Shown piece by piece: positions 1 to 64,000 of a DNA stretch of 64,000 nt. This DNA is from Oscillospiraceae bacterium. GTDB lineage: Bacteria; Bacillota; Clostridia; UMGS1840; HGM11507. A program made the position numbers and the translations under genes. The DNA lies in contig SVKB01000002.1 of NCBI GenBank assembly GCA_015068665.1, positions 62,001 through 126,000 on the forward strand, in the 5' to 3' direction. Below the pieces are notes generated by a model. That model worked only from the letters and a program-made list of their open reading frames with translations. It was not told where the DNA came from and made no database searches. Position 1 is the first letter of the stretch. Each line of letters begins with the position of its first letter.

Positions 1-319
1 CCCCCATCCCGTAAGCTGAATTGATTTTACCGAAGCCGTTTTTCAGTTTGACTCTGGTATCACGGGGAATGGACATTATATTAATTTTTTCGGTTTTCTT
101 ATTGTAAGAAACAAACATAATGGTATCAGTAAGCATTCCGCCCTTATCGGTAGCCATAATAAGAAAATTAATTCTTCCGCCGGATACCTTTACAGTTCCT
201 GCATCCTTGGTGCCGCCTGAATGATATACAAGCTCCCTTGCCGTAAACACTCCCAAAAGAAGCACTATACAAAAGACAAGAACAACCGATACTATTTTTG
301 CAAATTTTTGTACATTCAT
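1..319 (-). CDS. LytR-CpsA-Psr (LCP) family protein, 5' part only
   Basis: The first 106 residues of a minus-strand gene cut by the window edge. The start is the ATG at 317-319, with a GGAG sequence about 9 nt upstream. The translation shows a short cytoplasmic N-terminus and one membrane segment (about residues 8-26). The start of an LCP domain follows: DTIMFVS, then SIPRDTRV and KINSAYGMG, the usual core motifs of the family. LCP enzymes act outside the membrane and transfer undecaprenyl-linked glycopolymers onto peptidoglycan. The gene follows the MATE gene on the same strand after 58 bp. The C-terminal half is not visible, so catalytic arginines further on cannot be checked. Confidence 0.82.
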   Translation of the reverse strand, partial: MNVQKFAKIVSVVLVFCIVLLLGVFTARELVYHSGGTKDAGTVKVSGGRINFLIMATDKGGMLTDTIMFVSYNKKTEKINIMSIPRDTRVKLKNGFGKINSAYGMG

Positions 320-377
320 CTTAAGTCATCTCCATAGTAAATAGTATCACACTTTTTCAATCTTTTAAAGTGTTTTT

Positions 378-1700
378 TTAATAATTATATTTTTTTCTTT
401 TTAAAACAAGAAAAACAAAGCCACACATCACCGCTAAGACTTCGGCAACCGTAAGGGAAATCCATATTCCGTCCAGCCCCCATATAAGCGGAAGGATAAT
501 AACCGCAAGAAGCTGGAACACAAGTGTTCTTGAAAAAGAAAGGATTGCTGAGGTAAGTCCGTCGTTAAGAGCTGTGAAAAATCCCGAAAAGAATATGGCA
601 AAGCCTGCAAAAAGATATGAGAAGGATATAAACAAAAAGCCTCTTTTTGTCATTTCAAAAAGCTCCTCATCATATCCGGCAAAAAGCCCTGAAAGAGCAT
701 CTGCGAAAACATTTGCCGATAAAAACATCATAAGGGCAAATACTGAATTTATAACAAGGCTTTTTTTAAGAACACCCTTTACCTCTCTATGGTTTTTAGC
801 TCCGAAATGGTAGCTTATAACAGGTGCAGAGCCTACCGAATAGCCAATAAAAACCCCTAAAAACATAAAGTTAACATACATTAAAACCCCGTATGCGGCA
901 ATCCCGTTTTCCCCTGCGTACTTAAGAAGCTGAATATTATACAGCATATTCACAAGGGACATGGATATATTGGTCATAAGCTCAGAGGAGCCGTTGGTTG
1001 TAACCTTTAAAAGAGCTTTAAAGGATGGCAGAATTTTACCGAGTCTTAAAGCACTTTTGTTTTTTGATGAAAAGTAAATAAGAGGAACAACACCGCCAAC
1101 GAACTGACTTATCGAGGTTGCAAGAGCTGCGCCAATAATTCCCATTTTCAAAGGTACCATAAGGACAAAATCAAGAATCATATTGGTAACTCCTGCCAAT
1201 ACCGTTGATATTAGTCCAAGCCCAGGCTTTCCCGCTGTTACAAAAAAGCTCTGAAAAGCCATCTGGAGAATGAAAAAGGGATTGGCAAGTATTATAATTC
1301 TTCCGTACAGGACAGCATCCCTGATAAGCGCTCCCTCCGCCCCTAAAAAGCGGGCAACCGGCTCTAAGAAAATAAAGCCCGTAACGCTTATTATGACACC
1401 GGTAACAACCGATGCCATAATAACAAAGGAAAAGATGCCGTTGGCTTTATCAGTATCCCCTTCTCCCATTATTTTCGCAACAAGGGCGCTTCCGCCCGTG
1501 CCGAACATAAAGCCTATCGCTCCTAAAAGCATAAGGAAGGGCATAATGAAATTAACCGCGGCAAAGGGTATTTTTCCTACAAAATTTGATACAAAAAATC
1601 CGTCCACCACTCCGTAGATTGAGGTAAATACCATCATGACCACCGAGGGCAGAGTAAAGGCAATAAGCCTTTTATATGTAAATTTTCCCGAAAGCTTCAT
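378..1700 (-). CDS. MATE-family multidrug/toxin exporter
   Basis: A 440-residue polytopic membrane protein with about 12 hydrophobic segments in two related halves, the normal size and layout for a MATE transporter. The N-terminus has the family pattern of an amphipathic start followed by a membrane helix (FTLPSVVMMVFTSIYGVVDG) and the FVSNFVGK..A..N segment of half one. Known relatives export cationic drugs, metabolites or toxins using Na+ or H+ gradients; the substrate here cannot be read from sequence. It lies 6 bp downstream of the SPFH gene on the minus strand and may be co-transcribed with it. No regulator is adjacent. Confidence 0.9.
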   Translation of the reverse strand: MKLSGKFTYKRLIAFTLPSVVMMVFTSIYGVVDGFFVSNFVGKIPFAAVNFIMPFLMLLGAIGFMFGTGGSALVAKIMGEGDTDKANGIFSFVIMASVVTGVIISVTGFIFLEPVARFLGAEGALIRDAVLYGRIIILANPFFILQMAFQSFFVTAGKPGLGLISTVLAGVTNMILDFVLMVPLKMGIIGAALATSISQFVGGVVPLIYFSSKNKSALRLGKILPSFKALLKVTTNGSSELMTNISMSLVNMLYNIQLLKYAGENGIAAYGVLMYVNFMFLGVFIGYSVGSAPVISYHFGAKNHREVKGVLKKSLVINSVFALMMFLSANVFADALSGLFAGYDEELFEMTKRGFLFISFSYLFAGFAIFFSGFFTALNDGLTSAILSFSRTLVFQLLAVIILPLIWGLDGIWISLTVAEVLAVMCGFVFLVLKRKKYNY

Positions 1701-1706
1701 TTTTAA

Positions 1707-2597
1707 TTATTTGGTATCATCACTCATTAGTTCCTTAACACTTGCGGTAAGTCCTGCAAGCTCCTGGATTTTTGACGGTATGATAATTTTGGTTGCCTTT
1801 CCGTCTGCTATTTTTTCAAAGCTTTCAAGAGCCTTGATTGCAACATAAGCATCGGAAGGATTGGATTCGTTTATCTTTTTAATACCTTCTGCAATAGCGG
1901 TCTGGACAGCTAAAATTGCTTCAGCCTGACCTTCAGCTTCCTTGATGGCTGTTTGCTTAACCGCTTCCGCCTTTAAGATAGCAGATTCCTTTTCACCCTC
2001 GGCAAGAAGAATTTTGGACATTTTTTCACCCTCGGCAATAAGGATGGCTTCTCTTCTTTCACGCTCCGCCTTCATCTGCTTTTCCATTGCATTCTGAATT
2101 TCTCTTGGCGGAATAATGTTTTTAAGCTCAACTCTGTTTATCTTTATACCCCAGGGGTCGGTTGCCTCGTCCAAAATTGAGCGCATCTTGGTATTTACGG
2201 TATCTCTTGAGGTTAAGGTTTCGTCAAGCTCCAAATCGCCGATAATATTTCTTAAGGTTGTTGCAGTTAAATTTTCAATAGCCATCATAGGCTGTTCAAC
2301 ACCGTATGTGAAAAGCTTGGGATCGGTTATCTGAAAATAAACCACAGTATCAATCTGCATGGTTACATTATCCTTGGTGATAACTGGCTGAGGCGGAAAA
2401 TCCACAACTCTTTCCTTCATGTTGACCTTTTTGGAGATGCGGTCAATGAAGGGCATTTTAATATGCAGACCCACTCCCCAGGTTGAATGGTAGCCTCCGA
2501 ATCTTTCGATAACATAGGCATGAGCCTGAGGTACGATTTTTATGTTCGCTACTATCAGAGCAACTATTATTGCAAGTAATACTATTAATGCCGGCAT
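1707..2597 (-). CDS. SPFH/Band 7 stomatin-like membrane protein
   Basis: A 296-residue protein with one N-terminal membrane segment (residues 2-20). A Band-7 domain follows (about 20-185; RFGGYHSTWGVGLHIKMPF and NVTMQIDTVVYFQITD are typical). Then comes an Ala/Glu-rich coiled coil (about 175-235, repeated AEGEK/AEA units). This is the stomatin/QmcA layout: oligomers that scaffold membrane microdomains. The gene upstream, 13 bp away on the same strand, encodes an NfeD-type protein, the standard partner of this family, which supports the call. RBS AAAGGAGG precedes the ATG. The precise client or process is not inferable. Confidence 0.92.
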   Translation of the reverse strand: MPALIVLLAIIVALIVANIKIVPQAHAYVIERFGGYHSTWGVGLHIKMPFIDRISKKVNMKERVVDFPPQPVITKDNVTMQIDTVVYFQITDPKLFTYGVEQPMMAIENLTATTLRNIIGDLELDETLTSRDTVNTKMRSILDEATDPWGIKINRVELKNIIPPREIQNAMEKQMKAERERREAILIAEGEKMSKILLAEGEKESAILKAEAVKQTAIKEAEGQAEAILAVQTAIAEGIKKINESNPSDAYVAIKALESFEKIADGKATKIIIPSKIQELAGLTASVKELMSDDTK

Positions 2598-2610
2598 TTT
2601 TATTCCTCCT

Positions 2611-3039
2611 TTAAATTACGGTTTTTACTATTAATTTTACTCCCTCAATGGCAACAACCAAAGCTTTTGCACCCTCGGGGATAATTTCACCGTTTTCACT
2701 TTTTAAGCTCCATTCCACACCTGAAATTTTGGTAAAGCCGGTTTCTTTAAGATTATCCACCGTTTCTATAACCATTACCTCAGTGCCGATGAATCTTTCG
2801 GATACATCGGGAAGCTTTTTATCGGTAAGAGTATTTTTATAGAATTTCTTCACTATGAAAACCAAAAGTCCGGAAATCACAAGAAAAACAATAATCTGAA
2901 TATAGAGATCAGCGCCAAGCATTGCCGTAAAAAGTGCGGCAAGTGAGCCTGCGGCAAACCATATTGAAACCAGCGAAGGCGTCAGCGCTTCAACGATTAA
3001 AAATACGACTATTGCCGTAATCCATACGGTTATTTCCAA
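2611..3039 (-). CDS. NfeD-family membrane protein (short form)
   Basis: A 142-residue protein with hydrophobic segments in the first 70 residues and a C-terminal soluble domain (about 80-142) with the beta-rich pattern of the NfeD OB-fold (IGTEVMVIETV...GEIIPEGAKALVVAIEGVKLIVK). It is the short type that lacks the N-terminal ClpP-like serine protease domain of long NfeD proteins. Immediate linkage to the SPFH gene downstream and the MscS gene upstream (14 bp) suggests a single membrane-homeostasis operon. Functional assignment comes from family knowledge and gene order rather than a catalytic motif. Confidence 0.88.
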   Translation of the reverse strand: MEITVWITAIVVFLIVEALTPSLVSIWFAAGSLAALFTAMLGADLYIQIIVFLVISGLLVFIVKKFYKNTLTDKKLPDVSERFIGTEVMVIETVDNLKETGFTKISGVEWSLKSENGEIIPEGAKALVVAIEGVKLIVKTVI

Positions 3040-3053
3040 GATTTAATCCCCCC

Positions 3054-3863
3054 TTAATTTTTAACATGAACATCCATCTGCGGGAACGGTATTTCGATAT
3101 TATTTTTATCAAATTCCTTTTTAACGGTTTCCAAAAGGTCAAAGTGAACAGTCCAGTAATCGGAAGCCTTACACCATACTCTTACCGTATATGTAAGAGC
3201 GCTTGCATTGTGTGCGGATAGCTTTATCATGGGCTCGGGATCGGAAAGCACCAATTCGTGAGAATTAACCACACCTTCAATAATTTCCTTTACCTTATCA
3301 ATATCTGAAGAATAAGAAGCATCAAAGGTTAAATCAACTCTTCTTGTATCCTTTTTGGAATAATTGATTATTATCGAATTGGTTAAAGTTCCGTTGGGGA
3401 TGGTTATTACCTTATTGTCAGCTGTTGTCAGAACGGTGTATACAACGGTTATATCGGTAACTGTTCCCAATGTTCCTCCTGCATCAATAAAGTCACCTGC
3501 CTTAAAGGGCTTGAAAAGCAAAATCATAAGTCCGCCTGCAAAGTTACTTAAGGAGCCCTGCATTGCAAGACCGATAGCAACACCGCAGGATGCAAGAGCG
3601 GTTATAAATGAGGTTGTCGGAATTCCAAGCATCATCGCAACGGTAATAAAAAGAACTATGTAGAGTGCAATTACCGAGAAGGAGGCAAGGAAGGACCTTA
3701 CTCCGTCATCGAGTTTGTTAAGCTTGGGAGATTTTTTTATAAACTTTTTAATAAATTTAATAAGCTTTACTCCCACGAAGAGAACTATAACTGCCCCTAT
3801 AAGCTTAAGTCCTAAGGATGTGCCAAGTTCAAATAAGAAATTCCACATTGTTTTAAAATCCAT
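3054..3863 (-). CDS. MscS-type small-conductance mechanosensitive channel
   Basis: A 269-residue protein with three N-terminal membrane segments. The third segment carries the pore-lining signature of MscS (GVAIGLAMQGSLSNFAGG, about residues 135-152). The cytosolic beta domain (FKAGDFI...GTVTDITVVYTVL) and alpha/beta vestibule (up to the C-terminal IPFPQMDVHV) follow, matching the size and order of the minimal MscS family. It opens on membrane tension to release osmolytes under hypo-osmotic shock. RBS AAGGAGAG lies directly upstream of the ATG. It is the first gene of the apparent mscS-nfeD-SPFH-MATE run on the minus strand. Confidence 0.93.
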   Translation of the reverse strand: MDFKTMWNFLFELGTSLGLKLIGAVIVLFVGVKLIKFIKKFIKKSPKLNKLDDGVRSFLASFSVIALYIVLFITVAMMLGIPTTSFITALASCGVAIGLAMQGSLSNFAGGLMILLFKPFKAGDFIDAGGTLGTVTDITVVYTVLTTADNKVITIPNGTLTNSIIINYSKKDTRRVDLTFDASYSSDIDKVKEIIEGVVNSHELVLSDPEPMIKLSAHNASALTYTVRVWCKASDYWTVHFDLLETVKKEFDKNNIEIPFPQMDVHVKN

Positions 3864-3931
3864 TTTAATCTCTCCTTTTTTTACATATTGTCTGTAAATA
3901 AGACTAAATTATCTTCCATAATGTTCCAAAA

Positions 3932-5968
3932 TTAAAGAATAATTTCAATTATTTCATGATTATTAAGCTGAGGTAAAGTAAATGTCAGCGAATCTGAATT
4001 TTCAAATTTCAGATTTTCCTTGCCGCGCATCGTTTTTACACTTTTAACATTTGCAATACCGTTAAGCTTAAAGGAAATATTATTAAGAGGGATGATTCTT
4101 TCAATAGGTCTTATCATTTCACCCGTTACATTTATAAGGTGTAAAAGAAGCTTACCTTCTTTTTTTCTTAAGGAAACTTCAACACTTCCGGGGGCATCGG
4201 TTTCAATGACAGGGGCTGAAAAGCCTTTAACCGAGGAAAGGATTATCTTTTTCCAGTCAGCATTTCCGTATTTATCAAAGAACTCTCCCACAGCGGCACC
4301 GATATATAAGCACTCCCCTTTACCGAACTTATTGTATATAACCGAAGGATAGGTTTCCTTTTCAATATGCAGATATCTTCCCTGCATAGGCATTCTTGCA
4401 TAACCGAGAATCTCTGCATCACTATTTATCTTTGTTTCCACCGAAAGAAGAGGCAGTGGTATATTTTCTTCATAAATACCGTCAAACAGCGGATTTTTGA
4501 AATTTACAATCTGATAACCGCAGCCCGGATCATACTGATGAACAGTTTTAAAGCTTGCGCCGAATACATCGGATAATATAAAGTTCTCACGCTGCTTACA
4601 GGTTTCGTCATAAAGTCCTGTATCAAAGGTAGCAATTATCTTACCGCCATTTTTTACATATTCTCTTATTTTTTCTGCCACTTCCTCCGACATACAGGCA
4701 GCAGTTGTTAAAATAATAAGGTCGTAGCCTGAGCATTCGTCTCTTTTAAAGCTTTCCTCGTCCACCAGGTCAAACTGAATATGACCACGGGTAAGAATAT
4801 CATACATTCCCTTAAAGGAGGTAAACTGATTCCCCTTAAGCTGTTCATTCTCTCCCGTTTCAACTGCACTCTGGATAAAATCGGTTTCATCTACGCTTGT
4901 TGCATAGCGGGTTGCAGTTGCATCCGACCAGAAAAGCGCAACCTTAGAGGTGGATTTTGTTCCCAGCAGGTTATCTTCATTTTCCTCCATAAAACGGTTA
5001 AAGGCTTCGGCAGCTTTACCTGACGGAGTGCTTCCCTGAACATATCCGCCGTGAAGCCCGTACCAGACATTTGCACCGTATGCAAGGGTCTGACCGTAAA
5101 GGATATCGGTTTCACAGGGGGTGTGCATGTGATATGACCAGGGCTTACAGTCCCCTGCTATGAAGCATACTCTCTGCTTTCCGTAAGCAATAGTTTCAGC
5201 CATTTTTACAAGAGGACTTACATGCCACAGTGTGGTGGATTTATCAACCCATACGAAGCCACCCTCGGTTCCCACTATATCAAGATAGGGAGCGGTTTCT
5301 CTTCCTCGTACTCCCACTATATCCGGCTTAAGCAAAGTGTTGTTTATATAAAGAAGTATTTCAGGATTAATCTTCTTTACTTCCTCGTTTGTTGCTTTAA
5401 CAAACTCGGTTGCCATTTTCATATTGAATTCGGCACTTTCAAAATAAGTTGCCTCATACCTTGATTTACCGTACATTTCCTCAAATTTTTTAAGGCAATG
5501 CTCACAGTAGCAGGCGTCGGGACGCATAATGGGTCCGTCTAAGAATATTCCGTCAATATCGTGAGAGCAAAGTCCGCGGATATTTTTTAAGTGCTCCTGA
5601 AAATAGGGACCGTTAATACAAAGAAAATTATATGTACCGTTATAAGCCATAATCGGTTCTTTATCCTTGTCAAGAAGCTTGAATTCAGGATGCTCGCGAC
5701 AAAGCTCCTCATTCATACAATGGATATTGGTATAAATAATTTCACGGACTCCCGCCTTTTTGGTTTTCTTTAAATATTCATCAAGCTTTTTGCCGTGCTC
5801 GGCTTCAATATACGAGCCTATAAAGCCCACTGTAAGCAAATGAACATTCTGTTCAATATTAAAACCTGCTTTGCTTACATATTCATCAAAAATCACGTCG
5901 CTTTCTGTTGTTTCACTTTTGTACTGAACAGCAGAGATTCGAAGCTGTTCTTTCTCCCACCAACTCAT
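3932..5968 (-). CDS. Glycosidase-like protein with TIM barrel and beta-galactosidase-trimerisation-type domain
   Basis: I place the start at ATG 5966-5968 (MSWWEKEQ), which has AAGGAAG about 8 nt upstream, giving 678 residues; a further upstream ATG would overlap the preceding gene. Residues about 10-330 resemble the putative glycoside-hydrolase TIM barrels (GHL6/alpha-fucosidase-like) with IDGIFLDGP and a CYCEHCLKKF cysteine motif. About 340-560 resembles the Rossmann-like trimerisation domain of GH42 enzymes (YDLIILTTAACMSEEVAEKIREYVKNGGK spans it). A beta-rich tail ends the protein. There is no signal peptide, so it probably acts in the cytosol. It follows a sugar-isomerase-like gene by 16 bp, suggesting a shared catabolic task. 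Substrate and catalytic residues are not assigned. Confidence 0.72.
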   Translation of the reverse strand: MSWWEKEQLRISAVQYKSETTESDVIFDEYVSKAGFNIEQNVHLLTVGFIGSYIEAEHGKKLDEYLKKTKKAGVREIIYTNIHCMNEELCREHPEFKLLDKDKEPIMAYNGTYNFLCINGPYFQEHLKNIRGLCSHDIDGIFLDGPIMRPDACYCEHCLKKFEEMYGKSRYEATYFESAEFNMKMATEFVKATNEEVKKINPEILLYINNTLLKPDIVGVRGRETAPYLDIVGTEGGFVWVDKSTTLWHVSPLVKMAETIAYGKQRVCFIAGDCKPWSYHMHTPCETDILYGQTLAYGANVWYGLHGGYVQGSTPSGKAAEAFNRFMEENEDNLLGTKSTSKVALFWSDATATRYATSVDETDFIQSAVETGENEQLKGNQFTSFKGMYDILTRGHIQFDLVDEESFKRDECSGYDLIILTTAACMSEEVAEKIREYVKNGGKIIATFDTGLYDETCKQRENFILSDVFGASFKTVHQYDPGCGYQIVNFKNPLFDGIYEENIPLPLLSVETKINSDAEILGYARMPMQGRYLHIEKETYPSVIYNKFGKGECLYIGAAVGEFFDKYGNADWKKIILSSVKGFSAPVIETDAPGSVEVSLRKKEGKLLLHLINVTGEMIRPIERIIPLNNISFKLNGIANVKSVKTMRGKENLKFENSDSLTFTLPQLNNHEIIEIIL

Positions 5969-5984
5969 TTTAACACTTCCTTTT

Positions 5985-6776
5985 TTATTGTAAATCAATA
6001 ATTTTTCTTAGTTTATCGGCTGCCTTATATGCTCTTTCAAGGAATTTTTCAGAAGACATATCCTTATACACAGGGGCAAAATCTTTAAACACCTCAAGCA
6101 TAAGACTTCCATCAAATCCCGATGCACGTATATGACCCGCAAATTTTTCAAAATCTATCTTTCCGTCAAACGGAATCATGTGCATATCCTTGTCAAATTC
6201 ACAGTAGTTATCGTGAATGTGAAGACATATAAGACGGTTTCCGAACAATGGCATATATTCCCTGCCCGGAGTAAAACAGCCTTCATGCCCGCAATCCCAG
6301 CAGAATGCCACTTTTTTATCGGCACCGTATGTTTCAAACACCCAGGAGATATTTGCAAGCATTCTTTGATTTTCAAATGCAAGGCAGATATTTTTCCTGC
6401 AGGCGTGCTCTATTACGTTATCAAATCTTTTTCTTCCGATATCTGTAATCGGCGGAGGAGTAAGCCCTGAAGACAGATGAACAATGGCAACAGGCACACC
6501 TACCTTTTCGCAAATATCAATACAGTCGGTAAGCTCCTTTTCCATGGCATCCCCTTCTTCCTTATCAAGCCATATATTGTTTATACGGCCAAAGGGAGCG
6601 TGGACGGTTTCATACTGTAAACCGTTCCTTGCAAAAAGGTCTGCCAGTTCAAAATGATGCTTCAAATCACTCATTCCCGTAAACACCGCCGAAAAGCCCA
6701 GCTCCGCAATAAGCTTTACCTGCGCTTCATCGGAAATATCAGAAACCGAATTAAAGTTAATTCCGAGTTTTCTCAT
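5985..6776 (-). CDS. Sugar phosphate isomerase/epimerase-like TIM-barrel protein
   Basis: A 263-residue protein of the xylose-isomerase-like TIM-barrel family (AP_endonuc_2 fold). Typical strand ends that carry metal-binding residues are visible: ETVHAPFG, VAIVHLSSG, LAFENQR, CWDCGHEG, CLHIHDNY and LMLEVFKD. The His/Glu/Asp set matches the divalent-metal site of this family. Members isomerise or epimerise sugars, inositols or related acids. The gene sits between a C26-type hydrolase and a glycosidase on the same strand, so a small catabolic operon is likely. No transporter is adjacent, and the substrate cannot be named. Confidence 0.82.
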   Translation of the reverse strand: MRKLGINFNSVSDISDEAQVKLIAELGFSAVFTGMSDLKHHFELADLFARNGLQYETVHAPFGRINNIWLDKEEGDAMEKELTDCIDICEKVGVPVAIVHLSSGLTPPPITDIGRKRFDNVIEHACRKNICLAFENQRMLANISWVFETYGADKKVAFCWDCGHEGCFTPGREYMPLFGNRLICLHIHDNYCEFDKDMHMIPFDGKIDFEKFAGHIRASGFDGSLMLEVFKDFAPVYKDMSSEKFLERAYKAADKLRKIIDLQ

Positions 6777-6842
6777 TTTTTACCACCACTTTTTTAAAAA
6801 ACAGAATGTATTAAAAGCTCTTTCACCGGGCGTTACGGGAGC

Positions 6843-7493
6843 TTACAAACACATTTTTATAAAATATTCAAATAAAAGCCTTCCGTCAACGGTATCATCT
6901 CTTCTTTTTGAAAAAGCCATTCGTTCAGGGTGCCATTGAACTCCGAATATGGGGAGAGTTTTATGTTTTATCCCCTCCACGGTTTTCCCGTCCGATGCGA
7001 TTGCTGTTATCTCAAGGTCTTTCCCAAGTTTGTTAACAGCCTGATGATGAAAGCTGTTAACCCAAAAGCTTTCACCGTAAAGTTCTGAAAGAAAACTGTT
7101 TTCTTTAGCTTGTACGGTATGTATTAAATCATAATCACTGAAGGAGGAATGCTCCTTTGCATTGTCTATATCCTGGTAAAGGGTTCCGCCGAAGGCTATA
7201 TTTAAAAGCTGACATCCTCTGCATATTCCCATAACAGGCTTTCCTGCTTCAATAAATGCTTTTACCAGATTAAATTCTGAAAAATCTCTTTTTTCATCAA
7301 TATTAACCGCTCCGTTTATTTCTTCACCGTAATAAGACGGTCCAATATCGTTCCCTCCGCATAAAATCAAACCGTCGTACCCTGTTACAGCTTCAGGACA
7401 ATATTCAGGTACTGCGATTCCTCCGCAGTTATTTACAGCATCTATATAGAATTCTTTTTTCGTATTAACGGATAACAGTATTTCAGGCTTCAT
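6843..7493 (-). CDS. Class-I glutamine-amidotransferase-like hydrolase (peptidase C26, PuuD-type)
   Basis: A 216-residue protein covering a complete class-I GATase domain. The nucleophile elbow GICRGCQ holds Cys91. The C-terminal GVQWHPE segment supplies His188 and Glu190, completing the triad. The N-terminal region has ILCGGNDIGPSYYGE, typical of the gamma-glutamyl-GABA hydrolase/PuuD group rather than biosynthetic amidotransferase subunits. Such enzymes hydrolyse gamma-glutamyl amides of amines. It is the first gene of the 7.5-3.9 kb minus-strand group; the link to the two sugar-type genes downstream is unclear. Promoter not identified; a hairpin cluster lies just upstream. Confidence 0.85.
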   Translation of the reverse strand: MKPEILLSVNTKKEFYIDAVNNCGGIAVPEYCPEAVTGYDGLILCGGNDIGPSYYGEEINGAVNIDEKRDFSEFNLVKAFIEAGKPVMGICRGCQLLNIAFGGTLYQDIDNAKEHSSFSDYDLIHTVQAKENSFLSELYGESFWVNSFHHQAVNKLGKDLEITAIASDGKTVEGIKHKTLPIFGVQWHPERMAFSKRRDDTVDGRLLFEYFIKMCL

Positions 7494-7529
7494 TTTTTAC
7501 TTTTTCCTCTCCTGTATTTTGTATTTTAC

Positions 7530-7594
7530 GGTATGACACAAATTCCGCCGGGAATTTGTATCGCTGATTTCATCTATGATGAAATCATTATACC
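7530..7594. other. Intergenic three-way hairpin cluster
   Basis: Two perfect stems sit inside a short outer stem. Hairpin one pairs ACAAATTCC (7538-7546) with GGAATTTGT (7551-7559). Hairpin two pairs GATTTCATC (7566-7574) with GATGAAATC (7578-7586). GGTAT (7530-7534) can pair with ATACC (7590-7594) to close both. It lies between the C26 hydrolase start and the lysS terminator and has no U-tract of its own. The nested layout recalls the arrays at 19.2-19.87 kb, but the sequence differs. Function unknown. Confidence 0.55.
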
Positions 7595-7601
7595 ATATAA
7601 A

Positions 7602-7635
7602 AAAATTCCCTGCAATATAAATTGCGGGGAATTTT
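7602..7635 (-). terminator. Intrinsic terminator of greA-lysS
   Basis: Read on the minus strand, a stem pairing TTCCCC-GCAAT with ATTGC-GGGAA (arms 7606-7616 and 7621-7631, one G-T pair) is followed by a run of seven T. It lies 25-58 nt past the lysS stop and is well placed to end that transcript. Confidence 0.85.
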
Positions 7636-7659
7636 CATTTATTTTAAGTATTAAAAAAA

Positions 7660-9213
7660 TTAATCAAGTGGCTTCATTGTCGGGAACAATAAAACATCTC
7701 TGATTGCAGCTGAATCGGTAAGAAGCATACACATTCTGTCTATACCAAAGCCGATACCGCCCGTTGGAGGCATACCGATTTCAAGAGAGTGCATAAAGTC
7801 CTCATCGGTGGTATTTGCCTCTTCATCGCCAAGGGAAAGAAGGATTTCCTGTGCCTTGAATCTTTCTCTCTGGTCGATTGGGTCATTAAGCTCGGAATAA
7901 GCGTTTGCCATTTCCCAGCCGTTCATAAAGAATTCAAATCTTTCAACATAGTCGGGGTTACCCGGCTTTTTCTTTGTAAGAGGAGAAATCTCGATAGGAT
8001 GGTCCATTACAAAGGTTGGCTGGATAAGATGCTCTTCAACATAATCCTCAAAGAACAGATTTAAGATATCGCCTTTTTTGTGGTGAGCCTCAAATTCAAC
8101 GTGATGCTTCTTTGCGATTTCCTTTGCTTCATCGTCGGTTTTGATTTCATTAAAGTCAACGCCTGCATATTTTTTAACGGCATCAACCATTGTTATTCTT
8201 TCAAAGGGCTTACCTAAATCCATTTCTATTCCATTGTATACAATTTTAGTTGTACCTAAAACTTCATTTGCTACATGACGGTAAAGATTTTCAGTTAAAT
8301 CCATCATACCGTGGTAATCGGTATATGCCTGATAAAGCTCCATAAGAGTGAATTCAGGGTTATGACGGGTATCAAGACCCTCATTTCTGAAAACTCTGCC
8401 GATTTCATAAACCTTTTCAAGACCGCCTACGATAAGACGCTTTAAGTAAAGCTCCAATGATATACGAAGCTTGAAGTCTTCGCTTAAGGCATTGAAATGA
8501 GTTTCAAAGGGACGGGCAGCCGCACCGCCTGCATTAGATACAAGCATTGGTGTTTCGACCTCTAAAAAGCCCTGACCGTCTAAGTACTTTCTGATTGTTG
8601 CGATTATCTTTGAACGCTTGATAAAAGTATCCTTTACGTCTGCATTCATAATAAGGTCAATATATCTTTTACGGTATCTTAAGTCGGTATTGGTCATACC
8701 GTGGAATTTTTCAGGTAGCGGCTGAAGAGATTTTGTAAGAAGGGTGATACTGTCAACTCTTACAGAGATTTCACCTGTCTGAGTGGTGAAAACCTCACCG
8801 GTTGCGCCTATGATATCACCGATATCAAGCTTTTTAAAGCGTTCATATTCCTCGTCACCAAGAACATCTTTTTTAACAAAAATCTGAACCTGACCCTCTA
8901 AATCCTGGATATGGCAAAATCCGACCTTGCCCATACCTCTTTTAGACATTATTCTTCCTGCTATACATACTTTCTGACCGTCAAGAGGAGAAATCTTTGC
9001 AGTTACGGTTTTTGTTTCACCGCGAACCTCAATTTCTCTTTCCTCGGTGGTATAGCCTTCAGCTATTTCCTTTGAGGAATGAGTACGGTCAAATTTGGTG
9101 ATTTCAAAAGGATCCTTGCCTTCCTTCACCAGATTGTCAAGCTTTTCAATTCTGATTCTTTTAAGCTCGTTGACATCCTGTTCAACTGCTGTATTTTTCA
9201 TTTGCTCGCTCAA
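7660..9213 (-). CDS. lysS: Lysyl-tRNA synthetase, class II
   Basis: A 517-residue enzyme that charges tRNA-Lys with lysine. Residues about 60-165 form the OB-fold anticodon-binding domain ([18 protein letters not shown]). The class-II catalytic domain follows with motif 2 ([15 protein letters not shown]) and motif 3 ([15 protein letters not shown]). Length and order match bacterial LysS. The initiation codon appears to be TTG at 9211-9213, because a GGGGG tract sits at optimal distance upstream, while the first in-frame ATG four codons later is too far from it. It follows greA by 15 bp and both probably share the promoter near 9.75 kb. Confidence 0.97.
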
Positions 9214-9228
9214 GATTATTCCCCCTAA

Positions 9229-9702
9229 TTATTTTGAAACATTAAGAATTTTATATTTCATTATGCCCTGGGGTGCGTCAACCTGCACCTCAGCACCCTT
9301 CTTTTTACCAAGAAGAGCAACTCCGAGGGGTGATTCATTTGAAATTTTACAAAGAGCCGGATTTGCTTCTGTGGAGCCGACGATGGTGTATTCAATTTCT
9401 TCATCGAATTCCTCGTCATAAAGCTTAACCTTACATCCGATTGTAACTATTCCCTTTGTGGATGAATCCTCCTCTATTACCTTTGCGTTTTTAATGGTGT
9501 TTTCAAGCTTAACGATTTTTTCTTCAACCTCAGCCTGTTCATTTTTTGCAGCATCATACTCTGCATTTTCGGATAAATCGCCAAAAGAAAGTGCTTCCTT
9601 GATTTTTTCGGCAATTTCCTTTCTTTTTTCTGTTTTGAGATATTCCAGCTGGTCTTTTAAATTCTGCAGACCTTCTGCAGTAAGTAATATTTCCTTGGCC
9701 AT
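9229..9702 (-). CDS. greA: Transcription elongation factor GreA
   Basis: A 157-residue protein with the N-terminal coiled-coil hairpin (about residues 1-75, [15 protein letters not shown] near the tip, carrying the acidic residues that reach the RNA polymerase active site). The C-terminal FKBP-like domain follows ([14 protein letters not shown]...[13 protein letters not shown]). GreA stimulates RNA cleavage by backtracked RNA polymerase. Length is normal. GGAGG lies 9 nt before the ATG. It is the promoter-proximal gene of a greA-lysS operon, an arrangement seen in many Clostridia. Confidence 0.97.
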
Positions 9703-9739
9703 TGCAATTATCCTCCATTTTAAACTAATCTATCGGTCT

Positions 9740-9768
9740 ATTTTACTATATTGTCCGATTATTGTCAA
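9740..9768 (-). promoter_or_regulatory. Sigma-A-type promoter for greA-lysS
   Basis: On the minus strand TTGACA (9763-9768) and TAAAAT (9740-9745) are separated by exactly 17 nt, about 40 nt upstream of the greA start. Confidence 0.85.
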
Positions 9769-9894
9769 GTATTTTTTCATAATTATATTATTAACCGCAC
9801 GGATATATTATGAGTATTCCGCCTGTTTTTAGTCCCCTTCCTGCATAAAAGATATTTTTTCCAAATACACATAATAAAAAAAGGTTATGATTAT

Positions 9895-10581
9895 ATGATA
9901 AAAAATTGTCTTATAACAAAGGGAAAATGCCGTTTTTTAAAGTTTGGAGCGGAAACTGAAATCAGTGATTTTTTAATTATAAGAATTTCCCGTGAAAATA
10001 AATTTTCAGCAAGGAAAATTTGTAAAATTCTCGAAAAAAACAAGATTTTAAATCTTGCCTTTGAAAATGGCTTTTCAGAAGAATTCAAAGCCTATTTTAA
10101 AGGAAAAATCAACATTCTTGAAAAAGGAAAAATTCTTTTTGCCAATACGGATAAAATTATAAACAAGCTTTGTGTTTCCTACGGAATTGAGAATGGAAGC
10201 CTGCGACTTGGAATCATCCCCGGTTATAAAACCGAGGCGCTTTTAAAGCTTACGGAGAATATAAGTTTAAAGCTTAAAACTGTTGAGATTTATGAAAACA
10301 GCAAGGAAATTTCAAGGCTCGCGGGAGATTTCTATCTTACGACGGGTATTCCTGTTATATTAAAAAGCACCCCGGATTTTACGGGGTGCGATATGCTGAT
10401 TTATCTTAGTAAAACAAAGCTTACGGATTTTAAGGGAAGACTTATTGATATTTTTGATTTAACCGACCAAAAAGGAATAAAAGATATAAAATCAAAGGTT
10501 AAAAATCCCTATAACATAAGTGACTGTGTTTTTTTAAGGCTTATGAATAAGCCCTTTGACATTAAATGCTTTAAGTTTTAG
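9895..10581 (+). CDS. Hypothetical protein, no family recognised
   Basis: A 228-residue open frame with an AAGG sequence about 11 nt before its ATG and no competing frame. I do not recognise a family. The protein is Lys/Ile/Phe-rich, with beta-strand-like segments in the first half and alternating strand/helix patterns in the second (GSLRLGIIPGYKTEALLKL; GCDMLIYLS), which could be a small alpha/beta domain. No signal peptide or membrane segment is evident. It is the only plus-strand gene between greA-lysS and the argC-argB region. It overlaps the stop of the convergent 59-residue gene by 4 nt. Base use is AT-richer than its neighbours. Confidence 0.6.
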   Translation: MIKNCLITKGKCRFLKFGAETEISDFLIIRISRENKFSARKICKILEKNKILNLAFENGFSEEFKAYFKGKINILEKGKILFANTDKIINKLCVSYGIENGSLRLGIIPGYKTEALLKLTENISLKLKTVEIYENSKEISRLAGDFYLTTGIPVILKSTPDFTGCDMLIYLSKTKLTDFKGRLIDIFDLTDQKGIKDIKSKVKNPYNISDCVFLRLMNKPFDIKCFKF

Positions 10582-10757
10582 CTTTTTCTCTCCTCCTCGG
10601 AGGCTATGGGCTCCTGGATAAATTTGTACATTTCGTTATACCTTAAAAGCTCCTCCTCGGTGCCCATGCCCTCTGCAACAAGACCTGTGCAGTCACACAT
10701 TGCGGAAACCTTGAAATCCATTTCTTCGGGAAGCTTATTTTTTTCTTTTTCATTCAT
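10578..10757 (-). CDS. Small hypothetical protein (59 residues)
   Basis: The start is taken at ATG 10755-10757 (MNEKEKNKLPEE), preceded by GAGGTG at good spacing; an apparent earlier start is a GTG inside the ribosome binding site and less likely. The product is soluble and acidic with a CDC pair (SAMCDCTGLVAEG) that could bind metal, but no family is recognised. Its stop overlaps the stop region of the convergent gene at 9895-10581. It lies downstream of the DUF362 gene by about 90 bp on the same strand. Function unknown; coding status rests on the RBS and open frame. Confidence 0.5.
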   Translation of the reverse strand: MNEKEKNKLPEEMDFKVSAMCDCTGLVAEGMGTEEELLRYNEMYKFIQEPIASEEERKS

Positions 10758-10847
10758 AAAAATCACCTCGGTAATATTTTATGAATTTTTTAAAATTTGT
10801 ATTCATTTTTCCCTTTTCGAAAAATTTCCGAAGAATTTTTGTGTTCA

Positions 10848-11786
10848 TTATCCGTTAAATGGCACAACATCTTTTACCGCGTCATTTACCGAAATAACGG
10901 TATCATCATTATCAATATCAATTAAATCGTAAGAGTCTGTACCCATACCCAGCTCCTTCATGTAAGAAAGCTGGCGAGGCCCCTGTCGGGATTCAATTCT
11001 TTCAACAAGATCCTTCTTATCATCTTCCTTCAAAGCATATACAAGGTCAACGGATGCCTTGTCAACAGCCAGAATATCCAAAGACGCACATATCCCTATA
11101 TTCGGAGTAACGACGGGTGCAGCGTGAATTCCTTCACAATCACAGGAAACCGACATATTTCTGAGCACATTTATATATCCGATGTTTTTCCCGAACAGAT
11201 CGGTTACTGATTTTGTGGATTCGGTCATTCTCTCCATGAAAATTTCACCCTCGGCAGACCATACAGATTCGGTTTGCGGAAGCTGATGAATAAGCTTTTT
11301 ACCAATTTTACCGTCTGCACAACCGATACCGATATTTTTATTTGAACCGCCGAAGCCTCCCATAACATGCCCTTTAAAGTGAGTAAGAGCAAGCAACGAA
11401 TCGTAATTTTTTATATTTTTTCCAATCGACATTTCCTTAAACCATTTTCCTCCCTCTACAGGAAGCATAACGGTTCCTGTCTCTTCAATAATATCCACGG
11501 GGCAAAAGGTCCAGCCGTTAACCTTCAGGGTATCACGGTGCTTTTCGGTAGTATAACGGTCTCCGTCATAGAGAGTATTTGTTTCAATAATTGCGCCCTT
11601 TGAGATTTCACGGTCAAAAAGCGCTTTAACCCACGGTCTTGGAATAATGTTAGGCCCGTGCTTTTCACCGGTATGGAGTTTAACCGCAATTCTGCCGGTC
11701 AGATTTTCACAAATTCTTTTATATATTTTTAAAAGTCCCTTTTCGGATAAATCTCTTGTAAAGTATACAATTGCCTTATTACTCAT
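10848..11786 (-). CDS. DUF362 domain-containing protein
   Basis: I choose ATG 11784-11786 (MSNKAIVYFTRD) because GGAGGTG lies just upstream; this gives 312 residues. The sequence matches the DUF362 family throughout: AVKLHTGEKHGPN, the NTLYDGDRYTTEKHRDTL segment, LLALTHFKGHVMGGFGGSNKN and the CxCxG-type CDCEGIHAAPV region. Many DUF362 proteins carry an attached 2x[4Fe-4S] ferredoxin domain; this one does not, though several Cys residues remain. The family's reaction is not established. It follows the SCIFF peptide gene on the same strand but is separated from it by a terminator. Confidence 0.85.
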   Translation of the reverse strand: MSNKAIVYFTRDLSEKGLLKIYKRICENLTGRIAVKLHTGEKHGPNIIPRPWVKALFDREISKGAIIETNTLYDGDRYTTEKHRDTLKVNGWTFCPVDIIEETGTVMLPVEGGKWFKEMSIGKNIKNYDSLLALTHFKGHVMGGFGGSNKNIGIGCADGKIGKKLIHQLPQTESVWSAEGEIFMERMTESTKSVTDLFGKNIGYINVLRNMSVSCDCEGIHAAPVVTPNIGICASLDILAVDKASVDLVYALKEDDKKDLVERIESRQGPRQLSYMKELGMGTDSYDLIDIDNDDTVISVNDAVKDVVPFNG

Positions 11787-11877
11787 ATAAAACACCTCCG
11801 TCTTTATTTTATCAGTATATAAATACAATGTCAACGATAACCGTTTTACAGGTTGAAAATTACAGATGCAGGGAAAT

Positions 11878-11911
11878 CAAAAAATGTGCCTGCAATCCGG
11901 CAGACACATTT
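11878..11911 (-). terminator. Terminator downstream of the SCIFF peptide gene
   Basis: On the minus strand arms 11900-11911 and 11882-11893 pair over 11 of 12 positions (GCAG and CACATTT against CTGC and AAATGTG), followed by six T. It begins about 36 nt after the scfA stop. Confidence 0.8.
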
Positions 11912-11946
11912 ATTGTTATCCCATTTTATTATACAGAAGTTTTTGA

Positions 11947-12093
11947 TTATTTGCTTAATCTTTCGCACTTCTGATTAGCAACTGTGCAGGAAGTTTTGCA
12001 AGCTGACTGACAGGAAGTCTGACATTCGCCGCATCCGCCTTTTTTGCTTGTTTCTTTTAAGTTACAGGTTTTTAAAGTTGTGATATGTTTCAT
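11947..12093 (-). CDS. scfA: SCIFF ranthipeptide precursor (six cysteines in forty-five residues)
   Basis: A 48-residue gene. The translation begins MKHITTLKTCNL and continues with the unmistakable SCIFF core CGECQTSCQSACKTSC followed by TVANQKCE. SCIFF peptides are near-universal in Clostridia and are modified by the radical SAM maturase ScfB, which forms Cys sulfur-to-carbon thioether links. Cys are at 10, 21, 24, 28, 32, 36 and 43, so seven rather than six; Cys10 is the extra one. The RBS GGAGG lies upstream of ATG 12091-12093, and a terminator follows. No scfB homologue is present near it in this window, whereas the two genes are usually adjacent. Confidence 0.95.
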   Translation of the reverse strand: MKHITTLKTCNLKETSKKGGCGECQTSCQSACKTSCTVANQKCERLSK

Positions 12094-12156
12094 TTTTAAT
12101 ACCTCCGTTTTTTTCTATTATATGGTTATTTTAACACATTATTTTATTTAAGTCAA

Positions 12157-13032
12157 CTATTTTTCAATCATTGTTCCTATTCCTGACTTTGTGAATATTT
12201 CAAGAAGCAGGCAATGAGGAACACGTCCGTCAATTATATGAACGGATTTTACTCCCTTATCAAGAGCCTCAAGACAGCCTAAAACCTTGGGAATCATACC
12301 GCCGGTTATAACCTCCTTGCCGATAAGGTCAAGGATTTCATCCTTATTGGTATAGTAAAGAAGCTCTCCGTCCTTTCCCGTTTTGATACCCTCAACGTCG
12401 GTAAGCATAATAAGCTTTTCGGCATTTAAGCTTGCGGCAAGAGCACCTGCAACGGTATCGGCATTTATATTGTAGCTTTCTCCGTCTTCACCTACACCGA
12501 TAGGTGCTACAACAGGAATAAATTCGTCCTTAACTATGTATTCAAGCACCTTGTTGTTTATTTCAACAATATCTCCCACATAGCCGATATCGGTTTTTTT
12601 ACCGTCTACATCGGTATAAAGCTTTTTACATTTTATAAGATTTCCGTCAATACCGCAGATACCAAGGGCATTGCCTCCCTTCTGATTAAGAAGGGATACG
12701 ATTTCCTTATTGGTTTTACCGACAAGCACCATCTGGGCAACCTTGACGGTTTCTTCATCGGTTACACGAAGTCCGTTTATAAACTGACTTTCAATATTGA
12801 AGGATTTAAGGGCGGCAGAAATATCGGGACCGCCTCCGTGAACCAAAATAGGGTTAAGACCGATGTATTTTAAAAGAGTAAGATCCTCCATAACCGAGTT
12901 TTTAAGTTCCTCGTTTATCATGGCGTTGCCGCCGTACTTAACCACTATTGTTTTCCCTGCAAAGTGCTGGATATAAGGCAGGGCTTCAATAAGAATCCCC
13001 GCTTTTTTTATAAGTAATTCCATATCATTCAT
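12157..13032 (-). CDS. argB: Acetylglutamate kinase
   Basis: A 291-residue amino-acid-kinase-fold enzyme that phosphorylates N-acetylglutamate in arginine biosynthesis. Visible signatures are the nucleotide/substrate loop [19 protein letters not shown], the [15 protein letters not shown] segment and [14 protein letters not shown] near the C-terminus. Length is normal for bacterial ArgB. It follows argC by 11 bp on the minus strand, and the pair presumably shares the ARG-box promoter upstream of argC. The remaining arginine genes (argJ, argD, argF) are not in this window. RBS AAGAGG precedes the start. Confidence 0.97.
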
Positions 13033-13043
13033 AGCTGTACCTC

Positions 13044-14084
13044 TTATAAATAAAATCCCGGCTTATCAAGTCCGGTAGTTTCTTCAAGTCCGAACATAAT
13101 ATTCATATTCTGAAGAGCCTGACCTGCCGCACCCTTTACGATATTGTCAATTACAGCAGTAATAACAACTCTCTTAAGGCGTTTATCCACCTTAAAGCCG
13201 ATGTCAATAAAGTTGGAGCCTGCTACATGATTAGTTTCGGGAAGCTGTCCCGGCTCGTAAACTCTTACAAAATATTCATTCTTGTAAAATTCCTTGTATA
13301 TGTTATATATGTCCTCATCGGTTACATCCTTTTTAAGATTTGCATATACCGTTGCAAGAATGCCTCTTTTAAGAGGAATAAGATGAGGTGTAAAGGAAAC
13401 CATTATATCCTTTGATGCAAACTTAGAAAGCTCCTGCTCTATTTCCGAGGTGTGTCGGTGGGTTGCAATTTTATAAGCCTTCATATTCTCGGTGCGTTCA
13501 CAAAAGCTGTTACTTAAATTAGTGCTTCTTCCTGCACCGGACACCCCCGATTTCGCATCAATTATTATGGAATCCTCATCAATAAGACCGTTTTTCAATA
13601 AAGGCGCAGAGGCTAATATGGAGCAGGTTGTATAACAGCCCGGGTTACCGACTAAATCTGCATTCTTTATTTTATCACGGTGAAGCTCGCAAAGACCGTA
13701 AACAGCTTTTTTTAAAAGCTCCGGATTCGTGTGAGGTACTTCATACCATTTTTCATATACCTCGGGGTCATCGTATCTGAAATCTCCGCTGAAGTCGATG
13801 ATTTTTACACCCTTTTCATAAAGTTTTGTTATAACCTCCTGGGATGCACCGTGGGGCAATGCGGTAAATACCACATCGGAATCCCTGACAATTTCATCTA
13901 TATCAAGGTCGGAAAGTACAAAATCATATTTTCCCGAAAAATTTGAATATATCTCACTTAAGCGCTGCCCTGCAAAGCTTTTGGACACAAGATGTTTAAT
14001 TTCCACACCTCCGTGACCACAAAGTAATCTTAAAAGCTCAACCCCTGCATATCCGGTTGCGCCGACTATAGAAACTTTTATCAT
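13044..14084 (-). CDS. argC: N-acetyl-gamma-glutamyl-phosphate reductase
   Basis: The start at ATG 14082-14084 ([14 protein letters not shown]) is set by AAGGAG just upstream, giving 346 residues. A Rossmann NADP site (VGATGYAG), the catalytic-Cys motif GNPGCYTT and the substrate-domain KSGVSGAGR segment identify ArgC, which reduces N-acetylglutamyl phosphate to the semialdehyde. It forms an operon with argB. The transcript would start from a promoter whose -35 element overlaps an ARG-box-like palindrome, consistent with repression by an ArgR/AhrC-type protein when arginine is plentiful (inference). Confidence 0.97.
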
Positions 14085-14111
14085 TTTATCCACTCCTTCT
14101 GATTTCAAATT

Positions 14112-14141
14112 ATTATACATTAAAATGCATAAAAATGCAAT
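14112..14141 (-). promoter_or_regulatory. argC promoter with overlapping ARG box
   Basis: On the minus strand TTGCAT (14135-14140) and TATAAT (14112-14117) are 17 nt apart. The stretch 14124-14141 on the plus strand matches the published Bacillus AhrC/ArgR box (CATGAATAAAAATKCAAK) at 16 of 18 positions by eye, covering the -35 and most of the spacer. Repression by an arginine regulator is the natural inference. Confidence 0.8.
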
Positions 14142-14159
14142 ATATTTTTAAAATAATTC

Positions 14160-14187
14160 TTGATTTATTTTACGGGTATGGTATAAT
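14160..14187 (+). promoter_or_regulatory. Promoter for the YhcH-like gene
   Basis: TTGATT (14160-14165) and TATAAT (14182-14187) with a 16-nt spacer lie about 30 nt before the start codon. It points away from the divergent argC promoter. Confidence 0.75.
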
Positions 14188-14217
14188 ACTTATATAAAAT
14201 AAAAGGAGATGTTACAA

Positions 14218-14667
14218 ATGATTCTTGACAACATTAAAAACAAAGAGCTTTACTACAAGCTTGGCGAAGGCTTTAAAATCGGTCTTGATTTTATTGACAA
14301 ATGCAGAGCTGAAGGCATTGAAGTGGGCAAATATGAATTAGACGGCAAAAACGTTTACGCAAACGTTCAGGAATATAATTCCAAGGAAGAAGCCAAATTT
14401 GAGAACCATGATAACTATATTGATATTCAGTACATATTAAAGGGTAATGAAATGATGTACTGGGAGGATCTTGCAAAATGCACCGAAATGATTCCCTACA
14501 ATCCTGAAAAAGATGTTACCTTCTATAACGACACCGATTCCGCAGTTGCATTAGAGGTTAATGAGGATGAATTCGCTGTATTCTTCCCCAACGATGTTCA
14601 TAAACCCGGCATGAAAATCAAGGAAAGCTTACCGGTTAAGAAAATACTTATAAAAATTCACATATAA
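14218..14667 (+). CDS. YhcH/YjgK/YiaL (DUF386) family protein
   Basis: The start is the ATG at 14218, about 11 nt after AAGGAG; an ATG at 14209 lies inside that site and is too close. The 149-residue product has the DUF386 beta-sandwich pattern: EYNSKEEAKFENHDNYIDIQYI, a W-containing MMYWEDL strand and AVFFPNDVHKPGM, whose His residues are the conserved metal/sugar-site candidates. Family members accompany sialic acid, glucuronate or galactoside catabolism; the reaction is not firmly established. This copy has no sugar-catabolic neighbours, sitting between argC (divergent) and a structured repeat element. Confidence 0.87.
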   Translation: MILDNIKNKELYYKLGEGFKIGLDFIDKCRAEGIEVGKYELDGKNVYANVQEYNSKEEAKFENHDNYIDIQYILKGNEMMYWEDLAKCTEMIPYNPEKDVTFYNDTDSAVALEVNEDEFAVFFPNDVHKPGMKIKESLPVKKILIKIHI

Positions 14668-14700
14668 CAAAAAGGGGACTGTAAATTTATTTACAGTCCC
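14668..14700 (-). terminator. Terminator closing repeat copy 1
   Basis: A 12-bp stem (14675-14686 with 14689-14700) is followed on the minus strand by CC and five T. The stem may also slow plus-strand transcripts leaving the YhcH-like gene. Confidence 0.8.
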
Positions 14701-14970
14701 TAAAACAATTCAGAGGGGATAGGAAAAAATCTTCAGAATGGATAAACTTAGCCAAAATCTTTGATTTTGGGTTACCCGCAGCTGTATGAGATACAGCAAG
14801 TGGCTAAGTTTATTCATAACCAAAAACTTAAATTTTAAAGATTTTTCTAAAATCTTTACCTTTTTAATGGTTAGCCGTCGGAAAGTTATCCGACGGCTAA
14901 TTTGATAAGTTTCTCTATCAAAATCGTTGATACATCTTGTTTTTGGTGGTCTGGAGTTTTTTTACATCCC
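14668..14970 (-). repeat. Structured intergenic repeat, copy 1 (putative minus-strand RNA)
   Basis: This element is also present at 36564-36877; by hand alignment 14701-14970 differs from the second copy at about 7 of 270 positions. Read on the minus strand it shows a series of stems. TTAGCCGTCGG pairs with CCGACGGCTAA (14871-14900). AAAGATTTT pairs with AAAATCTTT (about 14836-14858). A long ATAAACTTAGCCA/TGGCTAAGTTTAT stem (14741-14814) encloses GCTGTAT/ATACAGC and CAAAATC/GATTTTG hairpins. A terminator closes the unit (GGGACTGTAAAT/ATTTACAGTCCC, 14675-14700, then five T). Ends 14675-14685 and 14961-14970 form an imperfect inverted repeat. It lies between convergent genes and directly follows the 14975 stop. 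No coding frame fits. Confidence 0.85.
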
Positions 14971-14974
14971 TTTT

Positions 14975-15649
14975 TTATTTCTTTTTTACATTTTCCATAT
15001 ACAGTCTTTCAAAATCGCTCTCCTCTATCCCCTTTTCTTCAAGATAGGTACAGGTGAAAATGGGAAGATTGCTGTGAAGTGAAAGAAAGGTAGGACTCAG
15101 CATATGTCTTGAAGCTATAATTTCGGTATTGTCTATATGCTCCTCTTTAAGCTGTTCCTCCTTAAAGGGTACAAACAAAACCGGAGTTTCAAAAACCACA
15201 GGGGTAGCAGAGCCGTCGGGATAATACCATAAATAAAAACCGTCAGCCTCTGTTGCATAGGAAAGAGCCTCTTTACTGTAATGAGCTTCGGCAAATTCCT
15301 TTTCCATCTGCATAACATCGTTAGGATATATAATCACCTGGGGAATAAGAGGTATTCCCTCCCCTTCAGGCACAGGCTTTAATCTTAAAGCCTTATCCTT
15401 TATGTCAAAAAGCCATTCCTCATCTCCTAAGGTTATGGGAACAAGACGTTCCCCCTTAGTTGATGCAACTGCCTTACAGGTGGTAAGCCGTGGCTCTTCC
15501 GCGGTAACATTTACGGTTATTTCGATCCTGTCCTCATAGGTCAGAAATTCGATTGGAATATAGCCTTTTTCCTGAGTATAAATTGCCTTTACGCAAACAT
15601 CAAACATATTTTCCTTAAGTATAGGTTTTTCCTTCTTTTTAAAAAACAT
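14975..15649 (-). CDS. Hypothetical protein (224 residues)
   Basis: I do not recognise the family. The product starts MFFKKKEKP and is a soluble, acidic protein with alternating beta segments (YIPIEFLTYEDRIEITVNVTAEE, EEWLFDIKDKALRLKP) and no signal peptide or membrane segment. There is a weak GGCGG-type RBS. It lies about 5 nt upstream (in the transcription sense) of repeat copy 1, which could form its 3' UTR. The CAP-domain gene is further upstream on the same strand beyond 57 bp. Function unknown; coding potential is good because the frame is long and has an RBS. Confidence 0.6.
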   Translation of the reverse strand: MFFKKKEKPILKENMFDVCVKAIYTQEKGYIPIEFLTYEDRIEITVNVTAEEPRLTTCKAVASTKGERLVPITLGDEEWLFDIKDKALRLKPVPEGEGIPLIPQVIIYPNDVMQMEKEFAEAHYSKEALSYATEADGFYLWYYPDGSATPVVFETPVLFVPFKEEQLKEEHIDNTEIIASRHMLSPTFLSLHSNLPIFTCTYLEEKGIEESDFERLYMENVKKK

Positions 15650-15706
15650 TTTTCCGCCTCCGTTCCCCGGTATTATAACACAGGTTACGGAATATGTAAA
15701 GTTTTT

Positions 15707-16309
15707 TTACGGTCTTATAAACATCTGGGTCCAGTAATTGCCATTCTCAACATAGCCTACACCGATTTTTGTATATTTTTCACTCAAGATATTTGCACGG
15801 TGCCCTGAAGAATTCATCCAGGATTTAACTACCGCTTCAGGAGTTTTCTGACCTCTGGCAATATTTTCTGCCGCATAGGAATATGTAATGCCGAAGCTTT
15901 TCATCATATTAAAGGGTGAGCCGTAGGTTGGCGAGGTGTGAGAAAAATATCCCTTATCCTTCATATCCTGTGATTTTATCCTTGCAACTCTTGATAATTG
16001 CCAGTCATAAGAAAGCGGTTTAAGGTTGTATTTTGCTCTCTCTGTGTTCACAAGCTCAATTACCTTCTTCTCATACGCTGTTACCTTACTGTCGGTAACA
16101 GGTATTTTTAATATATCACCCGGATATATCAGGTCGGGATTTTTAATATGTAGATTGGAATTTTTTATCTCACTTAAGCCCACCTCATATTTTGTGGCTA
16201 TCTTCCACATGGAATCACCCGGCACTACCGTATGAGATACGTCTGCCGACACGGTTACCGTAAAAAGCATTCCGGTAACCAACGGAATTAACATTAATTT
16301 TGATTTCAT
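15707..16309 (-). CDS. LysM-CAP/SCP domain secreted protein (YkwD type)
   Basis: The start at ATG 16307-16309 (MKSKLMLIPLVTG) follows AAGGAGG; earlier in-frame ATGs lack a site. The 200-residue product has a signal peptide (about 1-22), one LysM module (HTVVPGDSMWKIATKYEVGLSEI...DLIYPGDILKIP, about 26-70) and a CAP domain (about 78-200). The CAP domain carries the usual marks: LVNTERAKYNLKPL, GYFSHTSP, AAENIARG and WMNSSGHRANIL. LysM binds peptidoglycan, so the protein is probably exported and wall-associated. Relatives appear on spore coats and vegetative walls; the activity of bacterial CAP domains is unsettled. Confidence 0.92.
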   Translation of the reverse strand: MKSKLMLIPLVTGMLFTVTVSADVSHTVVPGDSMWKIATKYEVGLSEIKNSNLHIKNPDLIYPGDILKIPVTDSKVTAYEKKVIELVNTERAKYNLKPLSYDWQLSRVARIKSQDMKDKGYFSHTSPTYGSPFNMMKSFGITYSYAAENIARGQKTPEAVVKSWMNSSGHRANILSEKYTKIGVGYVENGNYWTQMFIRP

Positions 16310-16384
16310 TTTATTTCCCTCCTTTTTCCGAAATTCATAATACCACATTATCAAAGTGAATTCAAAGGGAATAAAATGGAAAGA

Positions 16385-16417
16385 GGATGCCAAAACCGTT
16401 TTACGGTTATGACATCC
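16385..16417 (-). terminator. Probable terminator of the AAA+ ATPase gene
   Basis: An imperfect stem (GGATG...CAaAACCG with CGGTT...CATCC, two mismatches) lies 16-48 nt past the stop. The T-run is weak, so efficiency is uncertain. Confidence 0.5.
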
Positions 16418-16432
16418 CCTTGAAACCAATTA

Positions 16433-18523
16433 TTAAAATCCGATTGTACTTTTCTTTTTCTTTTCATTTAAAACGGCAAACTCGCTGTCCAAGGTTGCAA
16501 GCTTTAAATCGTTAACCTGAAGGGTGTACGAAATTTCCTCTTTATCACTCATGGAAATACGAAGTGAGGCTTTGGAAATAACTCTTTCAACAAGATTTCT
16601 GACATACCGTGCATTACTGAAGCTTGAATTACCAATCAGGCTGTCAGGAAGTGTGTCAAAGAAGCTCTTTGCCTCTTCCTTAAATTCATCAGGATAGCTG
16701 AACCTATCGGGAAGCATTTTAAAGAAGATTTCACAAAGCTCCTCACGGCTGTAATTATCAAAGTGAACCTTGTAGGGAATTCTGTCACGAAGCCCCGGAT
16801 TAAGGTCAAAGAGCTTTTCAAGCTCGTGCTCATAGCCTGCCAGGATAACCACAAAATCATCACGGTAATTTTCCATTTCAGCAATAAGGGTGGAGATTGC
16901 TTCGGGACCGAAGTCTCTTTCACCGCCACCGCCTGCAAGAGAATAAGCCTCATCAATAAACAGGATACCGCCTCTTGCAATTTTACAGGCCTCGGCTGTT
17001 TTCGGAGCGGTATGGCCTACATACTCGCCAACAAGGTCTCTTCTTGATACCTCGTAAAAGCCGCCCGATGAAAGTATATTCTCATCCTTGAAAATCTTAC
17101 CCAGAATACGCGCAACGGTTGTTTTACCCGTTCCGGGAGCTCCCGAAAACATCATATGCATAGTGTTTTTCGAATTTAACCCTGCCAGCTTCTGCATTTT
17201 GACAGCGGCAACGATTTCCTTTATACGGCCCTTTACATTCTGAAGCGAGGTAAGCTTTTCAAGAAGCTCCATCCCTTTTACCCCTTCATCCGAAGCACCG
17301 TGTCTTCGGCTTAAGTAATCATTGATATCTGAAGCGGTAACCGTCTTAAGGCTATCATTTTTTGTAACGGATTTTACAAGCTTTTCGTATAAAATCTCGT
17401 CACATACCTTATTGATGGTGGCGACACCGTAAAATCTGCCGTCGGAACGCTCACTTGAAATAATCTGAGGCACCAAAAGCTCTGTATCCTCATCTGCAGT
17501 CATACCGAAGTTGGCAAAATACAGCTTGAAGAACTCGGCATATTCCTTATTACCGAAAGGCTTGACGGTTAGAATACGGTTTGAAATTATGTCATCAATT
17601 TTATTATGAACCTCATACAGTGAGGCTCTTTCAAGATAAGGAAGTGTAAAGAGAAGCAAAGCATTCTGCTTCGCCCTTAATGCAGTAAGAAGCTTAATCC
17701 ACTGTGCCATATACCTGTCATTCTGGAATTTCTCTATATTTAGTGCAAAAACATGAAGATCGGATGATTTTGGATCTATGTAAGAAACATTTGTAAGCAC
17801 CTGATCAAGGTTATATTCATCCTTATTTCCCTTATCAGGCTCAACGTTTACCTCATGAACCTTAACATCCTTTTTTCCAAGAATTTTTGCAACTACCTCA
17901 CCCATAGCATGATACACGGTTGAACAACCGTTGCCGCTGCTCATGGAAACAAGATAGGACATTCCGAAGATGGTTTTATAAAGAAGCTCCCGGCTTACAT
18001 TAAGCTTTGTAAAACCCTTCATTTCTTCTGCCCATGCCTTAAGCTCATCCATACCGATAAGCTTTGTTATTTTCTCAAAAACATCCTCCCCTTCAGACGC
18101 GGTCGTACTGTCATTTGAATTGATGTTTTCCTGTACAGTCTTCTTTACGTCTAAAGGTTTTTTCGACTTTGGCTTTTCGCCCCGGTCAATAGATTTTAAA
18201 TACTCGCTGTCATCCTGACTTAAATCATATCTTCCAATCAATTCGGAAACGGGAACAGGCTCAATCTCGGAGGAAACCTTACCGGCATCAATTTCAATAA
18301 GCATATTATTGCTTATATTCTTAAGTTCTTCACCTGTAATCCCCTGAGGATTACAGATTGCAACACTTATTTCGTTAAAGCTTTGCTCCAGCTTAATAAC
18401 CCTGCAGCCTGAAAGCTTCCCGGAAAGCTTATCAAATATAACTCCTGCCAAATCCTTACCGCAGGCCCCTTTATAGTTAAGCGCTGATCTCGGATCAATT
18501 ATATATTTTATCCTGTAAAACAT
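16433..18523 (-). CDS. CbxX/SpoVK-type AAA+ ATPase with a degenerate first ATPase domain
   Basis: A 696-residue protein. Residues about 430-690 form a CbxX/CfqX-type AAA+ domain: Walker A GAPGTGKTT (461-469), Walker B ILFIDEAYSL (520-529), sensor and arginine-finger region PGLRDRIPYKVHF. Residues about 150-410 look like a second AAA-type domain whose P-loop is eroded (SMSSGNGCSTVYHA, 193-206, no Lys). The N-terminal 1-100 is unlike known domains, with a linker rich in Lys/Ser/Asn at 105-145. SpoVK and EccA-like proteins share the active domain and act as unfolding or assembly motors. The upstream YbjN-like gene is 15 bp away and probably co-transcribed. The specific client is unknown. Confidence 0.85.
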   Translation of the reverse strand: MFYRIKYIIDPRSALNYKGACGKDLAGVIFDKLSGKLSGCRVIKLEQSFNEISVAICNPQGITGEELKNISNNMLIEIDAGKVSSEIEPVPVSELIGRYDLSQDDSEYLKSIDRGEKPKSKKPLDVKKTVQENINSNDSTTASEGEDVFEKITKLIGMDELKAWAEEMKGFTKLNVSRELLYKTIFGMSYLVSMSSGNGCSTVYHAMGEVVAKILGKKDVKVHEVNVEPDKGNKDEYNLDQVLTNVSYIDPKSSDLHVFALNIEKFQNDRYMAQWIKLLTALRAKQNALLLFTLPYLERASLYEVHNKIDDIISNRILTVKPFGNKEYAEFFKLYFANFGMTADEDTELLVPQIISSERSDGRFYGVATINKVCDEILYEKLVKSVTKNDSLKTVTASDINDYLSRRHGASDEGVKGMELLEKLTSLQNVKGRIKEIVAAVKMQKLAGLNSKNTMHMMFSGAPGTGKTTVARILGKIFKDENILSSGGFYEVSRRDLVGEYVGHTAPKTAEACKIARGGILFIDEAYSLAGGGGERDFGPEAISTLIAEMENYRDDFVVILAGYEHELEKLFDLNPGLRDRIPYKVHFDNYSREELCEIFFKMLPDRFSYPDEFKEEAKSFFDTLPDSLIGNSSFSNARYVRNLVERVISKASLRISMSDKEEISYTLQVNDLKLATLDSEFAVLNEKKKKSTIGF

Positions 18524-18538
18524 AATTTATATCCTCTT

Positions 18539-18961
18539 TTAAGCCCAGATAACCTTCATAATTTTAGGATAGCATTCGTCAATTATATTAAGATATCTGA
18601 ACAGAATTTCTTCACATTCGGTTCCAACTGAACTCTGATCAAGAACAGCATCCCCTGAAACAGTTACCTCGTTTTCTTCGGATAAGAAGAATTTAACCCA
18701 TCTGTATTCTGCGTTAAGCTCATTTAAAAGAACATAAGCCTCCATAAGCTTTGCTTCGGGAACTCTTGCAATTTCAAAACTTTTTACATTTACGGAATAA
18801 CCGTTTTTATCAAAGAAGAAAAACAAGGAAAGCTTTTCGGCATTTTTTCCGCCAAAAGTTATTTTCATTGCTTCATTTCTTTCTGAGGTAGCCTCAAAAT
18901 AATCGTAGCGAATCTGCTTTTCATCCAATCTTGCTTTAAATAAATCTGCTAATACTGACAT
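18539..18961 (-). CDS. YbjN-domain protein
   Basis: The start at ATG 18959-18961 (MSVLADLFKARL) follows AAGGAGG; upstream in-frame codons overlap the promoter. The 140-residue product has the small alpha/beta layout of YbjN proteins, related in fold to type III secretion chaperones: LSLFFFFDKNGYSVNVKSFEIARVPEAK and LLNELNAEYRWVKFFLSEENEVTV. It is the first gene of a two-gene unit with the AAA+ ATPase, which suggests that it is a client, adaptor or chaperone for that motor (inference). A good promoter lies 27 nt upstream. Confidence 0.75.
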   Translation of the reverse strand: MSVLADLFKARLDEKQIRYDYFEATSERNEAMKITFGGKNAEKLSLFFFFDKNGYSVNVKSFEIARVPEAKLMEAYVLLNELNAEYRWVKFFLSEENEVTVSGDAVLDQSSVGTECEEILFRYLNIIDECYPKIMKVIWA

Positions 18962-18987
18962 AATAAATGTCCTCCTTTTTTCTTTTG

Positions 18988-19016
18988 AGTATAACACCAT
19001 TTATTTAAAAAAGCAA
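18988..19016 (-). promoter_or_regulatory. Promoter of the ybjN-AAA unit
   Basis: On the minus strand TTGCTT (19011-19016) and TATACT (18988-18993) are 17 nt apart, about 27 nt before the start codon. Confidence 0.78.
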
Positions 19017-19228
19017 GTTAATGTTGATTTCGGGGAAATTTAAAAAAGATGATTTATTTTTTATAATGTTTCAGATGATTATTTTATAGGTAGAATAGAT
19101 AAACAGCACCTGATTCTGTTTAAGGATTGGGTGCTGTTTATTTTAATGAAATCGTGAAAAGCGCGGTGAAATCCAAACAGGTTTGAATTAAATATAAAAA
19201 TAAGCTTTGCTAGTGAACACAATATGCC
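19017..19228. other. Non-coding stretch with one 11-bp inverted repeat
   Basis: No convincing gene here. The one clear structure is TAAACAGCACC (19100-19110) pairing with GGTGCTGTTTA (19130-19140) around a 19-nt loop, with only a weak T-run. The rest, including GTGAAA/GTGAAATCC words near 19155-19175, may be decayed sequence of the same type as the arrays that follow. Confidence 0.45.
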
Positions 19229-19377
19229 TTTTGTGTCAGATAAGAGTATTTCTTTGTGGCTTTGCCACAAAATGATGTTCAGGCAAAGCCTGAAACAGTG
19301 TTGACCGCAGGCGGTCAAATGATGTTGTGCCCAAGGACACAAACACAAAAAAAGAACGCATATTGCGTTCTTTTTTT
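19229..19377. repeat. Multi-hairpin array C with outer closing stem
   Basis: Three local hairpins, each with a tiny loop: TTTGTGGC/GCCACAAA (19253-19271), TTCAGGC/GCCTGAA (19278-19294) and TTGACCG/CGGTCAA (19301-19318). They are separated by AATGATGT or ACAGTG words. A fourth local stem TTGTG.CC/GG.CACAA (19325-19342) has one mismatch. The upstream strand TTTGTGTC (19230-19237) pairs perfectly over 8 bp with GACACAAA (19336-19343) and would close the whole array. A terminator hairpin follows at 19347-19377. No gene fits. Sequence differs from arrays A and B, but the layout is the same. Confidence 0.75.
19347..19377. terminator. Bidirectional terminator of array C
   Basis: AGAACGCA, loop TAT, TGCGTTCT, flanked by six or more A on one side and T on the other, so it could act on either strand. 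Confidence 0.85.
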
Positions 19378-19383
19378 GGAAGA

Positions 19384-19625
19384 GCAGAACAATAATGATG
19401 CAGGTTAGTTTTTAATGAAATATCAACTCCGTTGATATGAAATAATCCTGACGGATTATGAAATATTTTTCTTTCAGAAAAATGTGAAATAAAATAAATC
19501 CTTTTATCACACGCCGCAGGCGTATTTCATATTGCGTAGCAATATTTCACGCCCGAAGGGTATTTCACAAATCCTGAAAGGATTTATTTCATTGAAAAAA
19601 GCACCGACAAAGTCGATGCTTTTTT
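19384..19625. repeat. Multi-hairpin array B (constant block plus variable hairpins)
   Basis: The constant block 19384-19495 matches 19635-19746 with one difference in 112 nt. It contains hairpins ATATCAAC/GTTGATAT (19420-19438), ATAATCC/GGATTAT (19442-19459) and ATTTTTC/GAAAAAT (19465-19483), each preceded by GAAAT. The variable block carries ACGCC/GGCGT (19511-19523), ATATTGC/GCAATAT (19529-19545), GCCC/GGGT (19551-19561) and AAATCC/GGATTT (19569-19585), each followed by TTTC. Strand AAATAAATCC (19492-19501) pairs over 10 bp with GGATTTATTT (19580-19589), closing the array or competing with the last hairpin. ATTTCATTG and a terminator end the unit. Confidence 0.9.
19595..19625. terminator. 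Bidirectional terminator of array B
   Basis: Six A, GCACCGAC, loop AAA, GTCGATGC (one mismatch), six T. Usable on either strand. Confidence 0.82.
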
Positions 19626-19634
19626 CATGGCAAA

Positions 19635-19867
19635 GCAGAACAATAATGATGCAGATTAGTTTTTAATGAAATATCAACTCCGTTGATATGAAATAATCCT
19701 GACGGATTATGAAATATTTTTCTTTCAGAAAAATGTGAAATAAAATTTGCCTTTTCATATGCCGTAAGGCATATTTCATACAGGTCGTGTATTTCATAGC
19801 GAAGCTATTTCACTTGCCGAAGGCAAATTTCATTGAAAAAACGACTTGCCGAAGCAAGTCGTTTTTT
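19635..19867. repeat. Multi-hairpin array A (constant block plus different variable hairpins)
   Basis: Its constant block (19635-19746) is nearly identical to that of array B, 251 bp away in direct orientation. The variable block is unrelated in sequence: ATATGCC/GGCATAT (19757-19774), ATACA/TGTAT (19778-19792), ATAGC/GCTAT (19796-19808) and TTGCC/GGCAA (19814-19826). These are again spaced by TTC words. The outer strand AAATTTGCC (19743-19751) pairs over 9 bp with GGCAAATTT (19822-19830), overlapping the 3' arm of the last hairpin, as in array B. The final terminator abuts the 3' end of tRNA-Tyr on the minus strand. Confidence 0.9.
19836..19867. terminator. Terminator of the tRNA-Thr/tRNA-Tyr transcript and array A
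   Basis: CGACTTGC, loop CGAA, GCAAGTCG (8 bp), flanked by A6 and T6. On the minus strand it begins 2 nt after the encoded CCA of tRNA-Tyr. Confidence 0.88.
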
Positions 19868-19868
19868 C

Positions 19869-19953
19869 TGGTGGGAGAGGGTGGATTCGAACCACCGAAG
19901 TCACTGACAACAGATTTACAGTCTGCCCCCTTTGGCCACTCGGGAACTCTCCC
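19869..19953 (-). tRNA. tRNA-Tyr (anticodon GTA)
   Basis: An 85-nt class-II tRNA with a long variable arm (TGTCAGTGACTTC region), as expected for bacterial tRNA-Tyr. The acceptor stem pairs GGGAGAG with CTCTCCC, the anticodon stem-loop is CAGACTGTAAATCTG, the T-loop is GGTTCGAATCC, and CCA is encoded. Its 5' end directly abuts the CCA of tRNA-Thr with no spacer. Confidence 0.97.
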
Positions 19954-20029
19954 TGGAGCTGGTGATGGGACTCGAACCCGCGACCTGCTGATTACAAATC
20001 AGCTGCTCTACCAATTGAGCTACACCAGC
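19954..20029 (-). tRNA. tRNA-Thr (anticodon TGT)
   Basis: A 76-nt tRNA. The acceptor pairs GCTGGTG with CACCAGC, the D-arm is TAGCTCAATTGGTAGAGCA, the anticodon loop is TTTGTAA with anticodon TGT, the T-loop is GGTTCGAGTCC, and CCA is encoded. It reads ACA and probably other ACN codons. Transcribed with tRNA-Tyr. Confidence 0.97.
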
Positions 20030-20052
20030 GAATATTCAGTAATAACATTTTA

Positions 20053-20081
20053 ATTATAAAACATTATCACCGATTTGTCAA
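20053..20081 (-). promoter_or_regulatory. Consensus promoter of the tRNA-Thr/tRNA-Tyr unit
   Basis: On the minus strand TTGACA (20076-20081), 17 nt, TATAAT (20053-20058): perfect consensus hexamers, ending 24 nt before tRNA-Thr. Confidence 0.92.
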
Positions 20082-20100
20082 GACCTTTTTTTAAAAAAGG

Positions 20101-20177
20101 TGGTCGAGGCGACAGGACTTGAACCTGCGGCATCTTGGTCCCAAACCAAGCACTCTACCAAACTGAGCTACGCCTCG
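20101..20177 (-). tRNA. tRNA-Pro (anticodon TGG)
   Basis: A 77-nt tRNA. The acceptor pairs CGAGGCG with CGCCTCG, the D-arm is TAGCTCAGTTTGGTAGAGT, the anticodon stem-loop is CTTGGTTTGGGACCAAG, the T-loop is GGTTCAAGTCC, and CCA is encoded. It has its own promoter, separate from the Thr/Tyr pair. Confidence 0.97.
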
Positions 20178-20206
20178 AAAAAACGTTTTTTGTCAACGCA
20201 AAGACT

Positions 20207-20235
20207 ATTATACACATTCAAAGGCGGTTTGTCAA
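20207..20235 (-). promoter_or_regulatory. Consensus promoter of tRNA-Pro
   Basis: On the minus strand TTGACA (20230-20235), 17 nt, TATAAT (20207-20212), 29 nt before the mature 5' end of tRNA-Pro. Confidence 0.92.
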
Positions 20236-20252
20236 GATAAAATTTTATTTTT

Positions 20253-20912
20253 TTATACAATCCTTCCCTCTTTTAAGGAAATTGTACCGGTGAAATATTT
20301 TTTATAATCATTATTGTGAGTTACCATAAGCACGGTTACACCGTCGGAATTTATGCTTTTTAATAAATCCATTACGGTTGCCGCCGAGGATGTATCAAGA
20401 TTACCTGTGGGCTCATCTGCTATTATTATACGGGGGCTGTTTATTATAGCACGGGCGATTGCAACCCTTTGCATCTGCCCTCCCGACATTTCGTCGGGGC
20501 TGTGATTAATTCTTAAGGACAGCCCTACCCTTTCCAGAACCCCCTTTCCAAGCTCTTCTCTTTTCTTATATCCTATTTTAGAATACGCCAGAGGAAGCAT
20601 AACATTTTCAAGAGCACTCATTCCGGGTATCAGGTTAAAGGATTGAAATACAAAGCCCAGTGTTCTGTTTCTGAATTCACTCATTTTGCGGTCACTGAGT
20701 TTAAGAATTTCCCTACCGTCTATTATAACATTCCCGGAGGTGGGAGGTAATAAACCGGCTATTATATTGGAAAGAGTTGTCTTACCGCTTCCCGACTGCC
20801 CGAGAATTCCGATAAATTCTCCCCTGTTTATTCTTAAATTGATATCCTCAAGCACGCTGACGGTATTTTTTCCCATCTGATAGCTTTTGGAAACGCTCTC
20901 CAATTCAATCAT
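20253..20912 (-). CDS. ABC transporter ATP-binding protein (LolD/MacB/FtsE-like)
   Basis: A 219-residue nucleotide-binding subunit with all key motifs: Walker A GQSGSGKTT (about 38-46), Q-loop FVFQSFNLIPGMSALENVMLP, signature MSGGQMQR, Walker B IIIADEPTGNLD and switch His in MVTHNND. The family powers lipoprotein, peptide or macrolide-type efflux with FtsX-like permeases. No permease gene is adjacent: tRNA-Pro follows on one side and a putative small RNA lies on the other. It is therefore an orphan subunit whose partner must lie elsewhere, or has been lost. RBS AAGGAG precedes the ATG. Confidence 0.92.
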   Translation of the reverse strand: MIELESVSKSYQMGKNTVSVLEDINLRINRGEFIGILGQSGSGKTTLSNIIAGLLPPTSGNVIIDGREILKLSDRKMSEFRNRTLGFVFQSFNLIPGMSALENVMLPLAYSKIGYKKREELGKGVLERVGLSLRINHSPDEMSGGQMQRVAIARAIINSPRIIIADEPTGNLDTSSAATVMDLLKSINSDGVTVLMVTHNNDYKKYFTGTISLKEGRIV

Positions 20913-20958
20913 TTTTTACTCCTTTTTTAATTTTTTGATATTTTTTTAACAAAAACTA

Positions 20959-20987
20959 TTGACTTTATTAAATAATTTAATTATAAT
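20959..20987 (+). promoter_or_regulatory. Consensus promoter driving the putative small RNA or clpE leader
   Basis: TTGACT (20959-20964), 17 nt, TATAAT (20982-20987). A start near 20994 is expected, about 295 nt upstream of the clpE start codon. Confidence 0.85.
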
Positions 20988-20993
20988 AGGTAA

Positions 20994-21166
20994 TGATGAT
21001 TGTTAAAAATATAACAATCATTTGTAAATTCAATTTATGCCACATTGAATTTATTTGACTTACTCCTTTAAATAAGCCTGTACAACTCAGAGTACGGGTT
21101 GGTTTTATTCTTTTCCCCAAGAAGAATGAACCGTGAAATCTACAAGATACGTCTTGTAGATTTTTT
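20994..21166 (+). ncRNA. Putative structured small RNA or attenuated leader upstream of clpE
   Basis: About 173 nt from a consensus promoter to a strong terminator, with no plausible gene. Stems seen by eye: ATGATTGTT/AACAATCAT (20996-21021), AAATTCAAT/ATTGAATTT (21026-21052), CCTGTAC/GTACGGG (21077-21098, one G-T pair), GGTT..ATTCTT/AAGAAT.AACC (21101-21132) and the terminator. It does not match 6S RNA, SRP RNA, T-box or common riboswitch motifs known to me. It could be a free small RNA or a premature-termination leader for clpE. A 21-codon frame near its start has no convincing RBS. Confidence 0.55.
21136..21166 (+). terminator. Terminator of the leader/small RNA
   Basis: AAATCTACAAG pairs with CTTGTAGATTT (11 bp) around ATACGT and runs into T6. 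Confidence 0.9.
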
Positions 21167-21221
21167 CTTTATATAGCATTGCACAAAAATGTTAAAAGAA
21201 TGTTAATTATTTTAAAAAAAC

Positions 21222-21248
21222 TTGAAAAATAATATATAATAGTATAAA
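21222..21248 (+). promoter_or_regulatory. Possible second promoter for clpE
   Basis: TTGAAA (21222-21227) and TATAAA (21243-21248) at 15 nt, just upstream of the clpE RBS. Spacing is short, so this is tentative. If real, clpE does not depend on read-through of the upstream terminator. Confidence 0.45.
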
Positions 21249-21288
21249 ATGTTAAAAGCATAAGTTTGTAAAAAGGAGTTTTATATAT

Positions 21289-23499
21289 ATGTTATGTTGC
21301 AAATGTAAGAAAAATATGGCTGTGGTTTTCATAAATAAATTTGAAAACGGCAAGCAGGTTAATGAAGGCTATTGCCTTGCCTGCGCAAAGGATATGGGAA
21401 TTCAGCCTCTTGAACAAATGATGAGTCAGCTGGGAATTACCGATGAGGATTTAGACGGCTTAAATTCCGAAATGGGTGATTTTTTATCCGGCTTTGGCGG
21501 TGAAGGCTCTCTTGCCTTCCCTGACGGCCCTGCCCCGGATAACAATGCTGCCGGACAAAAAGGCTCAAAAAAGCCCGCCAACTCAAAAAGCATCCTTGAG
21601 GCATACGGAACCAATCTTACCGAAAGAGCAAAACAGGGTAAGCTTGATATAGTAGTCGGAAGAAAAAAGGAAATTGAACGCGTTCTTCATATTTTAAACA
21701 GAAAAACAAAAAACAATCCCGTTTTGTTAGGTGAACCCGGTGTCGGTAAAACGGCTGTTGCAGAGGGTGTTGCTCAAAATATTGTGAAAGGACTCGTTCC
21801 GGAAAAGCTTCTCGGCTTTGAGGTGTACCTTGTAGACTTTACCGCCCTCCTTGCAGGGACACAGTTCCGAGGTCAGTTTGAGGGCAGACTTAAAAAGCTT
21901 ATAGATGAGGTTAAAGAAAGAGGAAATATAATCCTGGTTATAGATGAGCTTCATAATATTGTTGCCGCAGGTGATGCTGACGGGGCAATGAATGCGGCAA
22001 ATATTTTAAAACCTGCGCTGGCAAAGGGAGATATCCGTGTTATCGGGGCTACTACCTTTACCGAATACAGAAAGCACATTGAAAAGGATTCGGCTTTAGA
22101 AAGGCGTTTCGCACCCGTAAATATTGATGAGCCCTCCGAGGAGGATACCTTTGAAATATTAAAGGGGCTGCGCCCCTTCTATGAGGCTTATCACAGAATA
22201 AGCTTAACCGACGAGGTACTCAAGGTGGCAATTTCCCTGTCAAAAAGATATATTCCCGAACGTTTCTTACCCGACAAGGCTATTGACTTAATTGACGAAT
22301 GCGGTTCCAAAAAGAATCTTGAAAATAAAAAGCTGGCGGAATTAAACCGTCTTAACAAGGAGCTTCTTACTGTTATAGAAAAAAGAGAGGCAGCTCAGGT
22401 GACTGAAGAAAATCAGGAGCCCGATTACGAAAAAATCTCCATCTACAAAATGGAGGAGCTTAAGCTTAATGACAAAATCCGGGAAATCGAAGCAAGCGGT
22501 GTGGATATCCCCGTTACCGTTTCAGATGTTGTTTCGGTGGTTGAAAGGCTATCGGGAATTCCGATTACCGAGCTTAAGGAAAATGATATAAAGCTTCTTA
22601 AGGGACTTAAGGAGAGAATGGAAACAAGAATTGTCGGTCAGGAGGAGGCACTTGATACGGTTTGTGCCGTTATAAGAAGAAACCGTGCAGGTCTTATAAA
22701 GAAAAAAAAGCCTTCATCCTTTATATTTGTCGGCCCAACCGGTGTGGGTAAAACCGAGCTGGTAAAAACTCTGGCAAGGGAAATTTTAGGAACGGAGGAT
22801 GCGATAATCCGCTTCGATATGTCCGAGTATATGGAAAAGCACACTGTTTCAAAGCTTATCGGCTCTCCCCCGGGATATGTGGGCTATGACGATGCGGGGC
22901 TGCTTACCGAAAAGGTAAGAAGAAATCCTTACTCGATTATTCTTCTTGATGAAATTGAAAAAGCGCACACTGATGTTTTCAATATTTTGCTTCAGGTACT
23001 TGATGACGGCAAATTAACCGACAGTCACGGAAAAACCGTTCATTTTGAAAATACAATTATAATTATGACATCAAATGCAGGCTCTGACTACCGTAACAGC
23101 AGCTACGGCTTCATTGAAAATGAAAAGGCGTCCTCAAGAGATAAGGTTTTAGGCGCACTTAAGGAAATTTTCAGACCTGAATTTTTAAACCGAATTGATG
23201 AAACAGTTGTATTCAACCATCTTTCAAAGGAAAATATAAAGGGAATAATTGACATTCTTATTTCGGACCTTCAGAAGGATCTTGACGATAAGGAAATTAT
23301 TATCACTCTTACCGATGACGCAAAGAATTATCTTGCCGAAAAGGGCTATGATAAAAAATTCGGTGCCCGTCCGTTAAAGAGACTTATTCAGAAGGAAATT
23401 GAATCGGCTCTGGCGGATATGTATATAAACGAAGAGGTAGCATACGGCGATAATATTACAATTGACTGTAAAGACAATTCATTAATATTCAATAAATAA
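21289..23499 (+). CDS. clpE: ClpE-like ATP-dependent protease ATPase subunit with N-terminal zinc finger
   Basis: A 736-residue HSP100 unfoldase. Residues 3-32 form a CxxC...CxxC zinc finger (Cys3/6 and 29/32), the hallmark of ClpE; the double Clp-N repeat of ClpC/ClpA is absent. A Gly/Asp-rich linker follows, then AAA domain 1 (Walker A GEPGVGKT 148-155, Walker B ILVIDELHN), a short coiled middle region (about 345-410), and AAA domain 2 (Walker A GPTGVGKT near 482, IILLDEIEKA). A YGF tripeptide after SNAGSDYRNSS is a candidate ClpP-docking loop. It would feed damaged proteins to ClpP. No ctsR, mcsA or mcsB is adjacent. GGAG precedes the ATG. Confidence 0.88.
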   Translation: MLCCKCKKNMAVVFINKFENGKQVNEGYCLACAKDMGIQPLEQMMSQLGITDEDLDGLNSEMGDFLSGFGGEGSLAFPDGPAPDNNAAGQKGSKKPANSKSILEAYGTNLTERAKQGKLDIVVGRKKEIERVLHILNRKTKNNPVLLGEPGVGKTAVAEGVAQNIVKGLVPEKLLGFEVYLVDFTALLAGTQFRGQFEGRLKKLIDEVKERGNIILVIDELHNIVAAGDADGAMNAANILKPALAKGDIRVIGATTFTEYRKHIEKDSALERRFAPVNIDEPSEEDTFEILKGLRPFYEAYHRISLTDEVLKVAISLSKRYIPERFLPDKAIDLIDECGSKKNLENKKLAELNRLNKELLTVIEKREAAQVTEENQEPDYEKISIYKMEELKLNDKIREIEASGVDIPVTVSDVVSVVERLSGIPITELKENDIKLLKGLKERMETRIVGQEEALDTVCAVIRRNRAGLIKKKKPSSFIFVGPTGVGKTELVKTLAREILGTEDAIIRFDMSEYMEKHTVSKLIGSPPGYVGYDDAGLLTEKVRRNPYSIILLDEIEKAHTDVFNILLQVLDDGKLTDSHGKTVHFENTIIIMTSNAGSDYRNSSYGFIENEKASSRDKVLGALKEIFRPEFLNRIDETVVFNHLSKENIKGIIDILISDLQKDLDDKEIIITLTDDAKNYLAEKGYDKKFGARPLKRLIQKEIESALADMYINEEVAYGDNITIDCKDNSLIFNK

Positions 23500-23536
23500 A
23501 AAAACTGCAAACGGAAAAACCGTTTGCAGTTTTTTT
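23498..23536. terminator. Bidirectional terminator between clpE and the convergent glycosyltransferase gene
   Basis: ACTGCAAACGG, loop AAAAA, CCGTTTGCAGT (11 bp) with A6 before and T6 after. Confidence 0.93.
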
Positions 23537-23563
23537 GGAACTTTATTTTAATATAATTGTCAT

Positions 23564-24640
23564 TTATTTATAGGTATCAAAGGTTTTTTCAAGCATGGTA
23601 TCGTAATTAAAGCGACCAAGGATTGCCTTCTTTGCATTTTCACTCATTCTTGCGTACATTTCCTTATCGGTCATAAGAGTATTGATTGCATTTGCAAAGG
23701 CTTCGGTATCGGGATACTCAACGATTATTCCACAGTCGGTTTCTTCATTTACAATATCGGAGTTACCCCCTACATTGGTTGCAACAAGAGGAAGCTTTTT
23801 GGAAAGAGCCTCAAGCATTGCAAAGGAAAGCGCTTCAAGACAGCTTGCCGAATTAACAAATAAATCAGCTCCCGAAAGGATATTTTCGGTATCCTTTCTA
23901 AACCCCAGCTGGTATACGGTATCTGAAAGCCCTTCTCTTTGTATTTTAGCGGTTATTTCATCCCACAGCTCACCGTCTCCCACAATAAGAAGCTTAAAGG
24001 GCTTATCGGCAATTTCCTTAAGTCTTTTTATTGAATCAACAAGGAAGGGCAAGCCCTTTGCAAAATGATATCTTGCCAGGGTTACTATTAAAAACTCATC
24101 CCCGATTCCCAGCTCTTCTCTTATGGTAGAGGGAGTACTCCCTTCATTAAATGTCATTGCATTGAAGATTACCTCTATCCTATCCTTTTTAACACCGTTA
24201 CCGATAAGAAGCTCCTTACCGTGATTGCATACCGAAATGATTTTATGGTTTTTCGGAGTCATAAAGGAATTGGTTATCCTCCAGATAAAATTGGTTTTTA
24301 TGGTAAGATGAGAGGTAAAAACAACCTTTACCCTTTTATAATATTTCTTTGCAAGAAGGGCGATATAGTTTTCTCTCGGATACTGTGCATGGACAACATC
24401 TATCTGATTTTTTTCAAGATATGCCGCAAGCTTTTTAGCCGCCTTCATATCGAAGGGATGCTTCATTTCAAGCTGAAGGCACGGGATACCAAGCTCCTCT
24501 AACTGAGTCAGTAAAAGCCCGGGCTCATTATATGCAAAAAAACATTCGCATTTTGTATTGTTGTAAGCCTTTACAAGATTCAGCACATATTTTTCGGTGC
24601 CTGCCTTCCCTGCGTGATTTATAAGATATAAAACCTTCAT
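23564..24640 (-). CDS. GT4-family glycosyltransferase
   Basis: A 358-residue GT-B glycosyltransferase. The N-terminal half starts MKVLYLINHAGKAGTEKYVLNLV, the usual acceptor-side glycine loop. The C-terminal half has LARYHFAKGLPFLVDSI, KLLIVGDGELW and EALSFAMLEALSKKLPLVATNVGG, the EX7E-type donor site of GT4. It would transfer a sugar from a nucleotide donor during polymer synthesis at the membrane face. It is transcribed towards clpE and divergently from the phosphodiester glycosidase gene; with the operon downstream of that gene it forms an envelope-polymer neighbourhood. Confidence 0.9.
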   Translation of the reverse strand: MKVLYLINHAGKAGTEKYVLNLVKAYNNTKCECFFAYNEPGLLLTQLEELGIPCLQLEMKHPFDMKAAKKLAAYLEKNQIDVVHAQYPRENYIALLAKKYYKRVKVVFTSHLTIKTNFIWRITNSFMTPKNHKIISVCNHGKELLIGNGVKKDRIEVIFNAMTFNEGSTPSTIREELGIGDEFLIVTLARYHFAKGLPFLVDSIKRLKEIADKPFKLLIVGDGELWDEITAKIQREGLSDTVYQLGFRKDTENILSGADLFVNSASCLEALSFAMLEALSKKLPLVATNVGGNSDIVNEETDCGIIVEYPDTEAFANAINTLMTDKEMYARMSENAKKAILGRFNYDTMLEKTFDTYK

Positions 24641-24752
24641 ATATCCAACTCCTTATTGCACTTTTCATTATTGTAACAAAATAATTAAATTTTTGCAAGT
24701 AGTATTCACAAAAGAGCCCTTTTATGATAAACTTAAAATGAGGTGATACATT

Positions 24753-27005
24753 ATGAGAAAAACATCATTTATTCTGATTTTTGTTATTTTGCTTAGCATA
24801 TTTACGGTCTCTCCTGCTTTTGCAGAAGGTATTTATGAAGAAAGAAGCGAAGGCTATATTGCCGACGGGATTACCCTTACCTCCATAAAAAGATTAAACG
24901 GCAAGGGCTGGTATGATATCAACTACATTACGGTTGACCTTAACAAGGAAGAGGTTGGCTTCAGGCTTCTTAACGAGGATAACATAACCGAAAGGAACAC
25001 TGTTTTGGGCTTTACAAAAAAAGAGGAAGATGTTGTTGCGGCAATTAACGGAGACTTTTTCACCACTTATGGCGGGGATGCTTCCCCCGAGGGTATGATG
25101 ATTAAGGATTCAAAGCTTTATATGACTCCTTCCACCGACCCTAAATACAGCACTCTTACAATGGACAGTGAGGGCTTGTTTTCAATTGACAGCTTTACCT
25201 TTGATATTATGGTTACCTCTAAAAGAACAAACGACTCAAGTAAGATTTTATTCTATAATAAGCTTGCCCATCCCACCTATCTTAAAATTTACGATTCCTC
25301 CTTCGGAAAGCTTTCCCCCGGGTCTATGGAGGACGGATATGAGGTAGTGGTTGAGGACGGTGTCGTTACCGGTGTTTATTCCAATAAAGAAGGGGTTGAA
25401 ATTCCCGAAAACGGGTATGTGCTTCATAACTCCTTAAGATACAGTCTGTTCTTATCCGAGAATTTTCAGGTGGGAGATGAGGTGGGATTATCCTTTAGCC
25501 TGTCACCCGATATTGAAAATATAAAGGAGGCAATTGGCGGCGGAACCGTTCTTTTAAAGAACGGAGAAATTGCTCCCTTTACCCTTTCTGATTCTGTTCA
25601 GCCCATGACTGCAGTGGGTATAGATGAAACAGGGAAAAAGCTTATTCTTTTTACGGTTAACGGAAGAACCACCTATTCAAGGGGAATGAGCTTTACCGAG
25701 ATTGCGACCTTTTTAAAGGAGCTTGGCTGTTACAGTGCTTTAAGCTTTGACGGGGGCGGCTCCACCGATATGGCGGCAAGCTATGACGGAAATGAAATCA
25801 AAAATATTTATTCACGTTCTTCCTACAGAAAGGTTATAAACGGAATCGGTATTACCGCCGAGAGAAAGGAAAACGGTGATTTCAAGGGCTTTAACGCTTC
25901 CCTTTCCGAAGAGACTATATTCCCGGGGCTTCCCGTTAAAATCAGTATAGATTCCGCCTTTGACGAATATGGAAACAGCTTTGAATTAAATACGGATAAA
26001 ATAAAATATTCCACCGATTCGGAGGGTACCTTTCAGGGAAATTTATATATTCCCGAAAAATCGGGAAAACATATAATCTCTGTTACCTATGAGAAGGTAA
26101 CAAGAAAGCTTCCTCTTTTCGTTTGCGATGAGGCTACAAGAATTACCTCATCGGTTAAAAGACTTGAGGCAACAAAATCACAGCAGGATATTAAATTCTA
26201 TATTGAAAATGATGAAGGCTATTCCCACTATATCGGGGCATCAAATCTTGACTTTGAGTTTGAAGGTACAAAGGGACTGGTAGCCAAAGATAAGGTTACG
26301 CTCACCACCGAAAATGACGGGCTTTTAACTGCAACCTACAGAGATGCTTCAATATCAATTCCAATCGGAGAATATGAATTTGAAGCACCCGAGGTAAAGG
26401 ACAAATTTCAAAAAGAGACCGATAAGGAGGGCTTTACCTTTGCGGTTTTTGGCGTTAATGACAACGAGGATACTATTTTTACAAATTATGTAACCGGCAA
26501 GAGAAACATCATTGCAAACGCCTGCGATTTATCCGCCTTTAAATATATCCCCGAAGAGGTTTCCTCTCCCTCTATAAGAGTTACCAATTACGGAAGAGAG
26601 GATACCGACCATTCTCTTTTCATAAAGCTTGATAACAGTAAGGGAAGCATTACCTCAACAAAGCCCGAGCAATGGGACTGGCTTTCTGGAGTATTTAAAA
26701 AGGGTGTAAAACAGAAAAACGTATTTATTACAATGCCTCTTGATATAAGCAAGCATTCTGATGAAAAGGAACTTAAAATTTTTACAGAGCTTCTTAAGGA
26801 AAATCTTAAGGATAAAAATATATTTATAATAACCTTTGGGAATGATAATATATACGAGGTTAAGGACGGTATAAGATATATCACAACCTCGGATATACCG
26901 AAGTTTTCCTATGAGAACCCACAAGCAGTTCTTAATAAGCTAAAATATGCCGCTTTTACCATAACTGAGGATGAGGTTTATTTCAGTTTCAAGCCGGTAA
27001 TTTAG
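24753..27005 (+). CDS. Secreted phosphodiester glycosidase (NAGPA domain) protein
   Basis: A 750-residue protein with a clear signal peptide (residues 1-24, ending SPAFAEG). A phosphodiester glycosidase/NAGPA domain covers about 60-360: VVAAINGDFFTTYGG, EAIGGGTVLLKNGE, TAVGIDETGKKLILFTV and the ALSFDGGGSTDMA active-site strand. About 370-540 is Ig-like beta sequence. About 545-750 is a further alpha/beta region recalling a degraded metallophosphoesterase (FAVFGVNDNED; DNIFIITFG-like strands). Relatives cleave sugar-phosphodiester linkages in wall polymers. It precedes the murJ-csaB operon, consistent with wall-polymer metabolism. The exact substrate is unknown. Confidence 0.85.
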   Translation: MRKTSFILIFVILLSIFTVSPAFAEGIYEERSEGYIADGITLTSIKRLNGKGWYDINYITVDLNKEEVGFRLLNEDNITERNTVLGFTKKEEDVVAAINGDFFTTYGGDASPEGMMIKDSKLYMTPSTDPKYSTLTMDSEGLFSIDSFTFDIMVTSKRTNDSSKILFYNKLAHPTYLKIYDSSFGKLSPGSMEDGYEVVVEDGVVTGVYSNKEGVEIPENGYVLHNSLRYSLFLSENFQVGDEVGLSFSLSPDIENIKEAIGGGTVLLKNGEIAPFTLSDSVQPMTAVGIDETGKKLILFTVNGRTTYSRGMSFTEIATFLKELGCYSALSFDGGGSTDMAASYDGNEIKNIYSRSSYRKVINGIGITAERKENGDFKGFNASLSEETIFPGLPVKISIDSAFDEYGNSFELNTDKIKYSTDSEGTFQGNLYIPEKSGKHIISVTYEKVTRKLPLFVCDEATRITSSVKRLEATKSQQDIKFYIENDEGYSHYIGASNLDFEFEGTKGLVAKDKVTLTTENDGLLTATYRDASISIPIGEYEFEAPEVKDKFQKETDKEGFTFAVFGVNDNEDTIFTNYVTGKRNIIANACDLSAFKYIPEEVSSPSIRVTNYGREDTDHSLFIKLDNSKGSITSTKPEQWDWLSGVFKKGVKQKNVFITMPLDISKHSDEKELKIFTELLKENLKDKNIFIITFGNDNIYEVKDGIRYITTSDIPKFSYENPQAVLNKLKYAAFTITEDEVYFSFKPVI

Positions 27006-27012
27006 TTTTTAC

Positions 27013-27041
27013 TTGACTATTATTGTATTTTACTTTATTAT
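27013..27041 (+). promoter_or_regulatory. Promoter of the murJ-to-tgt gene run
   Basis: TTGACT (27013-27018), 17 nt, TATTAT (27036-27041), about 35 nt before the murJ-like start. Confidence 0.7.
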
Positions 27042-27074
27042 ATATAATATAAATACAATATACGGAGCCTTATT

Positions 27075-28586
27075 ATGAACGAACATAAAATTGCAAAAAC
27101 CGCGGTGATTGTTCTTATCATAAACATTCTGTCCCGCGGTCTTGCTCTTATTGCCAACAGTTTTATCACTTCAAAAATCGGGGTAAACGATCTTACCGGG
27201 GCTTATTCCTATGCACTTACCTTAAGCAATATCCTTACAACGATTATAGGAACAACCCTTACCACCTCGGTTTTGCCTATTTATACCGATTTAAGGGAAA
27301 ATCATACTACTGACCGCGCAAACGGCTTTATCAACAATACGATTTCCCTGACGGTTATTGTTTCTTTGGTAATTATTCTTATTGTCAATATGCTTGCGCC
27401 CTTTATTTCGAGGCTGGCAGGAAATGCTGCTACCCCTTACGGAGCCTTTGCAATAAGAATACTTATCATTTCGGTTATGTTTATAGCCCTTTATTATATT
27501 TTCAGCAGTCTGCTTCAGGCAAACAACAAGTTTTATCTTGCAGCTATGGTAAGTCTTCCAAGCAGTATTGTAAGTATTTTATACCTTGTTTTTTTCTCCT
27601 CGGAATGGGGAATCTACGGGCTTACCTTTGTAACCTTACTGGGATTTTTTCTTCAGGCTGCATTTCTTGTTCCCTCGCTTAAAGCTACAGCCTTTAAATT
27701 TAAGTTAAGCTTCAGCTATAAAAACGAGGATATGTTTAAAATTTTCCGGGTAGTGGCACCGGTTATCGTGGGAGTTTGCGCGTACCAGATAAATATGCTG
27801 ACCAATGGCTCCATCGCCTTTTCCTATGACCCGGAAAGATACATAGTTCTTAACAATGCCCAGAATTTAGGTATACAGATTATTATGACACTGGTGCTTG
27901 CGGTTTCTTCGGTTATTTATCCGAAGCTTTCGGAGCTTTCCGCAAAGGGAAACAAAGAGGATTTTAAAACCCAGCTTACCACCACACTAAGCAGTATAAT
28001 TTTACTGCTTATCCCCCTTTCCTTTGCCTTTTATATGTTTTCATACGAAATTATGGATCTTATATACGGATACGGAAAATTCACAAAAGAGTACCTTCTC
28101 CTTGGCTCGGATGTGTTTAAAATGTATTCCTTCGCGTTTTTGGGAATCGGCTTTAAGGAAATATGTGACCGTGCCTTCTATTCACTTAACAACACCAGAA
28201 CAAGCGCATATAACGGTGTGGTTATAATGGCAGTTAATATTATTTTAAGCTTTATCCTTGTTAAGCCTTTAGGACTTCCCGGAATTGCTGTTGCATATTC
28301 CATAGCCTCCCTCACAGGTGGAATCAACATACTTATTTTATTCAGGATAAAAAACAACCGTCTTGAAATCAAAAAACTTATAAGCGCGTTTTTCAAATCC
28401 CTGATTGCCTGTATTATTATGGCAGCCGCAGTATATTTTATAAAGGGAATTGATTTCGGCGATGGCAAAATAAATCTTATACTTAAGCTTCTTTTATCGG
28501 GAGCGGTCGGAGTTATTGTTTATGCTCTTTCCCTTCTGGTTTTAAAAACAAAGGAAATAAATATTTTATTAAAGAGAGGTAACTGA
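27075..28586 (+). CDS. murJ: MurJ/MviN-type lipid-linked oligosaccharide flippase
   Basis: A 503-residue membrane protein with about 14 hydrophobic helices of the MOP/MVF superfamily. The start (AKTAVIVLIINILSRGLAL) and the internal FYSLNNTRTSAYNGVVIMAVNIILSF region are typical of MurJ. It flips lipid II or a related undecaprenyl-linked glycan. Because it opens an operon with an O-antigen-ligase-like protein and a glycosyltransferase-CsaB fusion, it may serve a secondary polymer rather than peptidoglycan; the sequence does not separate these. A GGAG RBS lies 9 nt upstream. Confidence 0.85.
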   Translation: MNEHKIAKTAVIVLIINILSRGLALIANSFITSKIGVNDLTGAYSYALTLSNILTTIIGTTLTTSVLPIYTDLRENHTTDRANGFINNTISLTVIVSLVIILIVNMLAPFISRLAGNAATPYGAFAIRILIISVMFIALYYIFSSLLQANNKFYLAAMVSLPSSIVSILYLVFFSSEWGIYGLTFVTLLGFFLQAAFLVPSLKATAFKFKLSFSYKNEDMFKIFRVVAPVIVGVCAYQINMLTNGSIAFSYDPERYIVLNNAQNLGIQIIMTLVLAVSSVIYPKLSELSAKGNKEDFKTQLTTTLSSIILLLIPLSFAFYMFSYEIMDLIYGYGKFTKEYLLLGSDVFKMYSFAFLGIGFKEICDRAFYSLNNTRTSAYNGVVIMAVNIILSFILVKPLGLPGIAVAYSIASLTGGINILILFRIKNNRLEIKKLISAFFKSLIACIIMAAAVYFIKGIDFGDGKINLILKLLLSGAVGVIVYALSLLVLKTKEINILLKRGN

Positions 28587-28588
28587 TT

Positions 28589-29074
28589 ATGTTTATTGAT
28601 GAAAAAGGAAAATTATTCGGAAAGGTTAATATTATCGACCTTGTGATAATTCTTGTTATTATTGCGGCAGTAGCTTTTGTGGGCTATAAATTTTTAGCAC
28701 CCGGCATGGCAGGTACAGATACCCAGAGTGTTGCAGAGGTTAAATACTATATTGAAGAGGTTTCTGACTTTGTTGCCGATCAGATTAAAGTCGGTGACAA
28801 GCTTATGGACGAAGGAAAGAATGTTCCTTTGGGTGTTGTTACAAATATTGAATTCGGTCCTGCGGTTTCCTACGGAACCAATCAGGAGGGTGCTTGGGTT
28901 ACCTCCTCAAGAGAGGGTTATAAATCCATGATTCTGACAGGTGAAGTACCCGCAACAAAATTTGACCATGGTATGATTGTAAATGCTTCCAAATACTATG
29001 TTGGCCACACCTTTGTTCTGCTTGCAGGTCAGGCAAAGCTTTATTTGAGAGTTTATGACATTGATTTTAAATAA
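28589..29074 (+). CDS. DUF4330 domain-containing membrane protein
   Basis: A 161-residue protein starting with MFIDEKGKLFGKVNIIDLVI and one membrane helix (about 17-36), then an extracytoplasmic beta-rich domain (VKYYIEEVSDFVADQIKVGDK, GVVTNIEFGPAV). This is the DUF4330 family, repeatedly found in Clostridia beside csaB and polymer ligases. It starts 2 nt after the murJ stop and lies 13 bp before the ligase-like gene, so it is surely in the same operon. Biochemical role unknown; a structural or regulatory part of the polymer machinery is inferred from context. Confidence 0.88.
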   Translation: MFIDEKGKLFGKVNIIDLVIILVIIAAVAFVGYKFLAPGMAGTDTQSVAEVKYYIEEVSDFVADQIKVGDKLMDEGKNVPLGVVTNIEFGPAVSYGTNQEGAWVTSSREGYKSMILTGEVPATKFDHGMIVNASKYYVGHTFVLLAGQAKLYLRVYDIDFK

Positions 29075-29087
29075 GCGAGGATAGAAA

Positions 29088-30626
29088 ATGTTTAAAGAAA
29101 GTATTTTCGGCAGATTTATTTTTGCCGTATTAAGACTTCTTAAGACTTTTGAATTCAGTGCAGCTTACCGTATACTTTCCGGTATTAAAAATGCTTTTGT
29201 CAGGATTTTTAAGGGAAGTGTTATTTACCGTTTCTTTTACCGTGAGGATAAAATCGGTTTGTTTACGGAAAAGTCGGCTATTTTAAAATGGGCTGATAAG
29301 ATAATAATCACTGTTATTACCTTTTTCTTAAATATCTACAAGAGTATAAAAAAGGTCAATACCGGGAGTATTAACAACGGTATTTACAACCGTCTGAATT
29401 CCAAAGGCTGCTTAAGCTTTAAAAATATTCTTGGGATAGCCATTATTCTTATGGTGTGCGTTCCCGGAAGCAAATGGAATAATATGTATGCACTTTTGCT
29501 TGCAACCGCACTTACCGGGCTCTATTTTCTTTCCCTTTTATCGGGAAACAGGCTTTCCCACAGAGTTTCAAAATTTGATATAATTATGCTTGTCTTTATG
29601 TTTGCTTCATTTTTGGGAATTTTTATTTCCCTTGCCCCTTCGGACAGCATAAGAATATTTATGTTTTTTATAACCGCCTTTATGTTTATGCTTCTTGTTT
29701 CGGGAAGCATAAAGAAAACCGGGGATCTGCAAAGCTTTACGGGATTTATTTCAGTCGGTCTTATACTCACCTCTCTTTACTGTATTTACCAGGGTATTGT
29801 GGGAGTTGAGATTGATGTAAGGCTCACGGATATTGCCACAAACCAGGGAATGCCGGGCCGTGCATATTCAACCTTTGAAAATCCCAATAACTATGCGGAA
29901 TACCTTGTGATGTTCATCCCCTTTATGGCGGCTTATGCACTAAATAAAAAGGACAAGAAGCAAAAACTTTTATGGTTCTTTATGCTGCTTATTCCACTTG
30001 TGGCTTTAGTTTACACCTATTCCCGCTCCTGCTGGGTTTCACTTCTTATTGCGGCGGTTGTATTTATTGCCTTTTATAACTATAAGCTGTTACCCTTACT
30101 TGCAATAGTGGGAATTTGTATGCTTCCGTTTTTACCTGAAACGGTAATGAACAGAATTCTTACCATAGGAAGCATGAAGGACACCTCCAACAAGTACCGT
30201 CTTGTTATCTGGGAGGGAGTTTTAAAAATGCTTAAGGATACCTGGGTTATGGGAATTGGTCTTGGACCTAAGGCCTTTTCGCTTTTATACCCAAGCTACG
30301 CAGACCCGTCCGCCATTCTTGCACCTCATTCACACATGCTTTTTATGGAGGTATTGGTTGAGCTTGGAATTATAGGCTTTGCTTCCTTTATGCTTTACTG
30401 GGTTATTACACTTAAAAGACTTATAACCACAAAAATAAGAAGAAGCATTTCAAATGAGCAGAAAAATTACATCTGTGCATCACTGGCGTCTCTTTCCGGA
30501 ATGATTTTCGTAAGCGGCGTTGAATATATATGGTTCTATCCGAGAACCATGTTCGTGTTCTTTATAATGCTGGGGCTTATAAAGGCTACACTTAATATCA
30601 CGAAAAAGGAAAGGTTAAAGGATTAA
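29088..30626 (+). CDS. O-antigen ligase/polymerase-like membrane protein
   Basis: A 512-residue protein with a cytosolic basic N-terminus (about 1-100) and about 10-12 membrane helices. The large outer loop carries the ligase family pattern (RAYSTFENPNNYAEYLVMFIPF and, after YTYSRSCWVSLL, KYRLVIWEGVLKMLKDTWVMGIGLGP..F, ending PHSHMLFMEVLVELG). Wzy/WaaL-type enzymes join undecaprenyl-linked glycans to one another or to an acceptor. Its stop codon overlaps the start of the csaB-fusion gene. In a Gram-positive it probably polymerises or ligates a wall polysaccharide. Confidence 0.87.
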   Translation: MFKESIFGRFIFAVLRLLKTFEFSAAYRILSGIKNAFVRIFKGSVIYRFFYREDKIGLFTEKSAILKWADKIIITVITFFLNIYKSIKKVNTGSINNGIYNRLNSKGCLSFKNILGIAIILMVCVPGSKWNNMYALLLATALTGLYFLSLLSGNRLSHRVSKFDIIMLVFMFASFLGIFISLAPSDSIRIFMFFITAFMFMLLVSGSIKKTGDLQSFTGFISVGLILTSLYCIYQGIVGVEIDVRLTDIATNQGMPGRAYSTFENPNNYAEYLVMFIPFMAAYALNKKDKKQKLLWFFMLLIPLVALVYTYSRSCWVSLLIAAVVFIAFYNYKLLPLLAIVGICMLPFLPETVMNRILTIGSMKDTSNKYRLVIWEGVLKMLKDTWVMGIGLGPKAFSLLYPSYADPSAILAPHSHMLFMEVLVELGIIGFASFMLYWVITLKRLITTKIRRSISNEQKNYICASLASLSGMIFVSGVEYIWFYPRTMFVFFIMLGLIKATLNITKKERLKD

Positions 30627-32854
30627 TGAAAATTCTTCATATGATAAGCGGCGGCGATTCGGGAGGAGCAAAAACTCATGTTTTTGCTCTTTTGGACGCT
30701 TTAAAGAAATATGCCGATGTAAAAATTATTTGTCTGACTCCCGGAGTCTTCTATCAGGAGATACTGAAAAAGGAGATTGATACTGTTCTTATTGAGCAAA
30801 AGCACCGCGGAGATTTATCAATTTTGAGTAAGATAACGGAAATTATTGAAACCGAAGGCTTCCAGGTTCTTCATGTGCACGGAGCAAGGGCTAATTTTAT
30901 TGCGGCTCTTTTAAAACGCAAGCTTCATATTCCCGTTATTTCCACGGTTCACAGCGACTATCTTCTTGATTTTACCGAGGGCTTTTATAAAAAATACATA
31001 TTCACGGGACTCAACCAGCTTGCACTTCGTGCGGCAGATTATCATATCGGCGTTTCGGAAAGATTCCGTGATATGCTTATCGAAAGAGGCTTTAAGCCAA
31101 ACCGTGTTTTCACCGTTTACAACGGTATGGATTTCGGCTATGAGCCAAAATATTCAACAAAAGAAGAATTTTTCAAAAAACACAAAATCGAATATAATCC
31201 TAAATACACATATATAGGCATAATAGGCCGTTTTGACTATGTTAAAGGGCACAGAGTTTTCATTGAGGGTGCTCACAAGGCACTTATAAAAAACAGGAAT
31301 TTAAGATTTCTGCTTGCAGGTGAAGGTCCTCTTTATGATGAGTTGAAGGCACTTGCACGGTTAAAGGGAATTAGTGATAAAATATATTTTACCGGTTTTG
31401 TAAAGAATATCTACAGCTTTATAAATGCCATTGATATCAACACTCTTACCTCTTTGAGCGAAAGCTTCCCTTATGTGCTTTTAGAGGGTGCAAAGCTTAA
31501 AAAAGCTACTATAAGCTCAGATGTTGGCGGAATCGGTGATCTTATAAAAAACTATGAAACGGGATTTTTATTCGAAAGTGAAAATTCCGAAGAGTTCGCA
31601 AAAAGAATACTTGAGCTTGCCGAGGATGAAAAATTAAGAGAACGCCTTGGAGAAAATCTTTATAATAAGGCAACCACCTCCTTTTCAAGTGATAATCTTG
31701 CAAGGGCTCATTTAGAGATTTATGAAAAAATTGTAAAGGATTACAATGCGTCCAAGGAATACGATGTGGTTATGTCCGGATATTACGGCTTTAACAACAG
31801 CGGTGATGATGCTTTATTATCGGCAATAATCAGTAACCTGAGGGAATATAAGAAGGATATAAGAATCCTTACCCTTTCAAAAAATCCAAAGCAGACAAAA
31901 GTAAATTTCAAGGTGGACTCGGTTAACCGCTTCAATATTTTCTCAGTTATAAAGGCTCTGAAAAAATCCAGGCTTTTCGTAAACGGAGGAGGTACGCTTA
32001 TTCACGATGCAACAAGCTCTCACTCCCTTTACTACTATTTATTCCTGATGAAGCTTGCAAAGAAAATGGGCTTGAAGCTTGTAGTTTATGCTAACGGAAT
32101 AGGCCCCTTCAAGGAAAAAAATGAGAAAATTGCCGCTAAAATTACTTCTATGGCAGACCTTATAACCTTAAGGGACGAGCTTTCCTTACACGAGTTAAGA
32201 AGAATCGGAGTTGAAAACGAAAGGGTTTTTGTTACGGCTGACCCTGCCATTACCCTTCCTGCCTGCCCCGAGGAGGAAACTATTGCCTTAATGAAGGAGT
32301 ATGACTTAAATCCAAGAGACAGATATATTGCGGTTTCGGTAAGAGGCTGGTCAAAGAATGACAGGCTCTTTGAAGCAAAGCTCGCCGGTATATGCGATTA
32401 TGCATACGAAACCTACAATATAAGAACCGTTTTTATTACAATGCGACCAAGTGAGGATCTGGCAATTACCCAGAGCATTATAAAGAGAATGACCTCACCG
32501 GGAGTTATTATAAAAAATGAACAGTCTGCTGAAAGACTTATGGGACTTATTTCAAAATGCGAGCTGGTTATCGGAATGAGACTCCATTCCCTTATTTATG
32601 CAACCACAGTCTGCACTCCGGTAATCGGACTTATATATGACCCGAAAATCAAGGGCTTTTTAGAATATATAAATCAGGATATACATGCGGATGCTGAAAA
32701 TCTTGACGGTGTTTATATAAGAAGCTCTATGAACAGAATTATCTCAAACAGGGATGAAATAAGAAAAAATCTTACCGATTCCAAGGAGATACTATACAAA
32801 AAGGCTATGGAAAATGCCAAGCTTACAGTTGAACTTTTAGAGGATGAAAATTAA
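30626..32854 (+). CDS. csaB: Fused GT4 glycosyltransferase and CsaB polysaccharide pyruvyltransferase
   Basis: 742 residues with two complete domains. Residues 1-370 form a GT4 glycosyltransferase (MKILHMISGGDSGGAKTHVF, VSTVHSDY, YIGIIGRFDYVKGHRVFIEG, FLLAGEGPLYDELKAL, SESFPYVLLEGAKLKK). From about 378 a polysaccharide pyruvyltransferase domain follows (VVMSGYYGFNNSGDDALL, LFVNGGGTLIHDATSS, YANGIGPF, VSVRGWSK, ECELVIGMRLHSLIYA-type end). CsaB adds ketal pyruvate to the wall polymer that SLH domains bind. The stop of the previous gene overlaps the ATG. CsaB is usually a separate protein of about 360 residues, so the fusion is noteworthy. No frameshift is visible at the junction. Confidence 0.9.
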   Translation: MKILHMISGGDSGGAKTHVFALLDALKKYADVKIICLTPGVFYQEILKKEIDTVLIEQKHRGDLSILSKITEIIETEGFQVLHVHGARANFIAALLKRKLHIPVISTVHSDYLLDFTEGFYKKYIFTGLNQLALRAADYHIGVSERFRDMLIERGFKPNRVFTVYNGMDFGYEPKYSTKEEFFKKHKIEYNPKYTYIGIIGRFDYVKGHRVFIEGAHKALIKNRNLRFLLAGEGPLYDELKALARLKGISDKIYFTGFVKNIYSFINAIDINTLTSLSESFPYVLLEGAKLKKATISSDVGGIGDLIKNYETGFLFESENSEEFAKRILELAEDEKLRERLGENLYNKATTSFSSDNLARAHLEIYEKIVKDYNASKEYDVVMSGYYGFNNSGDDALLSAIISNLREYKKDIRILTLSKNPKQTKVNFKVDSVNRFNIFSVIKALKKSRLFVNGGGTLIHDATSSHSLYYYLFLMKLAKKMGLKLVVYANGIGPFKEKNEKIAAKITSMADLITLRDELSLHELRRIGVENERVFVTADPAITLPACPEEETIALMKEYDLNPRDRYIAVSVRGWSKNDRLFEAKLAGICDYAYETYNIRTVFITMRPSEDLAITQSIIKRMTSPGVIIKNEQSAERLMGLISKCELVIGMRLHSLIYATTVCTPVIGLIYDPKIKGFLEYINQDIHADAENLDGVYIRSSMNRIISNRDEIRKNLTDSKEILYKKAMENAKLTVELLEDEN

Positions 32855-34362
32855 TGAAAAAAATTTTACTTTTACTGATTGTTTTTTCTCTTTTACTGAC
32901 ATCTCTCCCCGTATTCGGTGCATACGATGTTTCGGAAAGAGTGAGAATAGGAATTAAATACGGCGGAAGTGCCGTAAGCAATCCAAAGGTCTCCTCCACT
33001 ACTAAAAAATTTGAATTTTTCAGTATTGATAAGAAACCTCTAAGCCTTGGTACCCTTCAGGGTGCAAGTGTTTCAGTTGCTCATTATAAAAGCTATCTGG
33101 TTGCAGAACAGTCCTATTTCGGCTCGATTACCGACGCCTTTATTTACTGCAATCAGAGAGAAGGACTTATTCCCTATATTAAAGAGGATGTTATTTATGC
33201 AGTTTATCATGAGCTTATGACTTTGGAAAGTGCACAGTCAGCTTTAGAAGGAGCAAAAGCCTTCAATGAAACTGCTTATATAATTGAACCTGATGATTCG
33301 CTTATTAAGGTTAGCTCGTCTGACGGTAAGGGGCTTACGCTTTTCTCACAAAGCCAAAACCGTGTTCTTGGAATTGCCGCAGCTGAAGACGGACTTATGG
33401 ATTTCGGCAATCAGGAAACCTACCGTGATATAATAGAATTTGTAAAAAAAGGAACTTCCTTTAATATAATCAGCAATATTACAATGCAGCACTATCTGTA
33501 CAGCGTTGTTCCTGCAGAAATTGGTGCTTCTGCACCTTTAGAAGCTCAAAAGGCTCAGGCTGTATGCGCAAGAACCTATTATGAAAAGAATACCACCCGT
33601 CATAAAAGTGACGGCTTCGCACTGTGTGCAACCACCCATTGCCAGATGTATATCGGTACTAAATGGGAAAGAGAGCAGTCTAACCGTGCGGTGGATGAAA
33701 CCGAAAATATGATTATAACCTATAAGGGTACACCGATAACCTCCGTTTACTTTGCCCATTCGGGCGGTGCAACTGCAAATGTTGAGGATGTATGGGGCTC
33801 TCCCTACGATTATTTAAAATCAGTTGAGGACAAATACTGCACCGATTACACCTGGGAGGTTGAGCTTGATTTAGAAAGTCTGACAAAGAAAATGAAGGAC
33901 AAGGGCTATAATATAGGAACTGTGACCGGGGTAAAAATCACGGAAGTTTCAGATTACGGTCTTGTTACCTCTCTTGTTATCGAGGGAACTGATGGCAGCA
34001 AAGAATTTAAAAGAGAAAGCGCAAGAACCATACTTGGTCTTAAGAGTCAGAATTTTACCATTCCTTCATCGGACTTAGTAGTTACCGCAAAAACAAAAAG
34101 AGGCACGGAGCCTGTTACGGTTACCAAAATTCTTACTGCAGACGGACTTAAGGATGTGGGAAACACCCTTAAGATTTTAAACGGTGCCGGAGCTTTAAGC
34201 GAGCTTAAAAAAGCGTCGGGGAATGTTATTTACGGTAAGGGTAACGGGCATCACGTCGGTTTTTCCCAGCACGGGGCTATGGAATATGCCAAGAATGATG
34301 GCTGGGACTATATAACTATTTTAAAGCACTATTATCAGGGTGTTGAAATTGAAGGAGAATAG
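32854..34362 (+). CDS. SpoIID/LytB-domain lytic transglycosylase-like protein
   Basis: A 502-residue protein with a signal peptide or anchor (1-22), an N-terminal region of unknown type with an SPOR-like pattern (about 45-160), and a SpoIID domain (about 200-500). Visible marks are [19 protein letters not shown] (the Glu is the catalytic candidate), [14 protein letters not shown], an [10 protein letters not shown] segment, [20 protein letters not shown], and the C-terminal [19 protein letters not shown] with the conserved His pair. SpoIID cleaves glycan strands during engulfment; non-sporulation paralogues remodel walls. It overlaps csaB by one nucleotide, suggesting wall remodelling linked to polymer assembly rather than strictly to sporulation. 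Confidence 0.88.
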
Positions 34363-34364
34363 GA

Positions 34365-35399
34365 TTGGAGAATTTAAGACTGAGTGATTTTTACTATGAT
34401 TTACCCGAGGAGCTTATTGCACAGACTCCCCTTCCGGACAGAGCAAGCTCAAGACTTCTTGTTCTTGACCGTGAAAATCACAGTATTTCACATAAAATTT
34501 TTAAGGATATAAAGGATTATTTAAATCCCGGTGACCTGCTTGTTATGAATAATACAAGGGTTATTCCTGCAAGACTTTACGGAGTGAAAAAGGAAACCGG
34601 CTCGAAAATAGAATTTTTACTTTTAAAAAGAATTGACCTTACAAAATGGGAGGTAATCTTAAAGCCGGGCAGAAAGGCTAAAGAGGGCGCGGAATTTATC
34701 TTTGGTGACGGACTTCTTAACGCTAAAGTGTTAAAGGTAAAAGAGGACGGCAACAGAATTGTAGAATTTTCCTTTGAGGGCGTTTTTGAGGACATTTTAG
34801 ATAAATTAGGTCAGATGCCTCTCCCCCCTTACATAAAGGAAAAATTAGACGATAAGGAAAGATATCAGACAGTTTACTCAAAGCACGAGGGCTCTGCCGC
34901 AGCCCCCACCGCAGGGCTTCACTTTACCAATGAGCTTATGGATGAGATAAGAAAAACAGGAGTAAACATTGCCTTTGTTACCCTCCATGTGGGGCTTGGT
35001 ACCTTCCGTCCCGTTAAGTGTGATAATATTAAAGAGCATAAAATGCACAGCGAGCATTTCTTTATTGACGAGGAAACCTGCAGGCTTATCAATGAAACCA
35101 AAAAGAATGGCGGAAAGGTTATCGCTGTCGGAACAACCTCGGTAAGAGTTATAGAATCTGCGGCGGATGATAACGGTTTTATAAAGCCTGTTGAAGGTGA
35201 TACCGAGATATTTATTTATCCCGGCTATAAATTCAAGGTGGTTGACAGACTGATTACCAATTTTCACCTGCCCGAGTCTACCCTGTTAATGCTTATATGT
35301 GCCCTTGCAGGCAAGGAGGATATATTTAAAGCCTATAACGAGGCGGTCAGGGAGAGATACCGTTTCTTCAGCTTCGGAGATGCAATGCTCATTTTTTAA
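34365..35399 (+). CDS. queA: S-adenosylmethionine:tRNA ribosyltransferase-isomerase
   Basis: A 344-residue QueA, which transfers the ribosyl part of SAM to preQ1-modified tRNA in queuosine synthesis. Recognisable segments are [62 protein letters not shown] and [12 protein letters not shown]. Initiation is at TTG 34365-34367, placed 8 nt after GAAGGAG; no closer ATG exists. It follows the SpoIID-like gene by 2 nt and precedes tgt by 36 bp. Length is normal. Confidence 0.97.
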
Positions 35400-35408
35400 A
35401 TCACATAA

Positions 35409-36563
<1,155 letters not shown>

Positions 36564-36566
<3 letters not shown>

Positions 36567-36603
36567 AAAAAGCTGTAAATAAATTACTAAATTTATTTAC
36601 AGC
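36564..36603 (-). terminator. Terminator closing repeat copy 2
   Basis: A 13-bp stem (36572-36584 with 36591-36603) followed on the minus strand by six or more T, overlapping the tgt stop codon region. Confidence 0.82.
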
Positions 36604-36877
36604 CCCTAAAACAACTCAAAGGGGATAGGAAAAAATCTTCAGAATGGATAAACTTAGCCAAAATCTTTGATTTTGGGTTACCCGCAGCTGTATGAGATAC
36701 AGCAAGTGGCTAAGTTTATTCATAACCAAAAACTTAAATTTTAAAGATTTTTCTAAAATCTTTACCTTTTTAATGGTTAGCCGTCGGATAGCTCTCCGAC
36801 GGCTAATTTGATAGGTTTCTCTATCATAATCGTTGATACATCTTGTTTTTGGTGGTCTGGAGTTTTTTTACATTCCC
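36564..36877 (-). repeat. Structured intergenic repeat, copy 2 (putative minus-strand RNA)
   Basis: The second copy of the 14668-14970 element. Positions 36605-36874 are nearly identical to 14701-14970; the differences cluster in the loop between the CCGACGG arms and in the GATA/TATC hairpin. The long TAAACTTAGCCA/TGGCTAAGTTTA stem (about 36647-36719) with its inner hairpins is unchanged. The closing hairpin is different in sequence from copy 1 (GCTGTAAATAAAT/ATTTATTTACAGC, 36572-36603) but again ends in T6-7 on the minus strand. Like copy 1 it lies between convergent genes (tgt and degV) and directly downstream of a minus-strand stop codon. Confidence 0.85.
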
Positions 36878-36885
36878 TTTTAATT

Positions 36886-37773
36886 TTAATCTTCTCTTTT
36901 TAAGCCCATAAAGAACAGGGCAACTGTTCCTTTACCTGTATGTGAGCCGATTACGGCACCGATATCATTTATCAGAACCTTACCCTTAAGAGCCGGGAAG
37001 GTTTCTTCAACAAGGTCTCTAACGGCATTAGCATCCTCTATACTTGCCGAGTGGCATATGTAGCAGTCACCGTCATAGGAGGTTCCGCCGTATGCACATT
37101 CCTCCATCATTTTAACGGTTTCCTTGATAACTGTTTTCTTACCTCTTATTTTCTTTCTCGGAATCAGCTTACCCTCAAAGCTTACATTCATAAGAGGACA
37201 AATTCCAAGCAAAGTTCCCAGTAAAGCGGAGGTTGCGGAAACTCTTCCGCCTCGTTTCAAATGGGTTAAATCAGAGGTAAAGAACCAATGATGAACATTT
37301 AACTTATTTTCCTCTGCCCAGGCAGCAACCTCATCAATTGACTTTCCTTCGTCTCTTAAATCAGCAAGCTGCTTTATAAACAGACCGTAGCCCGATGAGG
37401 CTGCAAGAGAGTCAATAACATAGAGCTTTCTTTCGGGATACTTTTCCTTAAGCTCATTTGCCGCTATCTGACAGGAATTAAAGGAGCCTGAAATACCTGA
37501 GGATAAGGAAACGAAAAGCACATCCTTCCCCTCTTTTAAAAAGCTTTCAAAAAACTCCATGTGCTGATCAACATTAATCTGACAGGTGGTAGGCATTCCG
37601 CCTTCAACTATTCGCTGATAGAATTTATCAAAGGGATAGCTTTCTCCGAAATTATCTTCATAGGTTACATCGTCAAGTAAAAACGTGAAATAAAGATATT
37701 CAATATTTCTCTCCACAAAAAAGCTTTTCGGCATATCCGCCGTTGTCGTAGCTGCTAATACAAAATTACTCAT
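36886..37773 (-). CDS. DegV-family fatty-acid-binding protein
   Basis: A 295-residue DegV protein, same length as typical members. The N-terminal domain has TTTADMPKSF and later VSLSSGISGSFNSCQIA, which contribute to the fatty-acid carboxylate pocket. The C-terminal domain includes WFFTSDLTHLKRGGRVS, LGTLLGICPLM and DIGAVIGSHTGKGTVALFFMG. DegV/FakB proteins hold acyl chains for phosphorylation by FakA. No fakA is adjacent, so which kinase it serves is unknown. AAGGAGG precedes the start. Its stop lies 9 nt before repeat copy 2. Confidence 0.93.
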   Translation of the reverse strand: MSNFVLAATTTADMPKSFFVERNIEYLYFTFLLDDVTYEDNFGESYPFDKFYQRIVEGGMPTTCQINVDQHMEFFESFLKEGKDVLFVSLSSGISGSFNSCQIAANELKEKYPERKLYVIDSLAASSGYGLFIKQLADLRDEGKSIDEVAAWAEENKLNVHHWFFTSDLTHLKRGGRVSATSALLGTLLGICPLMNVSFEGKLIPRKKIRGKKTVIKETVKMMEECAYGGTSYDGDCYICHSASIEDANAVRDLVEETFPALKGKVLINDIGAVIGSHTGKGTVALFFMGLKRED

Positions 37774-37796
37774 ATTATTAGCCCTCCTTAATTAAT

Positions 37797-37958
37797 TTAT
37801 TTTAAAGTATAGGTAAACATTTCATAGTGAAGCTCACTTCCCACATCGGTATTGGGAGGTAAAAGTGCCATGGCAATATACAGCTCGTTTCCGTCAGTAT
37901 CGGCAAGATATGCATATTCACCTTCAATTTTTGTTACAATATAATCCTTCGGTTCCAT
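37797..37958 (-). CDS. Small DUF3006-like protein (53 residues)
   Basis: A 53-codon gene starting MEPKDYIVTKIEGEYAYLAD and ending FTYTLK. Its ATG shares a base with the stop codon of the upstream SGNH hydrolase gene (TAATG), so translation is probably coupled. The sequence alternates as in a small beta-barrel, and the IEGEYAYL...LYIAMALLPPN.DVGSEL pattern resembles DUF3006 proteins, small domains of unknown role often beside hydrolases. It precedes degV by 23 bp. Good coding potential from the coupling and the family-like pattern, but the assignment is by eye. Confidence 0.68.
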   Translation of the reverse strand: MEPKDYIVTKIEGEYAYLADTDGNELYIAMALLPPNTDVGSELHYEMFTYTLK

Positions 37959-38596
37959 TATTTTATTTCCTCAAATGCTTTCAGCCATTCATTGGCAATA
38001 AGTCTGTGACCGCTTACGGTAGGATGAACACCCTCTAAAGTCCAGTACGGTTCCTTAGTATTTTTTGACGCCTCATCAAATTTTTCCTGAAGAGGAATAA
38101 ACTTAAGCTTGTATTTTTCGGCAATTCTCTTTGCGACAGCTGCTCTTTTTAAAACCTCAGAATGGAAGAAATCCCAATTTTCCTCGGTGCCTGTGCCTTT
38201 TAATACAAAGGGCTCTAAAATCATTATTTTAATATCGGGCAAAGCTTCAAGGATTTCGGATATAAGCATATCGTAAATTTTTTCATAGCGCTCCGCAGAA
38301 ACACCGTCTTTTCTGGCTACCTCGTGCCACACATCATTTACACCGATTAATATACTCATATAATCAGGCTTAAGGTTGATTATATCAGCTTTAATGCGAG
38401 CGTACAAATCGGTAACACGGTTACCGCCTATTCCCCTGTTTAAAAACTCATATTCACCGGGATATTTATATCCGAGCTCACCTGCGGAAAGATTAGCATA
38501 TCCCGAGCCCAGTCCGTAAAACATTTTATAAAATTCATCAGTTCGTTCCCTTCTGCAATCTGTTATGGAATCGCCCTGAAATAATATTTTTTTCAT
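37958..38596 (-). CDS. SGNH/GDSL-family esterase or lipase
   Basis: A 212-residue SGNH hydrolase with all four blocks: block I ILFQGDSITDC (Ser nucleophile), block II RGIGGNRVTDL (Gly), block III LIGVNDVWHE (Asn) and block V EGVHPTVSGHRLIA (Asp-x-x-His equivalent, here EGVHP). No signal peptide, so intracellular. The family removes acyl or acetyl groups from sugars, lipids or xenobiotics. It is coupled to the small DUF3006-like gene downstream. The substrate is not predictable. Confidence 0.92.
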   Translation of the reverse strand: MKKILFQGDSITDCRRERTDEFYKMFYGLGSGYANLSAGELGYKYPGEYEFLNRGIGGNRVTDLYARIKADIINLKPDYMSILIGVNDVWHEVARKDGVSAERYEKIYDMLISEILEALPDIKIMILEPFVLKGTGTEENWDFFHSEVLKRAAVAKRIAEKYKLKFIPLQEKFDEASKNTKEPYWTLEGVHPTVSGHRLIANEWLKAFEEIK

Positions 38597-38681
38597 AAAA
38601 TCATCTCCGTTTTACCAAAACTTTACCTACATACATTATAAAACATATTATTTAAAAATTCAATAAAAAATTTTTTTACAC

Positions 38682-38727
38682 AAAACTTTACAGTTGACTT
38701 GACAGGTGTAAAGTTTTTTTGTATAAT
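38682..38727 (+). promoter_or_regulatory. nad operon promoter inside an inverted repeat (probable NiaR operator)
   Basis: A perfect promoter TTGACA (38699-38704), 17 nt, TATAAT (38722-38727) lies over an 11-bp inverted repeat AAAACTTTACA (38682-38692) / TGTAAAGTTTT (38707-38717). Because the last gene of the operon is NiaR, the niacin-responsive repressor, this dyad and the GACAGGTGTAAAG half over the spacer are the natural operator. Operator identity is inferred. Confidence 0.8.
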
Positions 38728-38759
38728 ATATTGAAATATAAATTTAAAGGCAGAGTGTT

Positions 38760-39662
38760 ATGAATACTTTAAAAGAAAAAATATTAAAACTGAAGGAAGA
38801 AAAGAACGCCATTATACTTGCTCATTTCTATGCACCGCCTGAGGCACAGGCGATTGCTGACTTTGTGGGAGATTCCTTTTACCTTGCCAAGGTTGCAAAG
38901 AAAACACGGGCGGACATAATAGTTTTTTGCGGAGTGTCCTTTATGGGAGAAAGCGCAAAGATAATCAATCCCGAAAAGAAGGTGCTTATGCCCGATCTTT
39001 CGGCTGACTGTCCTATGGCACATATGGCGGATCTTAAGAAAATAAAAGAATTAAGGGAAGAATACGAGGATTTAGCGGTTGTTTGCTACATAAACTCAAC
39101 TGCAGAGCTAAAGGCAAGCTCGGATATCTGCGTTACCTCCTCCAATGCCCTTTCAATAGTAAAAAGGCTTCCCAATAAAAATATTTTCTTTATCCCTGAT
39201 AAAAATCTGGGAAGATTTGTTAAAGAACAGCTTCCCGAAAAGAATATAATTTTAAATGACGGATACTGTCCTATTCACGCTAATATGAAAAAGGAAGAGG
39301 TATTAAGACAAAAAAAGCTTCACCCGGATGCGCTTATTCTTGCACACCCCGAATGTGAAAAAGAGGTTTGCGAGCTTGCAGACTTTTTGGGAAGCACTCT
39401 TGATATCATTGATTACGCCTCAGAAAGCAAGGAAAAGGAATTTATCATTCTTACCGAAAAGGGTGTTATATATGAGCTTGAAAAAAGCAATCCCGATAAG
39501 AGCTTTTATTTCGTGGAAACAACACCTGTTTGCCCCGATATGAAGCTTAACAGCCTTGAAAACATACTTTCGGTGCTTGAAAAAGAGGATAATGAGGTTA
39601 CACTTAAAAAAGATTTAACTAAAAAGGCGCTTATACCTTTGGAAAGAATGTTAGAGTTTTAA
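38760..39662 (+). CDS. nadA: Quinolinate synthase
   Basis: A 300-residue NadA, which condenses iminoaspartate with dihydroxyacetone phosphate to quinolinate in de novo NAD synthesis. The three cluster-binding cysteines line up with the known pattern: Cys84 (SADCPMA), Cys170 (NDGYCPIH) and Cys258 (TPVCPDMK). AHFYAPPEAQ and VVCYINSTAELKA are further family marks. First gene of the nadA-nadB-nadC-niaR operon; nadB starts 2 nt after it. The RBS is modest (AGGCAGAG). Confidence 0.97.
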   Translation: MNTLKEKILKLKEEKNAIILAHFYAPPEAQAIADFVGDSFYLAKVAKKTRADIIVFCGVSFMGESAKIINPEKKVLMPDLSADCPMAHMADLKKIKELREEYEDLAVVCYINSTAELKASSDICVTSSNALSIVKRLPNKNIFFIPDKNLGRFVKEQLPEKNIILNDGYCPIHANMKKEEVLRQKKLHPDALILAHPECEKEVCELADFLGSTLDIIDYASESKEKEFIILTEKGVIYELEKSNPDKSFYFVETTPVCPDMKLNSLENILSVLEKEDNEVTLKKDLTKKALIPLERMLEF

Positions 39663-39663
39663 T

Positions 39664-40944
39664 ATGGTTAATAAAATAAAAACGGATATCGTCATTGCGG
39701 GCTGTGGGGTAAGCGGTCTTTTTGCCGCCCTTAATCTGCCCCGTGACAAGAAAATTCACATTATTACAAAAGCAAAAAAAGAGGAAAGCGATTCCTTTCT
39801 TGCCCAGGGCGGGATTTGCGTATTAAAATCCCCGGAGGATTTTGAGGATTTTTATAATGATACTCTTAAAGCAGGTCATTTTGAAAACAATCCCGAATCG
39901 GTAAGAAATATGATTTCCTCATCAAGGGAGATTATAGAAGCTTTAGTTTCACTGGGAGTTGATTTCGAACGAGATGAAAAAGGAGAATTCGAATACACCA
40001 GAGAAGGAGCTCATTCCAAGCCGAGAATTCTTTTTCACAAGGATGAAACGGGAAAGGAAATTACATCCAGACTTCTCGACAGAGTTCTTTCACTTCCCAA
40101 TGTTACATTAAGTGAAAATACAACAATGGCAGATATTTTAAAAGACGGGGACACCTGCTATGGAATATTATGTCACGACGATGCTATGAATTTTACCGAA
40201 ATTCACGCGGACTATACTATTCTTGCAACAGGCGGAATCGGTGGGCTTTTCAGGCACTCCACCAACTTTCCTCACCTTACCGGTGACTCACTTGCAATCG
40301 CAATAAAGCATAATATTGAAATTAAGGATATAAGCTATATTCAGATTCACCCCACTACCCTTTTTACAAAGGAAAAGGAACGAAGCTTTCTTATTTCAGA
40401 ATCGGTAAGGGGCGAGGGTGCAATTCTACTTAACGGTAAGGGCGAGCGCTTTGTTGATGAGCTTTTACCGAGAGATGTGGTTACAAAAGCAATATATGAG
40501 GAAATGGAAAAGGAAGACTCGGAGTGTGTGTGGCTGTCTTTAAAAAATATTCCTATTGAGGAAATTGAAGCCCATTTTCCGAATATAAAAAAGCATTGCC
40601 TTGAAAAAGGCTTTGATATAACTAATGACAATATACCGGTTGTTCCCGCACAGCACTATTTTATGGGTGGCGTAAAGATTGATCAGGACGGAAAAACCGG
40701 AGTTTCTCACCTTTACGCCGCAGGAGAAACCGCCTGCAACGGTGTTCACGGTAAGAACCGTCTTGCAAGTAATTCACTTTTAGAAAGTCTTGTTTTTGCA
40801 AAAAGAGCGGCAACTGATATAAGTAATAATTATACACATCTTCCCGAAAGGACTTTTTACATAGATATTGAGAATTACCGTGACTACCGGGAAGAATACA
40901 AAAAATCAGTAAAAGATAAAATAGATAAGGAGAAAAGGATATGA
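39664..40944 (+). CDS. nadB: L-aspartate oxidase, short form
   Basis: A 426-residue flavoprotein that makes iminoaspartate for NadA. FAD site VIAGCGVSGLFAAL, substrate region REGAHSKPRILFHKDETGKEI, ATGGIGGLF, and the C-terminal YAAGETACNGVHGKNRLASNSLLE block are all present. It stops about 100 residues earlier than the roughly 530-residue enterobacterial enzyme because the C-terminal helical domain is largely missing, as in several Clostridia; the frame looks intact, not truncated. Overlaps nadC by 4 nt. Confidence 0.96.
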   Translation: MVNKIKTDIVIAGCGVSGLFAALNLPRDKKIHIITKAKKEESDSFLAQGGICVLKSPEDFEDFYNDTLKAGHFENNPESVRNMISSSREIIEALVSLGVDFERDEKGEFEYTREGAHSKPRILFHKDETGKEITSRLLDRVLSLPNVTLSENTTMADILKDGDTCYGILCHDDAMNFTEIHADYTILATGGIGGLFRHSTNFPHLTGDSLAIAIKHNIEIKDISYIQIHPTTLFTKEKERSFLISESVRGEGAILLNGKGERFVDELLPRDVVTKAIYEEMEKEDSECVWLSLKNIPIEEIEAHFPNIKKHCLEKGFDITNDNIPVVPAQHYFMGGVKIDQDGKTGVSHLYAAGETACNGVHGKNRLASNSLLESLVFAKRAATDISNNYTHLPERTFYIDIENYRDYREEYKKSVKDKIDKEKRI

Positions 40945-41792
40945 ACAGTATTACAATGCTATTAAATGCAGACGAGCTTATTTTAAGCGCACTTAAAGAG
41001 GATATTACAAGTGAGGATATTACAACCAATTCAGTAATGCCCGAATATAAATTGGGGCAGGTTGAGCTTATTGCCAAGCAAGAGGGTATAATCGCCGGTC
41101 TTGATGTATTTAAAAGAGTATTTGAACTTCTTGATAAAAACACTACCTTTGAATTTTATTTCAAAGATGGAGATAAGGTTAAGCCGAAGGATTTAATCGG
41201 TATCGTAAAGGGAGATATAAGAGTTTTACTTTCAGGTGAAAGAACTGCTCTTAACTATCTTCAGAGAATGAGCGGTATTGCTACCTACACAAAAGAGGTT
41301 GCATCCCTTTTAGAGGGCACAAAAACCAAGCTTCTTGACACAAGAAAGACCACTCCCAATATGAGAATATTTGAAAAATATGCGGTAAAGGTTGGCGGAG
41401 GTAATAACCACCGTTATAACCTGAGCGACGGTATTTTACTTAAGGATAATCATATTGGTGCGGCCGGTAGCATCACAAATGCGGTAAAAATGGCAAAAGA
41501 ATATGCTCCCTTTGTAAGAAAGATTGAGATTGAGGTTGAAAATCTCGCCATGCTTAAGGAAGCTCTTGAAGCAGGTGCGGACATAGTTATGCTTGACAAT
41601 ATGAGCCCCGAGGATATGAAAAAGGCTGTTGAAATGGTAAAGGGCAAAGCCCAGACCGAATGCAGCGGTAATGTTACCAGGGAAAATATAAAAAGACTTA
41701 CCGATATCGGGGTGGACTTTATTTCAAGCGGTGCACTTACCCACTCGGCACCTATTTTAGACCTTTCTTTGAAAAATCTTCACGCGATTTAA
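40941..41792 (+). CDS. nadC: Nicotinate-nucleotide pyrophosphorylase (carboxylating)
   Basis: A 283-residue quinolinate phosphoribosyltransferase producing nicotinate mononucleotide. Visible are LALKEDI-type start (ILSALKEDITSEDITTN), GERTALNYLQRMSGIAT, the KLLDTRKTTPNMR PRPP/quinolinate loop, GGGNNHRYNLSDGILLKDNHI and IEIEVENL...ADIVMLDNM. It starts with ATGA overlap at the nadB stop and is followed by niaR after 13 bp. Length normal. Confidence 0.97.
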   Translation: MNSITMLLNADELILSALKEDITSEDITTNSVMPEYKLGQVELIAKQEGIIAGLDVFKRVFELLDKNTTFEFYFKDGDKVKPKDLIGIVKGDIRVLLSGERTALNYLQRMSGIATYTKEVASLLEGTKTKLLDTRKTTPNMRIFEKYAVKVGGGNNHRYNLSDGILLKDNHIGAAGSITNAVKMAKEYAPFVRKIEIEVENLAMLKEALEAGADIVMLDNMSPEDMKKAVEMVKGKAQTECSGNVTRENIKRLTDIGVDFISSGALTHSAPILDLSLKNLHAI

Positions 41793-41805
41793 GGAGGATA
41801 CCAAA

Positions 41806-42318
41806 TTGAAGGCACAGGAAAGAAGAAAACAGCTTACCGCTATTTTATCCACCTCGAAAGAGCCTGTTTCAGGCTCCTGCCTTGGAGAAAAACTTAACTG
41901 CTCAAGACAAATCATAGTCTCGGATATTGCGATGCTTAAGGCATCGGGACTTGATATTCTTGCAACAAACAGAGGATATATTATCAATAAAAGTCCCTTA
42001 TCGGAAAGAGTTTTTAAGGTAAGGCATACAAGCGAACAGACCGAAGATGAGCTTACCCTTATTGTAAAGCATGGCGGAATTGTTGCCGATGTGTATGTAT
42101 GGCACAAGGTTTACGGAAAAATCAAGGCAGAGCTTAATTTGTTCTCAATAAGCGGTATCAAAAAATATACCGGGGAAATCAAAAGCGGTAAATCAACCGA
42201 GCTTATGCATATTACTTCGGGATATCACTATCACACGGTAAGAGCCGATTCGGAAGAGGTGCTTGATAAAATAGAAGAAGAATTGAAAAAGGACGGATAT
42301 ATCGTTCCCGAAATTTAA
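41806..42318 (+). CDS. niaR: NiaR-type niacin-responsive repressor
   Basis: A 170-residue regulator with an N-terminal winged helix (about 5-60; SGSCLGEKLNCSRQIIVSDIAMLKASGLDI) and a C-terminal 3H domain (about 75-168) with conserved His residues (VKHGG, VWHKVYG, MHITSGYHYHTV) that bind metal and nicotinate. NiaR represses NAD-synthesis and niacin-uptake genes when nicotinic acid is present. It is the last gene of the nad operon and should bind the dyad at 38682-38717, giving autoregulation. RBS AAGGAGG. Initiation appears to be TTG at 41806. Confidence 0.93.
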   Translation: MKAQERRKQLTAILSTSKEPVSGSCLGEKLNCSRQIIVSDIAMLKASGLDILATNRGYIINKSPLSERVFKVRHTSEQTEDELTLIVKHGGIVADVYVWHKVYGKIKAELNLFSISGIKKYTGEIKSGKSTELMHITSGYHYHTVRADSEEVLDKIEEELKKDGYIVPEI

Positions 42319-42343
42319 AAAAGGTGTAAAATACACCTTTTTT
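42317..42343. terminator. Bidirectional terminator between niaR and the metzincin-like gene
   Basis: A6 GGTGTA, loop AAA, TACACC T6; overlaps the niaR stop and abuts the convergent gene's stop. Confidence 0.9.
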
Positions 42344-43442
42344 AATTGCCCTTTCCAAGAGCTTCCGATATTTTTTTCAATTTGCCCCAGGGTTGGAAAA
42401 GCTGAATTTTATTCTTCTGAAAAGCAAGCAATATCATTTCTATATCATTATTGCTTACAGGACCGTGATGGTCGCACATAACAAGATTATAAAGCTTATC
42501 GTCAAGAGAATAGCTGTCAAGCTCTCTGTAAGTCCCATTATGAACTCCGAAAAGGCCGTCGGAGGGACTTGAATATAAATCACCGAGACCTAAAACGTGA
42601 CCGAATTCATGCTTGGCTACATGGGTAATTTCATCATAATCCGTAAAGGTTGAATCCGAACTGAAGATATAAATAAGCTTGGTTGAGGTTGCTTTCCATC
42701 TGAAGCCCAGGGTTGCCATAGAGCGCCTTTCGGACAGGATTTTCTCACTTCTTTCCTTAACGCTCTTTATATTTATTATAGAAGTATTTTTTTCCACAGT
42801 CTCCTGAAATGTTTCCGTAAAAGGAAAAATATAAACACTGTCAAACACTCTTGACTCATCGGTAACATTCATTTTTACCGTTATCCTCTGACCGCCAAAA
42901 ACCTCATACTCCCCTTCCCACATCATAACGCCGTCAATAACAGCCTTCTTAAAGTCTTCGAAATTATCAAGAGTACAATCATCGAAGAAAGAAAGATTAC
43001 AGCTTAATGTTAATATGTTTTTCCCATCCTTATACTCAAGCAGGGCGTCAACGGGAGTAAAAAAGCCCTTCCTTTTGATTTTTATTCTTTTTCCCTTAAA
43101 ATCGGTTAATGGACCGTTCTTATAAGGATTTTTTCCTTTGAAAATTTTATCGTATTTATCCGTACAGTATTTATCAAGAAGAACTCTTGCGGGAGAGAAG
43201 CCCTTCAGGGCAGAGGTTCTTAATAAGGATAAGCCTTTTTTTTCATAAATATCGTCACTCATCGGAAGAATACCCTTCAGGATAAAATCCCCCACAATAC
43301 ACTGAGCCTCGGGATCCCGTAAATTGCTGGCATCAACAAGCATATTAAGACCGATTCGTTTTTTATCTGCATCATTTTCAGAATGAAAATAAAGTATTTT
43401 ACCTGTTTCTCTTAATTTTTCGGGAGTAATCTGATCATCCAT
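42342..43442 (-). CDS. Sel1-repeat protein fused to a metzincin-like metalloprotease domain
   Basis: 366 residues. The N-terminal 1-100 has Sel1/TPR-like helical repeats (LVDASNLRDPEAQCIVGDFILKG; LLRTSALKGFSPARVLLDKY). The C-terminal part (about 185-350) is a metzincin-like protease: HEFGHVLGLGD at 278-288 gives zinc ligands His278 and His282, catalytic Glu279 and Asp288 as third ligand, then a Met-turn candidate at VMCD (Met322). Asp in place of the third His is the snapalysin pattern. No signal peptide or membrane segment is visible, which is unusual for a metzincin, so it may act inside the cell. Target unknown. It lies between nad and pnp with terminators on both sides. Confidence 0.78.
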   Translation of the reverse strand: MDDQITPEKLRETGKILYFHSENDADKKRIGLNMLVDASNLRDPEAQCIVGDFILKGILPMSDDIYEKKGLSLLRTSALKGFSPARVLLDKYCTDKYDKIFKGKNPYKNGPLTDFKGKRIKIKRKGFFTPVDALLEYKDGKNILTLSCNLSFFDDCTLDNFEDFKKAVIDGVMMWEGEYEVFGGQRITVKMNVTDESRVFDSVYIFPFTETFQETVEKNTSIINIKSVKERSEKILSERRSMATLGFRWKATSTKLIYIFSSDSTFTDYDEITHVAKHEFGHVLGLGDLYSSPSDGLFGVHNGTYRELDSYSLDDKLYNLVMCDHHGPVSNNDIEMILLAFQKNKIQLFQPWGKLKKISEALGKGN

Positions 43443-43523
43443 ATTATTTTTCCTTTCCGGTTATATAGCTTGGGTAAACTAAAATATGTTAAGTTTATTA
43501 TACTGCATAATTATTTCCCGGTC

Positions 43524-43555
43524 AATAAAAAAAGACAGCTCTACAAGAGCTGTCT
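43524..43555 (-). terminator. Terminator of pnp
   Basis: On the minus strand AGACAGCTCT, loop TGT, AGAGCTGTCT (10 bp), then T7, just after the pnp stop. Confidence 0.92.
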
Positions 43556-43560
43556 AAATG

Positions 43561-45660
43561 TTAGTCTTTCTTTTCAGGCTTTGGAAGAGCGTCTTTTCTG
43601 GAAAGATTGATTCTTCCCATCTTATCAATTTCCACAACCTTAACAACGATTTCATCGCCTTCGTTAACTACATCTCTTACCTTTTCAACACGCTTGAAGT
43701 CAAGCTTGGAGATATGGCAAAGACCTTCTTTATTAGGAAGAATTTCAACGAATGCGCCGAAGTCCATAATTCTTGTAACCTTACCTGTATAAACCTCGCC
43801 TACTTCTACTTCCTTAACGATACCTTCGATTATTTTAACAGCCTTTTTACCTGCTTCGGAATCGTTGGTAGCGATAAATACCTTACCGTCATCCTCGATA
43901 TCAATCTTAACACCTGTATCAGCGATAATCTTCTGGATTACCTTACCGCCCGAGCCGATAACGTCTCTTATCTTATCAACATCAATCTGCATTGTGATAA
44001 TCTTTGGTGCATATTTTGAAAGCTCAGGTCTTACTTCAGGAATAGCCTTAAGCATAACCTCGTCTAAAATGTGGAATCTTGCTTTCTTTGTCTTTTCCAA
44101 AGCTTCCTTGATGATTTCCATGGTTAAGCCGTCAACCTTGATATCAACCTGGATAGCGGTAATACCCTTCTTGGTACCGCCAACCTTAAAGTCCATATCA
44201 CCGTAGAAGTCTTCAAGACCCTGGATATCAACCATTGTTGCAAAGCCGTTATCATCTGTGATAAGACCGCAGGAGATACCGGCAACGGGAGCGGTGATAG
44301 GAACACCTGCTGCCATAAGTGCAAGTGTACTTCCGCAGATACTGCCCTGAGAAGTAGAACCGTTGGAGCTTAAAACCTCGGATACAACTCTTATGGAGTA
44401 TGGGAATACATCCTCGGAAGGAATAACGGGCTCTAAAGCTCTTTCAGCTAACGCACCGTGACCAACCTCACGTCTTCCGGGGCCTCTTGAAGGCTTGGTT
44501 TCGCCAACAGAGTAGCTTGGGAAGTTATAGTGGTGGATATATCTTTTTGATTCTTCTTCGTCAATACCGTCCAGCTTCTGAACATCGGATAAAAGACCTA
44601 AGGTTACGATTGAAAGAACCTGAGTCTGACCACGGGTAAACATACCTGAACCGTGAGTTCTCGGAAGAAGGTCAACCTCTGCAGATAACGGTCTGATTTC
44701 GTCCATTCCTCTGCCGTCAACTCTTTTTCTTTCATCCTTTAGCCATGCTCTTACGATTTTCTTCTGAAGCTTGTACATTACTTCGCCGATTTGGGCATCA
44801 ATGATTTCTTCATATTTTTCCTTGAAGGCTTCAACTGCAGCATCGGTAATAACGCCGATTGCCTTGTCTCTTTCGGATTTTTCAATGATTACAAGAGCCT
44901 TTTTAACATCCTCAGCAAATTTTGCTTCTACATCGTCAAACAGGTCGTGATTAACATCAATTGATTCATAAGCGAATTTTTCCTTACCGATTTCCTTTGC
45001 AATCATATCGATAAAGTCGCACATTTTCTTGATTTCTTCGTGAGCAATTTCGATAGCCTTAAGCATATCGTCCTCACTTACTTCCTTTGCGCCTGCTTCA
45101 ATCATAACGATTTTTTCTCTTGAAGCCGCAACTGTTAAATTAAGAGTTGAGATTTCTCTCTGGGCGCTGGTTGGGTTAATTACGAATTCGCCATCACAGA
45201 TACCCATATTAACTGCACCGATAGGACCGTTAAAGGGAATATCTGAAATTGCAACAGCTAAAGCTGCACCGTTCATTGCAGCGATTTCAGGAGAGTTATC
45301 CTGCTCTACGCTCATTACGGTTGCAACGATGGATACGTCATTTCTTAAATCCTTCGGGAAAAGAGGACGCATCGGTCTGTCAATAAGTCTTGAGGTTAAA
45401 ATAGCCTTATCGGTTGGCTTGCCTTCTCTTTTCATAAAAGAGCCGGGAATTTTACCAACTGAATAAAGTCTTTCTTCAAAGTCAACATTCAAAGGGAAGA
45501 AATCAATTCCTTCTCTTGGCTTTGAAGAAGCTGTTACGTTAACAAGTACAGCGGTTTCGCCGTATCTTACAAGACAGGAGCCGTTTGAAAGCCCTGCCAT
45601 TTTGCCTGTTTCCACGATAAATGGACGGCCTGCCAAAGTAGTTTCATAAACCTTAAACAT
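43561..45660 (-). CDS. pnp: Polyribonucleotide nucleotidyltransferase (PNPase)
   Basis: A 699-residue exoribonuclease with two RNase PH domains (about 10-215 and 310-545; first [21 protein letters not shown], second [15 protein letters not shown] and [16 protein letters not shown]) joined by a helical linker. A KH domain follows (about 550-610, [21 protein letters not shown]), then an S1 domain (about 618-690, [18 protein letters not shown]). It degrades RNA 3'-to-5' using phosphate. It follows rpsO after a 225-bp structured spacer. Length and domain order are those of full-length bacterial PNPase. Confidence 0.98.
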
Positions 45661-45885
45661 AATTTTTCTCCTTTTATTTTTATTCGGGAGTGTCGGGTTT
45701 TAGCAGTTAGATACACTCTCTTTTTTAAAAGGGCATATCTAATTGCTATAACCTTTCCCTCTCCCTTTAATTTTAAAATTAAAGGGGCAAAATTGCCCCT
45801 TTAGCTGCCGGAATGCTATCCGAACTCATTTTTAAAATGTAAATTCCTGAAGTAATTTCGTTAAAAGCCTTGGAAACATTTAAAA
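45661..45885 (-). promoter_or_regulatory. Structured rpsO-pnp spacer / pnp leader
   Basis: No gene. Read on the minus strand: a GGATAGCATTCC hairpin; AAAGGGGCA/TGCCCCTTT followed by AATTTT (a partial terminator of rpsO, about 45781-45803); CTTTAATTT/AAATTAAAG; and close to pnp an imperfect 12-bp stem AGCAATTAGATA/TATCTAACTGCT (about 45703-45750). The last resembles in position the RNase-cleaved pnp leader stem known from enterobacteria, but no homology is claimed. Partial termination plus a leader stem would let pnp be tuned separately from rpsO (inference). Confidence 0.55.
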
Positions 45886-46149
45886 TTACTTTCTGATGTT
45901 TAGCTTTTCGATGATTACTCTGTATCTTTCGATATCCTTCTTCATAAGATATGCTAAAAGATTCTTTCTCTTACCAACCATCATTAAAAGACCTCTTCTT
46001 GAGTGATGGTCCTTCTTATGAGTCTTAAGATGCTCTGTAAGATGATTGATTCTATCGGTTAAAATAGCGATCTGAACCTCCGGAGAGCCTGTATCGCCTT
46101 CCTTTAACTGATAGGTTGTGATGATTTCCTGCTTTCTTTCTTTAAGCAT
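45886..46149 (-). CDS. rpsO: 30S ribosomal protein S15
   Basis: An 87-residue S15 with the standard sequence: [49 protein letters not shown] (spanning most of the protein), including the HHSRRGL segment that contacts 16S rRNA helix 22. Length normal. AAGGAGG precedes the ATG. A promoter and hairpin-forming leader lie upstream, and pnp downstream, the classic rpsO-pnp order. S15 represses its own translation in many bacteria by binding its leader; the leader here could do so. Confidence 0.98.
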
Positions 46150-46283
46150 TTTAAATTACCTCCTTTTTTTATTTATCAGATATCTTAGTAGAGGGTCAAA
46201 GGTGTGCGGAATTTATCCGCTTTATCCCAAAACCAAGAATATTGACCATAGATCATATTATCATAAAATTTAAGATTTGTCAA
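46150..46283 (-). promoter_or_regulatory. rpsO promoter and hairpin leader (candidate S15 autoregulatory site)
   Basis: On the minus strand TTGACA (46278-46283), 17 nt, TAATAT (46255-46260); the promoter overlaps the 3' end of the pyridoxal-kinase-like gene. The leader can form GGTCAA...TTGACC enclosing GCGGA/TCCGC. S15 leaders vary widely between phyla; a role in S15 feedback is inferred from position and structure only. Confidence 0.65.
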
Positions 46284-47103
46284 TCATAAATTTGAAGAAT
46301 TTTTCGTAAACCAGCCCCTGCTCCCAGGTTCCGCCTAAAGCATGGGTTTCCTTTATTATTTCGGTTAAAGCCCGGTGGGAATAAAGAGCGGAATCCATAA
46401 TATTCTGACCTTCAAGAAGCTTACCTAAAAGGATTGATGAAAATACATCACCTGCACCGCAGTAAATTCCCTCCACATACTCACATTCTATTATTTCCAG
46501 CTCGCCGAATTCGGATACCACCATGCAGGTTTTATCCTCAACGGGAACCGAAGTTATTACTATTTTATTTGCCATACCGAAGGCATTCAGCTTATCTATA
46601 AGAGTTCTTACATTTTCTTTGGTAAGCATTTCCTTATAGGGAAGGTTTGCCAGAAAGCAGGCTTCGGTATAGTTGGGTGTTATAACATCCGCATAAAGAC
46701 AAAGCTCGCGCATTTTCTTAACGGTGGTATTATCAAAAAAAGTATAAAGCTTACCGTCATCCCCTAAAACAGGGTCAACCATTATAAGCTTTTTTAAAAG
46801 CTTGTTTTTAATCATAAACTGCTTTATATCCTCCATCTGGAAAACGGTGGGGATATAGCCGGTAAATACCGCGTCAAAATCTACACCTAATTTTTCAAGA
46901 TGTGAGGTAATATCCTTTGTAGTATGACTAAGATCAAAATTTGCGGGATTTTCAAAACCCGTATGTGCAGAAAGATAAGAGGTTACTATGGGGCAAACCT
47001 CATAGCCCATTGCGGAAAGCACGGGAATTACAACAGTCAGTGAGCATTTTCCGAAAGTGGAAAGATCGTTAACTGCTGCAATTCTTTTTAATAATTTTTT
47101 CAT
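46270..47103 (-). CDS. Pyridoxal/pyridoxamine kinase-like protein (PdxK/PdxY family)
   Basis: A 277-residue ribokinase-superfamily enzyme. The start (IAAVNDLSTFGKCSLTVVIPVLSAMG) and PIVTSYLSAHTGF match pyridoxal kinases; VDPVLGDDGKLY, ITPNYTEACFLA and the anion-hole motif YCGAGDVFSS (Asp is the catalytic base) complete the set. It phosphorylates B6 vitamers at the 5'-hydroxyl using ATP. Monocistronic on the minus strand; its 3' end contains the rpsO promoter. Assignment between pyridoxal and a related substrate is not certain, but the family fit is strong. Confidence 0.87.
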   Translation of the reverse strand: MKKLLKRIAAVNDLSTFGKCSLTVVIPVLSAMGYEVCPIVTSYLSAHTGFENPANFDLSHTTKDITSHLEKLGVDFDAVFTGYIPTVFQMEDIKQFMIKNKLLKKLIMVDPVLGDDGKLYTFFDNTTVKKMRELCLYADVITPNYTEACFLANLPYKEMLTKENVRTLIDKLNAFGMANKIVITSVPVEDKTCMVVSEFGELEIIECEYVEGIYCGAGDVFSSILLGKLLEGQNIMDSALYSHRALTEIIKETHALGGTWEQGLVYEKFFKFMIDKS

Positions 47104-47192
47104 GATATCTTTTCCTTTTTTTATTTCTTACTATATTGTAATATAAAACGCCGCTAAATACAATAATAAATTTAAAAAAGCGGGGTGATTTT

Positions 47193-48593
47193 TTGCTTAT
47201 TTCTCTTGTTATTATCAATATTTTGTTTATTCTTGCGGTAATTTTTACCGAGCACAGACGTCCTCACAGTGCAGTGGTATGGACTCTGATTCTTACTCTG
47301 CTTCCCGTTATCGGAATGTTTTTATATATTTTTTTCGGAAGAGGGTTTTATCCTTATAAAAATAAAGTAAGGGATACCGACTCCCCTTTTTATGATTATC
47401 TTTCAATAAATAAAAAAGACATCCTGGAAGAAAAGAATAAAACGGTAAGACGCTTCAGGGATCTTATTTTATTTAATTTAACAAACAGTGAAAGCATATT
47501 TTCAAAGGATAACACCCTTACCCTTTTTACCGATGCAAAAGAAAAATATCAAAGTCTTTTTACCGATATTCTAAATGCTAAGCATTCAATCAATATTGAG
47601 TATTTTATTATAAGAAATGACGAGGTGGGTCGGGATTTTATAGGGCTTCTTGCCATGAAGGCAAGAGAGGGAGTTAAGGTAAATCTTATTTACGATGAGC
47701 TGGCTACCCTTCGCACCAATATGAAATGCTTTAAGCCTCTTATTGATGCAGGCGGAAATGTTTACCGTTTCTTTCACTCAATAGGTCTTAACATTTTAAA
47801 GGTCAATCACAGAAATCATCGGAAAATAGCGATAATTGACGGAAAATGCGGTTATATCGGCGGGATGAATATAGGACTTGAATACATGGGACTAAAAAAA
47901 TTAAAGCCCTGGAGGGATACACACTTAAAAATTGAGGGCTCGGCGGTTTATTCTTTGCAGGCGGCATTTTTAAATGACCTGATTTATTCGGGAAGTGTCA
48001 AGGCTGAGGCATTGGAGGAATACTTTCCCAAAAATGATTTCCCGGGAAATAAATGCATGCAGATAATATCATCAAATCCCGCTCTTTTCAAGGAGGAAAT
48101 AAAGCTGTCCTTTTTAAAGCTTATCACCGGTGCAAGAAAGAGTATTTACATTCAGACACCCTATTTTGTCCCGGACAGGACTCTTACCGACTGCCTTAAG
48201 ACTGCCGCTTTGTCGGGAGTCGATGTGAGAATTATGATACCGGGAAAGCCGGATAAAAAATATATATACTATATCACTTTGTCTCATATTGACGAGCTTT
48301 TGCAGGCAGGGGTTAAATTTTATATTCACAAGGGATTTTTGCACTCAAAAACTCTTATTGCAGACTGTCGGGTTACCTCCATAGGCACGGCAAATTTTGA
48401 TATGCGAAGCTTTATGCTTAACTACGAGGTTAACGCCTTTATATACGATAAGGATTTCAGCCTTAAGAATTTAGAGGCAATTACTAAGGATATGGAAAAA
48501 TGCACCGAGCTTACCTCTGTGAATTTTTCCAAAAGAAGCTTTTTAAGAAAGCTTGCAGAAAGGATTTTAAAGCTGTTTTCACCGTTGGTTTAG
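47193..48593 (+). CDS. cls: Cardiolipin synthase
   Basis: A 466-residue phospholipase-D-superfamily enzyme. It has two N-terminal membrane helices (about 1-50), a PLDc_N segment (HRRPHSAVVWTLILTLLPVIG) and two HKD motifs (NHRKIAIIDGKCGYIGGMN near residue 210 and FLHSKTLIADCRVTSIGTANFD near 388). It condenses phosphatidylglycerol to cardiolipin at the membrane. The start is TTG at 47193-47195, 7 nt after GGGGTGA. The stop overlaps the stop of the convergent araC gene by 4 nt. Length typical. Confidence 0.95.
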   Translation: MLISLVIINILFILAVIFTEHRRPHSAVVWTLILTLLPVIGMFLYIFFGRGFYPYKNKVRDTDSPFYDYLSINKKDILEEKNKTVRRFRDLILFNLTNSESIFSKDNTLTLFTDAKEKYQSLFTDILNAKHSINIEYFIIRNDEVGRDFIGLLAMKAREGVKVNLIYDELATLRTNMKCFKPLIDAGGNVYRFFHSIGLNILKVNHRNHRKIAIIDGKCGYIGGMNIGLEYMGLKKLKPWRDTHLKIEGSAVYSLQAAFLNDLIYSGSVKAEALEEYFPKNDFPGNKCMQIISSNPALFKEEIKLSFLKLITGARKSIYIQTPYFVPDRTLTDCLKTAALSGVDVRIMIPGKPDKKYIYYITLSHIDELLQAGVKFYIHKGFLHSKTLIADCRVTSIGTANFDMRSFMLNYEVNAFIYDKDFSLKNLEAITKDMEKCTELTSVNFSKRSFLRKLAERILKLFSPLV

Positions 48594-49447
48594 CTCTCTG
48601 CTACCTCCCCCGTAATTCTTAATTTACGGAATTCCCCCGGGGTATAGCCCTTGAATTTTTTAAATATCTTATTAAAATAAGCAAGAGAGAAAAAGCCACA
48701 GCTGTCGGCAATTTCGGACAGGGTTTTATCAGTTTTCAAAAGCTGAACCGATTTATAAACTCTGACATAGTTTATATAATCACTTACTCCGTTACCCGTT
48801 ATTTCCTTGAAAAGACGGCACAGATAGGATTCATTAAGATGCATTACACGACTTAAATCGGAAAGGGTAATTTTACCTTCATAAGAGGCGTCAATATATT
48901 CAAAAAGCGGAAGCAGTCTTTCAAGCTTTTTATGCTTTAATAATTCAATGGCATCGGGCAGAAGCCTGTGTCTGTGCAGGAGTGCCTCTATACATTGGAT
49001 ATATGCGGCTATATAATAATCGTATGCCCGCTCCTTTTGGTTTTCCTCTTTATAAACTTTTGTAATCAGTTCAATAAGCTCCACGGTTGCCCTCTCCCCT
49101 TTTTTAAAGTGAAAAAAGCTTACATCATCCTTTTTTATATAACTGAAAAGGTAGCTTATGGGGGAATTGGAATTGGAGTGGGATGAAAACTGCAGTAAAA
49201 TATCCTCACTATCATCCTCCATACATTTAGTGATATGAGGGATATTACTGTTTACAAAAAACACATCCCCCTCCTTTACGTCAGCTGTCTCATCTCCTAT
49301 AAAAAAGCGGATGCATCCCTTTTTCATATATAAGAGTTCCAGCTCGTTATGAAAATGATTGTTACATAAAAATTTTTTTGATTTAACTCCGCTTCCTATA
49401 AGCGCATCACAACCGGGTATATTGAATATTATCTTCTGATTAAACAT
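48590..49447 (-). CDS. AraC-family transcriptional regulator with cupin sensor
   Basis: A 285-residue regulator with an N-terminal cupin domain (about 20-110; NHFHNELELLYMKKGCIRFFIGDETADVKEGDVFFVNSNIPH region) that probably binds a sugar or derivative. The C-terminal AraC double HTH (about 185-280) contains ITLSDLSRVMHLNESYLCRLFKE and LSEIADSCGFFSLAYFNKIFKKFKGYTPGEFR. It is divergent from the oxidoreductase-isomerase pair with a 124-bp shared region, so it most likely controls those genes. Two direct repeats in that region are candidate sites. Confidence 0.93.
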   Translation of the reverse strand: MFNQKIIFNIPGCDALIGSGVKSKKFLCNNHFHNELELLYMKKGCIRFFIGDETADVKEGDVFFVNSNIPHITKCMEDDSEDILLQFSSHSNSNSPISYLFSYIKKDDVSFFHFKKGERATVELIELITKVYKEENQKERAYDYYIAAYIQCIEALLHRHRLLPDAIELLKHKKLERLLPLFEYIDASYEGKITLSDLSRVMHLNESYLCRLFKEITGNGVSDYINYVRVYKSVQLLKTDKTLSEIADSCGFFSLAYFNKIFKKFKGYTPGEFRKLRITGEVAES

Positions 49448-49461
49448 TTAAAAATCTCTCC

Positions 49462-49517
49462 AAATGTAAAAATAGTTAAAAAAATCACCCATATTTTTAT
49501 AGAAAAATGTAAAAATA
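49462..49517 (+). promoter_or_regulatory. Direct repeats in the araC/oxidoreductase divergent region
   Basis: AAATGTAAAAATA occurs at 49462-49474 and 49505-49517, starts 43 bp apart (about four helical turns), same orientation. Direct-repeat sites on one DNA face are typical for AraC dimers. Binding is an inference. Confidence 0.5.
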
Positions 49518-49571
49518 TATGCTAAAATCAATATATCAAATTTAAAATAATATGTCAAGGAGGAACAAAAA

Positions 49572-50735
49572 ATGGCAGATACAGGCTTAGATGCTTTTAA
49601 ATCCAATCAGGAAAAAAGAGTAATTGATGCAACAAAGAAGGTCAGGGTGGGTATTATAGGCACCGGATGGATTGCTCACAATCACATTAAGGAATACTTA
49701 AAAATGCCCGATGTGGAAATCGTGGCAGGGGCGGATTTAGTGGAAGGAAAGGCTGAAGAGTTCTTTAAAGGCTACGGTCTTGAAAATGTAAAATGCTATC
49801 CCTCTCACAAGGAGCTTATAGACTCAGGTGAGGTTGATGCGGTAAGCATCTGTACATATAATTCCACTCACGCGGAATGTACCATATACGCACTTAATAA
49901 GGGTGTTCACGTTTTACTTGAAAAGCCTATGTGCGTTACATTGGACGAGGCTGTTGAAATGAGAAGGGCTGAAAAGGCAAGCGGAAAAATTCTTTCCATC
50001 GGCTTCCAGCCAAGGTTTGACAATAATATGAAAATGGTTAAGGATATAGTACAAAGCGGTGTGCTTGGTGAAATTTACTATATTCAGACCGGTGGCGGAA
50101 GGAGGCACGGTATCCCTACCCCATTCGGTACAACCTTTATTGAAAAGGATAAGGGTGCCATCGGTGCTCTTGGAGATATAGGTTGTTATTCACTTGATAT
50201 GGTGCTTAATGCAATCGGTTATCCGAAGCCGATTACGGTTTCGGGCTATGTATCCGACTTTCACGGTAAAAATCCCGATTATTTCGTTTCGGATAAAAAG
50301 CCTGCAGACTATGCAGACATTTTCGGGGTTGATGATTTCGGTGCGGCATTTATCCGTCTTGAGGGCGGAATTATACTTGATTTCCGTATTGCCTGGGCAA
50401 TGCATCTTGATACTCCGGGAGATACCATCATCCTTGGTAAAAAGGGCGGCTTAAGAATTCCCTCAACCGAATGCTGGAACGGTTCAATCGGCGGCCCGTT
50501 AAAGCTTTATCAGAGAATCGGTACTGAGGATGTAGTTACGGAATTTCCCGTTAAGCCTCCTGTTGAAGAGGGTGTTTTCTATTTAAAAATCCGTTCTTTC
50601 CTTGATGCAATAAAAACAGGCGGCAAGGCTCCCGTTCCCTCTGAAGAAATCATTATAAATCAGGCTATTATTGATGCTATCAATAAGTCAGCAAAGCTGA
50701 AAAAAGAAATTGAAGTTGTTATTCCGGAGGTGTAA
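49572..50735 (+). CDS. Gfo/Idh/MocA-family oxidoreductase
   Basis: A 387-residue NAD(P)-dependent dehydrogenase. The N-terminal Rossmann fold (VGIIGTGWIAHNHIKEYLKM, about 28-47) carries the EKP motif at VLLEKPMC with its catalytic Lys. The C-terminal beta-sheet domain follows (GALGDIGCYSLDMVLNAIG, with the Asp/His-type substrate site). Family members oxidise sugars, inositols or their derivatives. AAGGAGG precedes the start. It is followed by one nucleotide spacing by a TIM-barrel isomerase; this oxidoreductase-isomerase pairing is common in inositol or keto-sugar catabolism, probably under the divergent AraC regulator. Confidence 0.93.
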   Translation: MADTGLDAFKSNQEKRVIDATKKVRVGIIGTGWIAHNHIKEYLKMPDVEIVAGADLVEGKAEEFFKGYGLENVKCYPSHKELIDSGEVDAVSICTYNSTHAECTIYALNKGVHVLLEKPMCVTLDEAVEMRRAEKASGKILSIGFQPRFDNNMKMVKDIVQSGVLGEIYYIQTGGGRRHGIPTPFGTTFIEKDKGAIGALGDIGCYSLDMVLNAIGYPKPITVSGYVSDFHGKNPDYFVSDKKPADYADIFGVDDFGAAFIRLEGGIILDFRIAWAMHLDTPGDTIILGKKGGLRIPSTECWNGSIGGPLKLYQRIGTEDVVTEFPVKPPVEEGVFYLKIRSFLDAIKTGGKAPVPSEEIIINQAIIDAINKSAKLKKEIEVVIPEV

Positions 50736-51554
50736 GTGATGAAAAAATTTAAGATTGGTCTTCAGCTTTACTCTGTAAGAGACCATATGGAAAAGGATAT
50801 GGATGCAACCTTAAGGGCAGTTAAGGAAATGGGCTATGACTATGTTGAATTTGCAGGCTATTTCGGAAAAACAGCCGAAGAAGTAAAGACACTTTTAGAT
50901 AAATATGAGCTTACCTGTGTATCCGTTCATCAGAATCCCGATATTTTTGATAAGGAGGGTCAGGCGGCAGTTGACTATCAGAAAAAAATCGGAGTAAAAT
51001 ATTCTGCTGTTCCCTGGTATGCTTTAGAAAACTTTACCGAAAATTATGAGGGCTCAATAGAGCTTTTCAAAAAAACCGCAAAGCTTCTTAATGAAAACGG
51101 AATAGAGCTTTTATACCACAACCATGAATTTGAATTTACTAAAATTAACGGAGAGTATATAATTGATAAGATTTACTCTGATTTTGAAGGAATCAATCCG
51201 GAATTTGATACCTGCTGGATTCGTTATGCAGGCGAAAATCCTGCCGATTACTTAAGAAAATATAAAGGCAGAATCAGGCTTGTTCACTTAAAGGATTTTG
51301 TAGCTGATAAATTAGCGTGTGGCCCTGTTTACGAGCTTATAGGCAACAAAGACCATAAGCCTTCAAGAGAGGATAACGGTTTTAAGTTCAGACCTGTCGG
51401 CTACGGCATGCAGGATTTTGATGAAATCCTTAAAGCCTGCGAGGAGATTGATGCCGAGCTTTTAATTGTTGAGCAGGATCAGTGGTATGAAAACGATTCA
51501 CTTGAAGAAGCGAAAAAGAGCAGAAATTACTTAAAGGACACATTTGGAATATAA
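50736..51554 (+). CDS. Sugar phosphate isomerase/epimerase-like protein
   Basis: A 272-residue xylose-isomerase-like TIM barrel with the family start KIGLQLYSVRDHMEKDMDATLRAVKEMGYDYVEF. Metal-site segments follow: CVSVHQNP, LLYHNHEFEF, PEFDTCWIRYAG, IRLVHLKDF and LLIVEQDQW. It directly follows the Gfo/Idh/MocA gene and ends at a bidirectional terminator, so the two form a bicistronic unit. Relatives act on inosose, 3-keto-sugars or hydroxypyruvate; the substrate is not predictable. It shares its fold with the protein at 5985-6776, but the two are not close copies. Confidence 0.88.
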   Translation: MMKKFKIGLQLYSVRDHMEKDMDATLRAVKEMGYDYVEFAGYFGKTAEEVKTLLDKYELTCVSVHQNPDIFDKEGQAAVDYQKKIGVKYSAVPWYALENFTENYEGSIELFKKTAKLLNENGIELLYHNHEFEFTKINGEYIIDKIYSDFEGINPEFDTCWIRYAGENPADYLRKYKGRIRLVHLKDFVADKLACGPVYELIGNKDHKPSREDNGFKFRPVGYGMQDFDEILKACEEIDAELLIVEQDQWYENDSLEEAKKSRNYLKDTFGI

Positions 51555-51585
51555 TAAAAAAAGGTCGGAACTCCGACCTTTTTTT
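51555..51585. terminator. Bidirectional terminator after the isomerase gene
   Basis: A-run, GGTCGGA, loop AC, TCCGACC, T7; the T-run contains the stop codon of the convergent gene. Confidence 0.92.
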
Positions 51586-54016
51586 ACACGGTATAAAACC
51601 TGTCGTTTTCTATATAGATATTCTTCGAATTGTAAAGCTCCTTTGGAAGGTATCTGCCTATAAGCCCCATTGAGGCAAGCACCGATTCAAGGTGGTATAC
51701 GGTTGCTCCGTTTAAGTTATTTGTTTTGATAACCCTTATAATAAGCTCCTCAAAGCTCTGAGCATCCATATCCTTTTTAATCACAATTTCCTTTACATAA
51801 CGGCGGTCCTCAACGGTGGGTGTTATAATTTTCAGATTATCGGGAAGAAAGCCTGTAATTATTGAGGACAAAAGGAACACATTCCAGGAAAAGCCCGTAT
51901 CGGGAAGACTTTCCCATTTATCAAAGCGATTAACCGATACAAACTCGCGGCTTTCAAGCATTTTTTCAATAACCGAAAATATTTTTTCCCTGTGAGATGC
52001 GGAAATTTTAAATTTTTCTTTAAGGATGTATTCATCCTCGGATATTCTTACGATATCCTTTTCAATATCCTTAAAGACTGCATAGGCTGTACCAATTGAC
52101 CATTTGACGGTGGACACAAATTTCTGGTAATCGTTATACCTTAAAACTCCGTTGTCAAAGAGGAATTTTTCCACGATAACGCGACTGCTTAAGTCCTTTC
52201 TCGTGCTTGCATCCTTTAAAATATGAGGGCGTCTGAACATATATTTATTCTTAAAAAGATAAGCGGTAAGATAGTACAGATTTGCAGGAGTTTTAATGTG
52301 ATTTTTAATGAGCAGGGATTTATTCTTTTCTACCATTAAATCATAAAGAAGCTGTTCTCCCGCATAGCCTTTGAACTTTTCAAATAATTGTTCAAGGCAA
52401 TCGGATAAATCCTTTTTATCCTTATCGGTTACGCTTAAATTATCTACATGGATATAGTAGTTATAAGCCCATTGGAGTATATTCTTTTCGGAAATCTGGG
52501 CATTGGTAATTACCACATCGGTTATGCCGGGGAACCTTTCCTTAAGCTCCTTTTTATGAACGGCACCGCGGCTGTTTTTAAGAAACTCGGATATAAGGGC
52601 TCGCATACTTTTCTTTTCCCTGCCGAGCTTGGTTATGGAATCCCTTTCAAATTCAAATTCATCCTCGTAGAAGTACTTTATAACGCCCTGAAGATAATAA
52701 CGGTTTAAAACATTGGATTTTAAGAAAAGTTCTCTTTTAAAGGTAACAAACAAATCATTGAAAAACAGGGTATTCCCCTCGTAATCGTCAATATATCCTC
52801 TTATTTTATATAAAAGCTCGCGGGATATTTTAAGATTGGAGGGAACTGTATAGCATCCTCTGTCACAAAGCACTAAAAAGGAGGATATGCGAGAGCCTAA
52901 TGCCCGGTTATTTTCCGGCAACGGTATATTTCCAAACTCTTTTTCAACAAGGGTACGCAGCTTTTCTATTTCCTCATTTTCGTGAATGTGAATTCCCGAT
53001 TTAAAATATTTTTTCACAATAAGGGCACATAAAAGTCCGTAAGGAATTCCTGACTTATAGATGTAGTTTCCCTTTTTTATGTAGCCGTTTAAAAGAAGGT
53101 AGTTGGTAAGATCCTCTATATCTATGTAAGGTATATCATTTTTCGAAAGGCTTTCGGTAATAATTACCATTTTAGCGGTAAAGTTCACCACATCTTTAAT
53201 ATAGTATTCGGTAATACCGCCTAATTTGTCAAGCACCTTTTCCCTGGTGTCTCCGTTTATTAAAAGCTTATTACAAAAGTCAAGATATAAGTCCTTATAA
53301 ACCGAGCTTATTGTATACTTAACCAGATTAAGGTCATCAAAATCGGGAAAATAGGCTTCAAGCTTATTAAGATTTATACAGGACTTATACTTGTATTTTT
53401 TCAAAATGTCACAAAGAACGATATCAATAAGAATTTTTATACGGCTTAACATAACAAGCTCAAGCTGTCTTACTCTTTCTCTTGTTATATTAAGCTCGGT
53501 GCCGATTTTATTTAAGGTATCCCCCCTCGAGCGTTTAAGAATTATATCAAAATGCTCGTCTTTTTTTATTTCATTAAAAAGCGGGATTATTTTGTTTATA
53601 AGAGGAGCTTCAAATTCACAGGCTATACGGGAAAGCTTGTCACTTAAAACCGAATTGATTTTATAAAGACCGTCCATTCCCAGTTTCTCAATATCGGAAA
53701 GGGTAAGAATACTTTCCTTTAACAAATGATTGATTAAATTCTTACTTATTCCGAAAAAAGACAGGGTCCATACCGAAAGCTCGGAATTATCGGGATGAAC
53801 CTTAAAAAAGTCATCATCTTTTGCAAACATTCCTGAATACTTAAGGTACCGGTTTTTTATAGCTTCGATTTTTGACACACCGATACCTCTGACGCCTTTT
53901 AAAAGTTCAAAATCAAAGTCTGCAAGCTCAGACATATCACGCATATTATTAAGATGACAGTACTCAACAAATATATGATATTTGTTTTCGTAAAATACTT
54001 CGCTTATTTTTTTCAT
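51584..54016 (-). CDS. Large putative DNA-binding protein with HhH-like and sigma-region-4-like motifs
   Basis: The start at ATG 54014-54016 (MKKISEVFYENK) has AAGAGGTG upstream, giving 810 residues. Residues 33-58 (LADFDFELLKGVRGIGVSKIEAIKNRY) and about 103-125 resemble RNA polymerase alpha-CTD/HhH elements. Residues 166-192 (DTLNKIGTELNITRERVRQLE spans it) form a sigma-70 region-4-like helix-turn-helix. Later parts contain repeated winged-helix-like segments (about 500-560 and 625-690). No nuclease, helicase or ATPase motif is visible. I recognise no complete family. It is a single-gene unit with its own long 5' region, so it may be a regulator or DNA-associated host factor. Function unknown. 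Confidence 0.65.
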   Translation of the reverse strand: MKKISEVFYENKYHIFVEYCHLNNMRDMSELADFDFELLKGVRGIGVSKIEAIKNRYLKYSGMFAKDDDFFKVHPDNSELSVWTLSFFGISKNLINHLLKESILTLSDIEKLGMDGLYKINSVLSDKLSRIACEFEAPLINKIIPLFNEIKKDEHFDIILKRSRGDTLNKIGTELNITRERVRQLELVMLSRIKILIDIVLCDILKKYKYKSCINLNKLEAYFPDFDDLNLVKYTISSVYKDLYLDFCNKLLINGDTREKVLDKLGGITEYYIKDVVNFTAKMVIITESLSKNDIPYIDIEDLTNYLLLNGYIKKGNYIYKSGIPYGLLCALIVKKYFKSGIHIHENEEIEKLRTLVEKEFGNIPLPENNRALGSRISSFLVLCDRGCYTVPSNLKISRELLYKIRGYIDDYEGNTLFFNDLFVTFKRELFLKSNVLNRYYLQGVIKYFYEDEFEFERDSITKLGREKKSMRALISEFLKNSRGAVHKKELKERFPGITDVVITNAQISEKNILQWAYNYYIHVDNLSVTDKDKKDLSDCLEQLFEKFKGYAGEQLLYDLMVEKNKSLLIKNHIKTPANLYYLTAYLFKNKYMFRRPHILKDASTRKDLSSRVIVEKFLFDNGVLRYNDYQKFVSTVKWSIGTAYAVFKDIEKDIVRISEDEYILKEKFKISASHREKIFSVIEKMLESREFVSVNRFDKWESLPDTGFSWNVFLLSSIITGFLPDNLKIITPTVEDRRYVKEIVIKKDMDAQSFEELIIRVIKTNNLNGATVYHLESVLASMGLIGRYLPKELYNSKNIYIENDRFYTV

Positions 54017-54244
54017 AACGCACCTCTTAAAAGGAGATTTTTTTGACCCCCGGTCAGATGGATGATAAAAAAGTTTTCGCGTTTTATGTGTTTTGATTAT
54101 ATAGTTAATTAATGACCGGCGCCTGATTTCAGAATATAAACACTTGATATTTTCCTTTGTCAGAGCTCTCATTATATAATCCTGTTATAAGGTTTAGATG
54201 CATTTCTTTCAAGGGGTTCCCTCTGAGGGGAAGGCTTTTGGCTT
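54017..54244 (-). other. Gap upstream of the sigma-region-4-like gene
   Basis: No gene is supported. Minus-strand TATAAT-like words occur near 54095 and 54172 without a good -35. CCGGTCA (near 54118) and TGACCGG (near 54052) can pair across the leader. Near 54210-54235 there is a short TTCCC-type palindrome (CTTCCCCTCAGAGGGAA) that looks like the end of a common clostridial intergenic repeat, here too short to classify. Confidence 0.4.
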
Positions 54245-55774
54245 TTACAAAACCAACTCATTTGTTCCGGGGTATATATCATATTCTTTACCGTTGATTT
54301 TAAGAGTATATGCTTCATTGGATGTAACACTGCATTTTTCTCCAATTGCTTTTATATCAGTTATTACACTGCCAAAACGCAGATTTTTTATACCTGTTTC
54401 ATATTTTAAATTATCAGGTTTTGCCCATTCTACTATTTTCTTAAAAGCATCTATATTATGAAACCCTATAACAAATTCAATATAAATTGAAATCGGACCC
54501 AATGCTGACCATCCACAGAAATCAGGACGTACATATTTATCACCGTATTCGTTGATAGCAGGTTTGAACTCTTCGGGAGAATAACATTCCCATATCGTGT
54601 GAGGTTCAAATTCGTTGTAAGTTTTATATATATGTTCAAGTAATTTACAGGCTGTATCATGAGCTTCTTTGAAATAACCGTAGTTTACAAGCCCTTTCAG
54701 TGCAGCATAAGCTGTAGGAAGCCATACTGCCCCTCTCCAGTACTCACCGTTGGATTTAAAATCTGCATCGTTTCTTGCAAGAGATACAAAGGGAACAATT
54801 CCTCCGAATGTATCAGGATTTGACAGGTGCTTTACAAGACAGTCTGCCCGGTTTTCAAGTGCAACCCCTGCAGTCATTGTCCAATATGAGGCTATTGACT
54901 TAACCTTATAAAATTCATGGGTACTGCAGTCAATATCATAATAAAACTCATCCGTTTCATCCCAGTAAAGCCTGTTTACGGTTTCTTTCTTTTCAAGATA
55001 CCTTTTATTCCACTCTTTTGCGCCCTCTTCGTCTTCTGCCAACTCAAACAGCTTTGAAATCATTTTTGCCGAAAGTGCCTGCTGACATATAGCATCCAGC
55101 CACAGCATACCGGGATTATTCGGGCGCTGCTTTACGGCATGCTCTCCAATTCTCCCTCTGGGGGTATTATCCATACCGGATCTTCCGCCTTCCCATTTAT
55201 AACCATCCTTTTCGGCGATAAGACAGGTGTTAACAAATACTCCGTCAGGCTTTACAGGTTCACTTAGATTTTCAATCCATTCATAATGCTTTTGTAAAAA
55301 TTTTTGTTCATATAAAAGCTTTTTTATATAATCAATATTTCCGCTCATCAATGCATTTTCGTATTCTGCCCACGCAAAAAGCGGCGGATTGTCAGCAATG
55401 TGCACTTTAATTTCATACGGTTTTTTTAAAACTGCACCGACCCATTCCGGCTCATTCTCAGGCGGAATAATTGCCGGTAAATGCTTACCGTTATATAATA
55501 CCTCATAAAAATTACCGAGCGTCTCCACTCCGGGGAAAATTTCTCTTGCATACTTGCAAAAAAGTGACATAAAGCATGAATCCCATATCCATAATTGTGT
55601 TGCACAAAAGCCTTCATCCATATAAGGTGTTTGAGGCAATCCGTCAACATTCTTTATATGTTCATAGGCAAGCTCCCAAGCCTTTTTATAAAATTCAAAA
55701 TATGTATCTTCATCCCCATAAATCGGAACAGGAATATATTCCTGCCAGTTTTTACATCCGAATTTTTTGTTCAT
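54245..55774 (-). CDS. Glycoside hydrolase with (alpha/alpha)6 barrel (MGH1/GH63-like)
   Basis: A 509-residue cytosolic protein. The repeated helix pattern and motifs (ATQLWIWDSCFMSLFCKYA, KPDGVFVNTCLIAEKDGYKWEGGRSGMDN region, NRLYWDETDEFYYDID, GEYWRGAVWLPTAYAALKGL, HTIWECYSPEE) match the glucosidase/trehalase-like barrels of the MGH1/GH63 group; the Asp in WDSC and the Glu in WECYSPE are acid/base candidates. A small beta tail follows (about 440-509). It has no transporter or regulator beside it, and its codon choice is slightly more AT-rich than neighbours (impression), so lateral gain is possible. Substrate unknown. Confidence 0.78.
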   Translation of the reverse strand: MNKKFGCKNWQEYIPVPIYGDEDTYFEFYKKAWELAYEHIKNVDGLPQTPYMDEGFCATQLWIWDSCFMSLFCKYAREIFPGVETLGNFYEVLYNGKHLPAIIPPENEPEWVGAVLKKPYEIKVHIADNPPLFAWAEYENALMSGNIDYIKKLLYEQKFLQKHYEWIENLSEPVKPDGVFVNTCLIAEKDGYKWEGGRSGMDNTPRGRIGEHAVKQRPNNPGMLWLDAICQQALSAKMISKLFELAEDEEGAKEWNKRYLEKKETVNRLYWDETDEFYYDIDCSTHEFYKVKSIASYWTMTAGVALENRADCLVKHLSNPDTFGGIVPFVSLARNDADFKSNGEYWRGAVWLPTAYAALKGLVNYGYFKEAHDTACKLLEHIYKTYNEFEPHTIWECYSPEEFKPAINEYGDKYVRPDFCGWSALGPISIYIEFVIGFHNIDAFKKIVEWAKPDNLKYETGIKNLRFGSVITDIKAIGEKCSVTSNEAYTLKINGKEYDIYPGTNELVL

Positions 55775-55888
55775 ATTATTTCCTCTTATTACGTTTTTAA
55801 AAATCCAAAGGTGCTCAATACAATTATCTGCATCGTATCAGGAAGAAAAACCTTCGTCTGCATCCCTTCTTACGCTATCTTCGTTATA

Positions 55889-56563
55889 TCAATTAAAAAC
55901 TGTTTCTACGGTTATACCGCTTTTACCGCCTTTTATCCCCTCCAGGACAAAAATTTTAGCCTTCCCCGAGGAATTTACGGGGATACATAATCTTTTAGGT
56001 TCTATTTTCTTTTGTCTGAATTCGTAAATTACATCACTTAAGCGGTCTATACGGTTTACCATGGTAAGCTTGCCGCCGAATTTCAATGCGTATTCGGAGG
56101 CTTCAACACACTCTGAAAGTGTAAGCAACACCTCGTGCCGTGCACAGGTTTTATACGAATTATCATTTAAAAAGCCTGTATCGGCAATTTTATAGGGAGG
56201 GTTTACGGTTACATGGTCAAAGCTATTATATTCAATGTAGCTTTTATAGTTTTTTACATCCTCGTTTATAATCTTAATTTTTTCCGAAAGCCCGTTAAGA
56301 GCCACCGATCTTTCCGCCATGTCGGCAACTTGGGAAAAATATTCTACCCCCATCACATAAGAGGGCTCCTTAAGTCCCCATAAAAGAATGGGAACGATAC
56401 CGCTTCCGGTACAGAAATCAAGCACCCTTGCGCCCTTTCTGATATTGGCAAATTCAGCTAAAAGCACCGCATCGGTGCCGTATTTAAAGCCGGTATTATT
56501 CTGAATTATTCTAAGGTCGGCAATATTAAGATTATCTATTACCTCATTTTCCTTTAAAACCAT
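55889..56563 (-). CDS. tRNA1(Val) A37 N6-methyltransferase-like protein (TrmN6/YfiC)
   Basis: A 224-residue SAM-dependent methyltransferase. GVLDFCTGSGIVPILL-type motif I (ARVLDFCTGSGIVPILLWG) and the N6-adenine signature NPPY (VTVNPPYK) identify the adenine N6-methylase group. N-terminal NLNIADLRIIQNNTGFKYGTDAVLLAEFA matches the TrmN6 family. It probably methylates A37 of a tRNA. It is transcribed on the minus strand downstream of a ferredoxin gene, from which it is separated by a terminator. Length is typical (about 230-250). Confidence 0.88.
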   Translation of the reverse strand: MVLKENEVIDNLNIADLRIIQNNTGFKYGTDAVLLAEFANIRKGARVLDFCTGSGIVPILLWGLKEPSYVMGVEYFSQVADMAERSVALNGLSEKIKIINEDVKNYKSYIEYNSFDHVTVNPPYKIADTGFLNDNSYKTCARHEVLLTLSECVEASEYALKFGGKLTMVNRIDRLSDVIYEFRQKKIEPKRLCIPVNSSGKAKIFVLEGIKGGKSGITVETVFN

Positions 56564-56630
56564 TTTACCCCCTGTTATGTACCTTTTTTATTCCATCAAA
56601 ATGCTGATTAGAATTAAAAACCGAATATAT

Positions 56631-56660
56631 GTAAAAAGCTTCCTAAAAAATTCAGGAAGC
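56631..56660 (-). terminator. Terminator of the ferredoxin gene
   Basis: On the minus strand GCTTCCT, loop GAATTTTTT, AGGAAGC, then T5, starting 24 nt after the ferredoxin stop. Confidence 0.88.
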
Positions 56661-56683
56661 CTTTGTGTTTTAATTTTTAAGAA

Positions 56684-56938
<255 letters not shown>

Positions 56939-57799
56939 TTAATCCTCTAATTTTTTAAGCTCTGCCAATGTTTCATCATCAATGGAAGCTTCTGCATTTT
57001 TAAGAATTCTTATATCCTTTACATCAAACTGCTGAACTGCCTTTGTGGTTGCCATTACTGCTCTTAAGGTACCCTTTAAGATATTTACATCAAGAACCGT
57101 AGCATTTCCCTGAGGAGTTTTGATAAGAGCCTTTGGTCTGGGTGTTACCTTCCATAGCTCCTCATAATTTTCCTGCTCAAAGTTAAGACAGCACATAAGT
57201 CTTCCGCAGCCACCCGAATTTTTGGTGGAATTAAGGCTTAAATTCTGATCCTTTGCCATTTTTAAGGATACCGGCTGAAAATCACCTAAAAAGCTTGCAC
57301 AGCAGAAGGGTCTTCCGCAGACACCTATGCCCTTTATAAGCTTTGCCTCATCTCTTACACCGATTTGTCTTAATTCTATTCTTGTTTTGAATACTGCCGC
57401 AAGGTCCTTTACAAGCTCTCTGAAGTCAATTCTTCCTTCGGCTGTAAAGTAGAATAACACCTTGCCTCTGTCAAAGGTATATTCAGCATCAAGAAGTGTC
57501 ATATCAAGATTGTGCTTCTGAGCCTTTGCCCTGCATATTTCAAGGGCCTCTTTTGCCTTTATCTGATTTTCCTCTAAGGTTTTCAAGTCCTTTTCGTCTG
57601 CAATTCTCACAACAGGCTTTAAGGGATACAAAACCTTTTCATCCTCTACCTGACGGTTACCTATAACAACATCGCCAAGCTCCATTCCTCTTGCAGTTTC
57701 AACAATTACACTCTGCCCCTTTTCTATTTTCAACTCTCCCGGGGCAAAATAATATGTTTTACAGTTTTTCTTAAATCGTATTCCTACTATTTCAACCAT
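56939..57799 (-). CDS. ricT: RicT/YaaT PSP1-domain protein
   Basis: A 286-residue PSP1 protein. It matches YaaT/RicT through the N-terminal VGIRFKKNCKTYYFAPG, GQSVIVETARGMELG and the cysteine-rich core CGRPFCCASFL...CGRLMCCLNFEQENYEE, which holds the Fe-S-associated Cys residues. In Bacillus RicT works in the Ric(Y) complex that guides RNase Y maturation of mRNAs and affects sporulation phosphorelay. It overlaps holB by 8 nt, the normal gene order in Firmicutes. GGAGG lies before the ATG. Confidence 0.95.
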   Translation of the reverse strand: MVEIVGIRFKKNCKTYYFAPGELKIEKGQSVIVETARGMELGDVVIGNRQVEDEKVLYPLKPVVRIADEKDLKTLEENQIKAKEALEICRAKAQKHNLDMTLLDAEYTFDRGKVLFYFTAEGRIDFRELVKDLAAVFKTRIELRQIGVRDEAKLIKGIGVCGRPFCCASFLGDFQPVSLKMAKDQNLSLNSTKNSGGCGRLMCCLNFEQENYEELWKVTPRPKALIKTPQGNATVLDVNILKGTLRAVMATTKAVQQFDVKDIRILKNAEASIDDETLAELKKLED

Positions 57800-58799
57800 G
57801 GATTTCCTCCCAAATTTTTAAAAGTCCGCTAACTACCGCAAGCTTATAATTGGCATTTGACATACATCTTTCGTATAAAGCGGATAATTTTTTTTCTATA
57901 TTATAAATATTTTCAATACTCATAAGCTCTGCCATTGTCTTAAGCTCACCCGACATATCAACATTTGTTACAAGCTCATTTCTGAAGGTTTTGATATACG
58001 CAATATCAATTGTATAAAGGGTAAGCATATTTATTATATCAATCGCCTTATCCTGAGAATTCATAAAGCTTCCGAAAAGGTTGCTTACAGAAGCACGGCT
58101 GCTGTCCTTAATAAGCTTTGTATAGCCCTCAAGAACCTTTTTTCTGAATTCCAGGCTTTCCTCATCGGAAATAAGGTCTATCATTTTTGAGATGCTTCCG
58201 CCTGAAATACTCGAATAAACCTTTTTGTTTTCGGTATCTTTCATATATTTATCAAGATAGCTTTCAAGCTCGGAAGGTTTAAGGGCGGGAAATTTATAAA
58301 TTACAGCTCTTGACCTTATAGTTGAAAGAATTCTTGTAAGCCCGTCACAAATTAAAATTATGGTTATATATGAAGGCGGTTCTTCAAAGACCTTAAGAAG
58401 GGCATTTTGTGCCTCGGTGGTCATTTTTTCGGCATTTTTCAGTATATAGATTTTTCTGCCTCCGTAGAAGGGCTTTAAATATACCTCCTGCTTAAAGCTT
58501 CGTATTGCCTCAACGGATATGGAAGCCTTCTGCTTTCCGTCCTCATCTACGGTAAGGTCTAAAATTTTAAGGTCGGGATGCACTAAATTTTTTGTAAGCC
58601 TGCAGCTGTTACACTCGCCGCAGATATTTTCACTGTAGCTTTCGCACAAAATTCCTCTTGCAAAGGCAACAGCTGTTTTTTCCTTGCCTATTCCGGAGGG
58701 GCCGTCAAAAATATATGCGTGACTTATTTTTTTTGTTTTCACCGTATCGGACAGGTTCTTTCTTATTCTGTCATGACCGATTATTTCATTAAAATTCAT
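57792..58799 (-). CDS. holB: DNA polymerase III delta-prime subunit
   Basis: I prefer ATG 58797-58799 (MNFNEIIGHDRIRKNL), 335 residues; an upstream TTG five codons earlier is possible. The clamp-loader AAA+ fold shows Walker A DGPSGIGKEKTA, zinc module CGECNSC..T...HPD with four Cys-type positions (CESYSENICGECNSCRL), DEXX-like ILKNAEKMTTEAQNALLKVFEEPPSY and TRILSTIRSRAV with SRC-type sensor. It is part of the complex that loads the sliding clamp. It overlaps the decarboxylase gene by 11 nt upstream and ricT by 8 nt downstream, so translation is coupled. Confidence 0.93.
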   Translation of the reverse strand: MNFNEIIGHDRIRKNLSDTVKTKKISHAYIFDGPSGIGKEKTAVAFARGILCESYSENICGECNSCRLTKNLVHPDLKILDLTVDEDGKQKASISVEAIRSFKQEVYLKPFYGGRKIYILKNAEKMTTEAQNALLKVFEEPPSYITIILICDGLTRILSTIRSRAVIYKFPALKPSELESYLDKYMKDTENKKVYSSISGGSISKMIDLISDEESLEFRKKVLEGYTKLIKDSSRASVSNLFGSFMNSQDKAIDIINMLTLYTIDIAYIKTFRNELVTNVDMSGELKTMAELMSIENIYNIEKKLSALYERCMSNANYKLAVVSGLLKIWEEIHG

Positions 58800-60081
58800 C
58801 TTTAACACACTCAACAGTTTTATTTTTTATAAAGGGTAAAACAAACTCGTCTATTATCTCCCCTTCGCAGATAATCGGGATTGAGGGGGGAAATTCTATA
58901 ATTGTTTTACCGCTTATTCTTCCCAATGCGTTTTTTAAAGGAACAGTTTCCGTTTCTTTTTTTGATATCTCTCCCGGAGTCATCGCTTTTACGGGAAGTT
59001 TATAGGTTAATTTCGTTTTTGCACCCTCAGCACAAAATTCAATAAGTGATTTTTTCAAAAGCTCAATTTCTTTTTTATAATTATGGATACTTACAATAAA
59101 GGTTATATTGAAGTCATCACACATTTCGGGAACGATTTTTTTCTTTTCCTTAAGAAGCCTTGCCTTATCCTTTGCACAGTCGGTATTGACAACTATTTTA
59201 AAGGCATCGTTATCCGTAAGGATATTTATCCCCATGTCCGAAAGCTCTTTTTTTACCCCTTCAAGATAGCCTTTATATTCCTTAAGCCTTTTTTTACCCT
59301 CCTCTTCCATATAGGAATGCATTGCATCCAAAGAAAGCATAAAAAGATATGAGGGGCTGGTAGAGGTAAAGCATCTTAACCCATTTTTTACCCTGTGGGC
59401 AAGCTCTTTTTTATTTATTAAAATTCCGCCCGTCTGGGTAAGCGAGGGAAGGTTTTTATGAAAGCTTAAGATGGAAATATCAGGGTTTATTTCTCTTTTT
59501 TCAAGGTATTTTATATGGGTGCCGTGGGCTTCGTCAAAAATAGTTACAAGCCCGGCTTTACGGGACATTTTTATTACTTCTTCCTCTTTTGCAAACATAC
59601 CGTAATAATTGGGAGTGGTAATAAAAATTCCTTTGACATCCGTATTTTCTTTAATCGCCCGTTCAACTGCCGAAGGGGTTGGCGGCTCGGGTATATTAAA
59701 ATCATTAAGCTTTGTTTCTATAAACACAGGATCAAGCCCAAATATCCTTACCGCATTTATTGCGGAAATATGGGCATTACGGTCAAGAAGTATTTTATCC
59801 CCCTCCTCAAAAACCGAAAGGGCTGCCATCACTCCCGAGGTTGCACCGTTTACAAGGGGATAAAAAACCTTTGCATCAAACGCCTTCGCCATTTTTTCCT
59901 CAAGGTTCTTTATACACCCTTCCTCAGAAAAAAGGTTGTCGGTCTCTTCAAGCTCGGTAAGATCAAGACTGCTTTTTAAAATACTGTTTAACCTTTTATT
60001 TCTGCCCATGTGACAAGGCGTATGAAAGCTTATATATTTTTTTTTCACATAGCCTTCAAGACGGGATATCAACAAAATCAC
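58789..60081 (-). CDS. Orn/Lys/Arg decarboxylase family PLP enzyme
   Basis: 430 residues, starting at a GTG that overlaps the alr stop (GTGA). A fold-type I PLP domain shows FHTPCHMGRN, FYPLVNGATSGVMAAL, LLDRNAHISAINA, DEAHGTHIKY and the PLP lysine in SFHKNLPSLTQTGG. A short C-terminal domain ends with PGEIS..E...LP-type residues (KAMTPGEISKKETETVPL, VLPFI). This is the short Gram-positive (YaaO/SpeA-like) class that decarboxylates arginine, lysine or ornithine; specificity is not predictable. It is often found next to tmk or holB in Firmicutes, as here. Confidence 0.9.
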   Translation of the reverse strand: MILLISRLEGYVKKKYISFHTPCHMGRNKRLNSILKSSLDLTELEETDNLFSEEGCIKNLEEKMAKAFDAKVFYPLVNGATSGVMAALSVFEEGDKILLDRNAHISAINAVRIFGLDPVFIETKLNDFNIPEPPTPSAVERAIKENTDVKGIFITTPNYYGMFAKEEEVIKMSRKAGLVTIFDEAHGTHIKYLEKREINPDISILSFHKNLPSLTQTGGILINKKELAHRVKNGLRCFTSTSPSYLFMLSLDAMHSYMEEEGKKRLKEYKGYLEGVKKELSDMGINILTDNDAFKIVVNTDCAKDKARLLKEKKKIVPEMCDDFNITFIVSIHNYKKEIELLKKSLIEFCAEGAKTKLTYKLPVKAMTPGEISKKETETVPLKNALGRISGKTIIEFPPSIPIICEGEIIDEFVLPFIKNKTVECVKDEF

Positions 60082-61169
60082 CTGTATTCTTTTTCAATAT
60101 TGGAATTTATAAGAAGGGGGTTAATATTAAGCTTAACAGTATCCCCTGCTTTTACATCGCTTCCCGTAACATCAACAACGATATTATACATACCAACTCT
60201 GCCTAAAAGCTTATAATTGACGCCGTTTATCTCTACATAGATTTTTTTTCTCCACATTTTAAGAGCATTTACGGTCATTCTTATAATATCTCTTAAACGG
60301 AAGGTATCGGGACTTTTTTCAGTCATATAGCCATCCTTATAGCCTATGGGAACAATAGCAATATCAGTAATGGTTTTAGTCTGACAGGTATTGCCGTAGC
60401 CGATATTATGATCTGCCTTAAGAGTTCTTACGGATAATACCTCGGTTTCCATCCAGGCAAGCTTTTTAAGACCGTAGGTATTGGGTATGGGAAGTCTGCC
60501 TAAAATTGCAGAGCCCAGTCTTACCGCATCAAGACGGGTTTCGGGAAAACGAAGCGCCGCCGAGGAGTTGGCAATATGCTTTAATTCAAACTTAAAGTCA
60601 AAGCTTTCTATATAGGAAACCATCTTATTAAACTTTTCAAGCTGTTTTTTGGTTATATCAAACTGTTTTTCAAAGGCACAGGAAAAATGAGAATATATTC
60701 CCGGGCAGTTTAAATTTTTAAGCCTTAAAGCTTTTATAACTTCTTCCTTGTTTTCATCGGAAAAACCGAATCTGCCAAAGCCCGTATCAAGCTTTATATG
60801 TGCCTCGGCAACCTTCTCCAGCGCTTCGGCAATACGCGAATATTCAACCGCATTTTCGTAAGAACCTGCTGTAAGAACTATATTATTTTCTATAAGCGCT
60901 TTTATTATTTCCTCTTTATACTGGGGAGTAAGAAGAAGGATTTTTTCTTCGGTAAGCCCTGCCTCTCTTAATTTCAGTGCCTCCTCAACTTCGGAAACTG
61001 CAAAGAAATCAACTCCGCATTCCTTAAGCTTTCCGGCAAATCCCACAAGGCCCAGACCGTATCCGTCTCCTTTTATTACGGCGATTATTTTTGTTTTAAC
61101 CGTTTTCTTAAGGATAGACATATTTATTCTTAAATCATCGCAGGATACAATAATTTTCTTATTAACCAT
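60078..61169 (-). CDS. alr: Alanine racemase
   Basis: A 363-residue PLP enzyme. Near the N-terminus AVIKGDGYGLG holds the PLP Lys (here GDGYG rather than the usual ANAYG). HIKLDTGFGRFGF, GIYSHFSCAFE, SSAALRFPETRLDAVRLGSAILGR and the C-terminal-domain VSVRTLKADHNIGYGNT with the second catalytic Tyr complete the match. Alr makes D-alanine for peptidoglycan. It begins 2 nt after the FemAB gene stop, in a cell-wall cluster with femX and gatD/murT. The GDG change beside the catalytic Lys is modest, so activity is likely kept, though a related racemase specificity is possible. Confidence 0.88.
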   Translation of the reverse strand: MVNKKIIVSCDDLRINMSILKKTVKTKIIAVIKGDGYGLGLVGFAGKLKECGVDFFAVSEVEEALKLREAGLTEEKILLLTPQYKEEIIKALIENNIVLTAGSYENAVEYSRIAEALEKVAEAHIKLDTGFGRFGFSDENKEEVIKALRLKNLNCPGIYSHFSCAFEKQFDITKKQLEKFNKMVSYIESFDFKFELKHIANSSAALRFPETRLDAVRLGSAILGRLPIPNTYGLKKLAWMETEVLSVRTLKADHNIGYGNTCQTKTITDIAIVPIGYKDGYMTEKSPDTFRLRDIIRMTVNALKMWRKKIYVEINGVNYKLLGRVGMYNIVVDVTGSDVKAGDTVKLNINPLLINSNIEKEYR

Positions 61170-61171
61170 AA

Positions 61172-62419
61172 CTACTTCCTCTTTGAAAGCTTGGTTTTTA
61201 ATACAAAAAGCTTTCTTCTTAATTCTCTGAAGTTCTTTTCCGCAAAGTTAAACATAAAGTTTAAAAACTTATTGAAGGGAAGCTCCCATTCACCAATAAA
61301 GGTGGTATAAGTGCCGCGGAACTGCTTTTTAAACCTGTATACTCCGTTTGGAATTATACCGTTTTTCTCAGCCTCTCTGTCCTTTGCCTCAATACCGCGA
61401 AAATCATATACATCACAGTTTTTTTCGATTGCCCATTTCATCATTTCCCACTGAAGCTTTTCACTTGGGTATTTATTACGGAATTTATTTCCCGATGCAC
61501 CGTAAAGATACCATACTTTATTTCCGTAATAAATTGCAATAACGCCTGCTATGGCCTGTCCTTTATTATTTTTTATTTCCTCTTCGGGATAATCTCTTTT
61601 TTCTTCTTTAGCCGCCTTTATCAGCTCCTCATTATCGGGATTGTAATAAGCCATATAAAGTCTTAAATTCTCCGGAGCAAAAACGTCATACATTTTTTCA
61701 AAATAGGAAAGGTCTCTTACCACAAAACCGTCTCTTTCACCGGTGGTATTCATAAGTGCGCTGAAGGCTTTTAAATCATCTTTGGTGCCGATTTCGGTTA
61801 CCACTCCGTTTTTTCTTCTGATACGGTTACGGGCATCAGCATCAAACATTGCCATAAGAGCTGCCTCATCCTTCCCCTTTATATCCTGACGGAATACGTG
61901 GCGAGGCTGGATTGCATCAAATTTTTTAGCCTTTTTAGTGCTGTTGCAGGTAAAGCCAAGCTTCTTCAAGGTAGCAATAAAAGTCTCGGATGCTTTAATT
62001 GTACTGTCATTTATAATATTATCGGGCATACGGTTTTTTTCTGCCCACTCACTAAGCTCAAGTCTTGCATCCGAAGGATCGATAACATCGGTATCCATTT
62101 TAAGAGCTAAGCTCTTATATTTTTTTGCAAGTTGCTTTGCACCCTGAATAAGCTCACAAACGGTTTCTTCGTCGGTTATATCACAAACGGGACCGCGGGG
62201 GGTATACATAATTGTAAAAGGAAGAGCGGGAACCTTTCTTATAAGAAGATTCATTGCGCCTTTTATATTTTTTTCATTATCATATACGATTACCGCATCG
62301 TTTATCCATTCGGTTTTTACCCTGCCCCATTTTAAGGACTGCATAAAATTGCCTTTGGGATGAGTTGATACGAACTGCTCAAAAGCCTCTTTATTTGAAT
62401 CGTTTAAAAACTCAGTCAT
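61172..62419 (-). CDS. FemAB-family peptidyltransferase (FemX-like)
   Basis: A 415-residue aminoacyltransferase with two GNAT-like halves and a coiled segment between. It has the family marks NFMQSLKWGRVKTEW (start), FTIMYTPRGPVCDI, RHVFRQDIKGKDEAALMA..FDADARNRIRRK, VWYLYGASGNKFRNKYPSEKLQWEMMKWA and YDFRGIEAKD...GVYRFKKQFRGTYTTFIGEW. FemX-type enzymes add the first amino acid of the interpeptide bridge to lipid II using aminoacyl-tRNA. It opens a femX-alr-decarboxylase-holB-ricT run from its own promoter. Which residue it adds is not predictable. Confidence 0.92.
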   Translation of the reverse strand: MTEFLNDSNKEAFEQFVSTHPKGNFMQSLKWGRVKTEWINDAVIVYDNEKNIKGAMNLLIRKVPALPFTIMYTPRGPVCDITDEETVCELIQGAKQLAKKYKSLALKMDTDVIDPSDARLELSEWAEKNRMPDNIINDSTIKASETFIATLKKLGFTCNSTKKAKKFDAIQPRHVFRQDIKGKDEAALMAMFDADARNRIRRKNGVVTEIGTKDDLKAFSALMNTTGERDGFVVRDLSYFEKMYDVFAPENLRLYMAYYNPDNEELIKAAKEEKRDYPEEEIKNNKGQAIAGVIAIYYGNKVWYLYGASGNKFRNKYPSEKLQWEMMKWAIEKNCDVYDFRGIEAKDREAEKNGIIPNGVYRFKKQFRGTYTTFIGEWELPFNKFLNFMFNFAEKNFRELRRKLFVLKTKLSKRK

Positions 62420-62488
62420 TTTCTTCCTCCACTGATACTTATTAATCTAAAATATCGTCTTGGCATACTACTCCATTACATACTACAT

Positions 62489-62517
62489 ATTATATCACAG
62501 AAAATATAAAAAGTAAA
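62489..62517 (-). promoter_or_regulatory. Promoter of the femX-alr-... gene run
   Basis: On the minus strand TTTACT (62512-62517), 17 nt, TATAAT (62489-62494), about 70 nt before the femX start. Confidence 0.75.
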
Positions 62518-62533
62518 TGTTTATTTTCTTAGC

Positions 62534-62560
62534 AAAAACAGGTCAGATTTATCTGACCTG
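62534..62560 (-). terminator. Terminator downstream of gatD
   Basis: On the minus strand CAGGTCAGAT, loop AA, ATCTGACCTG, then T5: a 10-bp near-perfect terminator. It separates murT-gatD from femX. Confidence 0.88.
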
Positions 62561-62786
62561 CCAGACTGTCGAAAAAGTCGGTCTACCGCAAAAAAAATAA
62601 AAAAATCTCTATAATGTCGATAAATAAAAATATTTATAATTCAAAGTTAAATAGCAAGGGCATCATCGAGAAGCCCTTGCTATTCTTTGCTTTTTATCAA
62701 AATGAATCTTGCCGTACCTTTGTACTGTCTGCATTCATTTTGGTGAAATATCTCTTCCTGTTTCAAAGTCTGCCATTCCCCGGGTG
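62561..62786. other. Non-coding stretch with a possible decayed mobile-element remnant
   Basis: No intact gene. An 11-bp hairpin ATAGCAAGGGC/GCCCTTGCTAT (62651-62683) and the minus-strand words TTTTTCGACAGTCTG (62560-62574 region), typical of the tail of some transposon ends, suggest remnants. A minus-strand frame around 62684-62750 reads like a protein C-terminus (HQNECRQYKGTARFILIKSK then stop) with no start. Identification as an insertion-sequence remnant is uncertain. Confidence 0.35.
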
Positions 62787-63497
62787 CTATATTCCGTATT
62801 TATCCAAAATGAATTTCTGCGCTTTTAATTCGGCTGAATCGTTAAGCTCTTTAAGCTCACCGTTTTCCCCTTTATTTAAAAGGGCTCTTTTAATAAGCTC
62901 ATCGCAGAGAGCGGGGTTTTTCGGTAAAAGGGGTCCGTCCATATAGGTTGCGAAGGTATTTTTATAAATCACACCCTCAAAGCCGTCCCTTCCGTTATTT
63001 CCGCTTCCGTATTTTACCTTGCCGAGCGCAGTATTACTACCGATATCCATTCTGCCTAAGTGATTTTCAAATCCGCAGATTATTCCGAAATCACTTTCAA
63101 CTATGATATCCGAGGAAATTCTTTTATCTCCCTGAACCGAATTTACCGAAAGTATGCCAAGCCCTTCCTTTTTTTCACCCTTTATCTCAAAGCTTTCACC
63201 TAAAAGCTCAAAGCCCGAGCAGACCGCAAGAAACACCTTACCGCCATCAATATACTCTTTTATTTCCTCTTTAACAGGAATAAGCTTTGACAAGGCCAAC
63301 AGGGTTTCTGAGCTTCCTCCGCCGCCAAGGTAAACAATATCCGCATCGGTTAAGTCCACAGGACTGTCAACGCTTATATTACGCACATTGACTTCAATTC
63401 CGTGCCATTTAAGACGCTTTGCAAGACAAATAATATTACCCGCATCACCGAACATATTAAGAAGCTCGGGGAAAATAACAACAATATTCAAGCTCAT
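62787..63497 (-). CDS. gatD: Lipid II isoglutaminyl synthase, glutaminase subunit GatD
   Basis: A 236-residue class-I glutamine-amidotransferase of the CobB/CobQ/GatD type. The start (NIVVIFPELLNMFGDAGNIICLAKRLKWHGIEV) and the DIVYLGGGGSSE strand match; the nucleophile Cys is in FLAVCSGFELLG, and GFENHLGRM contributes the C-terminal His (FENH). With MurT it amidates D-glutamate of the stem peptide on lipid II. It follows murT by 1 nt on the minus strand. The terminator at 62534-62560 lies downstream. Length is typical (about 240). Confidence 0.94.
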   Translation of the reverse strand: MSLNIVVIFPELLNMFGDAGNIICLAKRLKWHGIEVNVRNISVDSPVDLTDADIVYLGGGGSSETLLALSKLIPVKEEIKEYIDGGKVFLAVCSGFELLGESFEIKGEKKEGLGILSVNSVQGDKRISSDIIVESDFGIICGFENHLGRMDIGSNTALGKVKYGSGNNGRDGFEGVIYKNTFATYMDGPLLPKNPALCDELIKRALLNKGENGELKELNDSAELKAQKFILDKYGI

Positions 63498-63498
63498 T

Positions 63499-64000
63499 TT
63501 ATTTCCCCTCCATTTCCTTTAAAAGCTTCTGGCTTTCAAATATCATGGTATAGTTTACAAGAATATATAAAACCTCACCGTCTTTTTCAAGAAGCCTGTT
63601 TATACAGTCGCTTATGTTATCGTATACCGATATTTCCTTATCCAGCTCGCTGTATTTAAGTCTTAAATTAAGCTCGTCCCTTCTCATTCCGCAAAGTCCG
63701 ATGCTTCCGACAGTTTCATTTGAAAGTATATCGGTATCAACATCCCATAGCCAGGAGATGTCTTTTCCGTCCGATTCACAGTCATTAACCGCAATTATTA
63801 TATCCTTCCTTCTTGAATCTGAAAGAACGGTATTTATAGCTTGATTAAAGCCTGCAGGATTTTTCGCAAGATTGAGAATAACCGGCTTTTTTAAGTTAAA
63901 GCTTTCCATTCTGCCTATCTGCGGTTTATAATCGTCAAGGCTTTTTTCAACACCCGAAATATCAATTCCCAGAGTTTTTACCGAAGCTATTGCCGCTAAA
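63499..64000 (-). CDS. murT: Lipid II isoglutaminyl synthase, Mur-ligase-like subunit MurT, 3' part
   Basis: The last 166 or so residues of MurT, entering from beyond the window edge; the frame is open through 64000, so the ATG at 63907-63909 is internal. The segment AAIASVKTLGID...GRMESF and LKKPVILNLAKNPAGFNQAI match the Mur-ligase C-terminal domain, and the tail (DISWLWDVDTDIL, SIGLCGMRRDELNLRLKYS, VLYILVNYT) is the DUF1727 domain unique to MurT. MurT activates the lipid II D-Glu carboxylate with ATP and GatD supplies ammonia. The ATP-binding and Zn-ribbon parts are outside the window. Confidence 0.93.
   Translation of the reverse strand, partial: LAAIASVKTLGIDISGVEKSLDDYKPQIGRMESFNLKKPVILNLAKNPAGFNQAINTVLSDSRRKDIIIAVNDCESDGKDISWLWDVDTDILSNETVGSIGLCGMRRDELNLRLKYSELDKEISVYDNISDCINRLLEKDGEVLYILVNYTMIFESQKLLKEMEGK

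What the first reader, a model, noticed from the sequence alone, without database searches (positions are those of the whole stretch)
14668..14970. Dispersed 300-nt structured element, copy 1, likely an RNA ending in a terminator
The body 14701-14970 recurs at 36605-36874 with roughly 7 differences in 270 nt, in intergenic DNA with no coding frame. On the minus strand it forms a multi-branched fold: a 13-bp ATAAACTTAGCCA stem enclosing two or three hairpins, an 11-bp TTAGCCGTCGG stem, and a terminal hairpin with U-run. Such identity at a distance of 22 kb means recent duplication, gene conversion or strong constraint. The ends form an imperfect inverted repeat (GGGA.TGTAAA type), so a non-autonomous mobile element is also possible. 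I considered the Clostridiales-1 type of abundant gut-clostridial RNA but cannot confirm it.
Basis: partly seen in the sequence, partly recalled or inferred. Interest (0 to 1): 0.72.

Follow-up and report, generated by a model that had tools for sequence, protein, structure and literature searches.

The report
Mobile folded element at gene terminators
A roughly 300-letter piece of DNA, found many times in this gut bacterium and in many related Clostridia, encodes an elaborately folded strand, sits exactly where genes stop being read, and seems to jump from gene end to gene end, taking the place of the host's own stop signal.

Summary
The repeat is real: 14682-14980 and 36588-36886 are 96% identical. 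It is one of many copies: 58 BLASTN matches and 51 covariance-model hits in this genome, and hits in 56 of 391 genomes of the class. No Rfam family matches. In 51 complete units from many genera, the ends and inner helices covary strongly. The element occupies terminator positions: both window copies fill the whole gap between two convergent genes. Filled and empty sites in two sister species show no target duplication. In 3 of 3 such pairs the host's terminator hairpin is gone and a hairpin carried with the element stands in its place; 4 of 4 element-free terminators keep their hairpin. Reverse transcriptase is absent from this genome and from 11 of 18 carriers tested. I read it as a BOX/MITE-like, non-autonomous mobile element of a new structured family that targets terminators. 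What moves it, and whether the fold acts as RNA or single-stranded DNA, is unresolved.

The parts
14668..14974 (+). copy 1, whole unit; fills the gap between the stop codon of a 152-aa plus-strand ORF (ends 14667) and the stop of a 224-aa minus-strand ORF (ends 14975)
14669..14705 (.). bidirectional terminator hairpin GGGACTGTAAAT..ATTTACAGTCCC (14675-14700) with A run before and short A/T-rich tail after
14715..14737 (+). left end, 5' strand of P1 (GGGGATAGG-AAAAAA-CTTCAGA)
14738..14753 (+). 5' strand of P2
14752..14770 (+). P3 hairpin (variable in sequence and length across genomes)
14779..14800 (+). P4 hairpin with flanking conserved unpaired bases
14802..14817 (+). 3' strand of P2
14818..14827 (+). 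5' strand of P5 (AACCAAAAAC)
14872..14899 (.). nested hairpin TAGCCGTCGG..CCGACGGCTA, TA on both sides; short form of a second MITE-like repeat, not part of the conserved element
14939..14947 (+). 3' strand of P5 (GTTTTTGGT), covaries with the 5' strand
14950..14971 (+). right end, 3' strand of P1 (TCTGGAG-TTTTTTT-ACATCCC), followed by a T run
36567..36885 (+). copy 2, whole unit; fills the gap between a 376-aa ORF (ends 36566; tRNA-guanine transglycosylase by recall) and a 295-aa minus-strand ORF (ends 36886; DegV-like by recall)
36572..36604 (.). terminator hairpin of copy 2 (GCTGTAAATAAATTAC..TTTACAGCC)
36621..36877 (+). structured core of copy 2, left end to right end

Best explanation
It is a non-autonomous mobile element, a new family of structured dispersed repeats in Clostridia, specialised for intrinsic-terminator sites. 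The unit is a short terminator hairpin plus a folded core of about 140-260 nt whose two ends pair (P1) and which holds a branched domain (P2 with hairpins P3 and P4) and a second stem (P5). A copy enters the slot between a stop codon and the T run of a gene's terminator; in the cases seen it removes the resident hairpin and supplies its own, so the host gene keeps a terminator and can even take its stop codon from the element. SHOWN: dispersal, covarying fold, terminator position, presence/absence between sister species, lack of target duplication, and hairpin exchange in three loci. INFERRED: that the plus strand moves or is recognised as a folded single strand (RNA or ssDNA), that a protein encoded elsewhere acts on it, and that the A and T runs flanking terminators are the joining points.
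For: Copy number: 58 BLASTN matches in the own genome, 51 covariance-model hits, 56 of 391 genomes of the class. Covariation: 24 pairs, 12 with compensatory change, on 22 cores; 40 pairs on 51 full units, 96.4% standard, 26 pairs with double changes (maximum in 500 shuffles 20), 214 double-change cells (shuffle maximum 80), and fewer standard pairs in every helix when partners are slid by 1-2 columns. Strand: 160 G.U against 22 A.C; plus more stable in 48 of 51. Site: of 95 copies with flanks, 76 have an ORF reading towards the right end, and in 53 of these 76 its stop lies within -3 to +16 nt of that end. Mobility: filled and empty orthologous sites; nearest copy in the same genome for 51 of 70; a copy behind a phage structural gene, lacking in relatives whose protein is 85% identical. 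Exchange: 3 of 3 filled/empty pairs of G050/G077 lost the resident hairpin, against 4 of 4 element-free terminators that kept theirs.
Against: No enzyme was found; two candidate families are missing from many carriers. The exchange rests on three loci in one species pair. Several copies in the same genus sit behind hairpins unrelated to the element's right end (L106, L107, L110, L111, L113), so the hairpin need not travel with the core, or it turns over later. A composite copy with a second repeat inserted in P2 is itself multi-copy, so an intact P2 was not needed for at least that amplification. P1's outermost pairs are standard in only 88% of cells, and sliding them still leaves 58-69%. The minus strand is the usual 3'UTR strand although plus folds better.
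Confidence: 0.6

Rival explanations
1. An ordinary MITE: inverted ends recognised by a DDE-type transposase of an insertion sequence, with the inner fold incidental.
For: Imperfect inverted ends GGGGATAGGAAAAAAT / ATGTAAAAAAAGTCC, A+T-rich, dispersed, no ORF seen; short and fairly constant distance from core start to right end.
Against: No target-site duplication in the filled/empty pairs. Inner helices P2, P4 and P5, which are not end sequence, covary across genera. The asymmetry AGG versus TAC inside P1 is kept.
Confidence: 0.2
2. A retroelement: the 3'UTR transcript (stop codon to U run) is copied to cDNA by a reverse transcriptase and replaces another terminator.
For: Unit limits coincide with a 3'UTR: stop codon on one side, terminator T run on the other; some copies in the own genome lack the left part (L025, L026, L029).
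Against: No RVT_1 match in the own genome nor in 11 of 18 carriers tested (own included), one of them rated 100% complete. The better fold is on the strand opposite to that transcript.
Confidence: 0.08
3. No dedicated enzyme: replication or repair switches template between terminators, using the hairpin and the A/T runs, and so copies element-bearing terminators over plain ones.
For: Joins at A and T runs, loss of the resident hairpin, mosaic copies (L023, L024), tandem arrays.
Against: Shared runs are only about 4-6 nt; 4 of 4 element-free terminators were not exchanged.
Confidence: 0.15
4. A vertically inherited family of small RNA genes kept alike by gene conversion.
For: Strong covariation and a conserved core.
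Against: Presence/absence at orthologous sites, lineage-wise bursts, occurrence in a phage, patchy distribution.
Confidence: 0.05

Closest known systems
BOX / RUP / SPRITE repeats of Streptococcus pneumoniae (PMC3049150, passages seen)
   Same: Short dispersed intergenic repeats that fold when transcribed; BOX is modular and its inverted ends pair in the fold; SPRITE resembles a terminator.
   Different: Different host class; here the family spans many genera with compensatory changes and takes the place of terminator hairpins. No comparison with BOX module sequences was run.
MITEs of prokaryotes (PMC10969869, passages seen)
   Same: Non-coding, A+T-rich, imperfect inverted ends, many copies, highly base-paired.
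   Different: No target-site duplication in the filled/empty pairs; a covarying multi-branched fold; no partner transposase identified.
Group IIC (bacterial class C) introns, inserted immediately after rho-independent terminators (PMC8919778, passages seen)
   Same: Terminator-directed insertion that spares genes; structured RNA.
   Different: No group II match in Rfam, no RVT_1 in the own genome, ends differ (GGGGATAGG; the intron start GUGYG is recalled), and the resident hairpin is lost instead of kept.
Clostridiales-1 RNA RF01699 (listed in a table of PMC2864571, passages seen)
   Same: Non-coding RNA of gut Clostridiales.
   Different: No match at the gathering threshold or in the permissive scans.
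REP elements and their tyrosine transposases (PMC2817692, start of abstract in a search listing only)
   Same: Repetitive extragenic palindromes.
   Different: Far longer and multi-branched; Y1_Tnp is absent from 6 of 18 carriers.

Membership tests
MITE | terminal inverted repeats | tested here: met
   ends pair as P1 in 51 units, imperfect
MITE | target-site duplication | tested here: not met
   none in the three clean filled/empty pairs; in L235-L237 the 21-29-nt direct repeats are copies of the right end itself
MITE | ends shared with an insertion sequence in the same genome | not tested
   no search for DDE transposases with matching ends was made
BOX element | boxA, boxB and boxC module sequences | not tested
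   no comparison with pneumococcal sequences was run
Group II intron | conserved intron core detectable by Rfam | tested here: not met
   no match at gathering threshold over the window, none in permissive scans of copy 1 and 14 related loci
Group II intron | reverse transcriptase in the genome (in cis or in trans) | tested here: not met
   0 RVT_1 matches in the own genome, absent in 11 of 18 carriers; own genome rated 94% complete
Group II intron | insertion directly beside an intrinsic terminator | tested here: met
   terminator hairpin precedes the left end in most copies shown
Clostridiales-1 (RF01699) | match to the Rfam model | tested here: not met
REP/RAYT system | Y1 transposase in every carrier | tested here: not met
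   12 of 18 carriers, 9 of 16 non-carriers
RNA-guided element (IS110 bridge RNA, TnpB omega-RNA) | matching recombinase or nuclease in carriers | not tested

The most novel reading that the evidence does not exclude
A new kind of mobile element whose unit is, in effect, a portable gene ending: from stop codon to terminator. It spreads by swapping out other genes' terminators through their A and T runs, as a folded single strand (RNA or ssDNA) recognised by a protein supplied in trans, so every jump leaves the invaded gene with a working stop signal.
Probability: 0.3. Interest if true: 0.88.

Novelty: new variant of a known kind. Interest (0 to 1): 0.74.

Why it matters
Bacterial mobile elements are usually recognised by their enzymes or target duplications. 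This one carries neither visibly, yet it has a deeply conserved fold, is present in about a seventh of the class genomes sampled, and gets into a place where it should do little harm. If the exchange holds, terminators are replaceable parts that evolve by invasion, and 3'UTRs of gut Clostridia carry a common structured element that Rfam does not list. The filled/empty pairs make the mechanism directly testable, and the family model allows annotation.

Tried and rejected
Rfam at gathering and permissive thresholds: no relevant family; the weak hits are well below their cut-offs and judged chance.

Autonomous, protein-coding version: none seen in the loci held; core-to-right-end distance is short throughout. 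A second right-end-like motif 1.3 kb away in L092/L095/L096 turned out to flank a phage structural gene, not a transposase.

Reverse transcriptase and Y1 transposase as obligatory partners: rejected by absence in carriers. Orientation set purely by replication: not supported, since copies with both neighbours on the plus strand have mean GC skew of opposite sign, 0.054 against -0.091. Phage and plasmid collections: no DNA match of one L032-type query. Outside the class: 0 of 298 other genomes of the phylum sample, which includes some class members without the element.

Literature: six searches showed no description of this element in the titles and abstract starts listed; supplements could not be read, and PMC8040213 (passages only) may hold it unnamed.

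Rows dropped: the 51-unit alignment came from 197 raw pattern hits, 120 after removing repeats, 84 after requiring the CCGAAG-like motif and plausible lengths, 55 after 93% clustering, and 4 of these were dropped (L011, L020, L073, one L143 site) because the right end was missing or misassigned or the copy was internally deleted. The 95 copies exclude those with under 400-450 nt of flank. ORF calls there are mechanical.

Full report
WHAT IS THERE. The window holds two copies of one element, 14668-14974 and 36567-36885; the longest ungapped match is 299 nt at 96% identity, with 8 differences in the 270-nt body. Each copy fills the entire gap between two convergent genes: a 152-aa ORF ending at 14667 and a 224-aa minus-strand ORF ending at 14975 for copy 1; a 376-aa ORF ending at 36566 and a 295-aa minus-strand ORF ending at 36886 for copy 2. 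The fold is much more stable than shuffled sequence on both strands.

COPIES IN THE GENOME. BLASTN finds 58 matching stretches in the 2.2-Mb genome, several of them at contig ends. A covariance model built from 22 cores finds 51 hits at E 0.01, 12 of them above 120 bits. Weaker hits are further subfamilies with the same plan but other ends (AAAAGC/GCTTTT, AAAGAT/ATCTTT, GGAGAT/ATCTCC), a different upstream hairpin and tandem arrays.

DISTRIBUTION. The model matches 56 of 391 genomes of the class, in 33 of 222 genera, with at most 9 hits scored per genome. In a sample of 299 genomes of the phylum only the own genome matches. Nine named stretches are from metagenome-assembled genomes labelled Clostridia or Oscillospiraceae; those whose titles state a source are from goat, roe deer and sheep gut. 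One copy lies directly behind the stop codon of a phage structural gene in three viral contigs and one bacterial record; relatives of that phage with 85% identical protein lack it. That the gene encodes the major capsid protein is my reading of the ORF order, not a search result.

STRUCTURE. Across 51 complete units: P1 joins the two ends, with variants such as GGGGA/UCCCC, GGAGA/UCUCC, GGGAA/UUCCC, and further in GUUCAGA/UCUGGAC, GUUUGGA/UCCAGAC, GUGCAGA/UCUGUGC, GCGUAGA/UCUACAC; P2 is a long stem enclosing P3 and P4; P4 lies between the conserved CCCGAAG and CGAG; P5 varies as GCAAAAA/UUUUUGC, GCAUAAA/UUUAUGC, GCGUAAA/UUUACGC, ACCAAAA/UUUUGGU. Of 40 pairs, 26 show changes on both sides (mean 15.6, maximum 20 in 500 shuffles), 214 cells against at most 80. 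These shuffles do not keep relatedness; the slid-partner control does, and gives 15-69% standard pairs per helix against 88-98%. The count of G.U (160) against A.C (22), and the energies (plus lower in 48 of 51, by 10 kcal/mol on average), mark plus as the selected fold.

SITE. Of 95 copies with enough flank, 76 have an ORF reading towards the right end, and for 53 of the 76 the stop codon lies -3 to +16 nt from that end. The left end is preceded in most copies shown by a hairpin with a T run. In sites between two genes of one direction, the right end faces the stop in 36 and the hairpin does in 10 (33 and 9 by another ORF rule). So the minus strand is usually the 3'UTR strand of the neighbouring gene while plus folds better; I have no explanation that settles this.

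INSERTION. In the genus of G050 and G077, joined flanks found three loci filled in one species and empty in the other. L112/L146: CTGCATAAAAAA[unit]TTAAATATT against the same flanks around TTGCCGGGAAATTTCCCGGCAA. L114/L177: AATACAAAAA[unit]TTTTATTTTAATACTAT around ATGAGTTGCGCTGCAACTCAT. L115/L212: similar, flanks less alike, around GCTTTCAGGTTTTCCTGAAAGC. In each the old hairpin is gone, the new unit brings GGGGCTGTAAAATAATTACAGCCCC, and there is no duplication. In L114 the lost hairpin held the host's stop codon; the reading frame now ends in the element (AAG GGG CTG TAA), and likewise in L115. As a baseline, 4 of 4 terminators without the element in two 20-kb stretches keep their hairpin between the same two species; against 3 of 3 exchanged this is suggestive (one chance in 35), not conclusive. 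A locus with the element in both species keeps its hairpin (L106/L053). L113/L176 is unclear: the hairpins differ, with the element in one and another insert in the other. In another genus, L237 (G358) is empty in G304 (L251), while G287 carries a different subfamily at that spot (L252): the site, not the copy, is preferred. L128 is filled in G290 and empty in G275, G219 and G362, all with different hairpins, but flanks are only about 70% alike.

MOBILITY. In 51 of 70 copies the nearest copy is in the same genome; the exceptions are often in a sister species or belong to divergent subfamilies. Together with the empty sites this means repeated amplification.

PARTNER. RVT_1 is absent from 11 of 18 carriers, the own genome among them, and present in 5 of 16 non-carriers. 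Y1_Tnp is absent from 6 of 18 carriers and present in 9 of 16 non-carriers. Genomes are incomplete assemblies, so single absences are weak, but neither enzyme looks like the general motor. Other families were not tested.

COMPARISON. The nearest known kinds are BOX/RUP/SPRITE repeats of pneumococcus (PMC3049150, passages) and prokaryotic MITEs (PMC10969869, passages); group IIC introns share the terminator target (PMC8919778, passages). The element fails the target-duplication test for MITEs and the core and enzyme tests for group II introns. It works like a terminator-targeted, structured BOX-like repeat and is best filed as a new variant, with a new RNA-like family as its core.

LIMITS. No expression data; one species pair carries the exchange; ORF calls are mechanical; names of host genes in the window are recalled; E-values of the model are rough.

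Noticed in passing
window 14872-14899 and 36778-36805; L012, L014, L016, L013, L015: A second MITE-like repeat of about 290 nt with ends TAGCCGTCGG..GACGGCTA sits inside some copies, and a version made of its ends alone lies in both window copies, flanked by TA. The composite copies are themselves multi-copy.
   Followed up: partly
window 19371-19835: Two Gut-1 RNAs (RF01706) beside three tRNA genes, next to a tandem repeat (19371-19495 and 19622-19746, 96% identical).
   Followed up: no
window 23470-23564: Inverted repeat with 45-nt arms and a 5-nt loop, unexplained.
   Followed up: no
L116, L119, L120 (genome G054); L258, L259, L260, L262 (own genome): Tandem arrays of the element, two to three units head to tail.
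   Followed up: partly
L235, L236, L237 (genome G358): A 21-29-nt copy of the right end stands directly before the left end, in two cases including bases of the local flank; perhaps the target or a remnant of an earlier copy.
   Followed up: partly
L023, L024 (own genome): Copies joined to, or lying beside, the end of another repeat family (GCGGTAGACCGACTTTTTC.ACAGTCTG).
   Followed up: no
G290 and G257 flanks, query 1378-1540: Another abundant repeat of that genus lies directly upstream of one element copy (L130).
   Followed up: no

Follow-up and report, generated by a model that had tools for sequence, protein, structure and literature searches.

Two gene-less hairpin arrays that stand in tandem behind a tRNA-Tyr gene are probably non-autonomous members of a family of mobile units located at the 3' ends of tRNA genes, in which the complete units encode a four helix bundle protein of the S23 family. 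They lie in a window of 64,000 nucleotides from an Oscillospiraceae bacterium (contig SVKB01000002.1, positions 62,001 to 126,000), a term used here for the whole stretch of DNA that was analysed. The Rfam family Gut-1 (RF01706) is part of these S23-linked mobile units, which gives a context to an orphan family. Based on sequence comparison, the family link and the past movement of the units are well supported. We infer the copying chemistry of the units and, from linkage and the Avd fold, the recognition by S23 of its spacer word. The units point to a small mobile element which makes use of tRNA 3' ends with no obvious transposase.

Anatomy and folding of the units in the window

Along the minus strand tRNA-Pro, tRNA-Thr and tRNA-Tyr are followed by CCA, a terminator hairpin, half A (GAAAT spacers), half B (ATTTC spacers), a 26-nt right end with a final CCA, and then the next unit and a third unit (Table 1). 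The tandem units have CCA at both ends, their ends are mutually complementary (TTTTTAATGAAATA / TATTTCATTGAAAA), and they consist of the array only, without an S23 gene. Spacer pairs of the form GTGAAAT..TGAAAT occur four times in the window, every one within the units, against an expected number of 0.18. The right-end 26-mer type of unit 2 was also found after the S23 stop codon in two units of the ACTTATT family (L215 and L200). The third unit has its own terminator (approximately 19346-19378), and its word, AATGATG, is that of the S23 unit in L196.

Table 1. Features of the tRNA cluster and the adjoining units, with positions in the window
Feature	Position	Strand	Basis or remark
tRNA-Pro (tgg), same cluster as tRNA-Tyr	20101..20177	-	ARAGORN
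tRNA-Thr (tgt), same cluster as tRNA-Tyr	19954..20029	-	ARAGORN
tRNA-Tyr (gta)	19869..19953	-	ARAGORN; CCA end = left boundary of unit 2
Unit 2, gene-less array	19628..19868	-	Directly at tRNA-Tyr CCA end; sequence, repeats, unit comparison
Unit 2 terminator-like hairpin	19835..19868	-	Inverted repeat I7
Unit 2 half A, GAAAT spacers, TTTGCC type II	19747..19835	-	Gut-1 match, 51.3 bits
Unit 2 half B, ATTTC spacers (constant block of the earlier note, common to unit 1)	19660..19746	-	Repeats, unit comparison
Unit 2 right-end 26-mer, TGCATC-N17-CCA	19628..19653	-	Sequence
Unit 1, gene-less array, tandem with unit 2	19377..19627	-	Sequence, repeats, unit comparison
Unit 1 terminator-like hairpin	19593..19627	-	Inverted repeat I6
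Unit 1 half A, AAATCC type I	19496..19594	-	Gut-1 match, 69.1 bits, at 19519-19594
Unit 1 half B, constant block	19409..19495	-	Repeats, unit comparison
Unit 1 right-end 26-mer	19377..19402	-	Sequence
Third unit, other spacer word (AATGATG / CATCAT)	~19200..19376 (left limit approximate)	-	Repeats

An earlier note on this DNA, made from the sequence alone, had described a repeated 112-nt block (19384-19495 and 19635-19746), which is indeed present twice with 99% identity. The ungapped repeat spans 125 nt (19371-19495 and 19622-19746, 96% identity, spacing 251 nt) and then gives way abruptly to a variable set of hairpins. The variable hairpins beside the constant block and the two spacers, GAAAT to one side and ATTTC to the other, were found as described, both in anatomy and in coordinates. 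The proposed layout of the units was retained in its coordinates but had to be revised in orientation and limits: the units are read on the minus strand, 3' of tRNA-Tyr, and the CCA with the terminator forms their natural boundary. The "constant plus variable" pattern of the window corresponds to a single half B, common to the two units, combined with two different halves A, unit 1 being I+b and unit 2 II+b. Elsewhere in the window, positions 14682-14980 and 36588-36886 constitute a 299-nt repeat (96% identity) which contains several hairpins.

Both strands, as DNA and as RNA, fold more stably than all 200 dinucleotide shuffles (z approximately -5.6 to -6.3). When the plus strand is folded as DNA, the best structures have the two unit ends paired, some spacers paired with each other and the hairpins projecting sideways. 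In half A most hairpin loops resemble TNC, in half B GNA or GNNA. In 86 of 112 units (control, 9) the right arm of the first hairpin recurs farther along, so that local and long-range pairing would be mutually exclusive.

Both window units exceed the gathering score (50) of the Gut-1 covariance model. The Rfam entry (PMC2864571) covers half A only and is filed as an sRNA, whereas here it is one half of an S23-linked DNA unit. The earlier note had considered a structured RNA with swappable arms; such an RNA (Gut-1) would be transcribed either from the opposite strand or by read-through starting at the tRNA promoter, with S23 perhaps as its binding protein. The two Gut-1 matches, the stable RNA folds (z approximately -6) and the occurrence of S23 genes inside rRNA and RNase P RNA are in agreement with this reading. 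A terminator, however, stands between the tRNA and the array, and an S23 promoter-like sequence comes after the array. RNA stems usually tolerate wobble, but of 283 distinct F1 hairpins scored 239 pair perfectly, and the single mismatches include only 14 G-T as compared with 7 A-C. Since wobble pairs are nearly absent, the stems are more likely to matter as DNA than as RNA, and a structured RNA is considered rather unlikely. This scarcity of wobble suggests that complementarity is maintained at the DNA level.

Copies of the units and their sites

A search of this genome with RF01706 gave 48 matches, of which 18 were above the cut-off. For 13 of these 18 strong copies, a same-strand tRNA ends 35-40 nt before the start of the copy (tail probability approximately 1e-39 under uniform placement); of the remaining strong copies, two stand in tandem with another copy and one borders directly on a 14-nt fragment of tRNA-Pro. 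The 112-nt block has relatives at approximately 15 places in its own genome, and constant and variable parts are present genome-wide in other copies, not merely in the window pair. Three types of half A and several of half B were distinguished among 13 complete units of this genome. The combinations I+a, II+b, II+a and I+b all occur, which indicates that halves have been exchanged among units and bears out the replacement of cassettes postulated in the earlier note. The stems, too, turn over and are nevertheless still paired. The same terminators recur at different tRNAs and therefore appear to be part of the unit.

Four near-identical units of the GTGATAT family with unrelated flanks were observed in this genome (G000, contigs C47 and C13; L005, L006 and L019). 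Three of the four adjoin a hairpin with the constant tip GGTGGCTCGATGCC, the stems of which differ but stay paired. A further array family, which has TGAAT/ATTCA spacers and hairpins of the kind TGTTGACTTATGTCAACA, is located at L003 (9831-9938), L005 (769-876 and 3227-3335), L006 (4152-4235) and L019 (4634-4752); no S23 partner was found for it. In G003, a genome of the same genus, a tmRNA gene is followed directly by a terminator and an array, the spacers of which are of the GATGAAATC type (L038, 2111-2570).

Using the pattern CCA-terminator-CAAYGAAAT, at least 116 stretches were retrieved, nearly all of them from gut and rumen Clostridia. As CCA is demanded by the pattern, this search is not a test of tRNA preference, and it is the variety of the tRNAs that is informative: among the matches listed, ARAGORN recognises a tRNA or tmRNA, of 16 kinds in all, ahead of 87 of 119 related units. 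Approximately one third of the other 32 units listed have a T-loop in place, and in others 10-21 nt of a tRNA 3' end are preserved, random CCA sites reaching 8 nt at the 95th percentile. An F1-type S23 frame follows in 19 of the 98 related units listed that have enough downstream sequence. In a complete unit (approximately 600-660 bp) the tRNA CCA is followed by the terminator, the hairpin array with the family word, promoter-like sequence and the S23 gene, at the stop codon of which the unit ends.

Pairs of units at different tRNA types have 590-660 bp in common (67-87% identity) between unrelated flanks. In the best pairs the shared segment starts within approximately 30 nt of the CCA and ends near the S23 stop codon (median 10 nt before it). 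The presence of whole units at different tRNA genes with unrelated flanks argues that the units have moved. Internal deletion of a coding parent, which is a criterion for MITEs, was found among the related units in L181 and L095, where only the last 24 and 38 S23 codons, respectively, remain next to the array. Comparison of flanks gave no clean empty site among the related loci.

A tRNA-Lys unit (L210 / L129, G005 contig C10) has an in-frame stop within its F1-type S23 frame and is probably a decaying complete unit. Two gut contigs filed as phage (MT835590.1 and MT835815.1; L258 and L259) contain S23 units, the order in L259 being tRNA-Arg, CCA, terminator, GTGATAT array and S23. A tRNA-T-loop-like sequence, GAGTTCGAAT..., recurs at the distal ends of L086, L088, L094, L111, L131, L134 and L147, and comes after the last spacer in many array-only units.

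The fixed position after the CCA and the symmetrical terminator of each unit could also be explained by a transcription boundary or insulator at the ends of tRNA operons, kept by selection and with no mobility of its own; the S23 promoter-like sequence lies directly after the array, which could be its operator. A boundary element had also been proposed earlier; bidirectional-looking terminators do form part of each unit, but such a role leaves movement between tRNAs unexplained. The same tRNA end holds different families in related species: at the orthologous locus of G003 (ClpC, ABC transporter, tRNA-Pro-Thr-Tyr, CAP-family gene) a different S23 unit, with the word ATTCATT, lies behind tRNA-Tyr, and three unit families were found at tRNA-Cys across three species. 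Furthermore, unlike tRNAs with unrelated flanks have units in common, and array families are also found far from tRNAs. An immobile boundary is on these grounds improbable.

The palindromes, the many intergenic copies and the single Y1_Tnp gene of this genome would fit REP/BIME-like sequences moved by a Y1 (RAYT) single-strand transposase, which the earlier note had named first. The suggested search for Y1 did return that one gene, but the word GTGAAAT is absent from the 3.3 kb around it, the only Y1 locus of the genome. No Y1 match was obtained in G003 (98% completeness), which has 30 Gut-1 matches, and the Y1 proteins of the order are scattered, with scores unlike one another. The words go with S23 proteins, and movement by a Y1 transposase is scarcely credible. 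The S23 mobile units appear to resemble RAYT/REPIN systems in combining a small protein gene with a palindromic repeat cognate to it and with numerous gene-less copies, but the protein is an S23 four-helix bundle and not a Y1 transposase.

An ordinary integrative element with a tRNA attachment site was rejected, as no repeat of the tRNA-Tyr 3' end occurs at the distal ends of the window units. Some other units have tRNA fragments of 10-21 nt, which agree with islands that entered between the tRNA and the unit at a later time.

The S23 protein and its spacer words

Many arrays lead directly into promoter-like sequence followed by an ORF, the product of which was identified as TIGR02436, four helix bundle protein (E 5e-30; family TIGR02436/PF05635). 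The closest solved structure by sequence is 2RLD. The predicted model has four helices (pLDDT 93.7) and matches 2RLD, 2GSC and the Avd structures 4DWL and 8UB7 (TM approximately 0.8 for Avd). The solved relatives of S23 are ring-shaped pentamers, and to our knowledge no catalytic activity has been ascribed to S23. The S23/IVS proteins are widespread, with solved structures, and their function is not known (PMC4990558). Although the Avd fold is thus shared with DGR systems, the RVT_1 reverse transcriptase gave no match in G000 or G003, and a resident enzyme of this type was discarded as the copying enzyme. The PF05635 search of the window's order gave 24 matches; two weak matches, in G007 and G008, adjoin a reverse transcriptase and look like DGR Avd.

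Wherever an S23 locus of the order could be read, the gene is preceded by an array or heptad repeat, mostly with its own word. The words are GTGAAAT, GTGATAT, GCTAAAT, TCGATAT, ACTTATT, AATGATG, ATGATAT, TCTTCAC and ATTCATT. Each word with two or more members forms one group in the S23 tree, that is, one spacer word per S23 clade, and the number of word changes on the tree (9) is the minimum, with none of 200 shuffles as low. This match is partly explained by linked descent of the gene and the neighbouring array and does not prove recognition by itself; the link of one word to one clade gives S23 a concrete candidate ligand that can be tested. Since S23 genes were only partly set apart from shuffles by a word count with one mismatch allowed, exact-word and lag-7 tests were used. 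At least five exact copies of a 7-mer are located upstream of 22 of 33 S23 genes, as compared with 1 of 76 other genes of the same loci (p 3e-14). No paper treating S23 and repeat arrays together was found in the open-licence literature.

For the S23 mobile units, the mechanism which we propose is that the S23 protein would bind its cognate spacer word, which the hairpins might hold open in single-stranded or extruded DNA, and that it could act in trans on gene-less copies. Insertion at a tRNA end would need a further enzyme besides S23. An S23 gene with the GTGAAAT word was not found in this genome or in G003; if S23 drives movement, its gene must consequently have been lost or lie within the missing 6% of the assembly. 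A type III toxin-antitoxin layout, with tandem RNA repeats before the toxin gene, was also considered and rejected, since the order of promoter and terminator differs and we know of no nuclease activity of S23.

Heptad repeats and S23 genes beyond the order

S23 matches were obtained in 27 of 119 genomes in a sample of the phylum. Among sampled S23 genes of Bacillota and cyanobacterial plasmids, lag-7 repeats precede 23 of 33 (p<0.01 each) versus 4 of 18 other ORFs of the same loci (p 0.001); some of the sampled S23 genes are without such repeats. Upstream and downstream heptads around S23 tend to be inverted relative to each other, and heptad repeats flank most S23 genes at 23S rRNA, RNase P RNA and cyanobacterial sites. 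An S23 gene with inverted heptads inside a structural RNA gene was seen in L232 (RNase P RNA) and in L226, L230 and L237 (23S rRNA).

The 23S rRNA IVS of Coxiella burnetii, which has been called a selfish element, has GACAGAT heptamers before the S23 ORF and terminal inverted repeats (PMC4990558). It encodes the same protein family as the S23 units, but lies inside 23S rRNA, whereas the window units are 3' of tRNA-Tyr, gene-less and with hairpins between the words. Heptads similar in style to the STRR and TAACTGA repeats of cyanobacteria (PMC4679880) precede S23 genes on cyanobacterial plasmids. S23 goes unmentioned in the papers on these heptanucleotide repeats, PMC4679880 included. We propose that the repeats are linked to S23, and S23 units are a candidate source of them, their origin having been left open in PMC4679880.

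Tentatively, and with somewhat less than even confidence, S23 could represent a broad class of minimal mobile elements, made up of an Avd-like ring protein, an array of cognate words of approximately 7 nt (either as bare heptads or spaced by hairpins) and numerous gene-less copies, with a preference for structural RNA genes (tRNA and tmRNA 3' ends, 23S rRNA, RNase P RNA). STRR, TAACTGA and Gut-1 would be footprints of this class.

The 23S rRNA IVP stands in a list of CRISPR-linked proteins (PMC10910872), a place it may owe to plasmid S23 genes between CRISPR genes. On cyanobacterial plasmids (L249, L253 and L256), S23 genes with heptads lie between cas6 and cas4 or between cas10 and cmr3.
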